Made by a program: the position numbers and the translations under genes. A stretch of DNA of 64,000 nucleotides, taken from the NCBI GenBank assembly GCA_950295325.1, contig OX485809.1, positions 11,718,001-11,782,000 of the forward strand. Direction: 5' to 3'. This document shows positions 1-64,000 of the stretch, piece by piece. Each line of letters begins with the position of its first letter. The stretch's first letter is position 1. This DNA is from Polytrichum commune. Taxonomy: Eukaryota; Streptophyta; Polytrichopsida; Polytrichales; Polytrichaceae. The notes under the pieces were generated by a model, which did no database searches, had not been told where the DNA came from, and worked only from the letters and a program-made list of their open reading frames with translations.

Positions 1-830
1 TTCTTTGTTAGCATAGTATGAAGGGAGGTCAGTGACGGGGGTGTATGGTAGAGATAAAGGGGATAGTAAAGATGTGATTGATATGTGGGTGATTGAGGAA
101 GGTGAGAGGGTTTTGGGACCAATCATTATGGTTATGGGGGAATGTGAGGAGAAAGATGCTATTGGGATCATTTTGTGTAACAATACGGGTCCATTGAAGG
201 GCTTGCGGGATTAAGCTATGGGAGGTAGGCATGTCCATTGGTATGTGAAAGCATATTCAAGGGAACCAAACATGATGTCCGTGTTGTGGGGGGAGTGGTA
301 TTGAGTGAATTGTAGTGGGCAAGTAAGAGGAGATGAGAAATAGGAGTGGGTAAGGTCTATATCATTTACCATGGGATCTAAATTGTTGTTGGGAAGGGAC
401 ATGTAACAATTTAAAAAGGTAAGAACTCGGGTTTGTGAGGGAGAATGTATATATATCTTTGAATCAAAAAAAGCATTTCAATGGCGAAGTCTTGGGGGGA
501 GGGGGTGGATGGATGTTGTTATTAGAAGTTTGAGAGATGAAATTAGTGAAGTTGTCCCATAACCAAGTACATTGGGTGAGGGTAACGGATATTTGGTAAG
601 CGCCATTATGGCCATGAATTTGGGCATATGGGGGTGGATTTGTATTGTGGGTTGGGATGCGAGGATGTCTTCATTGGGGTTGAGTTCTCTAGTCTCGAGG
701 GTGAGAGAGGGTATGTGGAGAGCGGGACAAACATAATGGTGGTCTTTATGTTGTGGTTGTGTGTAGGAGGATAGGAGGATCATTTAAGTCTTTATTATGT
801 GGTTTGTTGGCAATATTAGGTGAAGAGAAG
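1..830 (-). pseudogene. Decayed LINE ORF2 fragment (linker before RNase H)
   Basis: Minus-strand reading frames at 29-238, 211-402 and 478-783 match, in order and with many stops and frame changes, the part of the large LINE ORF2 at about 14.1-14.8 kb. Shared short blocks include QALxW with ND/NNP, the HSxFSSPxTCP block, and a block of E, NP, DI and TIQ. This is the linker between reverse transcriptase and RNase H, with no catalytic motif. It is a second, much older copy of the same LINE family and runs off the left window edge. No functional product is expected. Confidence 0.75.
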
Positions 831-1264
831 AAAATGATGTTTATACGAAATATCATCTATGTTAATTAGGACATGGTCCTTGATTCAATGAGATTGTGGG
901 TGAGATAGCAACCATGTACATAAGAAGTCATATGTTTTTTTGTGACACCTTATTTATATTTACGTTTGGTTAATTTAAGCGATCTGATTTTATGAATTGG
1001 AGTGCCATACATGCGCACTGGAGGGGGGGGGGCGGATACGAACAAAGTTATGGCAGTTGGGGGGAAGAAAGTATGAGCTTGTAGGAGAGCAGTTGTCATA
1101 ATGTGAGATCTAGTGTGAAATTTAATAAGGAATTGTGTGGGGGAGAGTGTACAATGTTGTTGAGATTCTTGGATCTAACAAAGAGTGGTGATGTTAAAAG
1201 AGGCAAGTCTAGTGAGGAATTTTGTTGTATTGGGTTTTTGTGTTGCATGAGGGTGTTACACAAA
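831..1264. other. No gene seen; contains G-runs
   Basis: No open frame with recognisable similarity. A run of G near 1022-1032 and a G/T-rich plus strand resemble the strand bias of the LINE family, so this may be further LINE or UTR debris. Confidence 0.4.
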
Positions 1265-1715
1265 GGACTGGAGTACCATTCGGTATGGAGAGGGGGGGGG
1301 GGGGGTTGTGCAAAGGGAATGTGTGTGAGCAACAATCACCCCCACCCTTCGATTGCGTCCTAGTCCGGGTGGGAGGTCAAGTACCACATCCTAAGCTTAC
1401 CATTCCCATGTGCAATCACAATTCGATAGAGGTGGGGAAATTGGTGTATATAACACCCTTTGTTTTATTAATCATGCGTGTTTTATTAATCAGGACTGGA
1501 GTACCATTCGGTATGGAGAGGGGGGGGGGGTTGTGCAAAGGGAATGTGTGTGAGCAACAATCACCCCCACCCTTCGATTGCGTCCTAGTCCGGGTGGGAG
1601 GTCAAGTACCACATCCTAAGCTTACCATTCCCATGTGCAATCACAATTCGATAGAGGTGGGGAAATTGGTGTATATAACACCCTTTGTTTTATTAATCAT
1701 GCGTGCATTCATCAA
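1265..1715. repeat. 228-bp direct tandem duplication
   Basis: Copy one starts at 1265 and copy two at 1493 with the motif GGACTGGAGTACC. The copies are almost identical apart from the G-run (14 versus 11 G) and the right end, which suggests a recent event. The small plus-strand frame through both copies repeats itself only because the DNA repeats. No coding function is supported. Confidence 0.9.
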
Positions 1716-4199
1716 TGCTTGATAGCTAAATGATGTCAATCCCCAATAAATCAATTGAGTCCCTTCCACATTCCATCCTAAATTGCACCATTCCTCCACA
1801 ATCAATTAGTCTAGCAAGTCATCTACCTCCCACCTCCCACTAACTACCAGCTCACTTCCAATTCCAACTCGTTGGCACTACTTCCTTACCTTTTGGTTCC
1901 CTAGTTGTTCTCCCAGAGAGCTGGTCGGTTGCCTCAGGGATGAGCATCTACACCCCTTTCCTTCAAGTGCAACTCCCCTACTCCCACCTCGGCATCACCT
2001 CAAGTTCAGCTTCAACCCCGTCCCTGCCTGCTGGTAGCGGGTCCCTCTGTGCTCTCTGGCCGCCCGAATCTCCCCAACATTGCCACCTCCGCAACTTAGC
2101 TGCAATTTCCTCATTACCAGGGCTAGTGACAGGTTGTAATTTCAATGCTAACCTCCTGCGCAAAAGCTAGCTCCGAAGCTTGAAGAATGTGATGGTAACT
2201 CGTCCTTGCTAGCTTCACTCACACCAGCGCTGTTGCTGGGAACAACCTTCCGAACATACCACCTTGAGGGTCCCCATCACGCCTGTGACTTCGGCTTGGC
2301 CTCCACTCATTCGTCACCACCCTTCCCTATTTCAACCAGCAACTAGCTTCTGCAAGAGCCTGCCCGAGGTAGATCATGAGATGCCTGAAAACCCAACAAA
2401 AATACCCCAACCTCGCTGCCGAATTCTCCTTCGACGTTGCAAATCACTTCACCTTTAACACACAGGGACAGAGATTCGTTCCCCTAGAAACCACGCACTC
2501 AGAGAATGTCTCCAGACGTGCACAGAAGCCGAGCTTCCCGAACCACTTCAACCACACTTAGCTCAATACTCTTCAGCATGGCCAGACAAAACGCCGCAAT
2601 TCCTCGCCTCTCAGCAAACTGGATTAACGTCTAACCTCCACCAAATTTCACATATGACAACAGATTGAGAGCCTCACAACGGCAGTGCAGTTTCGCAACC
2701 AGAGTGAGGTAAGGAGGACGATACCGAGAAAACAACCGCAAGAAGGAATCCTTGTGCATCGGCGGTGAGTTGCTTTCGGCTCCCCTCCTTACTCTTGATG
2801 TCTGAGTCTTCCTCCCCTTAAGTCTTAATGTGCAGCCAGGAACGACTTGCAATGGTCCAGGGAGGGAGGCAATGCGGTGTGCAGCTAGGCGGCCTGTCCC
2901 AACTCTAACCGATGCAGGGGCGTGGCAGTCTGAAGTCAAGCGGCTCCAATCCCAGTTGTGCCGTGTGTTTTCTCGGAAGGATCCATCCCTCCCAAGGCAT
3001 CGGTGGACGTTGTTGTGCCGATGTCTTCGCTTCTCTCTCTCTCTCGCACCTTAGGTTTCTCAAGCAAGATGTTCTGTTCCGCTCCGCCTTGCGACTTTAC
3101 CTCACCCGATCATCAGTTCCACCGCAGCCACAACTCTGTGTTCAATGTGCATTGATTCGCTTCCTCACTAAAACAATCCGAGGGTGAGACAACACATTTT
3201 CGCCTCCTTGCTCGAATCCCCCTCCCTTCAGTACACATTTTTGTAGGGCTTCGCCCTCATGCCATCCCTCTCTTGCTTCCCGCTTTCTCTTTGCTCCCTC
3301 ATGAGCTCTCTCGCCAGGGGCTCTCGGGACCCCTCGCTTCCTCCCACACATTCAGCTGACACTTTTAGTGAGAGAGCCAGTGCCAAGGCTCTCAGGCCTC
3401 TCCTCACCTCCAAATCCCCAAAGGCTACCCACATCAAGACCCCCTCCCTTAAACGACCATCAATCTTACCTTAAATGACCAATAATCTTGGCATCAAGCC
3501 ATTTGAGCTTAAGCGTCACCTTAAACCTACATGAACTACTTACTTGTTTTTGGTCTTTTTTCTTTAATTGCACACAGTCTCATAACTTAACTTACTCAAC
3601 TAAAACTTTTGAAACTTCAATACTTCCTAGTTTTTAAACTAAATCAACTAAATGCTAATCCCAATGTTTGCATATTTTAAAGGTTAACTTGAGATATGAG
3701 CACGTAATTGTGCTCACAATGTGGTGTTGGTAGAGTCAAAGTGCACATTAAATTAGGGTTTGAGAATATGTAGGCTTCTAGTGGTTAGTGATTGGTAACA
3801 TGCATGTTGAGTGAGGTCATGGAGAGTTGTTTTGCTAAGCTTATGGTGTATCTTGGTGATTGCAAGAATGTACCTATTCCAAAGATGTCTCTAGGTAGTT
3901 CAATGGATACATTGGATGAGCTAAGAGGGATACGACCCAAATAGATTATAGGACAAAAAGAAAAGAAAAAGTGAGTTTAATGAGTATTTTTTTCCAATTT
4001 AAATTTTAGTGTGTATGCATGTGAGAAAGGGCAACTAAAACATGTACTCTATACCCAGGCGTATGCTTGTGTTAAGTATTTGTTTTTCTTGGTTTAAGGA
4101 TGCCCGGTAAGGCTAAGAGGAGCATGCATTCTTTTTTATTTTTTATTTTTTATTTTAATAACATTTTTTGTATGTGCCATTCAAATGATGGAATGAGTT
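1716..4199. other. No gene recognised; C/T-rich stretch then AT-rich sequence
   Basis: From about 1780 to 3470 the plus strand is rich in C and T, with only short overlapping frames in several registers and no recognisable domain. From 3480 to 4199 the sequence is AT-rich and noncoding. It could be old retroelement LTR or UTR, but I cannot show that. Confidence 0.4.
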
Positions 4200-4990
4200 G
4201 AATGCCAAGTTATTTGTAAGATTCATCATGGGAGCGTATGGGGAGCGTTGGTGATGGTAGTGAATATTTTGCAATTTAATGAAGGTTGTGAAAGCAAGTG
4301 ATTATAGTTTAGATTTGTTGGGACAAGCAATTATGACATATTTGGAAACACCCAAGTCCAAGTATTCCAATTTGAAAATTTTTGTAGTTTAATAAATTGG
4401 GATTGGACGTGTGGAATATTGTTTGTAAGAACAATGTTGCCATCCGTGTAGGCTATGGTAGTGAGTTGTGTGTCAGAAGTGTTGAAGTGATATCCTTGGG
4501 ACCCTTTGGATAGCCAATGTAAAAGAGGCTCTAGGAAGGATATAAAAAGATAGGGACTAAGGGTGTCACTTTGTCTTGTGCCACGGCTAATGGGTATGGG
4601 AGGTGTTGTTGCGAAATTTGGTCCTTGGGAATGTGTAGTAGAATGAGAGTATATATTGCCGATGAATTTTATTGCATTTGTAGGTTAGGCTAGGTCGAGC
4701 ATAAGAGTGCAAAGTCTAGGATGGTCAATGAAGTCAAAAGCATTTTTGAAATCTACATAGGTGAGATACATGTAAATTTATGAGTAAATTTGGCACCTTC
4801 TAGGGGTGTAATAATTGCTTGAAGTTGACATGCTATGCTTCGCCTTGGGCGGAAGCCTTCTTGGTTGTGATGAAGGATTTGGTATGATTCTCCATGAGAG
4901 GTAAGAAGGGATGTGAGAGTGCTTGTAAAAATCTAATAAATTATACATGCTAGTGCTATTACCAAGGTACATCAATGTTCTAATCCTCTT
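4200..4990 (-). pseudogene. Decayed LINE reverse transcriptase fragment
   Basis: On the minus strand this stretch parallels the reverse-transcriptase region of the large LINE (about 16.1-16.75 kb) at DNA and protein level. Shared plus-strand words include GGAAGCCTTCTTG and GGATTTGG, around the block that encodes the QEGFR motif, and an AAATCTA block. The catalytic YADD box has decayed to AYTDG near 4435-4455. Numerous frameshifts and stops make it a dead fragment of the same or a sister family. Confidence 0.75.
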
Positions 4991-5064
4991 CAAAAATCCA
5001 TTAACTACCTCTTAATAGACGTTGTGCCATTGCCTTTCATTTGACAATTCATTCATACATTATA

Positions 5065-5110
5065 TTGAATATCTATCTATCTATCTACACACACACACAC
5101 ACACACACAT
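5065..5110. repeat. Compound microsatellite (ATCT)n(AC)n
   Basis: About four ATCT units run into about eleven AC units. Its position next to LINE debris is compatible with an old retroposon tail. Confidence 0.9.
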
Positions 5111-5689
5111 CTCTTCTAGGGAGGCCAACAAGTTGAACTACCATAGTCTATTACCACACACACTCCGTTCTTCTCAATATATTTAGCTAGGAATGGTTAA
5201 ATCAAAGTGCAAGCCCTCTCATTTGAAGTAGATTTATCTTCCACCTCTGCATCCAATATTTTACATACGAAATTTTGATGACATCAATGTTTGCAAGTAA
5301 AATACACAAGGTAGCTCTTTAGAGATAGGTCTAATAACCTACCATTGAACTTTCTCACATTGTATTATAGAATATATACTCTCATTTATGATTGAAGAGG
5401 GAGAGGGATGCATGAGATCCAACTACTCTATGTCCTATTTTAGGTGTTTTATGCATTGTTTTGATCCAAGTGTGAGGCATGATGAATAATACTACAATTT
5501 GTTTGGGTTTTGTTTTTTGAAAAAAATTCCAAGCCAAGAGGTCTATCAAATGGAGAGTTAGGTTTTCATCATTTACCTTACATTGGAATTTCTTTTGTGT
5601 AATTTTTCATGGCAAAGACCTCTTCCACTACCATGTCACCTTCCAGTCCTTCACTTCTAGACAAGTCTACCTCTTCTAGAATGTTTTCA
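5111..5689. other. No gene seen
   Basis: AT-rich sequence with no supported open frame. Short minus-strand stretches look protein-like near 5600-5700 and may belong to the ORF1-like remnant that follows. Confidence 0.4.
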
Positions 5690-6370
5690 TGGATTTTATT
5701 TTGATTTTAAATTCTATAATTATATAAGGTCAAGATCTTATGAATTGCATCTACATGTGATTTGGTGGCCTTGGCCAAACAAATCTTTATTTCGTTTTGG
5801 TCATTCACCAAATGTCAACCAATTGTAGTTTCATCAATGGTTGTGGCGAGGTTTCTATGTTTGGCATGCAGATTGTCTTTGCCATCGGCTATTATGGTCG
5901 CAAAGTGTAAGCCTCCATTCACATGTAGTTAGGTTTTATTAATCTCACTTCTTCCAACCGCTCCAAGGGTCGGCGTTAACTCTCATCATTGTGTTTGAGA
6001 TGGCAGTTTCTCCAAATTTCCGCACCTTGGTTGTGATTGCATTTGTTTACCCAACATAGACATCTACTTAGGTGTTGCTCCTCGGCGTAAAGCTTAGGTG
6101 TAGTGTTTGGTATTTGTTGGAGGTCCTTTGGCGGTGTATTGTTGCGATCCCAACATTGTAGTTTGTGTTCTCAGATAACCCCAATGTTGAGTATTTCTTA
6201 GCTTGTTTGACGTAGGCAATTGCTACTTCCCAGTTACTTGGCGATACACTTGCTTTAGTTGTGCACTTCATGCTCCTATGGCTTCGTGCGGCATGTAAGT
6301 CTCCCGCAATGTTTTGGCCATTGTCTATATTGCATCCACAACAATCGACTATGCTAGTTCCTTGCAAGGC
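5690..6370 (-). pseudogene. Possible decayed LINE ORF1 fragment
   Basis: The minus strand holds a broken frame whose pieces resemble the C-terminal half of the large LINE ORF1 (20684-21814). There is a segment with T/K-K-S/T-H and IHxI spacing near 5740, like the coiled-coil part of ORF1, and a frame at 6068-6367 that could match the RRM-like part. With the RT fragment at 4.2-5.0 kb it would form one internally deleted old copy. The similarity is weak and was judged by eye. Confidence 0.35.
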
Positions 6371-8587
6371 TTCGTTAGCATCCTACTATGTAATTCCATT
6401 GCCCTTGTTGTACTTGTGGTTCATGATTGAGTGTTTTTGTTTTCCGAATGGGCGTAACGAGACCCACTTGTGGGGATTGTGAAGCTCTCTCTAGCTGTCC
6501 TAATGCATATCCATTTGCTTATTTATATCTACTCTTAAGAGTTGTAATCAAAAGTTTTTGCCTCCACGAGGGGTTGTGCTTGTATTGTTGTTGTCCATTG
6601 ATTACTCATCTTTCCACTTTTGTGAATCCATTCTCTTCTTCCTCTCTTTGATCAACTTCCTCTTCTTGATATATCCATCTGGATTTGCCTCCTTATTTTT
6701 GCTTCCAGTTGCACTCACTACAATCTAATTTGATGGGTCAAAGATAAAAATAAAATGCAATTGTAGTCTACTAAGACTCTATGTGGAGGACCATCATTCT
6801 TGCATTCACTCTCTATGGATGTGGTATAGCCTTCAACTAAATCTAATGCAATGCAAAGCAAGTATTTTTCTTCCAAATCTTTGCTTATATGTCAAACCCT
6901 ATAATCTGCCTTAACTAACCTGCAAGTTGCAAATTATCTCTAAACTCAAGTGGAATCTTAAGGGCAACCCATGTTGGGATCCATAGGGCCTCTAGGGTAC
7001 CCATTGTTCCACCACACATGTACACACATTGGATTTGTAGAAAGAACTCATCAAAAGTTGTGCAATAATATATGAGTTAAATTTAAATAAAATAACCCTC
7101 TACCCACTTGTTGCATTCTAATGACATCTTCAAAGGTAAGCTTTGCATTAAGGCAAGCTAACCAACGAGTTTGAGTTGCATTGTCGAGCTTTTAGCCAAT
7201 AAATTTACTAATGATGGTATGGCATGTGAGATGGTCTATCATAGGTTGGATTTCTTCACTGTTGCTTTGAATCATTTTGGATCCCAATTTGATGAGGATT
7301 GCATTATTGTTGCGCACCAATCCTTTAGTAGTACTTCACCCTCCATTGCTCAAAGTGGATTCAAACCCAAGTGTGAGCAACCCCCTCCACGACATTGCTT
7401 AGATCCGCCAAATCCATCCTTGGATCTACACCCAATGTTTGGATTTGACCATTAATTACACCGATTTGGCTTGAAGCATTGACAATGTGGCCCATAGCAG
7501 AGGTTGTCATAGATCCCACTTGATTGCGGAGCATATATGCATTGCTCAGTATTAAAGCTATTGCTTTACTCTTGTGCTACAAATTGCAACAACTTTCAGA
7601 CCACCTAAGTTGTGTACTAGGAACTACTACCTTTCAACAATAACTTAGGATTGTTTTTGGTCCGATTGATAACCAACCATCATTTAAATCAATATAATTT
7701 AGTAGCAAAAAATCATGTGGTTAGATTTAAAGGTGATGACTGATCATTGGAGATTGTGGATTTTTCCTTCTACATTATACCACACCATGCTTCATCCCCT
7801 CCCCCCCCCCCCCCAACCTATCATGAAAACCCTTAAGTGGTCATTTAGCCAATCCCAACTATGTCAACTATTGAACCCATAATGGTGTCAATATTATAAG
7901 CACATAGTCCAATATTAACGTACTATCACGTGTCATTTTGGTGTATGTTCTTAACTACAAGCCATGACATATAGACCAACATTCAAATATAGATGTTGAT
8001 TAATAAGAGGATACATAACAATGTTGGGCGGGTATTTGATTTTGTTGCTAATCTCCGATTATGTTTTTCGAAGAAAATTTAGAAGCAAAGAACCTTTAGT
8101 TCCGGGGTTTTGAAAGTATTTACAATTTAAGAATTTCATGTCTTGGTAATTTGTAAAGATTTAAAGACCTGAGGTTTTCATGAAAGAGCCAACAAATAAT
8201 TAGTGGTTTTTTAGAAGGTTATTTGATAGGGTTTTGATTTTCTAAGAACCGTGGTTATGAATCAAGTATGGTTATTTCATGTTTGAGAACCATGGTTTTC
8301 AATTCAAAGAATCGCTATGCTAATTGAGAGGGGTTTGGTGCCAAATTCACTACCCACCCAACATTGGTACATACCTTGGTAACAATGAAATGACTTCCCC
8401 ACTATAGAACTCGTAGGGATGCTTTCAGCCATCTTTGAGGCTGAGGCTCAACTATCTTATCATGGAGAGAGGGAATAATTGCATATGAATGAACCTCTCA
8501 TTCATCCAACATAAAAGCCTAGAAAAAACTTGCAATCCAAAGATTACTATTTTTTACTTAAGTTGATATTGGCATTAGCTTTAAAGA
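6371..8587. other. No intact gene; possible ORF1-like scrap and a C-run
   Basis: No supported gene. The minus strand near 7380-7560 reads like a short coiled-coil segment, possibly another LINE ORF1 scrap. A homopolymer run of 16 C lies at about 7799-7814. The rest is AT-rich noncoding sequence. Confidence 0.4.
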
Positions 8588-8800
8588 CCCCAATAATAAT
8601 AATAATAATAATAATAACCTTAGTGTTTTCGTACACTGACATGCAAAGTATCACCACCTACTCCTCATGTCCGCGTGGCTATGGGGAGTGAGGATGGCTT
8701 AGTTCTTATTTTGAGCAGGTGGACCATAGATTAGTGTTAGTTGAGCTTAGTATGCATGAGGTTATTATTATTATTATTTTATCTATATTATTATTCTTGA
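8588..8800. repeat. Paired (AAT)n and (ATT)n microsatellites
   Basis: An AAT microsatellite at about 8594-8622 and an ATT microsatellite at about 8760-8805 flank roughly 140 bp. To the right (8806-8960) the minus strand reads like a protein scrap without stops in one stretch. The pair may mark retroposon tails, since the LINE here also ends in a trinucleotide microsatellite. Confidence 0.6.
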
Positions 8801-9174
8801 TCTAATGGGATCGGAGGGAGTTTCTTATCTAGTTTGCGTTTGTTGAGTATGATGTGTGTTAGATATTTGATGGCGATTTGGGAGAGGGTCTCCATTAGTT
8901 TGTGAATTTTGTGGTTGGGTATGTTTAAGTTTTTGAGGCTTTTGATGGATTGGATAAAGACCCCAAATTAGTCTACTCCAAGTAATTTGAGATGAATCGG
9001 TCAAGATTTTATGTTGGATGGATGAGAGTTACTCTCATTTCCTATAATTCCCAATCTCCTCTAATCATGGGTAATATGCTTATCAAAGTTGGCAAGGAAT
9101 GTAATTTGCACAAATACAATTTCATATGTGAAGCATACTTTGTGTTGATTTGTCTAGTCTTACGATTTTCTTCT
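8801..9174. other. No gene recognised
   Basis: Noncoding or decayed sequence. The minus strand at about 8806-8960 could be LINE-derived, but I could not match it convincingly. Confidence 0.35.
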
Positions 9175-9345
9175 CTAAGATGGACGTGCCTAAATCCAAC
9201 ACAACAATTATCCACACACCCATATTTGAGTGATACGTGGTTAGATGTGGATCTAAGAACAAACTTAAAAAGACATGTGTTTAAAAAAATATTTGGACAA
9301 CATGCTTAAACTATGCCATCCATTCTAAGCTCACAAATCAACACA
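9175..9345 (+). mobile_element. Partial MITE of the TAAGGTAGAC family
   Basis: The stretch from GACGTGCCTAAATC at about 9183, through GGATCTAAGAAC, matches the left half of the complete element at 38156-38510. Only the left portion is present, with substitutions. Confidence 0.7.
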
Positions 9346-11559
9346 ATCGTCGGGACATATCTAACCACTTAGTGAGTATGGAAACCCTTAATTTCATAAT
9401 TAATTAAATACTCATATGAGGTCCATAATTTATGAGGCAAATGGTGTAGTAAGTTTTTGCTCTCATTTAAATAACCCAAAACCTAGGGTACAAACTCTCA
9501 AGGAAGGCTTTACTAGTGTTTATTACAAGCATTTGTCACTTCATAGTTCATCAATTAGACCAGAAGGTTGCTATATTCACTCTAAATCATGACTGATATG
9601 TCTTTTGCTTTCCTTTTCTCTCTTGGTTTTCCTCTCAATATTTCTCCGTCAATGGGGTATGTGTGTTAGTAAGCAATAGTTTCCATCTTGCCATGAGATT
9701 TTGTATAACAATAGTCAAGAGAGAACAAATAGTCTGTGAGTATCATAATTGTCTTTGGTAACCATTGGCCAATGCATCAAATCATAACAATTCCTTCATT
9801 ACTTGGTCCATGTTAGTTCCAATGCAAGACAAATTATTTATTTCTTAATTCCCATATTTAATCATTACTCACAACTCATGCAACTAACAACGAACATCAA
9901 GGTCAAACTATAGTCTTGATTGCCCTGCACAACCTGCAACAACAACAATAACTAGGGTAACACACAAGACAATAGTTGATCTTGTTGATTCACATTTCAT
10001 ACTCAAAGATCAAATCTCTTGACTAAGTCTCAGTTTACAACTCAACTTAAGACTAGGACAACTTATGCCTAGATCTCATTGATAATCCAAAGTTCATCCT
10101 ATCCTAGACTTACTTTGAATAACCCTAACTTCTCAAATCCCCTCTAATCAACTGATCATAAGTGATTTCTCATCACTTCAGTTGATTAGGGTTCTCTCCT
10201 TAAACTCACTTTCTGAATTATAATCCTATCAGCCTAAAATTTAGGATTCAACTATAATTTCATTCGGCTGAACTATGACGCTTACACTTCTCCCTGCCTC
10301 TCTTAGGCTAACAATAGTCCATAGTTTCCCACTCGGCCTGACACTTGGCCATTCGGCTTTCCTATACTATCATAGACTTCAACTATAGCCAATAGTTCAT
10401 CTCCAATCTACCTCTTGGCCTTCCAGCTCCCTCCCTCATAGTTTGCCTTCATTGGTGCTCAACTAGACTTTGTTTCTATCCTTTATCACTTTTGACCATA
10501 ATCTGCTCTCTCTTGGTACCCCCGGATCATAGCTTCACTCTCTCATTCTTTGTCGCTCAGGTGTGGTGCCTCACGGGACGTTACAAAATATAGTTTCCTC
10601 CTATCGCATTATTCACATTCTTAGGTCACAATTTAAGTTGTTCAACTATATTCAAGATTTCATACTCAATTGACTACGGTCTCGACACAAACAATAATTT
10701 ACCACTGCTCCTTCACTCAATCTTTCAGTTTCATACTTTGATTCGCTCCACTACGCTCAACTTCACTCACTCATACTGGCACTCATTCACTCCGACAATT
10801 ACACTTTCAACAATAAACAATCGTTTCATGATTCCATCTCCTATTCCTCATCCTGATTCATACCCTCTTCCATTGTGAGGTTGATTCACTCTCTCTCCCA
10901 ATCTCTCATTACTCTCTACAATTTGCACTATATCAATTCCACTCTCAATTTCGTCCTTCACAAGTTACTTCTCTTTCTTCATTTAAGAGTCTTTCGATCG
11001 TCTTCACTCCCATATTGTTCAATTCTCTACCCGCCTTGCTTCATCTTTGTCAACTCTCACACAATCTTATCCTCAGTCAACTATAATTACACAACAAAAT
11101 ATGGTTAATCCATCTTGCATTCATGCAATCCAAACAAGTAAATAGTTCATCGAAGCTTCGGCCATTCAATGCCGACAACAATCAAAATCACAATAAACTC
11201 AAACAAAGACCAGTAATCTTGCAATCACTGCAGCAATTACTCAATTCTCGAAAAATATTTTAACTATTGTCCTCGCACAATTTGTGTCAAGGGAGACAAG
11301 ACTATCAGTTTCACAATGCGCTCAAAAATTATCTAAGAAATGTATGGTTTCCTCTCCCTCGCCAACCCTCTTAGCTCGGCGGGGGAGATGACGATAGTTC
11401 CAGTAACCGACTAGGGCCACCTATGGCCGTGCCTATGGTTATAACTAACTTCCTAGCCTATGGTTCAACTATTTCCATCCACTGGAAGGCTACTTCATCT
11501 AATACTCAACTATGTGCCTATAGTTAAACCAATTGGCCAAAAATTTGGCTCACAAATGG
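9346..11559. other. No gene seen; AT-rich, rich in CATAGT words
   Basis: A 2.2-kb stretch with only short frames. It repeatedly uses words such as CTATAGTC and CATAGTTT and has a C/T-rich plus strand. That composition recalls the 2.47-kb insertion at 21820-24292, so it may be part of a related LTR-like element, but I found no matching termini. Confidence 0.35.
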
Positions 11560-11681
11560 CTACGGGCATGATTTGAATAGTTTGGATTTGCTATTCACTT
11601 GGCATTGAGTGCATTTTTCATAGTCTACAAGAATTCGTGCAAAGAGAAAAATATCCAAATAGCACATGGATGTCTACCTTA
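11560..11681 (+). mobile_element. Right end of a TAAGGTAGAC-family MITE
   Basis: GGCTACGGGCATGATTTG, through AGAGAAAAATATCC, to the terminal GTCTACCTTA matches the right half of the 38156-38510 element. It abuts the microsatellite tail of the large LINE, so the LINE probably landed at the edge of this MITE. Confidence 0.7.
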
Positions 11682-11723
11682 AGAAGAAGAAGAAGAACTC
11701 CGGTCCCTACTAGGGACCGGAGT
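11681..11723 (-). repeat. LINE 3' terminus: TTC microsatellite plus perfect hairpin
   Basis: A GAA microsatellite (11681-11696; TTC on the LINE sense strand) is followed by a perfect 12-bp inverted repeat at 11697-11708 and 11712-11723 with a 3-base loop. The hairpin is the last unique sequence before the tail, where the element's own RT would be expected to recognise its RNA. The same GGGACCGGAGTT end occurs beside a different microsatellite in the SINE-like element at 46837-47165. Confidence 0.85.
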
Positions 11724-12260
11724 GAATAAAGTGTCTGTTCGTAGGACAACCGTGGCCGTACCCCAGGGTAGCGGCGTTGGGTGTAATACTACTTCACCCT
11801 TTGCAGGGAGTAGACACTATGTTAGTAACTAAGGTTTTAACCGGTTGAACCGGGGGGGGGGGGGAGGGGGGTGTGTAGGGTGTATGGGTTTTAGTTTAGA
11901 GTTTTGTGGGTCTTGCTACTTTGTTTGAGACGAGAAGCGTGCGTATTTGTTTGGGGTATAACTGGAAGTTGGTTGTATAGTTGGTCGCCAAGTCATGGTT
12001 CCAAGGTTGGTTGGATAAGGACGTGCGTGTTATATTAATACGGTCTGGGTTCGATTCGTGTTGAATCCGTCTGAGCGTGTTAGTGTAATACATTGTGACT
12101 TGGTGCTGCAAGTGAGGTAATCATAGGCAGGAAAGTTATGCCAACCAACCGGCTACTCCCCGCCTTTCTGAGCTATAGGTGGTAACTTAATAACTAGTGG
12201 TCTTACCACTACCCCTCTTTTGATCGGGGGGGGGGGGGGAAGAAAGATGTTGTGTTGGGT
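11724..12260 (-). other. LINE 3' UTR with partial duplication of ORF2 sequence
   Basis: This stretch contains two similar modules, each with a G-run (11851-11875 and 12226-12239) followed by sequence resembling the ORF2 C-terminus. About 40 bp at 11912-11950 is nearly identical to ORF2 sequence at 12800-12830 and encodes the same LLVSNKV peptide. It therefore looks like a tandem or template-switch duplication at the 3' end. A GTTCGATTC word at about 12049 fits a tRNA-like B box on the plus strand, opposite to the LINE, and may be coincidence. Confidence 0.55.
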
Positions 12261-15200
12261 TCATGGGTTTATATTGTGGTTTTGTAGATTTGTGATGGAT
12301 TGGTTGTTTTCTATTCGTCTTTTATGAATCAATATTGAATGCGCATATTGTGTAGCGATTATATTTATTTGTTTGAATGTGCTTCTAATTTGGGATGTAG
12401 GGAGTTTAAGTTGTGTTTCAAGTTCATTCATCGAGGGGATGTGATTTGTGGCTCTGGCTCCTAATGCTAGTACGATAAGTGGGGCTACGTTCCAACCCCT
12501 TGCTATGATATTGTCAATGAGTGGTTGATATTTTGTGATTTTCCTCTCCCTTGTTTCTACAGAGAATCTATCGTTACAGTATGTAAATTCAATAAATTGT
12601 ATGGTAATTGTTGGCGTAGGTGCTTCTGGGGGTGGGGAGTTGTATGGGTGGCCAAGCAAGCATATTATGTCGGGTTTGAGCCTAGCGTTGCAGGAGCATC
12701 TTTGGGTGTTGCATGTGCATGGTAGTAACCATGTTGGGACTGTGTTTTCTTGGGGTAGTTCATTGTATGTGTCTGCATTCATAAGTATGTAGTTTCTTGT
12801 TACTTTGTTTGAGACGAGAAGCTTGCGTATTTCCCATACTGCTCTGTTATGTCTATTTGTTATGAGCGCGTGGATGTGTTGTTGTTTGCATTTTAGGAGT
12901 ACGTGTAACCATGTATCTGCTTCTGGTGAGTTACATATGGGACATGTGTGGGACGGGTATGCGATTCTACCAAAGAAGAGTTGTTTCCTAGCGTGTCCCA
13001 TATATTGTCCAGTACGGAATTTTACTAGACATGTTTTTTGTCTGTCCGTGATGACTGGATTATTCCAAAAGTCATTTGATAATACTTTGTCAATATCTTT
13101 GTTGTCTAGCCACTTGTGTAATTGGTGTGTTTGGGTAGCTATGAGGGCTAGGTTGTGTTTTTTGTCATATTTAGTGATATATTTACCAAGGTGTCGGATG
13201 GGGCCTTTGTCGGGTGTTTCTTGCATTGAGTGCCACCAACCTTTTTGGAGGTAGTATGGTGTGGGGTGTGCATGTTCATGTGTGGCTATGGCATCTCTAT
13301 GGTCTAGTTCACATCCCATTTTGGCTAACTTGTCCGCTTGTTCGTTACCGCTTATATTCGTATGGGCTTTAACTTTATGTAGTGTAGTGATTTGTGTTCG
13401 GGATTGTAACATTTTGATTATGGCTTCAAGTATCTTCTTGTCTGGGTGACTGTTGTGTACGGTTGGGTGTTTCATTTGTGTATTTAGGAGGTATAAAACA
13501 TTAAGGCAGTCTGTAAAAATATGTGCCGGTTCATTTCGGTATGTAGTAGTGAGAAGGCATAGAGTATGATAAATAGCCATTATTTCGGCTCGTAGTATGT
13601 TTTGGAGTCCTGGTAGTCTTTCTGCAATTTTCAGATTTTTGAAGGCGTTGTATATGCCATATCCTGCTTTTTCTCGTCGCCAATGTTCGTCAGTTAGTGC
13701 TTTAGGTGGAATGAATGACCCATCTGTATAGTAGCAAAATTGTGGTGGGTATTTAGGGGGTAGACATATGTCGTGGTTTGTGATTGGAGGAATATTGGAA
13801 GGTTGTATTGGGGGCGAGGGGGGTGGGTATGTAAGTTGAGACCATTTCTTACTATGGTTTACTGGTGTGTTTGTTAGAGTGGGGGGCGCGGTTGTGGTAA
13901 AAATACTGGGTATATGTAAAGATGTGCCGAGATTGTGTATGTGACCGATGTATCCTATGGGGTTAATGGGCATAGTTTTGTGGTGTATACATAGTATTCT
14001 AATGTCACAGTTTTCTATTCGGGGTTCAGTTCGTAATTCCGGTGGTATTGTGGGTTTGTCATATGTAATGGTATCTGCTTTGAAGTGTGTGATGATGTGC
14101 GAGTCCGGGAAAGGACCTTCATGGGGATGAAGGTTGTGATACCAATTTGGGTCTGTTGTTATGAGTATCGTTATTGTGTCTGGGTTGTTTTTGGCAGCGA
14201 GTCTTGCCCAGTGTAGAGCTTGTTGGGTGTCAGTTGGTGTGTGAGGATGAGCATACCCATTCCCTATCCATTTATGTTGAAATGCGGTTCCTTTTGACCC
14301 GAATACTATATCTCTAGGGAATGGGGAGGAGAATTGTCTAAGCGAGGTGGGGCATGTTACTGGGGATGAGAAGTGTGAGTGTGTGATTTGGAATGAATCA
14401 ATGATGTGTTCTAGGATGGCGTGGGGTAGTGTGTATTGGGCAAGTTTGAGGGGGTCGTTTTTGGGCATTCTATATTTGTATCGTTGATATAACCATGCAA
14501 CTTCCTTTTCGAATGATTGTATGGGGGGTTCTAAGTTGGTTGGTTGGTGTAGTGTGTTTTGGTATTGTTCCCATAACCATTGTAACCTCGTTTCCGGGAT
14601 GGTAATTAAGTGGCGTCCGTCATCATCGTAAATATGTGATACACCATGTTGGCTTTGGATGGTAGTTTGTGTGCAAGCGATGTCATTATCCGGGTTACAT
14701 TCATTAATATGGATGTGGCATAGGGGTATGATGTGCGGTGGGGGGATGTATCTTGTGTCTCTTATTTGTGCTTCATCGAAATTGGTTTTTAAAATTTTGG
14801 TAAAGTGTTGGTTTTGTTCGTGAGTATAGTATTGAGTTAGTAGGAGGATGTTATGATTGATGGTGTTTTGGTTCTCCCATGGGAATAAATCTTTTTGAGG
14901 GAGCCATTTGTTGTATGTTAAGTCGTTCGGGAGTATCCATTGACAGAGGTAAGATGTATATTTCTTCGTAATTTTGTTTTTATCTTTGTAGGTATGGGGG
15001 CGGTCGTTTATTATGGAATGAATTGGGAATTGTGTGTGGTTTTTGGGGATGTGTGGTGGAGGTTTTGGACATTCGGGTGGTGGGGGCGGTGGGAATGATA
15101 GGGGGTGTTCGTTGTGGTTTCTTGTTCTTGCCTCTATGTGGTGGTTTTGTATTTTGTATTCGGTTTTTAGAGTGTTTGGTAAGGCATGTGTTGTGCAGTT

Positions 15201-18200
15201 ATTTGGGCATTGGTTGTGACATGGCATTTCACAAAAGAGTATCCGTGCTTGGGTTAAGGCGGCTTTAATTGTTTTAGTGGGTGTGTCGTAGTAATTTTTG
15301 AATTCATCGTTGGTCATTAATTGTGTGCCATTGGGGTGTGTTATGTGTTTGAGCTCAGTTATGTTGTGTAGTATTAGTTTGTGTAGGTATTTTAGGGAAG
15401 TTGTGGGGGTTAATGTTGGTATATTTTGTATTTGCCTCATCCATTGTGTTTCAAGTGGCGTGGGAAGGAGGGGGAATTTTGCGAGTGTGCTTTTTAAATG
15501 AACGTTGCTAGTTGTTTTGAGTAGGTATAGCATTCTTGTAATTGGTGATCTTATACAGTCATGTTGGGATATGCGTGGTAGATTTAATGACCCTCCATGT
15601 TTGGCAAGTATGTATTTTGTTAATCCGTTGTAGATTTTCCCAAGTCTCCCTTTATCATTGAGGGCGTTAATGAGTTGTTCGCCAATGCATGTAATGTATG
15701 CATTTTTTAGTGAGAATGTTTCTATGCCAAACATGTCGTGAGGAAGTTGTGTGACTGCATTTGACATGCATTTTGGGAGGCCACATATGGTTTTGTGTAA
15801 GGCTATTATTCTTTTATCTAGTTTCTTAATGGCGGGGAGCGAATATGGGACCACGTAGAAGCTGTAGGCTATGCCGGCTCTTATGACTGTGTCAACCATT
15901 TGTATATTTTTTTTCATGGTGGCTGGGCATGTAGTTAGTAGCTTGCATTGTTTGACAAGTTTAGTTGTTGTTATGTGCGTTTGTATTTTCCATTGTAGTG
16001 ATGGGACTAAGTTGATTCCTAGGTAGACGTATAGTTCATGTTGGCTTAGGATAGGGATGACTTGGTCCCTAAAATTTATATTGGCGTTTTCTAATTGTAT
16101 TTTGAAGGCTTGAGAATTTAGTTTCGATTTGTTTGGACATCCTGTGACTGCACATTTAGGTATGCCTAGGTCCATTCCTGCCCATTCGCAGTATTTGTCG
16201 AGTTTGTTTAATTGGAGTTGGAGGGAGGGTAAGTTGTTAGATATGGCCGCTAGGTCATCGGCATAGGCGGCGGAGCTTAATTTCGTATTGGAGGTATTAA
16301 ATGTATATCCGTTGTTTCCCCTTTGTAGCCACCTAAGTGGCTCAAGAAAGATAATAAAAAGGTATGGGCTTAATGTATCTCCTTGTATAGTTCCTCTTTG
16401 TATGGGTATAGGTTGTGTCTTGCCAAAGTGTTCTCCGGTAAGTGTGGTAGTGGATTGTGAGTAGATATTACCTATTAAGGCTACCGCATCTTGTGGGTAG
16501 CCTAGGTCTTTCATAATGGCAAGGAGCCTAGCGTGGTCGATAGATCCAAAGGCATTTTTAAAATCTATGTATAAGATGTAAATATCTTGATTAGTAAGTC
16601 GTACGGCAATGATAGTTTGGAGTTGTCTTGCGGTGCATCTTTCGGTACGGAAGCCTTCTTGACTATCGTGTAGGATTTGGTGTTTTTCTCCGTATGCGGA
16701 AATGATACTTGTAAGTGTACTAGTAAATAATTTGTATATTGTGTTAGCGAGTGCGATTGGTCTATGGTTGGTAAGGTGGTGGGGGTTCCCCTTTTTGTAT
16801 AAGAGAATTGTGAGGCTTGTTTTCCAAGATTCGGATATTTGTTTTTGTTTATAACAATGGGTGAAGAATAATAAAAGTAGTTTGTGGAACCTTGGCGGCA
16901 TGATTTTTAATATGACATTGGGGATTTTATCGGGTCCGGGAATTTTTCCATTAGCCAAATTTTTTAGGCATATGTCATATGTTGTTTGGTCAAGGTATGT
17001 GTGTAAAGGAATTGATGTATCTCCTCGTTTTTCGATGGTGTATCCATTTAAGTCGTGCCACGGGTATTGTCTGATTCCGCATATGCAGTGTTGTGTGTGG
17101 TCTGGTTGGTAGTAGCATGTTGGAACAGTGGGTCTATTACTAATTGACTGTTGGGCGTGTAATTCTTGTGCTATATCATGTGGGTTAGTAAGGATGTTGT
17201 TGTATCTATCTATGAGACAATCTAGGGGGGGGGGAGTGTCGGTGCTTTTGAAAACTTTCCTATTTATCTTCTTGGGGCTTTTGTCGTAAAGTTGTTGATA
17301 CTTAGCTATGGCTTTTTTGATTTGTGCGTTAGTATAATCCGTCGTAATTTTTCGGGCTTTGTTTTTAGCCTCTTTTGCTATTGTGGCTAAATTAACTATC
17401 CATGATTCATATTCTAGAGTAGGGTCGGGCGGTGGAGGGATAGTAGTGTGGGAGTGATTACTTATTTCTTGGGTGATGATAGGATGTGTACGCCAATGCG
17501 GATTGTTTTTTATGATGTAAATTACCTTTCGGATGAGATGGTAGGTGGATAGGTTTAGTTTCCAAAGTTTTTGGGCTTTCTTTGGGAGGTATCCTCCTTG
17601 TTTGGTGATGTGGGTTGGTAAAGTGGGTATAGGTGGCGCGCTACATGTTTCTAGGACGGTGGTGGTGATGTTGTCGGTGAGTGTGTTAAATGTAGTACAA
17701 GCGAGTTGTCATTGGTCATTTGTCAATTGATTATTTTGTAAGAGTTGTGTGAGCTCTTCTATTTGGTTTGAGTATGATTCAAAGAATTTGGTGCGGAATG
17801 CTTCAAGGTTCTCCTTAGGTATTGGGTTAAGTATCCTAGGCGGTGGCTCGGAGGTTGTAAGTGGGGTTTTGGCAATGAGTGTATTTGGGGGGATTTGTAA
17901 ATATATGGGTAGGTGGTCGGAGTTTAAATTAATATTTTGGTTGGTAATTGAGGAGTATTGGTTGTTGTTGGGTGTTTTGATGAAGAAACCGTCAATTAAG
18001 CTATTTTGTGTGTAGTTGTTTCCTTCTTGTCTTGAGAATTTGGTGTTTGTTGGGACATAAGATAAGTCGAGACCGGTTGTAAAGGATCGCCAAAGATGAT
18101 CCTCTATTTGGGGTGGTGTGGTTTGTTGGTCGTTTTGTCTACCAATTAAAGCGATGTCTCTATTGAAGTCGCCACATAATATGTATGTATGATTTGGATG

Positions 18201-18806
18201 AAGGTTTATTTGATTAGTTATGGTATTTTGTATGATGGGGATGAGAGGGATGTCTTCCTCATGTGAAGGCATGTATAAGTTAATTAGAAGCCAAGGTTGT
18301 AAAGGTTGGTTTGCTATGCGTGTGATTTGGAGGAATGGGGATATTTCTGCGGGTGTAGGGATTTTAGATAGGTTTCCTGGAAATGCGTGCATTTTGTAAA
18401 TTAGTAGTAGTAGGCCACCTCTATAGCCCCTGTATGTCATTATTTGGCGTGTGAGCCTTGTGATGTTGTGTGTATTGTTAAAGAAGAGCTTGTATTGTGG
18501 GAATAATCTTTGGATATGGTTTGTGGATTTAGTAGCGAATAGCTTAGTTTCTTGTATGGTGATAATTGAGGGTGGTCTTTGGGGATTAGTAATTAGGTCT
18601 TGTAGACATGGTATTGCAGTGTTAAGAGAGGAGGCATTCCATGTTATGGCATATGATTTTTGGCTTGTTAACGGGAGTGGGCGAATCGGTGTAGGTGGGC
18701 TTTGTGTCGGAGGGGGGTTAGGGTGAGTGTATTCATTTATTGGTTCTTTATATCTTAATGCCTCTATGAGTAATTGTCTTGGTAAATATGGGAATGTGTC
18801 ACTCAT
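12261..18806 (-). CDS. LINE ORF2 main part: APE endonuclease, RT, RNase H, CCHC and probable RLE
   Basis: One continuous frame of about 2180 codons, broken only by a TGA at 17709-17711. Order along the protein: APE endonuclease (QETKL near residue 85, CGDFN near 212, IDGFF, NSDH near 300), with its catalytic residues present; a basic linker; reverse transcriptase (KIPGPDK, LYIDFKNAF, GTIQGDTLSP, YADD at 16254-16265); a linker of about 600 residues; RNase H with all four acidic residues (TDGS at about 13720, RAEIMAI, FTDC, GNEQAD); a CPIC/H/C zinc knuckle (about 12890-12955); RHN (about 12845); a CTC/CSC cysteine cluster; KPDII (12669-12677); IEFT (about 12580) and RERKITKY. CCHC, RHN, PD and KxxKY in this order are known from the restriction-like endonuclease of R2-type LINEs. 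The frame starts at ATG 18806, but an in-frame TAA at 18882 and a one-base shift suggest it was once joined to the upstream 2A region. The copy is dead through the stop codon. The RLE call is the least certain part. Confidence 0.88.
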
Positions 18807-19140
18807 GTGTTGAATGTTAAGTGTGTTTGGATTTAGATGTATGTAGTCATATAGTTTTTTTGTGAATGGTGTTAGGTGGTGTTATTATGTCTTTATAGAT
18901 GTTGCAAAATTGTGTGTATGGGTGGGGGGTGTTTATATGTCTTTCCGGGGGGTTTGTGAGTGTTGTCATTGTTACTAGTAGTTGGGATGTCCAATCTTGA
19001 GGTGATGGTAGTTGTAAATATGTGTTACATGTTTCTATGGATGGGCTAATCGTTACAATTAGTGCGTAAATGATTCGTGGGGGGGTGTGATTTATGTGGG
19101 TTTGTATGTATTGGTATAGGTGTGGGAATGCGAGTATTGT

Positions 19141-20691
19141 TTATGCATGTAGTGGGTGTGCAACTTGAAAAATGGGTTGGAATGTTTTAGCGAGGTGTTG
19201 GTATTCGGGTTGGAGTTTGATTGTACTTGGTATGAAGTATGTATTTTGTCTTCGTTTGTGGTCGGTGGGGTGTGTTTTTAGGAGGTCGGGCATGGGTCCC
19301 GGGTTGGGGTGGATGTCTCCGCATTGTAATATGAGTAAAAGTTGTTGAGTGTGGTGGTTTATTGTTATGTTTGATTGTGGTTTTTGGTTGAATAGCGGTG
19401 TGGTGTTTTTAGTTTGGTTTTTATGGGGGGTGAGGGGATTGGGTGGTTTGTTCATATTAGGTATATGTTTGGGTGTGTAAGGGGTATAGCTAGGTTGTTT
19501 TGGTTGGGTTGAGATGTGATTTGTAAAAAATAATAATTTAGTTGTTAGTGGTGTTAGGCTTAGGTTCCGGGAGTTGAGTGTGTATGGGTTTATATAAGGT
19601 TTAAGTGTTTTTCCTAAATGTTCATATTGAAGTTGGAGTGTTAATGTATATAATGTGATATATTGGTTGTGTTTTTGTTTGTGTCTTTGGGGTGGAGTTT
19701 TAAGAGTTGTTAGTATTGGACCCGGGTTGGGTTCAACGTCACCATGTTGAAGGATTAGTGCGGAGTTGTTCCAAGTGTGGTATTTTATAGTTTTGATTTT
19801 TGGGGTTTTATAGTGTGTGTGTGTTATGTAGTATATATGCCCCATAAAGGTTATTGTGTTAATGGGGGTGGTTGTGGAGGTTTGGTTAGGAGTGTGGATA
19901 TGGTTAGATATTGTTGGTATGTGTAGCGGGATATTAAGTGGGTTTAAGTGTATGTGGGTGGTTTTATGATGTGTATATATTATGTGATGTTTTATATTTG
20001 GTATGGGTATCATTTGAGGGTTTATGTCATGGGCTTGATTTTGGAGCGTGTATGTATTGTGAGTCGGGTGTTGTATTTGGTTAGTGGAATGGGGGGAGCT
20101 TAACCATAGCGTAAGGCTATAAGTCATGCGTTTATTTATGTGGTGTGTTGTTTGTAGGTGTTGGAATGTTGATGTATTATGGGCTTGGCATTTTATATTG
20201 TTATGGAGATGTCGTTGGTGTGGTGAGGGTATGTGTTGGGTGAAGTGTGGTGTGGAGGGTAAGTTGTTATGGTGTGGGGAGGTGATTGGAGATTTGTGTT
20301 TAGTTTGTTGTAGGAGGTGTAGTTCTTGAGGGTGGTGTTGTTGTTGTTTTGGATATGTGTGGTTTAATTGAGTTATGTGGGTGAGTGATGGATCGGCATG
20401 TGCTATGAGTGCGGTGAGGGTGATAGTAAGAAGAATGGTTATGGTAATGTTGTGGGTGAGGTAAATGTTGTGTGTTGGAGAGGGGATAGTTGTATGTGGG
20501 TAGGTATGTTGGTGGGTGGATTTCTTTGTTGTTTTTGAAGTATGAGGGTTGTGGTTACTTTGTGTTTCATAAGCATGTTGGAAGCAAAGTGAGTTGTGTA
20601 AGAAAGTGGCCACTTTATTTAGAAGTGAGTAGAGGCTACATATTGTGTGTATGGTATACGACCATGTATGTGCTAATGTGTTGCTATTCAT
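19141..20691 (-). CDS. LINE ORF2 N-terminal region with two 2A-like motifs
   Basis: A 516-codon frame starting with ATG at 20691, which overlaps the ORF1 stop in the string ATGAATAG. It is rich in Thr, His, Asn and Pro. A hydrophobic segment lies near residues 82-98 (ITITILLTITLTALIA). Two 2A-like sites follow: GDVEPNPGP (19717-19743, the canonical D-V-E-x-N-P-G-P) and GDIHPNPGP (19294-19320, E replaced by H). Each is preceded by a leucine-rich stretch ending in LILQ and followed by a similar block of about 50 residues (LLKT or LKT, H-K, LQxEYxHL), so the module is duplicated. Such motifs make ribosomes skip the G-P bond and are known from APE-type LINEs of animals and trypanosomes. The frame ends at TAA 19141. 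The same frame then stays open for about 95 codons to a run of seven A (about 18851-18857), where a one-base shift leads into the endonuclease frame. I infer that the intact element made one ORF2 polyprotein. Confidence 0.8.
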   Translation of the reverse strand: MNSNTLAHTWSYTIHTICSLYSLLNKVATFLHNSLCFQHAYETQSNHNPHTSKTTKKSTHQHTYPHTTIPSPTHNIYLTHNITITILLTITLTALIAHADPSLTHITQLNHTYPKQQQHHPQELHLLQQTKHKSPITSPHHNNLPSTPHFTQHIPSPHQRHLHNNIKCQAHNTSTFQHLQTTHHINKRMTYSLTLWLSSPHSTNQIQHPTHNTYTLQNQAHDINPQMIPIPNIKHHIIYTHHKTTHIHLNPLNIPLHIPTISNHIHTPNQTSTTTPINTITFMGHIYYITHTHYKTPKIKTIKYHTWNNSALILQHGDVEPNPGPILTTLKTPPQRHKQKHNQYITLYTLTLQLQYEHLGKTLKPYINPYTLNSRNLSLTPLTTKLLFFTNHISTQPKQPSYTPYTPKHIPNMNKPPNPLTPHKNQTKNTTPLFNQKPQSNITINHHTQQLLLILQCGDIHPNPGPMPDLLKTHPTDHKRRQNTYFIPSTIKLQPEYQHLAKTFQPIFQVAHPLHA

Positions 20692-21814
20692 GGGGTTGTC
20701 TATGGTCTTTGTGGACGCTTGGTGAGGGGCTCCGGTAGTGGGCGCCCGAGAACCCGGGTGGTGCTAGGCAGTTGTTAGGTTCTCCCGCATGAGCGTTGAC
20801 CACGGGCGAGCTTGGTGCTTGAGGGAGTCGTGCGATGTTGGCGTTGGGGGGCTCCGGTGTGGTGGCGGCAAGCGTTTGCATAATGTTGTGTATGCGATTG
20901 TTGGAGTGTTGAAATTCCATTGCCATGGCACTCATGATGTTATGGATGTTTGTGGCGTGGGTCTTGAGCGTGTCCGTGGAGGCTTCAATTCTCTTATCCG
21001 TGTTGAGATTGATGTTGTGTGTGAGCGATGTGAGTTTGCCGTCAATTGTGTCGACCAACTCCTTAATGGTTTTGGCGAAGAATTTCTCCGACACAAGGGG
21101 TGAGGCGGCCGCGATGTTGTTCATGGCTTGAGCTTTTTGTGCAATGACTTCACGAACGGGGGCGTGTGCTAGTCGTATGGCCGTTTGGTTCGGTGTGGTC
21201 CCGTCGATGCTCCCTTTGTGGGGGATGAAGTCCACTCGCCTCCCAAGGATGTATGTGGACTTCCGTAACCATTCCGTGTAGACCGCCGCGTTTAGACATT
21301 GGATGTGGCACCACCCGGATTGACGATCGTCCTCTTGGTTGGAGTTGTGGCCATAGGTGATGCCGGAGATGTTTTCTTCCCCGAAGAGCCTCTTGAGTGC
21401 CTTGGTAATAGTGGATTGCGATTCACGTTGAGGTAAATTGTTAGCCACAAGAGTAGTGCTAATTCTAAGCTCCGAAATATTGCCTATGTCTTTGTCTCTA
21501 GTAATGCTTACCTTTAATTTTTCGGAACGGTAGATTAGACCATTCCTAAGGATGTCGTCCTTTGCTTCTTCGGTGGTGAGGGTGATGAAGGCGAAATCCC
21601 TTTCCTCATCCGATTTGGTGAGCGATAGAATTTCTATCTCGCGGCCTTCGTAGTAGGATTCGCTCATGAGGGTGCGGAGTATGTCTATAGATGTGCTACC
21701 CCGGAGGGTTGAACCTTTAATGTGTAGTCGCATGTTCTTGGCCTTGGTGATGAGTTCGAAGCCCTTCTCCACCTTGCCAATGACACGTTCGCCGTCACCC
21801 ATTGTCATTACGAA
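20684..21814 (-). CDS. LINE ORF1 C-terminal part (RRM-like and coiled-coil)
   Basis: A 374-codon frame from the first ATG at 21808, open upstream to the insertion border. Residues about 20-200 look like two alpha-beta modules of RRM type, a common fold in LINE ORF1 proteins (FAFITL-type strands near 72; SGWCHIQC near 165). Residues about 240-320 are helical with heptad-like spacing, then a proline-rich tail. The expected role is RNA binding and multimerisation of the LINE particle. The start is artificial: removal of the 21820-24292 insertion joins it in frame to the segment ending in GERA upstream. The stop TAG (20684-20686) overlaps the ORF2 start. Confidence 0.75.
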   Translation of the reverse strand, partial: FVMTMGDGERVIGKVEKGFELITKAKNMRLHIKGSTLRGSTSIDILRTLMSESYYEGREIEILSLTKSDEERDFAFITLTTEEAKDDILRNGLIYRSEKLKVSITRDKDIGNISELRISTTLVANNLPQRESQSTITKALKRLFGEENISGITYGHNSNQEDDRQSGWCHIQCLNAAVYTEWLRKSTYILGRRVDFIPHKGSIDGTTPNQTAIRLAHAPVREVIAQKAQAMNNIAAASPLVSEKFFAKTIKELVDTIDGKLTSLTHNINLNTDKRIEASTDTLKTHATNIHNIMSAMAMEFQHSNNRIHNIMQTLAATTPEPPNANIARLPQAPSSPVVNAHAGEPNNCLAPPGFSGAHYRSPSPSVHKDHRQPHE

Positions 21815-21819
21815 TGCAC

Positions 21820-24292
21820 TATAGATAGGTTTTTAGATTGGGTTCCAATTAAGAAAACCACACAGGGAAGACCAAATGAGTGTCAGGTGTTACATCTAGG
21901 GATCACCATTGAGTTAATTGATAGATTACAAGAGAATTAAGATGTATTTAGAACAACAAACACAGGGAAAAAGACTTCTAGAGTGAGCTTTAGGATTGAT
22001 TCAATTAAGGTTAAGGGTCACTCACAGCAGTACATGCAATTGATCAGTCACTCCCTCACAACCCACTCTCGTTAGTAACATCACTCTTATAATGTGTTTT
22101 GCAATTCAGGGAGTCACAGCTCAACCATAGACATTTGAGTACGCCATAGTCTCAGAAACCCAAGGCAAAAACTCCTTGAGGTGACCATAGTCTCTTTAAA
22201 GAAGTAACCAAGGACTATAGGCCATACCACAGTTAGTAAGGATATCACGTTCACACTTGACTCCTCCTATGGTTAAGTGATTGATTTAATTAGATAAAGA
22301 CCACAGAAATGAATTATTTCCTTAGCCAGTTTTAGACTTAACACTATCACAGTGGAATTGAATGCATTAATTATTAAAATTAACAAAAGTCTAACGTGTG
22401 ACAGTAACCTAGTGACCGAGTCTAGAACCGAACCGAACCGGGACCGTAAGAGTCTAATCGCAGGACCATAGTCTACACGGCACGGCCATAGTCTAGTCAC
22501 CAGTAACAGTCACAAGTAACCAGTATCAAGTCACGTCTTATAGAGAGGGCCATAGTCTTAGTATCCAGTAACCAATAACAAGTAGCCAGTCACCAGTAAC
22601 CAAGTCAGCGTCAAGTTCTCGAAGGTGATGCTGGCCACTCCTCCTTTTATGCTTGCCTTTGAGTGCTCCCCCTAACAATATGGGTTAAAGGCGGCTTAGC
22701 TCTCCCACGCGACTCCTCCTTCGGTCTTCACGCGCGTGCAGCTCCTTCTCTCCTCCTTACAGGAACGGCGATTCCACTTCACAGCTTCGCAGATTCAATT
22801 CACCTACCCCTTCTCAAGGTGGTGACTGTTACTAAAATTTAACACACTCCATTGCCGCAAGCAGTCAGAACTTCATCGAATCCCACTTACTCGGCACTTA
22901 ATTCATAAACAGTTTCCATTAATAAATCATTACTCTGTAGACATAATTTTGCTCCCTGCTTAGAGTTACACACCAACTTTGTGCTCCCCGGTGTTTTCTT
23001 TCACTCAATTAGCAACTTAGCCGAAGTGAGTCTGCTCTCGGGAAATTCAATTTCTAAATTGCTTCTACCCTGAATTCGTTTCGAGTAAGCTCCGCTGTTC
23101 TCTCTTTTGACTGATAAGTTTTCAACACTGAATCCTGATTCGGATAGAGAATCAGATGTCAATCATTCACGACAACTTAACTACATCCATCACCACTCTG
23201 AGGGAAAAGAGGATTGCTCACAGAATTATGGTCTTACTCTTTAAATGACACACTCCTCTCCTCAGATAGCCAGTCACAAGTAGTTATTTAGTTTGGAATC
23301 TCTTCATCAAGATTACTGAAATTAAGGCATAGAGTTGACCTCAAAGGAATTTCACATTCCTATTTCGCGTCACACATATAAATAATCTCAAGGGATTTAT
23401 GATGATCAAAATGCTTCACGCCTTCGATCTCGGACAATCACAAGACAAGGGGAAGAAGAAATCGCTCCTTTCACAGGTTTTCCAGTTCGACTTGTAGTTC
23501 TATAAGAATTTCCGAAGAGATAACAAATTGTTTCTCCGATGTCCAGCACAACTTCACATCAGGTAGATGAAGACTAATCCAACCAATTCACATGGCCGAA
23601 TACACACATAAAGAATGAACTTCACATTCACTCTATTATGACATGACAAGTTCCCAATTCAGACTTGCATATCAATTACGGGTTTCACACTTCTTTACTC
23701 GTCTTTCAACAATGAAAATTACACAACAATTATCTTACTCCCTTCACAGGAGAAAGGTAATACACTGCTTTCCCGATCCTTCACGAACCAGAAAATGACT
23801 CTTTGACTTAATTGATTCACAACAACAACACAAACAACACATCACAATTTCGATTCACTCACACACAGTTGATAAGACAGCTTCACGCTGTAATATTATA
23901 TTAAGAAGAGTAAGATGTACATCACAAAGGGCTTCACACCCAAGCGAAAAGCACTCAAAAAACGACAAAGCAAGGGAGGCTCTCTTCTCGAGAGGAACTG
24001 CCTTTCTCCTCTCCCTCTTCTCCTCTATATCCCCTAAATTAACTACCTCGTCTCTTGGAATCAGATTTCATAAGGCTCTTCGACTTGGTCACATGTCTAT
24101 TGCCCTACCCAAAAGACTCTTCCTCTTGGGATCTGTTTCATATGAATTAAATGTTTCACCCTTAGCTCATTTCGGATAATTGGTCACTAATGACTTACTT
24201 TAACGTCCATTTCACATTCTGAGTGCCAATATGAATTCACATCCTATCAAAATTCTAAAATGACTATTCTGAGACCAAAAAGTTGTACCACA
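21820..24292 (-). mobile_element. 2.47-kb LTR-like insertion inside LINE ORF1
   Basis: Flanked by TGCAC at 21815-21819 and again at 24293-24297 (GTGCA on the minus strand), a five-base target duplication typical of LTR retrotransposons. On the minus strand it begins TGTGGTACAAC and ends CCTATCTATA, so the 5' TG is present while the expected terminal CA would be TA. It contains no open frame of note and many CCATAGTCT words (about 22130-22560), so it may be a solo LTR or a non-autonomous element. Element plus duplication is 2478 bp, a multiple of three, and the LINE frame reads GERA then FVMTM across the empty site. With one base less certainty at each edge, a six-base duplication is equally possible. 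Confidence 0.65.
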
Positions 24293-24982
24293 TGCACGTT
24301 CACCTCGGAGAAAAGCTAGGCCGTCTCGCTTAGGGTGTTGGAGGTGGATTTTAATAAATCCGGCCCAATTCCGTGTGACCGTGTTGATGCCTATGTCGAT
24401 TGGGTTGGAGTAGGTGAGGCCTAAGGGATGCTCATAAGTCGTAGGCGCTCCAAGCATGCGGTTTTGACTTCTTGCCGGCTAAGTTGCTTGTATTCTCCAT
24501 CAAACCTTATAGTGACGTGGAACCCTTCGGTTAGGCCCGTGTCTTGGGAGATTTTCTCATACATGGGGACTTGGGTGAAGTGGAGATGTTGCCCGGGTAC
24601 CGCATCCGGACGCTCAGATGGGTAAAGAGTTTGTGGTGTCCTTGGGAAGGCTCTTCGGATGGTTCGGAATTCTTGTACTTCGGTGGTGGGTGTCCCGGTG
24701 GCGTGAAAATCCTCATCCGTTCGCCTTTCTTTCAACTCTTTCTTTCCTCTTTGTATGGAAAGTGCTTCTTGCATGTGGAAGCCAAGCCACAATTGCCCTA
24801 GCATGTCAATGCCTAGTGTGGTTAGCCTCTTGGGTCGTGTAGGTGTAGGAAGTGGTAGGGACTTACTTTGTGATGTGGGTGTGGATGTGGCGGTGTAATC
24901 CGCGGCTTTTCGTCTCTTGGCATTTTGACTTTCCGAAGTATCCTCCAATCGGGGGTTGCGATATGGCAATGTGGGTGGTGTG

Positions 24983-26192
24983 CAGGGCTGTTTTTTCACA
25001 AAGTTTTTACCCGTCCACGTCCCAAAACCTCGAATTGAAAGGCAAAAAAAATTGCAACCCGTCCCAAAACCGGTAATTTCAAAACCAACCCGTCCATGGA
25101 AAGGTTGAAGAAAAAACAACCCGTCCCAAAACCGGTAATTTCTAAACCAACCCGTCCATGAAAAGGTTAAAGGAAAAAACAAATCGATAAAGATAACCCA
25201 AAAGATGTCGGCATGTGATTGGTGCACTTGCCACTTGGAAACAATAGTATCTTACTATTTTTGTTCATTTCTGCTTTTTCTATTATAATTACCAATTTGC
25301 CAGCCTGCCACTGCCCCATTTTGTCTGTTTGTCCACAGACTAATTCAGAGAAACTGAACTAGATTCAGTCACTCAAACTCAACCGGTTCATTTGAAACTA
25401 ACTCGAATTCAAGAAGTTGGAGAGTGCCGCTGGAACAATCTCCTCCTGCAATCTTGAACTTCAACAGGTGTTTTCTCAAACTCAACCGGTTCATTTGAAA
25501 CTAACTCGAATTCAAGAAGTTGAAGCGTGCTGCTGGAACAATCTTCTCCTGCAATCTTGAACTTCAACAGTTGTTTTCTCAAACTCAACCGGTTCATTTG
25601 ACGACTGCAATCAATTTATCTCTCACCGGTCTCTCAGTTGCTTTAGCTTTCAGTTGCATATGTTCGATTCATTAGCATCCTAAATCTTGAGAGTCTTATT
25701 CCTCTCTTTTGTTGTGGGTTGAGTGCAGATTCGAGGGTTGTGCAGGAAATTTCTGTCAATTCGAGTTAAACCCTAGCAAATTGCAGGGTTGAGCTTGTTA
25801 GTTGTTGGGTCAATGTATGAGTAGATATTTGAGCCTTACATGTGGCTAAGATGGTGGAAGCATTGTCTTTGACATTATGTTAAAAAGGTTCTAAATTTTG
25901 TGGTTGATGAATTAATGTATGCAGGTGAATCAAGCACTTCAAGATTGATAGTTTGATTGGGTATTAGTGGTTTGATTGCATTATGCTTATATTCACATGT
26001 CATATATGACATAACATAATTGATATTTGTATCATTTTTTTAATTTAAAAATTGTTATTTTTAGAACCCGTCCAAAGTGAATTTGACACGTCCCAAAACC
26101 GGTTCATTTTCTAAGAACCCATCCACTGGAAATGTTTTTTTTTATGAACATGTCCCTAGACATGTTAGGGACCTTGTGAAAAAACACCCCTG
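24983..26192. mobile_element. Non-autonomous hAT-type element, 1210 bp
   Basis: The ends are CAGGGCTGTTTTTTCACAAA and, in reverse complement, CAGGGGTGTTTTTTCACAAG, a typical hAT terminal inverted repeat. A perfect 8-bp target duplication GTGGTGTG flanks it (24975-24982 and 26193-26200). The interior has no transposase frame. It contains a 103-bp tandem repeat (about 25372-25610, 2.4 copies) and repeated CCCGTCC/GGACGGG words near both ends. A 677-bp relative lies at 49616-50292. It was inserted into LINE ORF1 in a length that preserves frame. Confidence 0.92.
25372..25610. repeat. 103-bp tandem repeat inside the hAT-type element
   Basis: CTCAAACTCAACCGGTTC recurs at 25372, 25475 and 25578, giving 2.4 copies with few differences. 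Confidence 0.9.
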
Positions 26193-26388
26193 GTGGTGTG
26201 CCTTCTCCAATTTGCACGGATTTCCATGGCGTGGCTTGTGCTCCTTGTATCGAGTCGCCTCCTAGTGACACTTGTAAGGAGCTACCCCCTCTTTCCGGTG
26301 ACACATTTTCGAGTTGTGCATCCATGTCCATGTCTTCCTCAATTTCGAAGTTGTGGGGGAGGTTGGTGTGGTGTGATGGATGTGACTT

Positions 26389-28827
26389 CTATGATGTCGG
26401 CGGCTGAGCTAGGACTTGTTGGCGGAATTCGGAGTACCTCTCACTGAGGGTGGTGGGTGGCTGCTGGTTTGTCTGTGCCATTGATGCCCTGGTTCGTCCT
26501 TCCCGTCTTTGTCTATGTTGTGGTAGTATTTGTATGCAGCCGAGGTCTGTGGGGTCTTGAAGGCGTTGCTGGTTTCTCTTTGGATGGCTGTGTGTTTGCA
26601 ATTCTCGGGGATGTCGGTCCAGTGTGCGCCGTTGTCTGGAGTCTTGCTGTTTGGTGGATGTGAAGTTGCCTTGAGGGTTGTATAATTGGCGTCTGACCTG
26701 AAGAAATCGTTGTTGAGTGTGAGCTTGTTGCTGTTGTTGGATGGCGCTCCGTAGTCTACCGGTGGTTCTTCTCTGTGCTGGGTGTGGGTGCCTGTGATGG
26801 TCGGCACTTTGGGCTGGCTTCGTGTGGAGCCTGCAGGGATAGAGAGTGTGTGTGAGGTTTTGTATGTGAATGCACGGATTGAGGTGTAGGTGGGTAGGAG
26901 TAATACATACCTTGTGGCTGGGTAGCGGTCGGGTGGTGGGGCGATAGCTGTGGGCAATGTTGTGTAAGCAGCTCACAGTGGTTGTGGTGTGTGCAGGTTG
27001 GGTGCGAGGTGGCGCCGTCTCGTCAGCAGCTTCGGCGCTGTGCTCTGTATGGGGGTCGAGTAGCTGCAGTTCGACGAGTGGTGTGGCCTGCCCGGAGTCG
27101 GAGTTGTCTGCTCCAGGTGTTACAACTTCGGTGCTGCGCTCGGTAGGGGGGTCCAGTGACTGCAGTTCAGCAATTGGTGTGGCCTGCCCTGAGTCGGAGC
27201 TGTCTGCTCCAGTTATTGTAGTAGTGTGTTGATTGTGACTCTGCCGGTGCTCGGTGTGTGTGGCCTTCACAGGGTGTGCGGGAGGGTGTGTCGTGTGCGT
27301 GCAGCAGGGAGGAGAAGGTGTTGGTGGGCAGTGTGAGGTAGAGTGGGAGCCTGGAGCATGTATGAGTGATGAGGGGGAGGTGGTGTGCATACGGCCTTGT
27401 GCAGGAAGAAGGGTGTCTATGCTGAGTTGGAAGAAAGAGGAGTGATTGGGAGGGTGTGAGATGAGGGAGGAATGTTTGGAGGGGTGTATGGGGAGAGATG
27501 AGTGAGTGGGAGGGTGTGGGAGGAGAGAGAAGTGAGTGATGTTGAGCTTGTGTGTGGCTTTGTTAAGTACTGCAATGTATGTCTTAATGTGGGTGGTTGT
27601 GTGCAAGTGGTGTTTGGCGGCGCTTGTTGCAACAACTTTCTGATGGCGGTTTCTGTATTTTACTTGTTGTGTGTTGTGTTGAATTGCCGTATTTGTTGTG
27701 TGTATAGATTGTTTTGACTTGTATTTTGTGTGGGCTGCGTGTGTAATGTTGGTAGAGTGTGGCTTTTGGGTTGCTGGAGTTGTGTAGTTACTTGCTAGGT
27801 GACAGCTGCGGCAGTATATCTTTAGTTTGCTGGCGATTTCTGGCAGAGGCGTTTCGGGGCTTTGTGTGGGTGTTTCGCGGTGGTCAGGTTTTTGAGGCTG
27901 GCTTAGGGTTATTGTGAGAGGCAGGGTTGGTAGGGGTGGGGTTATCCGACATTGTTGTTGAGTGTTTGTTTGTGGGAGTGTAGTTGGTGTAGAGGGTGAG
28001 GTGTTTGCTAGGAAGGGTACTTGGTTGTGATATGTGGGTTTGGGTGGCTGGGTGGTTGTGTGTGTTATGGAGGATTGATGTGGGGAGTGGTGTGTGTGGT
28101 TTGGAGTGGAAATGAGGTTGGTGGTATGTGTGGGCGATCTGTGGCTGGCGGGAGCGAAGTGGCGAAGTTCGGGCGGCAGTTGTCGAACTTTGGTAAGTGT
28201 GTTTCCCCGAGTCTGTATGTATTGGGTTTGTGTGTGTGCTTTGTGTGGTAGGGTCTTCCATGGTGCCTCTTGCGGAGGTCTTTGTGTGGAGGAGTTTTGG
28301 ATTTTCTTTGTGTGATTGTCCGGTATTGGAAGATTGAGTTTGTTGAAGCATCTCAGGGAGACAAAGTGTAGGGTTGTGGAGTACCTTGGGATGTTCGGAG
28401 TGGGTGCTGACTTGTGATGTTGGAGGCGGGCGCGATGTGTGTGTACGTGTAGGTGCTTGTTCGGAGGGGATGCTGGGTGCTGTGGCTCATTGGCGACCTC
28501 GGCTGGTGCTCCTTGCCACTCCATCTTGCTGGTGAGCGCCTGGATGTTCGCGATCGGGGGCGCTCTGAGGGTTGGGTTAGATCTAGGGCGCGTCCTGGGG
28601 ATGTGTTGCTGGAGGGAGTTGGGGGTGGGCGCCTTGGTGTTCGCAGTCTGGGGCACTTGGGGTGTTGGAGTTGGCGTGGATCTGAGGAGCTTGTTGGCGT
28701 TGTGTTGTTGGTGGAAGGTTGAGGCGGATCTGTAGCGAGTGTAGGGTTTGTGGGGACGGGAGGGGGAGGGATATGCGCAAGGTAGGTAGGGTAGTCTCCG
28801 GAAGGCGGTGTTGCCTGGCTTGTGCAT
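26389..28827 (-). CDS. LINE ORF1 N-terminal part, Pro/Thr/His/Gln-rich
   Basis: An 812-codon frame from ATG 28827 (the frame is open further up to a stop at 28906) to TAG 26389. No known domain is recognised. Composition follows the A/C-rich sense strand (His, Thr, Pro, Gln). Two internal repeats support real coding in this frame: a 36-residue unit with core DSGQATPxxELQ (two copies near 27030-27215), and an approximately 31-residue unit starting QQH (about 28540-28720). The C-terminus is Q/R-rich. The same frame continues past the TAG and past the hAT element into the RRM-like part, so I read it as the gag-like N-terminus of ORF1. An 80-nt segment at 26831-26910 has good minus-strand splice signals (GTATGT and a CTGCAG acceptor), but the frame is open through it. 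Confidence 0.5.
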   Translation of the reverse strand: MHKPGNTAFRRLPYLPCAYPSPSRPHKPYTRYRSASTFHQQHNANKLLRSTPTPTPQVPQTANTKAPTPNSLQQHIPRTRPRSNPTLRAPPIANIQALTSKMEWQGAPAEVANEPQHPASPPNKHLHVHTHRARLQHHKSAPTPNIPRYSTTLHFVSLRCFNKLNLPIPDNHTKKIQNSSTQRPPQEAPWKTLPHKAHTQTQYIQTRGNTLTKVRQLPPELRHFAPASHRSPTHTTNLISTPNHTHHSPHQSSITHTTTQPPKPTYHNQVPFLANTSPSTPTTLPQTNTQQQCRITPPLPTLPLTITLSQPQKPDHRETPTQSPETPLPEIASKLKIYCRSCHLASNYTTPATQKPHSTNITHAAHTKYKSKQSIHTTNTAIQHNTQQVKYRNRHQKVVATSAAKHHLHTTTHIKTYIAVLNKATHKLNITHFSLLPHPPTHSSLPIHPSKHSSLISHPPNHSSFFQLSIDTLLPAQGRMHTTSPSSLIHAPGSHSTSHCPPTPSPPCCTHTTHPPAHPVKATHTEHRQSHNQHTTTITGADSSDSGQATPIAELQSLDPPTERSTEVVTPGADNSDSGQATPLVELQLLDPHTEHSAEAADETAPPRTQPAHTTTTVSCLHNIAHSYRPTTRPLPSHKVCITPTHLHLNPCIHIQNLTHTLYPCRLHTKPAQSADHHRHPHPAQRRTTGRLRSAIQQQQQAHTQQRFLQVRRQLYNPQGNFTSTKQQDSRQRRTLDRHPRELQTHSHPKRNQQRLQDPTDLGCIQILPQHRQRREGRTRASMAQTNQQPPTTLSERYSEFRQQVLAQPPTS

Positions 28828-29207
28828 TGTAATGTATAGAACACTATTAGGAGAAAAATTTGAGATCTCCACAGCTTGCCGGTTTGTTGTTGTCGTGCTG
28901 CGTTCTTACTTGGTGTTGGCTGCTTCCCATGTCTGAGGTTGGAATGTGTGCATGTGCTTGATGTAAACTTCTGCCCGGTGTTGGTCTTGTCCTTGAGTAT
29001 GCTGCGCTGGTTTACTGTGGCCGCGGTCTTTCCTCGATCTTGTTTGAGTGTGGTGCCGAGATCTGGTGAGTTCGGGGCAGTTCCTGGACATGCTTTGCTT
29101 GATGAGGTTCCTGGATCTGTTGTGGTTGCGGCATCGTTGAGGTTCGAGGTTGCCGAACTGTTTCGGCCGCGGGTTGCCTGTGTGCAGAGAGCTCCGCACC
29201 GCCTCAT
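28353..29207 (-). CDS. Possible 5' frame of the LINE, function unknown
   Basis: A 284-codon frame starting at ATG 29207 in GC-richer sequence, overlapping the ORF1 N-terminal frame. It contains a hydrophobic segment near residues 115-130 (IFLLIVFYTLQC) that resembles a signal peptide or membrane segment, after a Ser/Thr/Asn/Lys-rich head. Because the minus strand is A/C-rich, stops are rare and long frames arise by chance. The upstream half (28906-29207), where the ORF1 frame is closed, is the more credible part and may be a leader joined to ORF1 by splicing or frameshift. Confidence 0.35.
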   Translation of the reverse strand: MRRCGALCTQATRGRNSSATSNLNDAATTTDPGTSSSKACPGTAPNSPDLGTTLKQDRGKTAATVNQRSILKDKTNTGQKFTSSTCTHSNLRHGKQPTPSKNAARQQQTGKLWRSQIFLLIVFYTLQCTSQATPPSGDYPTYLAHIPPPPVPTNPTLATDPPQPSTNNTTPTSSSDPRQLQHPKCPRLRTPRRPPPTPSSNTSPGRALDLTQPSERPRSRTSRRSPARWSGKEHQPRSPMSHSTQHPLRTSTYTYTHIAPASNITSQHPLRTSQGTPQPYTLSP

Positions 29208-29240
29208 CGCCGAACCTTCAAAAACCCTTTCAAATGGTCA

Positions 29241-30204
29241 TTGATATATATATATTATGTCACCATTTCCAATCCTCTTGATACAATACTACACAATTTG
29301 GTTTTCCAATAGATCATTGTCTACCTTAACCCCTAACTTCCCACGCCCGATTTCCTTCCAATTTGCTTGGAAAATGTTTTCTCAATTTCAACAACCATAT
29401 ATAGTTGACGATCGAAAGTTTTTTTTTGACAAATCCAGCCATATAGACGCTTGCAAGTTAGAGGTGATTACTCGTAGTCCATATTGAAAATGTTGAGGTT
29501 ATGCTATGTAGGAGATTATAATGGGAATGTCAATGATGGTCTTGAGGGTCAACAATTTAGAAATTGAATTGGGATTGGTTTTTTGATCAAATCTCCACTC
29601 AAATCATCTCCAAATGACAACACGTCACCCTCATTCAAAAGAGGAGCAATTTACCTACTCAAATCAACGCACAAAACTTGAAATGCTTATTTTGTGATTT
29701 TGTGGGGAAGCTTTGCAATTTGAGGCAGTGGTGCTACAATTGCGCACCTTTCACATGGATTTAGACCCACCAACACATGTCCAACTAAAATTCCAACAAT
29801 AAATGTTTAGGATATGCTACGTTTTGAGTGTCGTGCAAATTTTTACTAGATCAATTGGGAATCATTTGCACATAGGGATCAACAAAGAACATGTTTAGGA
29901 TATGTTGCCCTTAAACTACAGAGGTGACAAATGTCAAGTAGGCATTCGTGGACCGCTTCCACTCTAAACTAGTTGAGAGCACACTCCCATATTTAAATTA
30001 ATCCAAATATAACTATCTAGATTGAAATAAAATCATCCAAGTGATAGGACATAGCAAATCTGAACACAAATAAGAGGAGTAGTTAAAACAATCCATAAAC
30101 CGTTCCAACTGATGTCAAAGGGGTTAGAGCAAATTGTTCACGACATTTGGTTGCATAACACATTAGGGGTTAAAATCGTTTTGGGAAGGGTTAGTACTTA
30201 GTTA
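29241..30204. other. No gene seen; upstream region of the AAA-ATPase gene
   Basis: AT-rich sequence between the LINE 5' end and the CIP111-like gene. Only short random frames. It contains a TA microsatellite near 29245-29255. Confidence 0.5.
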
Positions 30205-30250
30205 TACTACTATATAGTCCACTAGGGCATCTAGGGTTTAGGGTTTAAGC
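30205..30250 (+). promoter_or_regulatory. Core promoter with TATA box and telo-box
   Basis: TATATAG at 30211-30217 is followed by TTTAGGGTTT at 30237-30246, the plant telo-box (reverse complement AAACCCTAAA). The telo-box is common in promoters or leaders of plant ribosomal-protein and ribosome-biogenesis genes, which fits the AFG2-type gene starting at 30416. The transcription start itself is not proven. Confidence 0.6.
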
Positions 30251-30415
30251 CCTTTGACCTTGGTACTTGGACTTGGTGCAAGAGTGGCACTCTGCTTCTC
30301 CGAGGCCCTGGAACAATCGGAGGATTCGGCTTCCGAACAATTGAAAACAACCAAGCAATCATCTTGTTCTTCTTATTCTTCGATTGGGGGTTACAGAATT
30401 TGCGTGGAGAAGGTG

Positions 30416-33400
30416 ATGGCGATGGTGGCACCGCCGGAGGTTCAGGCGGTGCAGTGTAATGTGGTTTCCACCTCGGTAGACGAGACCAGCATGTTGCTCC
30501 GCGTGTGGATGTCGGAGGAAGCAATGGTGGCTGCAAAAATCACCACCGGAAGCCTTGTCGCTGTAAGTGCCTTTTATGACCTTCAATTAAGTATGTTCCG
30601 AGATTTTGAGATTGTTCTCAACGGCTGCAATTTGCAATGTGCAATGTGACATCATCACAACCTTAAATTTTACATCACTAATTGCTGTTGAATGTTTACC
30701 CTAGCCAGGAATCTTCCAGGTTCACAGATTACAGTTGGAATGGTGTTTCATTTTATTTTCGCTGAACTTTAAAACTCGACTGAGTACCTACCGGGTTGCA
30801 AGATCCCGGTATAATCTAACTAGGCTACGAGTATCAAAATTGTTGTATAGCGTAAGGGAAATGCTTCTATGTGTTCAACACGAAATCACTTGATATTTTT
30901 CCACCGCAAGTAACCAGTAATGAGGGATTTGAATTCATCTCTCATAAAGCCGAAGCTCTCTATTCCAAAGCTATCACCAGATTCAGCTTAGCCTTCAACA
31001 ACCTCAAACTCTTAGTCTTGTTCGCAAGCTAATTTAGCTTTCCGCACACCGAATTGCAAAGCCTGTTGGATACATGAACAATCCGCACAGCAGTTTCAAC
31101 TTGAAAGTGTTGCCGTTATCTTTCAAGTGTTGTCTGAAAATCAATACTTGCAAGGATAGGTATTTGCTAAAGTAGCTGAGAGAATATTGTTTGCAATTTT
31201 TGTTCCGAGTGCAGGTTTCGCTGCCAGGGTTGGATTCGAATACTTCAGTTACTTCGCTTTCAGAGCTTTGGGGATCGAATTGGAATGTCGACATACCCAG
31301 TTCATGTAGCAAGTCATTTGGTGCTTTTCATATGGTCGTGGAAGCCTGGCCATCCCGCAAGGTGTCTTTTCTATCCTAAACCTTAGCAGAGAGATTTATT
31401 ATTGCAATTTATTGATACTTAACATAGTACTAATTCGGGATCCATCATGGCTAAATTCTATCAAAGCATTAATCCTTCTTTCAATTGCAATTGGCCTGAT
31501 TTGAGAGGCGCTTCATTTCTATATAATGTAAGTCATGTTTTTCCACAAGCAAATCCTGCTTGCACCTTCTTTCTCCTTCATCTCAGGGGCTTGCCCAATC
31601 TTGGGTGATCCAGGTCAATGTTTTTGCCTGTCCTTTTGAGAACACTCTCTTAAGTTAAGCGGGTGTAATTCTGTTCTTGATCTTGAATATACACCTATAT
31701 TTGAGCTGTGTGGTTAGGTGTGAATCGTAGAACGGACACCATAAAGATATGTTTTAAAAGAGATTGGACTACCTGCTCAAAATTTGTTATCCATTCTAGG
31801 CTCAACAGTGAACATTATTGGAGGGACCTATATGATCATTTATTGAGAAAGAGAATCTTCACTTTGATAATGAACAAGATATTCATATGAGCTGTGATGA
31901 TCATGAGACAAATGGCTACAGCCTGAATTGGAGTTGCTAATCATCTTGTACTAATTGTGTGTTTCATATCCTACAGAAATTGGGTGCATTGCTAAAAGTG
32001 TCCATTTAAGACCCGCTTACTCTAAAACTTCTGAGCAGGAAAACTATGAACAACAAAGTAGTATGGAAAACTCCTCTCTGATCATGGAGATTGTTTCTGT
32101 ATAGATTCACTCACTTCTTGTATCTATCAAATGCTCCAGACTGACCCATCACATACTAGCAGTTGCTGTTCCTTCTTAAAATTTTGTTCAAAAACTGGCT
32201 GTATTAATTGTTGCACCGGTTGTCTTTGTATTTCAGTTGACACGATTTGGGGTTCGACTTTCAAAACATTTGGCCATTAGCTTAGGCCACCCATCGATGG
32301 GATCATTGATCCTTCTTAACCCTATAGCACCATCGAGCAAATTAGAGAAATCGAAAGGCCATGCTGTTAATTTTTCTGTATCGGGAGACGTTGGTGATTG
32401 CACTCATGTTTCGCTTCAGTGGTGTCCTCCTCTTGAGGATGTTTTGATACCTGATATTTTACTGCCTCCACTTAGTCCAGTGCCGAGAACTCCCTCAATC
32501 TCAAGTAAAAAAATGGGCAGGACATCATCTTTTCAAGAAAACAGCTGCCAAAATTCTCCCTCTGCTCCACCAAGTCCAGTTTTTAAGACTCCCTCAAGTT
32601 CAAGTAAGCGCATGGCAAGGACATCTTCTTATCAAGAAACAAGTGGTGGCCAATCGAAAGAGTCCTTTAGGCACTCCCCCTCCCCTTCTCCTGTGGGAAA
32701 AATTGATGGCAGGAGATTTGAAGGTAGTCCGGGACCAAAGACTGCTGAAGAAGAAATAAGATTGTCAGTGCCAAATTTGGGAAACATTGCTGCAGTTAGG
32801 TCATTATTATCATTAGCTGAAGAAAATGGCAAGAAGAGCATATCATTGCTGGAGGAGTATGCGGCACGAATGTTTTCGGGCCGCTACTTGCTTCTGGGTA
32901 GTCTAGTAACTTTGCGTGTGTGTGCATGTGACTGCTTATTTTTTGTCTCATATGTCAAGATGTCTTCGGGGAGAGAAGAAACAGGAAACTCAAGTGCTAC
33001 AGGATCACTTCCACCACCTCCTCTCTCTATTTATAAGGTGGGTTCCCTTTTGAATGTGATGATTTTCTTTCAAATTTTCATGTTTAGGCCTCATGTGGGG
33101 GTCACACAGACTCAGATATGTCGTGAGGTAGGTGATGGTTCATGGAATCTGGTCTTGACATGTGAGTAACTTTGGGGATCTTGGTCTCAAGGTTGATATT
33201 TTTTTTGTGGGTAGAAATACCTGTTTTTAACTCTGATCCCAGGCGGAGCTTTTGGAAGGCTTAAAGCTATTGTATCTGAATGGATTTGAAAATATAGATT
33301 TCTTCCCCCCAAAAAGAGGGATTAACCTTGTAACCAAGCTCCCCAAGGTTGGGTAGGCACATGTCAAGCCCAACAATGTTTTACCTTGGTCCTCCAAACT

Positions 33401-36400
33401 CTGTTCGAAGAAAACTTTGTTTTCCTAATATGTATGAACCCCCTTTCAGCCTGCAGATGCCTGAGTTGCACTTAGAATTTGCAAAGAATGCAGAAGGTAT
33501 GAGTTGATAGCATTACTGTTGGAATTCCTGGCCACTGATCAACATCGATACTTTTCTTGTAGTGTGGTATTTTAAATTTTTTCTGACATGTGTTGCTTCT
33601 GTCTGTAAGGTGGGCCACAGAACAAAGGTCAAGTTCTGTGGACAACTTGGCGTTGAACCAAAAGCACAACCTGAAGAACAAGAAATTAAGGCTCCAGATG
33701 AAAAAGCAGACGATGCAATGGCAGGAAAGGTTTTGGAGGAAGTGAAGTATAGCGCACTTGGGGGTCTCAACAACCAAATTGAAGAGATCAAACAGATTGT
33801 TCATTTTTCATTACTACGCCCTGATCTACTTGCAGGGTATGTTTAGATTCTACTGTCTTCCCCACTGGCATTTGTTACATAAATGGCTAATTCAAATGGA
33901 CATACTTCATGCATTTTGTAGTTTTTTAGGTTTTTCTTTTATAAATCAATGTTTTAGATTAGCACTGTATTTCATGCTGACATCTTTTTCTTCTTATCCT
34001 AATGCCCATTTTGTTGTATGCCTACTAGGGTTATCTCTCAACTCAATGGGAGTTTTTGTGGGATGTAAACCCCTATGCTTTCTCATTCGTTTTTGTGCCT
34101 ACTATATCAATGGTTTCTTTCCACTTATGGTCCATACTTGGAGGTAGTGTTTGAATTTGAATGAAGAGCAACCTATTTTGGTTCATTGAGGGCCAACACA
34201 GTTCAGCACATCTTGGCATGCCAAAATGAGTTCAACCCTCAATGAATCGGCTTGGAATGTTTTTCGTTCAAACCTCAACACTACCTCCAAGCATGTACCA
34301 AAAGCTTACTGAACATGGAAGGTTTTGTATGCAAAACAACCAACACCCGACCAAAAGTCCTATTGAGTTAAAGGATAATTGATAACTCTATTATGTGTTA
34401 TTATTCGATGTTTTTCCCTACTATGTGCTAGATCTTACATATCAACATATGCACTGAAGCTGCAGAGGTGTAACATAAGTGTCTGCTGTTTTTAAATATA
34501 TAGGATCACCATCTCATTACTGTATCTGGTTTTTTCTTTCTTTCAGGTATGGTCTGACCCCACACCGAGGAATACTTTTGTATGGTCCACCAGGAACAGG
34601 CAAAAGCACTTTAGCAAGAGCAGCTGCATGTGAAGCAGGAGTGCCTTTATTTGCGATTAATGGTCCTGATGTTGTGAGCCAATTTTACGGTGAAAGTGAA
34701 GAATCTTTGAGAGCAGTATTTACGGCTGCTGAGGAGGCGGCTCCAGCAGTAGTAATTTGCTAAACCTGTCTTGCTCAAAGATATTGTTTTCTGGGCAGTT
34801 AATACTAGAGCTTGAGGGTTTGTGACCATTGAAATTTAAAATCTCTCTTAGGTGGAAATGCTGAGACTGTCCTGCTTCACTTTACACTAGAGCTTGAGGG
34901 CCTAATGGACCAGGAAGTTGCTACGGATGAACAAACCTACAAGGAGTCCTACATGGCATACAATGTATAATGTTCATGGTCTACCGGATTTTGCAACAAG
35001 GCCACCTCAAAGACATGGATCTAATACAAAACTGGGAGACCATCAAACTTCAAAATCTCACAACCCTTATTGCAATATATTTTGTAGAAGGGCCTACATG
35101 AATAGGATGGTCATGAATTAGCTATTGGTTGAGAGCCTTGTGGTGTATGCCTTGAGCCTGTGGCCACACATTTTTTAAATGTCAACATTCCATGGTAAGA
35201 TGTTTGGAGAAGTTTCTAGGGCTCTCATGATGTTGTGATCGCAGGTTGTGATTGATGAAATTGATGCTATAGCACCAGAGCGCAAGGAAGGCAGTGAAGA
35301 GTTGGCTCAGCGCATGGTGGGGGCGTTGCTCAAATTGATGGATGAGGGTGCTAATAAGTGTGTGCTTGTAATTGCGGCCACCAATCGGCCAAATGCCCTG
35401 GACCCAGCTTTGCGCCGTCCTGGACGTTTTGATAAGGAAGTTGAGATAGGTCAGTTGCTCATTCTATCTTGCAGGCGACTCTAAGTTTAAATGCTCTACT
35501 TTCATATACCGCTTGAGTTGATAAGGAGTTTTCATTTTAGTGCAAATGAGGGTGGCTTAAACCCAAGGGTGGCTTAACCTGAATCCCATGGAAAGTCTGA
35601 GGTTAAGCTGCCTAAGGCTGGAATAGTGCTCAGATGGTTGACCTACCTACATCACAACACCACCTGAAGGCTAAATCATCACAGAAAAATAAGAATTAGA
35701 ACTTGATTAAAAATAATATTATAATTTTCTTTTGATGTGGTGATACTTACATTACTCTGTTATTCTCCTTTATTGTGTGCCATGTTATGCTATTTTGAAA
35801 GAAAGTTAATACATAAGAATAATACATATATTGCATGACAATCACATTATACATCATGAGGTGTAATGATTATATTAAGCACCACGCTTTAAAAGTTTGT
35901 GATGGAATACATGATTTTCTGGTGCACCCTACCACTTTGGTCCATCCAATCATATTGGGGGTATCCAGGTGAACATGAATTATCAACCAACCATCTGGGA
36001 ACCTAGTGGCTTGCCCTTGGGGGAAGATTAGGTGTGGCCCAACTTGGCCGCGCCTATTCAAGATGTTCACCTTTGAAAAGGGGCAGTAATCTTTGATGTC
36101 ACTCTAAATCTGGTGACGTCTGTTTCGGAATTACATATCGAATCACAGTACCTTGAAGCTGAAGCAACACCATAAAGCAGGCTGGTGGTAACCAATCTTC
36201 TCTGAAGATAGAAAACAATGAGGTATCGACTAATGAGGTCTTGATAATGCCACTTGATTATGCTATGCGTTCATGCATGTAATCAGGACCTCATTCTTTA
36301 TAAATTTATTTTTGAAGCTAGAATAGAAAGAGGATGTCCTTGCACACACTTAAGAATGCTATGATACATTCTAACCTACACTAACTCTGTATCGTTTCTT

Positions 36401-39400
36401 CTATTGCAGGCGTCCCATCTGCCAAGGGAAGGCATGAGATATTGAAGCATTTTCTCTCCAAACTAAAGCACAATCTGCAAGATCCAGAATTATTTGAGCT
36501 GGCAGCTGGTACACATGGTTTTGTGGGTGCTGATCTGTCTTCTCTTTGTCACGAAGCAGCCCTCGCCACGCTCCGCCGCTACATAAACTGGAAGCAAAAG
36601 TCTTCTAACACTTCCTCCACAGCACTTTCAACTTCGGCTAGTATTCAGTTGAAAAATTTCAATCCAGATTTTATGGATAGTGAACTCTCACCATTAATGA
36701 GAATGGAAGTGAACACAATGAGTTGGCCGTGTATTGAAAAAGAGGCTAACACGGCTGGAAGTACAATTGGGTCCTTGTGTACAGCTTTTGAAGGTGTTCA
36801 AATTGGTACAACTTCAGTTTCTCATGGATTAGTGGTGGCAGAAGCAAATGGAGACTGTGAATTGAAGGTCACCATGCAAGATTTTGAGGTTGCGAAGACA
36901 AGAGTGCGACCAAGTGCTATGCGAGAGGTGGGCTGCTTTACTCAATAATCACGGTTAGAGTGAAAACCATGGAGAAGTCAATAATTTCAGGTTATGAATT
37001 TTTCTAGACAAAATTTGTGCTCACGAATATAATATTGTTAGACTAAACGTAGTTGGTGGTTCTCTATCTCTGTTAACAATCTCAAATTATTTGTTTCAGT
37101 TTTTATTATAATCAATTTTGAGTCATTGAATTGAAAGAAATATTCTATTAAAATAATATCTCAATAGAGAGTACACTCTAATCAATGTTATCATGTTAAG
37201 CACTGCTGTTTTGACTCTTGAGATCGAAGAGATCTATCTTTGCCATTTGCATCTCCAAAACTAATAGGTTATCATAACAAACATTTGATTTGAAATTTCC
37301 TAGTTAGCAAGTATCAATAATGGGCCCTATTTAATTCTTGAGACTCGTGCCAAAGAAAGTAAACTTTAACCATCACCACAACTCCTAATTCCACGTTGTA
37401 TCGTAATTGGGCAAGTAAGAGTAGTTGTGGTTGTGAAGGTTGCCATCAATTCCCTTCCCTCGTTCCAAAATAGAACTAAAGAAAGTAAAGTACAACCATC
37501 AACCACCAACCACCAACCACCAAATGTTGGTTGTGTGTAAATTCACCTTGGGTTGATAACTGGCCATGGCATTTATACCTTGGCGATATTGGTCCTTGCA
37601 TGGTCTTTGGGCTGGAAACAAAACAGATAATGTTGGAGGTTCCAAAAGTGAAGTGGGCTGATATTGGTGGACTTGAGGACGTGAAGCAACAACTTCAAGA
37701 AGCGGTTATTTGGCCACAACAACATGCTGATAGGTTGGCTTCGATTGGTGCGCAACCAATTCGAGGTGTACTCCTATATGGTCCACCTGGGTGCAGTAAA
37801 ACTCTTCTCGCAAGGGCATGCGCCTCTGAAGCTGGTCTCAATTTTATAGCGGTTAAAGGCCCCGAACTTTTCAGCAAGTGGGTGGGAGAATCAGAGAAGG
37901 CAGTCCAAGCACTCTTTGCACGTGCTAGGGCAGCTGCTCCTTCCATAGTCTTTTTTGATGAGGTGGACGGGCTTGCGGTTGCGCGCAGTAGTGGTCACTC
38001 AGACGGTCTCTCGGTTGGGGATCGCGTGATGAGTCAGCTCCTCACTGAAATGGATGGTAAATGCTTGCCATCAAATTCCTGTTATTCTGCTATTTATCAG
38101 AGTTATCCTTATAACCCTTAAAAGGACCAAGGGCTCAACTGTGTACAATTTTATATAAGGTAGACGTGCCTAAATCGAAGATAACAGTAATGTGGACACC
38201 TGTATTTGAGCGGTATGTGGTTAGGTGTGGATCTAAGAACTGGCACCAAATTTACATGTGTTTAAAAGAGATTGGACTATGTGCTCAAATTATGCTAATC
38301 ATTCTGGGCTCAATAGTCAACATGATTGGGAGGGACCTATAATCTTCACTTTAAGAATGGAGAAGATATTCATCAAGCTCCAAAAATTATGAGGCAAATG
38401 GCTACAGGCATGATTGGATTTGCTAATCATCTTGGACTAATTGTGTGTGTTGTATCCTACAAGAAGTGGGTGCAGAGAAAAAAGTATCCATCTAAGGCAT
38501 GTCTACCTTATACACAATTTCTAGGAGCCTCACCAAGTCTTATAATGACATTAATCATCTTAATGGGTTTGGAACTTAATTTAGTATGTTATCTTTTTTC
38601 CAGGAGAAAAAATTATATACTCATATATGACATTTGTGATCAAAATACTAAGTATTTATTTGCATGCAAAGGCACCTAGGCTGTGTAGTTGAACCTAAGT
38701 CTTAAATGTATTAAAGTATTCAACCAATCTGAAAAATACACTTGAAAAACGAGTTAATTAGATAAGTTCACTTTTGACACAACTAGCTGAAATTGAAAGT
38801 ATCTAGCTGAAATAAATATATGTGTGCATGGAGGGGCACAGATTGGGCTCTTAGACACTTAGGGGTTAACTCAAGGGGACTTTTCGTCGTGAGCTGGTTG
38901 CTTATGATCTTTCATTGGTTGTTTTGTGTACAAAATCAATAGTTTCTTTCAACTTGTGGTGCATGTTTGAAGGTATAATTTAAATTTGATTGAAGAGTAA
39001 TCTATTTTGGTTAATTTAAGGGCCAATCTCATTTTAGGACCTCACATTGGCATGCCAAAATGAGTTTGCCCCTCAATATAATATACCGGTATAGAATGTT
39101 CTTTGTTACAACCTTCACAGTACCAACGAACTTGCAATGACAACTCATTAAACAATGGAAGGTAACATGTTCAAAACAACAACCAACTCGCACCAAATAG
39201 TCCATCTGAGTTAAAGGATAACTCTACTGTTTGATGGAAGTGCTTCTTATCTCAGAGATCAAGCACTCCTACGCTCCTCTGAAAGGCTTCAGTCCTGAAT
39301 CAAAATATAGACACTGTATGATGATGTCTATATTTTGAGGGTTGGAGTGTTTGTTCAAAATTGTGACAAGAGTTGTTGGTTTTGTGTATATGCAGGTTTA

Positions 39401-41328
39401 AAACCAAGGACTGGGGTTTCGGTGCTAGCTGCTACCAACCGTCCTGACATAATTGATCCTGCGCTTTTACGTCCAGGTACACAGATGTGTTGGAATTTGG
39501 ATGCAAAAAATATAATATCCCATTTCTCCTTAAGATTGACCCATCAAGGCGGGGCAATTCATTTTAATGTAGTAGGTGTGTGGGTTCTCTGTGGTGACTC
39601 TTCTCAAATGTAGGTGTCCAAAGTCAATTGGACAACTACATTTGAGTGGTTTGTGGCAAGGATTGTAGTTAAGAACGGACATCAAAGATTGTATTCTGTG
39701 CTCAAAATATAGACATCATTTTAGGTTCAACAGTGAAAACAATTGGGAGGGCCTATGTGATCACTTAAAGAGTAAGAGAACCTACATTTGACCTCTTATA
39801 ACTTATGCATCTGAACTCCGTTTCTGAAAATAGGAGGTTAATCTTTGTGATTCACAACTGCTAATTAGATGTACAATTCCCGATAAGATCCAAACGGTCA
39901 ATATTTTTGGAACTGCCCACAATAGGGCCACATACCATAGTTCAGCTGGCACCTCACAACATTACTGCAGGACTGCTTAATCTGAAGAATGTCAATAATT
40001 ATTGAAGTATTTGATTGTAGGTAGCACATATGTTACAAAACCTTGCATTGTGGGTGAAGTACATAAAAAGCCCATCTCTTATGTAAACGTGCTGGCTATT
40101 GTTGTGGATTGCATGTTCAGTTTTTTTACATGGTTGCCATTTGTTGGGGCAGGACGTTTTGATCGGCAATTGTATGTTGGGCCACCAAATGAAGTTGCCA
40201 GGGAAAAAATATTCAAAATTCAACTCCGCAATACACCATACTCACCCCTTGTTGATCTCGCAACCTTAGCTGCCCGCACTCCCTCTTACACTGGTGCTGA
40301 TATTAGTGCTGTCTGTCGGCTAGCTGCTATGGCGGCGTTGGAGGTATGTTAAAAATCCTACAATTTTTTTTGCTTTGACACCTATGTTTTAAACTTTTTA
40401 TGTTAAGTATATGAGTTTTAGGTTATGCTTCACATAATTTTTCCAAATAGTCCTGCCTGATTTCCCAGGTGGGTTATTTCTGGAGAACCTCTGAGAGTAC
40501 TCATTGACTCACTGCTCTTGGTTCTCTTTGTTCTCAGCTGTATGTGAATTATTGACTCCATGAACTCAAGAATTTGTTGTAGGAGAAATGTTTACCAACT
40601 CTCATATTCCTCCCATGTGGCTAGGAAGACTATCTGGTTACTATTTTGGGCACTATTTCTTAAATAACAAAGGCCTTTCAAGAAATGAAATTTTGAGAAG
40701 TCAAGTGTTACCCTAGGAGGTGCTTCTTCAGGTTTGTGTATGCCATAAGAATTATCTTTTAACCCATTAGGACTTTCTTGGCGGAAGTTGGTCCCTTACA
40801 ATTGGTTGTTATGCATAGGATATTAATATTTTTTTTCCACTTGTGGTGGATGCTCGGAGATAGTGTGTGAATGTGAATAAAGAGTACCTATTTTAATTAA
40901 TTAAGAAACAAACTCAATTTAGCACCTCTTGGCATGTCATAATGAGTTTGATCCTCAATGAACTGATATAGACTGTTCTTTGTTCAAACCTCCACACTAT
41001 GCTACGTTCAAGCATGCACCAAAAACTTACTGAACATGGAAAGTGTTGCATGCAAAAGAACTAACTTCCAACCACAAGTCATGTTGAGTTAGAGGATAAC
41101 TTTATTGTGTCATTATTATCTTGCCAGTCACATATGTAGCCACTGAGATTGCCCATGCAATATCCATTTTTTCGTGACACAACTTGCAATTAATGTACAT
41201 TGCAGGAGGATCTTACAGCAGAACAAGTGGAATTACACCATTTTGAGATTGCATTAGCAGAGGTTGCTCCTAGTAATCCTGGTCCCAATCCCAAGTTCTT
41301 CAAATTTAATCGGGGTTTATTCACATAA
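30416..41328 (+). CDS. CIP111: CIP111/AFG2-type double AAA ATPase (11 exons)
   Basis: Exons: 30416-30562, 31215-31361, 32237-33037, 33610-33836, 34547-34751, 35245-35449, 36410-36927, 37627-38056, 39396-39476, 40153-40343 and 41206-41328. All ten introns are GT-AG, every junction keeps frame, and the exons total 3075 nt (1024 residues), close to my recollection of Arabidopsis CIP111 (about 1020). The start is the first in-frame ATG; the frame upstream is open without ATG. Residues 1-440 are the N-domain with a Ser/Pro-rich insert (exon 3). AAA ring 1: Walker A GPPGTGKS (454-461), Walker B VVIDE (510-514), RRPGRFDKE. Ring 2: Walker A GPPGCSKT (802-809), Walker B VFFDE (858-862), LRPGRFDRQ. The CSK variant of the second P-loop is typical of AFG2/Drg1/SPATA5. 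Family role: hexameric ATPase that releases shuttling factors such as Rlp24 from pre-60S particles; the Arabidopsis protein binds calmodulin. No damage is seen, so it should be functional. Confidence 0.93.
31680..32030 (+). mobile_element. Degenerate TAAGGTAGAC-family MITE in intron 2
   Basis: CACCTATATTTGAGC, GGTTAGGTGTG, TTTTAAAAGAGATTGGACTA, GGAGGGACCTATATG and GGCTACAGCCTG occur in the same order and spacing as in the element at 38156-38510. The termini have decayed. Confidence 0.75.
34125..34390. mobile_element. Foldback MITE in intron 4
   Basis: TTGGAGGTAGTGTTTGAATT near 34138 is mirrored by AACACTACCTCCAA at about 34277-34291, with AATGAA and TTCATTGAGG arms between, so the element folds into a long hairpin. 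Two relatives lie in introns 8 and 10 of the same gene. Confidence 0.75.
35870..36080. other. Possible SINE scrap in intron 6
   Basis: CACTTTGGTCCATCCAATCA and the following GGGGGTATCC resemble CACCTTAGTCCACCCAACTA and GGGGGGTCC in the sense strand of the SINE-like element at 46837-47165. Short and low-confidence. Confidence 0.3.
38156..38510 (+). mobile_element. Complete 355-bp MITE with TAAGGTAGAC inverted repeats (intron 8)
   Basis: The left end TAAGGTAGACGTGCC and right end GGCATGTCTACCTTA are inverted repeats, flanked by TA on both sides, consistent with a Tc1/mariner-type TA target duplication. Partial relatives occur at 9175, 11560, 31680 and 39610. Confidence 0.8.
38935..39225. mobile_element. 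Foldback MITE in intron 8 (second copy)
   Basis: GAAGAGTAATCTATTTTGGT, GGCATGCCAAAATGAGTTTG, GAATGTTCTTTGTT and GAGTTAAAGGATAACTCTA follow the order seen at 34125-34390. The arms are more diverged. Confidence 0.7.
39610..39800 (+). mobile_element. Partial TAAGGTAGAC-family MITE in intron 9
   Basis: ACATTTGAGTGGTTTGTGG, AAGAACGGACATCAAAGA and AATTGGGAGGGCCTATGTG match the 5' and middle part of the family. Confidence 0.65.
40835..41115. mobile_element. Foldback MITE in intron 10 (third copy)
   Basis: GATAGTGTGTGAATGTGAAT near 40857 and TTCAAACCTCCACACTATG near 40984 form the arms. The tail GAGTTAGAGGATAACTTTAT matches the other two copies. Confidence 0.7.
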
Positions 41329-41987
41329 GCTCATAAATCCCAATTTGAATATCATGGAGGTACATGCAAGAGCAGATTTGCACTCCATCACAATGTAGGT
41401 TCCACATCTAAATCAGGCCAGCCATTGTGGATAAACCAAGGCAGTCATCACGCATGCTCAAGAACAACCCTTTCATCAGTAAGTTTTTTCTTCTTGCATT
41501 ATGACATTGAAGTCTTAGTCTTCACTATTTCTCAAAAGGTTGGGTGGCAACAGAAAGTTAGCGGTCATTTTAATCTCATTCCTGTGGTAGTCAGTAATAG
41601 TTTTAGGAGTTTCGTGTCTTCTTGGTCATTTACTCTGTAAGTCCAACTACTTTACAAAATATTGCTTTGTGATTGACAGGGAAAAGGTGAAGATGGAAAT
41701 TTGATCACCTATACTACTTGATTTCTAGGGCTTCACAACATACATCTTGGTGATCATTTTTTGGGGTGGGTCCCCAATTGGATTCTACATCAAATTTTTG
41801 GTTTGTGCGCATGAGAATCAGTGGGGGCTATGATGCCTTGATTATTTGCGTGGGCCTAACGAAACTCAAGAATTTGGTGTAGTTCAACCCTTAAATGCCT
41901 CAGAAGCCAAAAACTGAATGTAAATTCTTTCTCAAGGCAATAATCGTTGTTTTGTACATTGGTTTCTTAACCTTGGAACTACACTAT
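41329..41987. other. 3' downstream region of the AAA-ATPase gene
   Basis: No gene. Probably the 3' UTR and terminator of the preceding gene, although I see no clear polyadenylation signal close to the stop codon. Confidence 0.5.
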
Positions 41988-42345
41988 ATATGATATTTAG
42001 TGTCACCAATTCTAATTGTCATGTTCAATACTAATTGTAAACTGCGGTGTAGTGTCACCAACACAAAATGCCAACCTGACATGATTTGTCATTCCTTGTA
42101 ATTTTTGGGGGGGATTATAGATTTATAGTGTTGCAATTACTGTCGTTTATCAAGTGACTTTTCATTCAAATTTCAATCATCCATCACAACATTTCATCAC
42201 AAGTTGCTGACAAGAGAAGGTAGGGTTTTGGCCAATGGCTGAACTCTTTTCTCATCCATGACAATATTTGTTCACTCAAATATAAGAATTGTCATCCAAA
42301 AAGTTACCATAGTGACATCAAATAACATGACACTAAATGTCATAT
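41988..42345 (-). mobile_element. MITE with ATATGAYATTTAGTGTCA ends
   Basis: ATATGATATTTAGTGTCA at the left and TGACACTAAATGTCATAT at 42328-42345 are near-perfect inverted repeats of 18 bp. The interior, read in reverse complement, aligns along its length with 57209-57558 and with 61945-62140, including GACAGTAATTGCAACA and ACAAGGAATGACAAAT. No coding capacity. Confidence 0.8.
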
Positions 42346-44780
42346 TTTATGTATTGAAGTCCGATATCAGCTTGAACAACCAGCATGAAATTTTGACTTG
42401 ACACCATATTTTGGGTTGAGCTTTAATATGCCTTTGTTACTTGAGGATTAGTGACATGCTTATCTTGCCCTTTTTCCACCAAGTTATGAAACTCTTGTAT
42501 GTCAACTATGAGTAAATAATCAAGCTAATATTTTATAATACATCTTCAGGTGTTCAGGGATTAAGGTAGAGGCTTTCCATGGCTTTTATGGTGCTGAAAT
42601 AACATGTAAACTTCTGGTGTTATTAGGATTTTGTTTCATAGCACCTAGCATGGGGGATGCTATAAAAACCTGCCCATCATAAGGTTTGTTGTTAAATCAT
42701 CTTAATTTAAACTTAGAGGATCAATTTGGTGTTCTCCATCTGAGTTTAGGTGTTTGTTTGAATGAAAATATCAATCATTGTTTTCACTCTCCCCTTTGGT
42801 AGGTGCTACGAAACACCATTTTTCCTTGCTCCACAAAATATGAGGAGTCTTCAAGCACATTAGTGGGGGCTGATGAGGTGGACATAGTTACTTGTCTAAG
42901 AATGTGATTGGACTTTGGGGGGGGGATCTTTTTGGAGCTGAAAAACTAAGATGTGGGGGATGGACGCTCCCATTAACTAGTTATGGAGACCAGATGTGTT
43001 CACCACTTTACGGGTTGGTTCCTCCCTCATGCATAGTGCTCAACCCACACCACTTGTCCAAGATAAGAGGAGTTACAAGTAGTTAGCAAGATTATCATTA
43101 GAGGTGACAAGTATTTAACTAGATTGCCACTAATCCATTCTTATCAACTCAGCTTCATAATAGCCTAGTTGAGTTCCCCTTGAGGCTTCATAATAGTCCA
43201 ATTGATAATATGTCTGGGGTTGTTGATAAGCTGTGTTGTGATGTGTTGGTTCAATATCCAGTGGAAGTATTGTTTTTTGGTGTTTTGAGATGCCTCAGAT
43301 AATCAGAGCGGTGGCTTGTGTGGAAGCACTACAACACTCAAATGTTGTGCACATTTGCTCTTGTTCTTCCATTCTATGATGTTTGCATGTGTTATGAAAA
43401 TTGTTGAGAGTGTTATGATTGCACATTTAAGAAATTGGTGGAGTCTTGTAAGTATGAAATGGATCTTGTTACTTCAACCCTTCAAAGTACTGTAGAGGGC
43501 TCCCTATTCCGACAAAAAAAATTAACCACCAAATGTGCCATGTGTCATGCTCACATTCGCCACAACCCACTTGTATCCCACGTGGAAATTGCATTCTGGC
43601 ACATGTAAAGGTAAAATAAGGAGCCCTCTATGGTAATAGGTTTTGGTGATGTGTCCCTCCATGTCTTTTACTTTCCTAAAATATTTACGAGGGGGTTTGC
43701 TATATTTATAAAACGCCCAAATATACCAAATGATAATATTAGGGATAATTTATTGGCATGATTTTACCGACTTTTATTTGGTATTAGTTAGCTTTTGGGT
43801 TAAGTATTGAGGCCCCTTTTATTATAGAAGGGTCAAAAGTTTGAAGAAAGGAATTTCCTCATTGTTGGAGGGCCTTTGACTCACGCTTATTCACTCATGT
43901 CCCCTTTGCACTCCAACTTTAACTTGAGAGCTTGTGCTTTTTACTAGGCTTACAACACTTAGATGGTGTCTTGATAAATGTCATTTTGATTGACTATGAC
44001 AAACCTTCATCAGTCTCCTAAATGACCCTTAGGAAGAGATTTCATGAAGGTCAATAGTTTGAACTCTCACTTTGTGAACCCCAAGCCAATGGCCTTTCAA
44101 GCATTCTCTGGCATGTAAAACATTCTTGGTCTTTCATTTTTGCTAATTGTTTTTTGGCAGACAAGAGGGATAGTAGTAGAAACGTATCAAGTTTCAATAA
44201 GGGGCTCAACAATCTTTGACTTCATCTCCACCAATTTTCCGAAGGTAAAAGGTGTTCAATTAACACTTGCCCTTGAAAGGTTTATGGTTAATGCTATTGC
44301 AGAACAATAAAACTAAAGAACAAATTGCACAAGCAAATACACACATACAAAGCCATACGAACAAAGTTTAAAATGAGATGGTTACCTCCACTCATTGCCT
44401 TGTTCATTATTGGACTTTTCCTCTTTGGTTTATAAAATGCATATAGAATATCTCAACTTCCACTTTCCACAACTCATATGGGTTTATTAGGACATCATTC
44501 ATTCTTATATCTCTAACAATCACAATCCTATCACTACGAGCAAACTAATGGTTTGACTCCAACATTTCCACTTTGCGAGTAGTCAAAGGATTGCAATTTC
44601 ATTGCCATTGATGGTGATTGTTGCTTCTCCATGTTTTTAAATGACATGGCTTCATACAATTTCAAAGAATTACCAAACTATGCCACATAAGCCCTTTCTT
44701 CACCATGTTTGGAATAATATGTGGTCCTTCCACCATTCTCGAAAGTGGCCAACGTTCCCTTGTGGGGTATCTTTCCTCCT
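42346..44780. other. No gene recognised
   Basis: AT-rich sequence with only short frames on both strands. A 64-codon frame at 42892-43086 has no recognisable similarity. The right end may hold the decayed 3' part of the copia element. Confidence 0.4.
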
Positions 44781-45148
44781 TTGAAGGTTGCCCCTCTCTA
44801 GGAACACCTGCACTTTGTTACATTCCTTCATTTATGATTGGTGTGGGACAGAGGTGTTGAAGAACAGTTTCTGCTTATTGGTTCTTCTCTTGTTTCTTGG
44901 ATTGGAACTTGGTTATCTTCCATTCGTTCGTCACACTCTTCGATGTCTTCACCATGATCAACCTTTGAAGGTTGCCCCTCTCTAGGAACACCTGCACTTT
45001 GTTACATTCCTTCATTTATGATTGGTGTGGGACGGAGGTGTTGAAGAACACTTTCTGCTTATTGGTTCTTCTCTTGTTTCTTGGATTGGAACTTGGTTAT
45101 CTTCCATTCGTTCGTCACACTCTTCAATGTCTTCACCATGATCAAACA
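44781..45148. repeat. 184-bp tandem duplication
   Basis: TTGAAGGTTGCCCCTCTCTA begins at 44781 and again at 44965, and the copies are nearly identical over 184 bp. It lies inside the pol part of the decayed copia element. Confidence 0.9.
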
Positions 45149-47640
45149 AAGATGCTTTAGAATATTTGTCCATTCCAACCATCATAGGAGCTTCATTTCT
45201 CCCACTTGGACACATCTCCAAATCATTCCCAACACTCGTCCTATTCTTCATAAATACAACATCTATATTTCTCATAATCTTATTGGTTTTCAGATACATG
45301 AATTTTTATATGCTTTGATACCTTCATAATAATCAAGAAACAAACATTTGGATTTTTTGCATGAAGCATATTATTCCTTTCATCGAACACCATTGCATTT
45401 GCCATGCATCCAAACACACATGTGTGTGCAATGCAAGGCTTCCTTCTGCTTCACGTTTCTTTGGGTGTAGTGAACGGCAAGGCTTTTGTTGGATACCGAT
45501 TATGTGTATAAACCACATTCACCACTGCTTCCATCCAAAATGATTTATTGAGGTTTTTCCACAATGATGCGAATTGTAAGCTCCACAACTCCATTTTGTT
45601 GTGGCCTATATGGTGTAGATGTTTGTTTCTCAATACTATATTCATTCAATAGACCATGTAATTACTTGAAAATGAATTCACCATCATTACTTGATCGAAA
45701 CACCTTGATTTTATGCTCTGATTGTTCCTTTACAAGGGATGTATAGTCCTTACACTTCTCAGGCACTTTCCATTGGAATTCGACAGGTACATCCACACAT
45801 TTTTGAAAAAATCTTCAATAAAGGTGACAAAATACCATGTACTACCCATTGATGTAGTCCTTATGGGTCCACACGGATCCAACTGTAGAATTTTCAAAAG
45901 TTTATTTGCTCACATCCCCCCATCGTTGAAAAATGCTACCCTACATTGTTGTCTCTCAATGCATGCTTCACAAATTAATGGAAATGTGGAGAAAGAATTT
46001 GAATATGGTTCATGACACTCATCGAGTTTTGAAGTACGTGAACACTCTTCACATTAAAATGCCCAATCTAACAATATTACAACTCAAATGCACCTTATTT
46101 CTTCCATGATTGTGCCAAATTGGCGCATCCATTCGATGTACCTTAAAAAAGTTTAATTGGTAGACATTGCCTTTACGTAGCGTTGTTGCATCAATTCCGG
46201 CATGAGAAGCTCTCACACCGAATTTACATTAAAGTGCACTTTCAACCCATGCAAAAAAATCTTACACACTAAAAAGAAATTTTCTTGCAATTTGGATACA
46301 TGGAGGTTATCTTTGATGCAATTTTGCTTTCAAAAATATTTTTACAATAAAGGACCACATTTTGATTACTTCCATGGTGCTATTGTCACCTAAATGGACA
46401 TTGAGTGGAGCAATTATCTCATATGTATCAAATATCGTCCTATGAGAAGTCACGTGTTTAGTTGTTCCCAAATCTATGTTTCACTTTAACGAGTGTAACC
46501 CATATTACATTTCATTGGTATTATTTGCATTTTATTTGTTGTTGTTCATTATTTTGTAGTAAAAACATGTAATGTGATCCAGTTCACTACAATAGTAGCA
46601 CGTCTTGATGTCTTTGCATGAAGTTGACTTGCCCCTTTTGTCTTGATGCAACATCATTGTGGCATTATCACCTTGGGTTTTCTTCTCCATCGTCTTGGAC
46701 ATGTCGTGCATCAAATGTGTTGTCATGTACTATATGATTAGTTTCTTTATCAGCATGGTCTCTAAAGCGGTAATTGGGAAATCGTATGAGGGTGGCAAAC
46801 TCTCATGCAAATTTATGACAACATCTTCATTTCTCAGATAGATAGATAGAAACTCCGGTCCCTTTTTAGCAAGGGGCCGGCATGAATAAAGTGTCCGTTC
46901 GTAATGCCAATGACCCGATGCCCACTGGACAAGGGGACATTGGGACAATACTACTCTCCCCTTTCGAGGATGGACACTATAGTGACACACTATACTAGTT
47001 CCTAGCTAGCCACTAGTGCCTTGAAGATACCGGACATGGTATCCCCCCTAAGGGCTTTGAGGTACCCATACAACAAGGTCCAAGGACCCCCCACCATAGT
47101 TGGGTGGACTAAGGTGGTGAGCACCACGCCGGCATGGGGAATAGAACCCACAACCTCCTCATTGGTTCATTTCTCACAAATATCTCTAAGCAAGCAAATT
47201 AATCCGGAAGTGCCTTAGCCTGGTTGGTATGACCCAACAAGTCATCACATTTTTGCATCTTGCACGTGAAAAACTTACTACAAATAAAGAGAATGTTGGA
47301 CAAATTCTTTGTCTTAAGGATGTTGCAAAAGGATTTCCATCTCTCTACTACTTTTCTGCAACTTCTGATGTGCGCAAGCTAATTGTCCTTCAAATTTAGT
47401 AAAATAATGGACATTATTTTCCTGACATATCTTTCATATTCTCTCATTACTTTGGAACCAACGTTGGAATGTAGAGGTTCCCTATGTTTTATCTACAATG
47501 CTCCAAAGGTCTATGACATCCAATTCCATCTCCAATTTGAATTTCCAAATATTGAAGTTCTCTCCATAGAACTTATTAATGATTCTAACACCTTCTTCTT
47601 GAATTGATTCCATCTTATGTTCCAAAATTGGGATTTTTGT
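44965..47640 (-). pseudogene. Decayed Ty1-copia retrotransposon (gag and integrase)
   Basis: Minus strand, many frameshifts. From 5' to 3': gag start near 47620 with a Y/NIWKFK-type block; gag again at 46730-46830 (LHESLPPSYDFPITALETM, a common copia gag motif); a decayed CYYC/H zinc knuckle (about 46565-46600, last Cys lost); the integrase end at about 45600 (PYRPQQNGVVE) and 45500 (FWMEAV, NRYPTKAL, TPKE); then a segment like the integrase-RT linker (DVVF, 45200-45270). I find no RT domain. The SINE-like element at 46837-47165 interrupts gag. No LTRs could be identified. Confidence 0.8.
46837..47165 (-). mobile_element. SINE-like retroposon, 329 bp, with 11-bp target duplication
   Basis: A perfect duplication TTCATTTCTCA lies at 46826-46836 and 47166-47176. 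The sense strand is minus. It starts GAGGAGGTTGTGGG with GGTTCTATTCC (a B-box-like word, one consensus mismatch) near its 5' end and terminates in ACCGGAGTTT followed by a TATC microsatellite. About 150 bp at the 3' end resemble the 3' end of the giant LINE (11697-11830): ACGAAC, GACACTTTATTCA, AGTAGTATT and the GGGACCGGAGTT end are shared. It may be a 5'-truncated SINE that uses the LINE machinery, or a short LINE 3' fragment. Confidence 0.75.
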
Positions 47641-48825
47641 CTTTAATGAATCAAATCATTCATTTTAAAGCGATTATATCCATTCAATGGCTTTACAAGC
47701 TTCAATCTACATGTCTTAAACTAATAGGATTTTTTTGTGGATTCAAATGTGTCCTTGCATCTCAATCCACTCTAATCCACTCTAATGTGCCCTTTTGCTC
47801 TTAAATATGCCTTTGCACACTCAATCCACTCAAATGAGATCCTCTAACACTCAAATGAGCCCTCTTGACCTCAAATGTGCCTATACACATTCAATCCAAT
47901 CAAGTCAGATCGTCTAAAACTTAAATGAGCCCTCTTGATCTCAAATGTGCCTATACACACTCCATCCACTTGAGTTAGAGTTTTGTTAAACTAAAACGAC
48001 CCTCTTGTTCTCAAATGTGTTTTTGCACCTTCAAATCACCCAAACCGTGCCCTCTTCAATTTTAATGTGCCTTTGCACCCTCAAACCACTCAAATTAGAC
48101 CCTTTTTAACTTAAATGACCTTCATTACCCTCAAATAAATACACTTACATTCAACCAACCCAAATTAACACACAATTGCATCAAATATGCATTCAAACAT
48201 TACAAATACTCAATGCAATACTTACAACCTTCTAATATGCATTGAAACACCCACAATGCTCCAATCTCCAAATCTCCAAATCTTTGACACCAACTAATGC
48301 ACCAATGCACTTCCAACATGAAACATCCCAAAGGCTCCTCTAAGCCCTACAATTGCTCAACATCCACAAAACACTATTATGGATTTGAATAATGTTATGC
48401 ATTATACTTAATGTTTGTGATGTGAATTTAATAGTTTAATCAACTAAAAATACTAATTCCCAAGCTATAACATAGTTGGTTGCACTTTCACCCTAGATAC
48501 AACTTGGTGGAGACCCAACCCAAAGACCAAGACCTCTCTAGCCTTGAACATGCTTCATGTGGTTCATGATTCAATTCGATCTAACGGGGATGCCCTACAA
48601 TCTTCATAGCTGAAGCAATCTAAATTCCCAATTGAAATTGAAGTGGCCGCCTTCCAAAACTTGCATGAAAATTTTATAAGATTTTGTTTCTTTTCAATGA
48701 CAACACATAGTGGATAAGACATTTATACCACATATATAGAATCTGCACAAGGTCTAACATGCACCAATTTTCGTGTAATTTTTCATATTAGTTATGTATA
48801 TGAATAGAGGAGTTCGAAAAAAACC
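47641..48825. repeat. Noncoding, with a degenerate ~70-bp tandem repeat
   Basis: Between about 47750 and 48120 the words CCCTCTTGATCTCAAATGTG, GCCTATACACA and TCAATCCACTCAAATGAG recur with spacing near 70 bp (CCCTCTT at 47860, 47930, 48000, then 48050). About 4.5 diverged units. The rest is AT-rich without a gene. Confidence 0.7.
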
Positions 48826-49365
48826 CACTCATGTCATTTGACGATTCTCTACATTGAGTGCACCCCCAAAGTTGCCCCCTACATCAACCTTGACCACAAC
48901 CACAAGGATTTGTGAATGAATCACAACCACAACCACAACCACAACCACAACCACCTTTGTAGTGTAAACGACCCTTTGAATATACATACCCCAATTGCCA
49001 AATCTAATCGAAGCTAGTGATAGGCAAATCAAAACGAAGCAACTTATAGGCAGTGGTATAAAGTGCAGCTGCCACATTGACAAAAAAGTGTGGCAAGTGC
49101 GACCCCACCAAGTGTGGCCATGAAGTCGCTTCCCAAAAAGGTGCCGGCATCCTCTCTTTAATCAAGGCAAAAAAAAATTCGCCATGTCCTTGACCAAGGT
49201 AACAACAACACACTACACCTTACGTGCCCTTTCAACGTGGTTTACCGTGTGAGATTTCATGTTGCTATCATGTTTCACTAAGAGTATCATTTTTTTTTTG
49301 TGGGTGGTCAAGTAAGTTATGTTGTGTTTCTTGATGTGTGGACAATCCATTTTTGTCATCTAAGA
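48826..49365. other. No gene; (CCACAA)n microsatellite
   Basis: An ACAACC hexamer is repeated about six times around 48928-48955. Short minus-strand frames here are low complexity. Confidence 0.6.
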
Positions 49366-50412
49366 ACGCTCTAAACTCTGTAATATCACGCTTGTGGCAA
49401 CCAAAGTGCATGTGAAATTAAGGGGTTTTGTAGTGTTAACATGGATGTGTGAGAAACGAGAGTTAGTGTAGCATGTGACAACATGAAACAACATAGGGTC
49501 AAAATTGCAGTTATGAAAGTAATCGCAATGATGACAACGTGATGCGTGCGAGCGTGTGGTTTGAATGCTTTGGTGGTGTACTTTAGTTCAAAACCCGTGA
49601 TGTATGGGAGGGGAACAGTGGTGATTTTTCACAAGGTCCCTAACATGTCCAGGGACATGTTCATAAAAAGAAACATTTCTAGTGGAGGACGGGTTCTTAG
49701 AAAATGAACCGGTTTTTGGACGTGTCAAATTCACTTTGGAGAGGTTGTAAAAATAACAATTTGTTTGATAATTTTTTCCAAAAAAACAAATGGTTAAAAT
49801 ATCAGTCACATTATGTCATATATGACATGTGAATATAAGCATAATGCAATCAAACCACTAATACCCAATCAATATATCAATCTTGAAGTGCTTGATTCAC
49901 CTGCATACATTAATTCTTCAACCACAAAAGTTAGAATGGGGTGTACTGGAAAGATGAGAATCGACAGCAAAAGACAGATAACTGACGAACATTGAAGGCA
50001 TAATTTGTCAAGATCCTATTGTTTCCAACTGCAACCAGTCACATGTTGACATCTTTCGGTTTTTTTTTTTCCTAATTTTTTACCAACATTGTAAGAGACT
50101 TATTTATACCTCTTGCGGGACGGGTGTTTTCATTTTCAAACTAGTTTTGGGACGGGTTGTTTTTTCTTTAACCTTTCCATGGACGGGTTGGTTTAGAAAT
50201 TACCGGTCTTGGGATGGGTTGCAAATTTTTTTGCCTTTCAATTCAAGGTTTGTGGACGTGGACGGGCAAAAACTTTGTGAAAATCAGCCCTGGGAGGGGA
50301 ATGTGATAACAAGGAGTGAGATTTAAACTGAGAACATCCGTTCCCCAAGGTTCTGGGATACAAGAGAAGGAAAGATATCAAGGAGGTTGATATTACGGAG
50401 TTTTAAAACGTA
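49366..50412. mobile_element. MITE carrying a nested hAT-type element
   Basis: The outer ends CGCTCTAAACTCTGTAATAT and (reverse complement) CGTTTTAAAACTCCGTAATA match the ends of the element at 56672-57022, with the interior aligned in reverse complement. About 370 bp belong to this MITE; the rest is the nested hAT-type element. Confidence 0.75.
49616..50292. mobile_element. Non-autonomous hAT-type element, 677 bp
   Basis: The left end CAGTGGTGATTTTTCACAAG and the right end, in reverse complement CAGGGCTGATTTTCACAAAG, match the element at 24983-26192 in opposite orientation. Direct repeats GGAGGGGAA flank it (49607-49615 and 50293-50301), 8-9 bp as expected for hAT. The unoccupied homologous site is at about 56770-56790. 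No coding frame. Confidence 0.88.
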
Positions 50413-51069
50413 ACAAAACGATGGCATCGGTGAAAAATACAGCAAACATGTAACTCCAAATGCTAAACCACGGTAATAGGTGTGAAAAGTGTACTCATTT
50501 GTGGCAATAGGTTGTCGTATGCGATTAGGACCAATGAGAAAAAGAAAGGAACAAAAAAACCAACAGATATAGAGGACGACAAAAAGGGAAAGGAAAAGCA
50601 AGAATTTAAGGCCTGGATAGAAAGAGGAAAGAAAAGAAAAAGGTCGTCGAGTTCCAAAGGCTCTCCAGGTTCAACTCTAAATAACTTCCTTTTCGAGACT
50701 TGGCTTGTGGAGCGAGTCAATTGAGGATCCATGGCACTTCATTGGTGGCACCAAAGATAGTGTAATAGTATCTTATACTCCGGTGCCGCTCGGAATCCAA
50801 AAAGATTTTGGGGGAAGTGGCCTAGGCCGAGGGGTGGGGTGGGGTCCATGGGGGTAGGACCAAAAAGTGTAAAGTAGCCATGCATATTTTGCCTTCACAG
50901 CCTCTTTATGGACACTAGGCCCACTATCCCGGGCCCACCTCAAAAAGAAAGAAGAAAGAGAAAGGACGACGGGGATACACCCTTTGTTAATTAAAAAAAA
51001 CCAACCCTTGAAGAGGACTACACCGTTTATGGTATTTCGTGTCATGGGCACTTTTTGCAAAGGGCCTAA
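50413..51069. other. No gene; flank of the tandem array
   Basis: Only short, low-complexity frames (Lys/Arg/Ser-rich at 50482-50724). At 51030-51069 the sequence becomes the left edge of the ~500-bp repeat array into which the Harbinger element inserted. Confidence 0.45.
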
Positions 51070-51313
51070 GAGCATCCGCACCCATGCTCGCTATACCCGG
51101 CCTCAATGGCTTTTGGCGGGCCCGGGTAGGAATGACCACCCCACCGCAACCCGGGCAACGGCTCTTTCAAGAGCGGGCTCGTGAAAAACTTCCCCTGTCG
51201 CGCCATTTTCCAGAGTCTTCGAGTTCTCTGCGCGCGCCCAAAAGCCGGGTGATTTAGGGAAGATTTTGTTCTAATTTTTTGTGTGCACCGCTGTTCGGAG
51301 AATTTTTGGCGGG

Positions 51314-52816
51314 ATGGCAGGACGTGGCCGTGGGCACTCGGTGCTTCGAGGCCGTGGACGCGGTGGCTTGCAGCGAGGAGCGCCTGCGGCAACTGATTTC
51401 GGGGTTGGTGAGCGGGGATTCGACGACGTCGAATTTGAGGGTTTGATGCGGGGGAGGCCGTCGCCGCGAGTGGGTGAAGCGAATGGTTTGCAATCTCGGC
51501 GAACTGGGCTCGATCGCAGCCAGCATGCGGGGATTCACTTGCAGCATTCAACTGGTTTCGGCGAACACGAAGCACCGACGGCCTCGGTGCCGGATGTGAC
51601 TACTGGAGCAGGCCATCAAGCCCAGGTGAGTGACCCAGCATTCTCCCTGCATACTCAACCCTCTGTTGATTTTGGTCGAAGCCGAGGCAGGGGTCGTGGG
51701 GGAGGGTCTGTGCGGCCTGCGAAAGGTAAGAATTTTGTTCCTGAGGAAGAGCGCCAGTTGACTAGGAGTGTTCTCGCAATCTCTCAGGACCCAATTTGCG
51801 GGAATCAACAAAAGGGTAATGCTTTCTGGGAACGAATTTATTTGCATTATGATCAATGTAGACCAGGTGGACATAGGGGCGCGCGATCATTGGAATCAAA
51901 ATGGGGCATGATTAAACACGATGTGGGAAAATTCATCGGAGCCTATAATCAAATCAAAAGATTAAACAAAAGTGGTAGTAAAGAATCTGACATTATTCGC
52001 ATGGCTAAAGATTTGTATCGTACTAAAACTGCTAAGAACACTGAGTTCATGTTTGAACACTGTTGGGAATTGGTGAAAGATTTTCCGCGTTGGGCTGACG
52101 GTGTTAGTCCATCGCGTCAAACAACTCCCTCTAGGAGGGTGTCTGGTTCTTCTGACCACGAGTCGCAATCGGGTTCCCAAATGGACACCCAAAATGGTGT
52201 GAGTGCTGTGGATACTACAGGTGAGGCAACTACAAGCATGACATTCAGAGAGAGGCCCGGAGGCACAAAAGCAGCAAAAGATGCCCAACGTGCTGACAAG
52301 GTGCACGAGAGAGCGGCTTTGACTCAAGCCAAGGCCGCCGAGAAGATGGCGGAAGCAACACTTCGCAAGGCGGCAAGTTTGGAGTACCACAACATGCTAC
52401 TCCTTTTCACCGCACCGATGAACCAAGTTACCACGCCGGAGGCTCAAGAATTTATTCGTTTGCTTCGTGAGGAGGAGCTGCTCAAATTACGACGTCGAAG
52501 GGCGGAATCCGCGGCATTTGAGTTGCGTGAACAACAAGAGCGAGAGGTTTTTGAAATGTCCGAGGCGGCACGCGAACGAGAAGAAGCGGATAAGAGATCT
52601 CAAGAAGATGAGGAAACACTCAGGCAATTGCGGGATGCACGAGTGGAATTCGACTCTATGAGATCAAATTACGAGCATCCGGGTCATAGAGAAATTGGGG
52701 ATTTGCAAGAATCCGACGAGGAAGACGATCTCGATTCTGAGGTGGATTCAATTTCTCGTACTAAACCAGCCACTTTGCTTGACTGTGAGCCTGTGATCCT
52801 GCTTGATAAAATTTGA
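51314..52816 (+). CDS. Harbinger ORF1: Myb/trihelix-like DNA-binding protein
   Basis: A 500-residue frame from ATG 51314; the frame is open upstream to 51281 but without ATG. An Arg/Gly-rich head (GRGRG) comes first, then a Myb/SANT-like trihelix at residues about 145-235 with aromatic spacing W...Y...R...LE.KW and C..W. A NAM-associated-like Glu/Arg-rich helical C-terminus covers residues about 320-460. In PIF/Harbinger elements this protein binds the element ends and helps bring the transposase into the nucleus. A last exon at about 53742-53990 may be spliced on after an intron. Convergent with the transposase. Confidence 0.85.
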   Translation: MAGRGRGHSVLRGRGRGGLQRGAPAATDFGVGERGFDDVEFEGLMRGRPSPRVGEANGLQSRRTGLDRSQHAGIHLQHSTGFGEHEAPTASVPDVTTGAGHQAQVSDPAFSLHTQPSVDFGRSRGRGRGGGSVRPAKGKNFVPEEERQLTRSVLAISQDPICGNQQKGNAFWERIYLHYDQCRPGGHRGARSLESKWGMIKHDVGKFIGAYNQIKRLNKSGSKESDIIRMAKDLYRTKTAKNTEFMFEHCWELVKDFPRWADGVSPSRQTTPSRRVSGSSDHESQSGSQMDTQNGVSAVDTTGEATTSMTFRERPGGTKAAKDAQRADKVHERAALTQAKAAEKMAEATLRKAASLEYHNMLLLFTAPMNQVTTPEAQEFIRLLREEELLKLRRRRAESAAFELREQQEREVFEMSEAAREREEADKRSQEDEETLRQLRDARVEFDSMRSNYEHPGHREIGDLQESDEEDDLDSEVDSISRTKPATLLDCEPVILLDKI

Positions 52817-53738
52817 AATGTGAATGCTGGATTCACTTTCTGTGAGCCGACTGTGACCCTGTCCGAATTCTAATTCTCTTCTAGGGCAGACTGTGGCCGA
52901 CTTTGAATGTGACTGTTTTTTTTTTAAAATTTCCTGCAGGCAGTCTGTGTGAGTTATTTAGTTCTCGGTTATCTGCAGGCAGTCTATGAGGGATAATGTA
53001 GGTTTTTTTTTTTTTTTTCCTGCAGGCCCTGTATGTGGATTTTTAGGCTCTGATTTGATTGCAGGCACAAAAGAGATTAGTCTGAATGCTTCTTTTTGAC
53101 AGGGGGAGGGTCTGTAAGGGTTTAGGGAAGGTTTTTTTTGTTTTTTTTTTCTGCAGGCCCTGTATGTGGATTTTTAGGCTCTGATTTGATTGCAGGCACA
53201 AAAGAGAGCAGTCTGAATGCTTCTTTTTGACAGGGGGAAGGTCTATAAGTGTTAGTGTAGGTTTTTTTTTTTTTTTTTTTTTTTCTGCAGGCCCTGTATG
53301 TGGCATTACAGGCTCTGGTTTAATTGCAGGCACAAAAGAGAGCAGTCTGTGAAGGCTGAGTGTGAATGTAGGTTTTGGGTTTAGGGGTTTAGGGGGTTAT
53401 TTAGTTCTCGGTTATCTGCAGGCAATCTGTGAGGGCTGAGTGTGAATGTAGGTTTTTTTGTAATTTTTTGTTCTGCAGACAGTCTGTGTGGTCTACAGTC
53501 AACGAGTTTGGTTGATGGAATGCAGCATTGCTGCCGACTGTGATTTGCAGGGCAGGCTGAGTTCGAGCATTGGCATGTTTGTGTGTGTGGATGATTCTGT
53601 TCTGCATGCATTCTGTGTGGATGTTTCAATTATGGACAATTTGTGGTCGAATGTGGCATTACGCCCGTGCTTGAATGTGTATGAGCTTGAGTGTGTCTAA
53701 GCCTTGAATGTGCCTAAGCCCTGTTTTGTTGTTTTTGA
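52817..53738 (+). repeat. Tandem repeats in the putative intron of the Harbinger Myb gene
   Basis: A unit of about 120-130 bp with CTGCAGGCCCTGTATGTGG, TTTGATTGCAGGCACAAAAG and a poly-T run occurs about three times between 53020 and 53345, with shorter relatives at 52935-52990 and 53400-53490. Each unit carries a TTGATTGCAG|GCAC acceptor-like site identical in type to the one before the last exon at 53742. Confidence 0.8.
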
Positions 53739-53741
53739 TTG

Positions 53742-53990
53742 CAGGCACAACATGCGAATGAAGAGCATGATCCTTGTAGTCGGCGATTCCGAGAAGATGG
53801 CGGGATTGCACCCGGTAGATATGTAGATAGCCATGGTGATAGTGGTCAGTGGGATGACATTGAGCATGTTGGACCGGGGATGCCCACCACATGGGATGTC
53901 ATGGTAGATCATGACAATTCACAAAACATGTGCGCCGAGGATGACATTGGACTTGGTTTAGCATTGACTGGACATAGTTTTTTCCAATAA
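53742..53990 (+). CDS. Possible last exon of the Harbinger Myb-like protein
   Basis: A short acidic frame (about 80 residues, His/Asp-rich) immediately after a good acceptor (TTTTTGATTGCAG). It ends in TAA at about 53988-53990, just before the transposase gene. No known domain. The donor site is not determined. Confidence 0.5.
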   Translation, partial: QAQHANEEHDPCSRRFREDGGIAPGRYVDSHGDSGQWDDIEHVGPGMPTTWDVMVDHDNSQNMCAEDDIGLGLALTGHSFFQ

Positions 53991-54113
53991 ATGTGATATT
54001 AGTCACACATTTGCATATTATTTAAAAATTTCAGCATACATTCTTTCTCCGAAACTCACATGTATTGCAATTGATATGGCCAAACTTATGGATACTAGTC
54101 ACCCCTTTATATA

Positions 54114-55409
54114 TTAGGCCAAATTGGTGCCTTTCAACATCCACAAGTGCTCAATGAGATCACCACGGAGACCAAAATGAGTGTCCGCATTGGTAATGTC
54201 CACGGTACTTGCCATATACTCATCAAAGGACAAACCTCTTTGCATTGGGACATTTCCCTCATGCAACTCACCAATAATATCATCTAGTCCTTCAACACCT
54301 TCTTCGTCATCAATTATCATATTGTACAAGATACAACACGTGAACATGATGTTCGATATCACTTCCATGCTCCAATGCCAGCAAGGGTTGCGAATTATCG
54401 CAAAACGGGCCTGCAACACCCCGAAACATCTCTCAACATCCTTGCGCACGGCCTCTTGTCTTTCCGCAAAATAGCTGCGTTTCTCATCTTGTGGTTGATG
54501 GATGCTTTGCACGAAGCAAGACCACTCGGGATATATACCATCCGTGAGAAGATAATATCGATCATACTGACACCCGTTAACCTCGAATTGCATGTCACGA
54601 GCTTCGCTAGTCAACATGTTGTGGATGAGCGGTGAACGATCCAACACGTTCAAGTCGTTGTTGGAACCGGGTAACCCAAAGAACGCATGCCATATGTGCA
54701 AACCACCATCCGCCACGGCCTCCAATATGATCGACTTCTTCCCATCTTTGTCACCGAAGTCCCCTTGCCAAGCAACCGGGCAATTCTTCCACTCGTAATG
54801 CATACAATCAAGTGAGGCAAACATGCCTGGAAATCCACGATCAGCATTAATTGCCAACTGTTTTTCAAAATCGGCACGAGTAGGTTGTCTCATATGGTAT
54901 GCCTCAAACTCACACCTAATTGCAATGCAAAATCGCTTCATAGATGTCATCGCGGTGGTTTCACTAGTCCTGCAATATTCGTCTGTAGCATCGGCACACA
55001 AACCGTAACACAACATCCTCAAAGCGGAGGTGATCTTCTGATGCGGGGACAACCCCAAAAAACCACATGCATCTTGTTTCTGAACAAAGTAATCGTCTCT
55101 AGCACAAACCCTATCCAATATGGTCAAAAATAATGACCTCCGCATACGGTATCGACGGCGGAAAAAATTTGGGCCATACGTAGGTTCATCTGCAAAATAA
55201 TCAGACATCATGCGGGCATGCATCTCGTGTCTATGCCTGTCAATGTTGGGCGATTTCCCTGGACGTGATCCATGGACAATGCTCGGCATGTGACCACGCG
55301 GTGCACTCAACCCTAATCCAATAATCCAATTAACATTGAAATCATCTTCCTCATCGTCCTCCAAAATAAGCTCCCGAGTCGCAAGAAGGCGTTCCCGCCA
55401 TTGATCCAT
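54114..55409 (-). CDS. PIF/Harbinger DDE transposase
   Basis: 431 residues from ATG 55409 (the frame is open a few codons further up without ATG) to the stop at 54114. It belongs to the plant transposon-protein (DDE_Tnp_4/Plant_tran-type) nucleases. The catalytic triad is visible: D in SLDCMHYEWKNCP (about residue 204), D in LTDGIYPEW (about 287), E in KDVERCFGVLQARF (about 330). An N-terminal helical segment with FRRRYRM-type motif precedes it. No stop or frameshift. Cuts and rejoins element ends during transposition together with the Myb-like partner. Confidence 0.93.
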   Translation of the reverse strand: MDQWRERLLATRELILEDDEEDDFNVNWIIGLGLSAPRGHMPSIVHGSRPGKSPNIDRHRHEMHARMMSDYFADEPTYGPNFFRRRYRMRRSLFLTILDRVCARDDYFVQKQDACGFLGLSPHQKITSALRMLCYGLCADATDEYCRTSETTAMTSMKRFCIAIRCEFEAYHMRQPTRADFEKQLAINADRGFPGMFASLDCMHYEWKNCPVAWQGDFGDKDGKKSIILEAVADGGLHIWHAFFGLPGSNNDLNVLDRSPLIHNMLTSEARDMQFEVNGCQYDRYYLLTDGIYPEWSCFVQSIHQPQDEKRSYFAERQEAVRKDVERCFGVLQARFAIIRNPCWHWSMEVISNIMFTCCILYNMIIDDEEGVEGLDDIIGELHEGNVPMQRGLSFDEYMASTVDITNADTHFGLRGDLIEHLWMLKGTNLA

Positions 55410-56671
55410 AAGATTAACTACAAAATACACATGTCAAACCGAGGAACTCTATTAACTCAAACAACCCTAAACCTCCTTCAAGAGCAGAAAACAAGCCTCG
55501 CAGCTCTGTTTGCAGGCAGTCTGTGGTGGTCTGTGACAGTCGAAAAATCTATGTTTGCTCGCAGCCTCTGATGTGGCTCGTCCAACCTTTATTTGTTTTA
55601 TCTGCGGGAGGAGTGACAAAGCCGCGCCGGGAGGCAGGCAGGCAAGCGGGGGAGTGACGGAGCAGCGCCGGGAGGCAGGCAGCGCGGGAGGCAGGCAGGC
55701 AGGCGGGGGAGTGACGGACTAGCGGCGGGAGGCAGCGAGAGGGAGGGAGCGCCGGGAAGCAGCGCGAGGGCCTCTGGAGAGGTCTGGAGGAAGGGTGGGG
55801 GTCGCCATATTTGGCGAGGCCCTAGAGCCTTGTGGAGCCCTCTACTGGCCCTTTGAAGAGCCGGGTATAGTGAGCATGGGTGCGGATGCTCTAAACTAGA
55901 TGCGTAGGGGTCTCAAAGTGTCACGCCCGCTAACTGCAAATATGAATCCATTCGTCAACATAAGTAACTATTTTAAGTGCAGCTACATTCTGACATTTAG
56001 AGTAGCACATTGGGATACTTTAGATGATAATGTAGTCTTGCATTAGTATGCAATTTTTTAGCGTACTAATGGCAAGTGATATGTGTTTACGTTTTAGTAT
56101 GCAAGAGGAAGTTGTTCTTGAGCATGCTAACGGCAAATGTCATTGTGTACACTTTTGTCAACTTGTAGACCATTGTGTAACATTGGCATGCACCTCATGG
56201 CACTAATTGAACATACTCACGTCAAGATATTGGTAAGCGCACTTGAACGCCGAGTATCATAAAGGTGACTACTGTGGTGATGTTGTTACTCGTCAATGTC
56301 ACCTATCATCCGCCTCAAAATAAGGTAAGTGATACTATTACAGATAGGATAGTAAATAATCGGTGTCCATTATTTATGGTATTTAGTGCCATGTACACTA
56401 CCTACGAAGGGCCCAGACTACTAGATGCCTAGAGGTCTCAAAGTATGACGTCCGCTAATTTCCAACATGGTCCTATTCTTCAACATGAGTAGTTTTCAAA
56501 AGTGAAAATTTATTATGACATATAGCATAGCACAATGGGATACTTGAGTTGATAGATTTGCATTTTAGTATGCAAGGGAAGGATATTATCGAGCATACTA
56601 ATGGCAAGTGTCATTTGTGTACACTTTAGTCAACTTGTAAACCATTGTCTAACATAGGCATATACACTCTA

Positions 56672-57022
56672 AACTCCGCAATATGAACCTCCTTAATGCC
56701 ACTCCTTCTCTTATATTCCGTAGCCTTGGGGAACGGTTGCTCTCAATTTAAATCTCACTCCTTGTTGTCATCTTACCCTCTCACATATTACAAGTTTTGA
56801 CATTGAAATAAACCGCCAAAGAATTCAAATCACATGCTCATATGCATCATGTTGTCATCATTGTAATTATAGTCATTATTGCAATATTGACTTTGTGTTA
56901 TTCCATGATGTCACATGCTACACTAATTCTCTTTTATCACACATCCATGTTAACACTATGGGACTCTTTAAAGTCACGTGCATTTTGGTTGCCACAAGTG
57001 TTATATTATGGAGTTTAAAGTG
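56672..57022. mobile_element. MITE with CACTCTAAACTCC ends
   Basis: The left CACTCTAAACTCCGCAATAT and right ATATTATGGAGTTTAAAGTG are inverted repeats bordered by TA. The neighbouring unit lacks the insert (CATAGG...ACCTTATAGT at about 57898). The interior is the unoccupied counterpart of the 49366-50412 element. Confidence 0.75.
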
Positions 57023-57208
57023 TACCTTCTAATATTATTGAACATACATGTGCCATCATATTAGTAGGCGCACTTGAACACCAAGTTGCATGAGGTGACA
57101 CTGATGGTGAAGTTGTTGATTATTAATGTAACCTAACATATGCCTCAAAATAGGGCAAGTGACACTATTACGTATGTGACACTAAATACCATAAATAACA
57201 TACACTAA

Positions 57209-57558
57209 ATATTGTATTTAGTATCACATGCTATTTTATGTCATTGTGGTAACTTCTCTAATGACACTTCTTATGAATAGGTTTGCAAATATTGTCATCC
57301 CAATTTACTTCTAGTTCATCTACTTTTGGCATATTCTGCATCCTAACATTTGTGTACTGAATTATTGTCATGGATGATTACATGAAAAATCACTTCGTAA
57401 GTGACAGTAATTGCAACATTGTAAATCTATAATGTCCTTTTTTTTACAAGGAATGACAAATAATATTAGGTTTACATTCAGTGTTGATGACACTACATGG
57501 GTGGTCTACAATTTGTATTGAGCAAGACATGTAAATCTGGTTACATTAAATACAATAT
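57209..57558 (+). mobile_element. MITE of the TTTAGTGTCA family (second copy)
   Basis: Ends ATATTGTATTTAGTATCAC and (reverse complement) ATATTGTATTTAATGTAAC. The interior aligns in reverse complement with 41988-42345. Confidence 0.75.
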
Positions 57559-58100
57559 TTAGTGTCACATACACTATTTGCAAAGGCCTAAACTAGATGC
57601 CTAGATGTCTCAAAGTGCCATGCCCACTAATAGTCAATATGATCTTATTCAATGACATAAGTAACATTTTTGTGACTAAAAAGTTATTTGTAATTTGACA
57701 TGTAGCATAGCACATTGGGATAATCGAGATGACACTTTTTGAGTTTTTAGTTGCAAGGAGAAGATATTATCGAGTATATTGACGGCACGTGTCATGTGTT
57801 TATATTTTAGCATGCAAGGAGAAGATTTTCTTAAGCATATTAATGTCAAGTGTCAATTTTGTACACTTTTAGTCAACTTGTAGATTGTTGTGTAACATAG
57901 GATGCACCTTATAGTACTTTTGGACATACTCATGCCAAAATACTACTAGCACACTCGAGCACTAAGTGTCAAGAGGTGACACTAATGGTGAAGTTGTTGG
58001 TCATTAGATTAACCTATAATACACCTCAAAATAAGGCAAGTGACACTATAGACCATAAACTTTGAATAATAAGTGACACTAAAGACCATAAATGATGTAG

Positions 58101-59029
58101 AGGAGGATTTGGTAGGGAATGGGGGAGGGAAATACCGCATGCGACATAAAGCCTTGAAATAGTATGTACTCCAGAGGTTATTTCTTTTAATTTATTTGAC
58201 ATTGGAAGGGAATTGAAAGTAGTTTGAAAGACTTTGAATTAGTTTAGTCCTTGTCATTTGAGATGAATCAATTGTACACCTATAGGTGGTTAAGTTTCTA
58301 TGTTGGATTGATGAGAGGTACACTCGGAAGTGATATTACCCTCTCTCTCTAGTTGGTCATAGTGGGAGAAAAGTGGTATTTAAAGGAAAGGTTCCAAACT
58401 ACATATTTGTTAAATTGACATGCCGAATCTTGATCTTTCATAGATTTGTTGTGCCAGTTTCACAAACAGTGGTGGGTGAACCAAAGGGAATCATTTTGTG
58501 TAAGGTACATGGTCATATTGTGGGCCTAGGTTTCGCAACATCTATGTATTCTCATCTCAAAGTCCAAGGCAACAAACTTTCATCATTGTGAAACATAGTC
58601 TATTTATTTAGTTCTAAGAATATCACTTGTTGTAAGAAGGCCCTTTGTCTAAGGGCTCTTATTTTATTCTAACTAGAATCCGGATTAATAGGTTATTGAC
58701 TTTGTATCTGTATGTTTAGCTATTCACATGCCTCAAGTCCTAATAAGGGCGGCCATGAGCACTTTTGGTCCCACCCACCTACACAAGGGACTTCATAAAA
58801 GGAATTTGTGACACTTTCCTCTTCCTCTTTAATAAAACTTTTCAAACTAACTAAAACTACAACCCTAATTTAAAAGACCCAATTGGCCCAATTTGAATTT
58901 AATTTATTTTTTTGGTCTTTTCCTCACTTCTTAGGGTTTCATTCAGTGAGCTTATGCAAACATGATGCATCATAGCTGATTAAATGTATAAAAGCACCTT
59001 ACTTCTTCACATTCTTCACAAAATCAAGT
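58101..59029. other. No gene recognised
   Basis: AT-rich sequence. A 72-codon frame at 58373-58591 shows no known domain. No repeat structure identified. Confidence 0.4.
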
Positions 59030-59505
59030 TTTATGTCACCTCGAAGAGCAATTAGCGCTTCCACATTGGACTTCCAATTCTTCAAAACTTCACATTCTCC
59101 ATCATCTTCATTCTCCTCTTTTGTTGTTGTTTTCTTGGATGTTGTTGCTTTTGGTGCAACCTTCGTGCGTGGAGCTTGTTTTCATTTTTTTGTAGGGCCT
59201 AGGTGAACAATCCATTCATCTGCATCGCCATCAAGGTTTCTATGACTACGGGCTTTGGACAAAGAAATTTTTTTTGCATTGTAGTTTTCAACAACCTTGT
59301 AGGTTCAGTGCTCACATTTAGTTGAACATGAGTGTTTGTGAATAAAAAAAGCAAGTTTGATCCTCTTGCTATAATAAGGCAGAAATGATTGAAATGCGTG
59401 AGATCCTGCACTAGGCACTGACACCTCTCTCTCTTGCAAATATGGAGTCCCATCAACGATCCTTGGAGCATATTGTGACGAGCTATCCATCCTACAAACA
59501 AGCAA
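59030..59505 (-). pseudogene. Decayed coding remnant, family unknown
   Basis: One minus-strand frame reads as protein-like from an ATG near 59490 (MDSSSQYAPR) to TAA near 59017. It has TGA stops at 59305 and about 59187, both explainable as CGA to TGA. The C-terminal part is Lys/Thr/Glu-rich and helical (KTTTKEENEDD, then LKNWKSNVEALIALRGDIK). I do not recognise the family. A frame in another register at 59199-59537 is probably a shadow. Confidence 0.45.
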
Positions 59506-60335
59506 TCACAGAAGGAGAAAGCAAAAAGGAAAAACAAGGAGAAGCCAAGAGTGCAAAGGGAAAGATGTGGAGTTAGAATTCATTTAATCCAATGGTGGAG
59601 ACCAAGTGAAAAAAAATGTATATTTCATTTGGGAAGTCGTGGGCCCCAGGGACATTTGTTGGCCTTATAAACCCACGAGGGTTGCTTTTCGGCCTTGGGG
59701 GTCCTCTTAGGACGACCGTTTCTATAAGATTATAGTAGTTCATTCAATTGGATGTTGTTGGCCTTGACTCGTAGCCGAAAGCTCGTGGGGTTGGCCTTCA
59801 TCTCTAAACCACCAAGATGGCTTCATTCCCCTCGGCCCTTTGGGAGGATTTTGGGCATAATTAGTCCAAGAGCCGATCTTTAAGATTTTCTTTAGTACTT
59901 TGGGGTATCCTCCACCGATTCCTCTAAAACGACTGGGAATTGTCATGCCGTCACCATGAACTTCAACCGAATGTTCTTCTTTCTTAAAACCAAACGACCC
60001 GGTTCATATGTCGCCATTGGTCAAGTCTCCACGTTCATTGGCCTCGCCTCCAAGTGTATCAAAGTGGGTCTAAAAGCCCTTCTTCAAGTAGCTAGACGAG
60101 TGGTGGAATAGTAGTAGGCCTATGGATTTGGCCGGGGATTCGTGGCACTCAAGTAAAATCATCCGTAGAAGCTCATTCATCTTATTGAATGAGATCAACC
60201 ACTTTAGAATGACCCTTATGGTGTCAGCTCCTTGTCTCAAGGTGACTAAACTTTTGTGTCTAAAACCATCTCAACCTAATTAAAAGGGTGTTGATAAATA
60301 CAAAGTTTTGTGCACCTAAAATTGAGTGCCTAGTG
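59506..60335. other. No gene seen
   Basis: Only short frames in several registers and no repeat structure. Possibly decayed retroelement sequence. Confidence 0.4.
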
Positions 60336-60456
60336 TAGAGCAAGTGGATGAATCATGGGTTGGCAACCCATCACTATTAGTTGGGATATTTTTAAGAGCA
60401 AGTGGGTGCATCATGGGTTGCCAACCCATCACTACTCATGCGGTTATTTTTAAGAG
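60336..60456. repeat. ~62-bp tandem pair with internal palindrome
   Basis: GAGCAAGTGGATGAATCATG and GAGCAAGTGGGTGCATCATG start two units, each containing GGGTTGGCAACCC or GGGTTGCCAACCC, a short dyad. Confidence 0.8.
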
Positions 60457-60880
60457 ATTAGCATGTCATTTTATTAAGCCATTTAAGGCTCCTTGCCCCC
60501 TCATCCTCTCATCTTTGTGTGAGCGGCTCTTCCCCCAACCTCCCGGGTTCTTCTCCCCCCTCTTCATTATTTCTCTTACACTCACTTTTGTCATACTCTC
60601 ACATTCTCTCTCACATCACTCACCTTGCATTCATTTTGGCAATGTATTGTTTAGTGTATCATAGCTTAGCAATTGCAAAGTTGAAATGTAGGGAGAAAAT
60701 GTTAGCACTCAACTTTTTTGAAATCTTGCAACTTGTATTTTGATCTATGAAATCATTTTTCTTCTTGTATATATAATGTTGTGCATTTGCTTAGACTAGG
60801 TGCTCAATGTATTAGACCTTGGCCTTGGAATTGTTGTAGTGCTAAATGGATGTAGTAATTTCTCATGCTATCTATCTTCT
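60457..60880. other. No gene seen
   Basis: C/T-rich stretch followed by AT-rich sequence. The short frame at 60326-60664 is not supported by similarity. Confidence 0.4.
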
Positions 60881-61735
60881 TCTGCTTACAAATCTGTAGA
60901 TTACAAATCTAGTGATTAGATTTAGATTACTAGATTACAGATTAGTAATTTATGCTAGATTAGTAATTTATACTAGATTACAGATTAGTAATTACAGATT
61001 ATCTATCTTCTGCTTACAAATCTGTAGATTACAAATCTAGTGATTAGATTTAGATTACTAGATTACAGATTAGTAATTTACAGATTTCAGATTACTAGAT
61101 TACTGATTACAGATTTACAGATTACAGATTTACAGATTTAGATAACTTATCTGTTACTATAACTTATCTGTTACAGATTAGTCACTTAATCAGATTACAG
61201 ATTTAGATTTACTAGATTTAGATTTAATCTATAATCTAAATCTAATCACTAGATTTAGATAACTCTAGATACAGATTAGTAAATTAGATTACTCTAGATA
61301 CAGATATCTAAATTAGATAACTCTAGATACAGATATCTAGAGTAATCTGTAATCTGTAATTTGTAATTTGTAGATCTGTAATTAGTAATTAGTAATCTAT
61401 AATCTAGATACAGATTTAGATAACTCTAGATACAGATAGTTATCTAATTTACAATAAATTACAGATTACAGATTACTAATCTATATCTAAGTTATCTAAT
61501 TTACAGATTAGTAATCTAAATCTAATCTGTAATTTAAATCTGTAATCTGTAATCTAAATCTAATCACTAGATTATAATCTAAATCTAGTAATCTAGTAAT
61601 CTGTAATGTGATTAAGTGACTAATCTGTAACAGATAAGTTACAGTAACAGATTAAGTTCATCTGTAACTAATCTGTAATCTTACAGATTAGGTTCATCTG
61701 TAACTAATCTGTAAGGTTCATCTATAACTAATCTG
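60881..61735. repeat. Mirrored low-complexity array of AGATTACAGATT words
   Basis: The first half (to about 61250) is built from AGATTACAGATT, TAGATTTAGATT and ATTAGTAATTTA words. The second half carries their reverse complements (AATCTGTAATCT, AAATCTAATC). An ordered mirror pair is clear: ACTTATCTGTTACAGATTAG and the following CACTTAATCAGATTA (about 61165-61200) against TGATTAAGTGACTAATCTGT and AACAGATAAGTTAC (about 61600-61645). The centre uses CTCTAGATACAGAT units. It could fold into a very long imperfect hairpin. Confidence 0.85.
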
Positions 61736-61944
61736 GTTCTTATAAGGTTATTGAAGGTAAAGGTTTCGTGAAAATTTACTTGGAAAACGAGTTGATTATT
61801 CAAGTTGATCTGTTATTGTAGTTGGCCCTTCATTACAATTACAACAATCTGGATTACCTAAAGAAATGGCAGTAGAACTTTTATAGCTTTTGTTATTCGA
61901 GGATTAATTGGACAAAATTTGGCCCCTAATCTAATATCAACTAA

Positions 61945-62140
61945 GTATGATATTTAGTGTCATAGTATTTATGTTACTATAGCAATATTTTGGATGATAT
62001 CACTTTATGAATAAGTAAACAAATGTTATCATGGATGATGGATGAAATCATATCTTCTCATAATTTGTGATGAAATAGTGTTATGGATGATTGAAATTTG
62101 GATGAAAAGTCATTTGATAAAATACAGTTTACAACAAGTA
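61945..62140 (+). mobile_element. Partial MITE of the TTTAGTGTCA family (third copy)
   Basis: Starts TATGATATTTAGTGTCATAG and continues with GTTATCATGGATGATGGATG and GATGAAAAGTCATTTGATAA, in the order of the reverse complement of 41988-42345. The distal half is missing. Confidence 0.7.
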
Positions 62141-62222
62141 ACAACAAATGTTGGGCTCACTAGCGGTTAGTTTATTCATTTATTGACTCGATGTGATTTT
62201 TTGGGGATTTTGGTACAGAATT

Positions 62223-63512
62223 ATGGCAAATATTCCAACTATTGTCACTCCACTAACCACAGAAATTCGGATGGCTCTTAACATTAAACCGCTTCCCCCA
62301 ACAATAGTGGACATTGCCCTTTCGGAATGTACTATTGCAACCCATTCACAAGGTAGCAAAGATGGTTTTTTTGCATTTTTTCTTTTACAATACCCTACCC
62401 CGTTAATTGTTTGTAATAATCCATAAAATTAAAAACTAACAATACCTTATCTTATTTGATTTTTGTAGATGTTCCACCCATCCATTTGGGATTGGCTTCA
62501 CCATCATCTCTTCTTGAGGCAACGGGAGAGAATAATGCAATGGATGATGAAGAACAAACAAATTACATCCCAATGGATGAAGATGAAGTTTCCAAAGGTT
62601 TACCGCATCTACGGGAAAGTGAGCTCCCTGTCGACGGGGTTGCTCAATTGGATGTACATTGGGCTATTCGAGGAGAAGGCGCTAGGAAGAAGTTTCACTG
62701 TTTTTGGGTGGAATGCAAAAGAAATTATGTAAGTAAACAAAAACTAAAAAAACATTTAATTAATGATCATTATTTTCTTGATGTTGAAGGGGGTGGTAAA
62801 GGAGGATGACCACGAATGCCGGGGCCCACGAGGACGCGTTCAACCACGGTGAAGGAGAATTGCATGAATAATCTTCGGGTTTTATCCAATCCGGTTGCCC
62901 GGCTAAAACGTCAAGACGCGAAGGCCAAATCTAGATGGGCCATCGCCGCCGAACGACAATGGGAGAATATGCTTCGAGATGCAACTGAGAATCTGTTGCC
63001 AGATGAATTGTCCCCCCTCGCCATGTTTTTCATCCGGTCAGTCAAAACTAATTTTGACTTTGCCACGTGGGGTGATGCTCTTTTTGATCCTGCCACATAG
63101 ACGGCCTTTAAGCGAAGCAAATCCATTCGGAACCGGATTGTGAGATCAAGATTGCCATACATGTCTACGCTTGCACCCGCGTTTTCCCGGGAACGATATG
63201 AATTGAAGGAATCCGCAAACATTCGTGAACTCGCTTTTCGTGAGCTCGCGGAATATAACACCGTAGCGCATGTTTTTTGGAAATTTTGAGGCATTTCTTG
63301 AGCATTATGTTAAATTAAGAGCCCATCTTTGCGCATCTTCTTCGAGCATTCGCGCCCTCAAAGCGGAACGGGCCGCGGCATTGGCTTGTGAAACGCTATC
63401 CCGAGCAAGCGACGATGACATTGATTGGAGAGCGTCAAGTCCCGAAAATAGTGACGAAGCTAACTCGGTGGACGACGAAGAAGAAGAAGAAGAAGTAACA
63501 TTAGGAAACTAG
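62223..63512 (+). pseudogene. C2H2-finger gene remnant, two exons, three lesions
   Basis: Exon 1 is 62223-62352 and exon 2 starts at 62469 after a 116-nt GT-AG intron; the junction keeps frame (HSQ then DVPP). The product would be an acidic N-terminus, one C2H2-like finger (CFWVEC with H-LINDH spacing, about 62697-62775), a basic Arg/Lys region, a helical segment and an acidic tail of Glu residues ending at TAG 63512. It is broken by TGA at 62807, TAG at 63098 and a one-base shift in a T6 run near 63271-63277. Both stops are one C-to-T change from CGA and CAG. Family not recognised; it could be a transposon accessory protein. Confidence 0.6.
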
Positions 63513-63599
63513 GATTTGTAGTATTTTCGAGCATATATGTATTGTTTTAAAATATAAATAAATATTCATTTTTTATTATTATGTTCCATATAATATATA

Positions 63600-64000
63600 A
63601 AATATAACATAACAATACCTTATCCATCATTATTATCATTTTGTATTTCTGAAGATAAACATATGGATAAGGTATCGATAATAAATATCGTATGGTTGAA
63701 GTTTCTAAGATAGGGTATAGTCAGCAATTATTCAATTTCTGAGTATACCCTATCCTTGTTTTTCATATTTTCTTTAAAATGTAACATAACGATACCTTAT
63801 CCATAATTATGATCATTTTGCATTTTTAAAGATAAGTATATGGATGAGGTATCGTTATGTTATAAATATCATATGGTTGAGGTTTTAAAAATAGGGTATA
63901 GTCAGTAACTATTCAATTTCTGAGTATACCCTATCATTGTTTTTCATATTTTTTCTTTAAAATGTAACATAACGATATCTTATCCATAATTATGATCATT
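63600..64000. repeat. ~180-bp tandem repeat with internal dyads, cut by window end
   Basis: TAACATAACGATACCTTATC or a close variant starts at about 63604, 63782 and 63964. Each unit has GATACCTTATCCAT mirrored by ATGGATAAGGTATC and AGGGTATAGTCAG mirrored by CTGAGTATACCCT, so each can form two hairpins. Confidence 0.85.

Follow-up and report, generated by a model that had tools for sequence, protein, structure and literature searches.

The window analysed here is a 64,000-nt stretch of the genome of the moss Polytrichum commune (contig OX485809.1, positions 11,718,001 to 11,782,000). Its minus strand carries, at approximately 11680-21808, a LINE copy that encodes an APE endonuclease, a reverse transcriptase (RT) and an RNase H, with a CCHC/RHN/PD/E/KxxKY block at the C-terminus. 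The following features were delimited:

11680-21808, minus strand: whole LINE copy as delimited, from the 3' end to the ORF1 start (5' UTR end not located)
20684-21808, minus strand: ORF1, 374 aa, matching no Pfam family and RRM-like by eye only
19717-19743, minus strand: canonical 2A/StopGo motif GDVEPNPGP (motif match)
19294-19320, minus strand: second 2A-like motif GDIHPNPGP, differing from the consensus at one residue, with a conserved position before the APE frame
17712-18806, minus strand: APE-type endonuclease (Pfam Exo_endo_phos_2, 2.7e-9; Exo_endo_phos, 1.4e-6)
17709-17711, minus strand: in-frame TGA of the window copy, seen in translation
16140-16790, minus strand: reverse transcriptase (Pfam RVT_1, 3.7e-25), with R2 proteins as top PDB matches
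13908-14560, minus strand: PCIF1-like methyltransferase domain, approximate limits (Pfam PCIF1_WW, PF12237, 1.1e-8, above the curated cut-off)
13311-13736, minus strand: RNase H (Pfam RNase_H, 2.5e-13)
12888-12944, minus strand: CCHC zinc knuckle CX2CX9HX4C (motif, invariant across copies)
12264-12854, minus strand: putative restriction-like endonuclease (RLE; RHN, KPD, E and KxxKY), from motifs invariant across copies, dN/dS and spacing relative to R2Bm
11698-11722, minus strand: 3' terminal hairpin CTCCGGTCCCTAGTAGGGACCGGAG (fold z = -3.1)
11680-11697, minus strand: (TTC)n microsatellite tail, from comparison of the 3' ends of copies

The 3' limit was set at the point where the alignment among copies is lost, and at the other end ORF1 was co-located upstream in many copies. 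The initial annotation had given the element a range of 12261-18806. Its motifs do lie inside that range, but the element is larger, ending at approximately 11680 and taking in ORF1 up to 21808. Likewise, all the motifs that it listed were present, but the list lacked the PCIF1-like domain, the 2A peptides, ORF1 and the hairpin/microsatellite end.

The minus strand from 12261 to 18806 was translated as a single reading frame with one TGA break. The window copy is defective and contains two stops, one frameshift and small in-frame deletions; one stop and the frameshift lie between the 2A motif and APE, the other stop is at 17709, and the in-frame deletions are in RT. It is one degraded member of a larger LINE family. 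A strong A/C bias (A 0.38, C 0.30, G 0.12) sets the sense strand of 11681-21808 apart from the flanking DNA and lengthens chance open frames. Elsewhere in the window, a NAM-associated-domain ORF (51281-52816) lies near a Plant_tran/DDE_Tnp_4 transposase ORF (54114-55430), and together they look like a PIF/Harbinger DNA transposon.

Specifically, the APE motifs QETK (18543-18554), CGDFN (18162-18176) and SDH (17913-17921) occurred in this order, and the YADD of RT (16254-16265) and a complete RNase H acidic set (D-E-D-H-D, 13332-13733) were also found, all as first annotated. The domain order read on the minus strand placed RNase H between RT and the putative second nuclease, which agrees with the earlier proposal, and the PCIF1-like domain between RT and RNase H. 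Domains, their order, conservation, the 3' end, one target-site duplication and copy abundance are direct observations; all activities named below are inferred. The zf-RVT family (PF13966) had no match in the family ORFs and was present in other elements of the host.

The stop codon of ORF1 overlaps the next ATG as ATGAATAG. A by-eye comparison of search positions placed homologues of ORF1 upstream of APE/RLE in more than 20 copies, with ORF1, APE and RLE on the same strand, in the same order and with similar spacing (for example, C5:1617281, C5:1614824 and C5:1609364). In several copies (G000:C4:34916873 and others), the ORF1 frame was open for 1,400-1,800 codons, which might reflect either a longer ORF1 or the A/C richness. 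The published StopGo/2A consensus, (D/G/C/N)(V/I)ExNPGP (PMC12846837), was matched by GDVEPNPGP of the window and GDIETNPGP of copy L070, and in other copies K or H replaces the E of the motif (for example, GDIKPNPGP in L069). ORF1 would be translated first, and the overlapping second frame would be reached by termination-reinitiation at AUGAAUAG. The 2A peptide would then split the second frame, freeing a protein of approximately 2,340 aa with the order APE, RT, PCIF1-like, RNase H, CCHC and RLE. A 2026 survey did not find natural StopGo use in plant viruses (PMC12846837).

A first look at the 408-Mb genome gave rough counts of 5,203 candidates for RLE, 1,289 for APE and 857 for ORF1, a drop from 3' to 5' as predicted by 5' truncation. 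Copies with unbroken frames were found in the host genome: in several, one open frame of 2,625-2,924 aa starts ahead of the 2A motif and extends through RLE. Moreover, more than 10 copies were 97.5-99.2% identical to copy L074 over the last 2.7 kb, indicating that the family was recently active. Between L069 and L071 (dS about 0.5), dN/dS was 0.07 for APE, 0.05 for RT, 0.15 for the PCIF1-like domain, 0.05 for RNase H and 0.10 for CCHC plus RLE; all these domains are under purifying selection, and both nuclease regions are kept by it. The host had been taken for a plant, and the LFY and Ovate families were indeed present in its genome; YABBY was not found, a weak negative because the YABBY control also had no match anywhere. 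This gene set points to a non-seed land plant, and an assembly with seven large contigs would suit some mosses. Contig C24, which repeats several identical matches of C3 near 863644-876624, looks like a duplicated or unplaced haplotype contig.

The hairpin sequence had 77 matches in the genome within two mismatches, and its reversed control had none. Copies end with this hairpin and a (TTC)n tail, replaced in another subfamily by (TATC)n; beyond the tail the flanks are unrelated. The only clear target-site duplication, of 13-14 bp, was found at copy L040; one was sought for the window copy and not found. The hairpin and microsatellite ends, the diverse flanks and the target-site duplication are marks of target-primed reverse transcription with no evident fixed target.

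The C-terminal motifs were located where the initial annotation described them (12528-12944), with RHN at 12846-12854, KPD at 12669-12677, the acidic residue in FIEFTY at 12579-12596 and KxxKY as KITKY at 12528-12542. In an alignment of the window copy with eight others that were 61-91% identical to it, all 13 expected residues (CCHC, RHN, PD, E and K-K-Y) were invariant, RHN and KPD thus being present in every other copy aligned. When the ORF was shuffled 20,000 times, the ordered signature never arose, and because of this and the invariance in nine copies, the motif set is not attributed to chance. The R2Bm residues singled out in its structure paper are Asp996, Asp1009 and the helix-borne Lys1026 (PMC10499050). 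The corresponding residues of the family are D105, E132 and K148, with an E-to-K distance of 16 residues (17 in R2Bm) and a D-to-E distance of 27 (13 in R2Bm), and the predicted secondary structure of the region is unreliable. The CX9H spacing of the zinc knuckle is one residue beyond the published range, CX2-3CX7-8HX4C (PMC5678591). RLE profiles searched with HMMER against PDB R2 chains, Pfam and PHROGs gave no match, in libraries not known to contain an RLE profile. Single-sequence AlphaFold models of the RLE region and of the PCIF1-like region had pLDDT values of 38-40, and Foldseek with the RLE model returned only noise. With no profile or model match for the fold, the C-terminal domain is named a putative RLE from its motifs, their order and the selection on it, and not from a structure. 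Within the element itself, 38 nt of the RLE coding sequence (12795-12832) recur at 95% identity in the 3' UTR (11911-11948).

These data bear on the reading that the element is a diverged L1-like APE-type LINE, in which everything from the CCHC region onward only binds nucleic acid and the RHN/KPD/KxxKY likeness is coincidental. A CCHC zinc knuckle is indeed found at the end of APE-type LINEs as well (PMC5678591), and no library profile recognised the C-terminus as a nuclease. Against this, the 13 RLE residues are ordered and invariant in an alignment with no more than about 54% invariant columns, and approximately 190 residues past the CCHC are under strong selection. The RT also scored nearer to two R2 chains (120 and 108 bits) than to L1 (74), though R2Bm reached only 66. 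Together, these observations make the L1-like reading unlikely.

Identity of the RT to R2, to human L1 and to an RTE element was 22-26% in each case. The branching of a tree with few references, one L1 and no Dualen was without support. A firm position of the RT inside plant L1 was not seen in this tree; the RT was only 24-25% identical to the one L1 compared and formed no supported grouping with it. Searches with the RT, methyltransferase and RLE alignments found no relatives in viral contigs, R2 references found none in viral and prokaryotic genome contigs, and RLE had no match in phage records. One record filed as an Alicyclobacillus plasmid (L076, NZ_CP104070.1) carries IncFIA and catA1 together with an RTE-like LINE RT, and is probably a mislabelled BAC clone with a eukaryotic insert.

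The PCIF1-like domain was matched by PF12237 in all 10 aligned copies, with no other significant family, and PDB 6irx and 6irv were weak matches. An alignment with one solved chain (6irv) showed that the region around FGSxG (14289-14303, minus strand) is clearly common with PCIF1, and no WW domain was found in the PCIF1-like region. The position of the catalytic NPPF is occupied by HPHT in the window copy (14238-14249) and by HP[H/P/Y][N/T] among the copies (HPHT, HPPN, HPHN or HPYN); NPPF itself was absent from all 30 copies that have the domain. Dead PCIF1 has been made by changing N553 and F556 of this motif (PMC10544176). Because the equivalents of both residues are replaced, the domain is most likely a binding module, not a methyltransferase, and is probably non-catalytic; it might bind the RNA of the element at its capped 5' end. 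Alternatively, it could be an active nucleic-acid N6-adenine methyltransferase with an altered catalytic loop that marks the RNA cap or cDNA of the element. Such an activity would suit the conserved SAM-site-like FGSxG and surrounding core, the purifying selection on the domain and the use of RNA and DNA/RNA hybrids by vertebrate PCIF1 (PMC10544176), but the loss of both dead-mutant positions and of NPPF from all 30 copies makes it unlikely. The PF12237 matches in the 408-Mb genome were topped by LINE copies, with no clear cellular PCIF1 gene above them, which does not prove that such a gene is absent.

Considering the two nuclease regions, the selection on both and the nearly identical copies, we conclude with a probability of roughly 0.8 that the family is a recently active autonomous non-LTR retrotransposon with a putative double-nuclease ORF2 of the Dualen/RandI type. 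Dualen has been described as an APE-plus-RLE group (PMC4640811; PMC3636483) and was reported from relatives of Chlamydomonas (PMC8226300) and from cryptophytes (PMC12747079) and listed as green-algal (PMC4438587), whereas L1 and RTE are the only LINEs given for land plants in a review of their transposons (PMC9033089). By the literature cited here, a dual-endonuclease LINE of Dualen-like design would be new in a land plant, with the PCIF1-like domain and 2A as variant features; it would be unusual for a retrotransposon to carry a PCIF1-like domain, and likewise for a plant element to have a natural 2A peptide. Dualen also features in the argument that APE replaced RLE, through a two-nuclease intermediate, in the origin of APE-type LINEs (PMC4640811). 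Our preferred guess gives the primer nick to RLE and CCHC, in the manner of R2, and the second-strand cut to APE. A further, speculative and unlikely extension is that a captured PCIF1-type cap-binding or methylating module acts with two nucleases, one per target strand, so that the capped 5' end of the RNA is recognised or marked and second-strand integration is finished. In an abundant, recently active land-plant family with both nuclease regions under selection, why both were kept and which strand each cuts would become testable.

Compared with Dualen/RandI of Chlamydomonas reinhardtii and its relatives, also annotated in cryptophytes, the moss family similarly has one element that combines APE and a putative RLE-type endonuclease with RT and RNase H, and differs in its land-plant host, its PCIF1-like domain and its 2A peptides. 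To our knowledge, no PCIF1-like domain has been described for Dualen. The Chlamydomonas Dualen reportedly also carries a cysteine protease; Pfam detected no protease family in family ORFs of 2,724-2,779 aa, although a diverged one could escape. The initial annotation had proposed a Dualen/RandI-like lineage, and APE, the RLE-type C-terminus, RNase H and the land-plant host agree with it. The proposal is only partly supported, as the RT was similarly far from R2, L1 and RTE among the few references compared, no RLE profile or structure matched, and the protease was not detected. A sharper form of the dual-nuclease reading, compatible with it, is that the family is a true Dualen/RandI member by ancestry, whether it was inherited vertically or reached a land plant by transfer. 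The common putative double-nuclease and RNase H content and the equidistant RT are consistent with this, as is the non-poly(A) tandem-repeat tail, (TTC)n or (TATC)n after the hairpin in the moss and (ATT)n or (CTATTT)n in green-algal RandI (PMC3747384). Set against the missing protease signal and the PCIF1-like domain, these features make descent from Dualen/RandI reasonably probable.

R2 and other RLE-only LINEs share with the moss family the C-terminal CCHC and PD...E...KxxKY block, and two R2 chains were the best solved-structure matches of its RT. Unlike these elements, the moss family has an N-terminal APE, RNase H, ORF1 and 2A, and its insertion flanks are diverse and not 28S rDNA. Plant L1 and RTE LINEs resemble it in the N-terminal APE, RT and, in some plant L1, RNase H, whereas the putative RLE block, the PCIF1-like domain, 2A and the hairpin plus microsatellite tail set the moss family apart, and its RT shared 23-25% identity with the L1 and RTE references. 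PCIF1/CAPAM, the cap m6Am methyltransferase, has a homologous methyltransferase core around FGSxG, whereas the domain of the family has no detected WW, has NPPF replaced and is embedded in a retrotransposon protein. Finally, the 2A-bearing APE-type LINEs of animals and trypanosomes likewise place a StopGo peptide ahead of the endonuclease/RT protein, and the moss family differs from them in its land-plant host and its putative dual nuclease.
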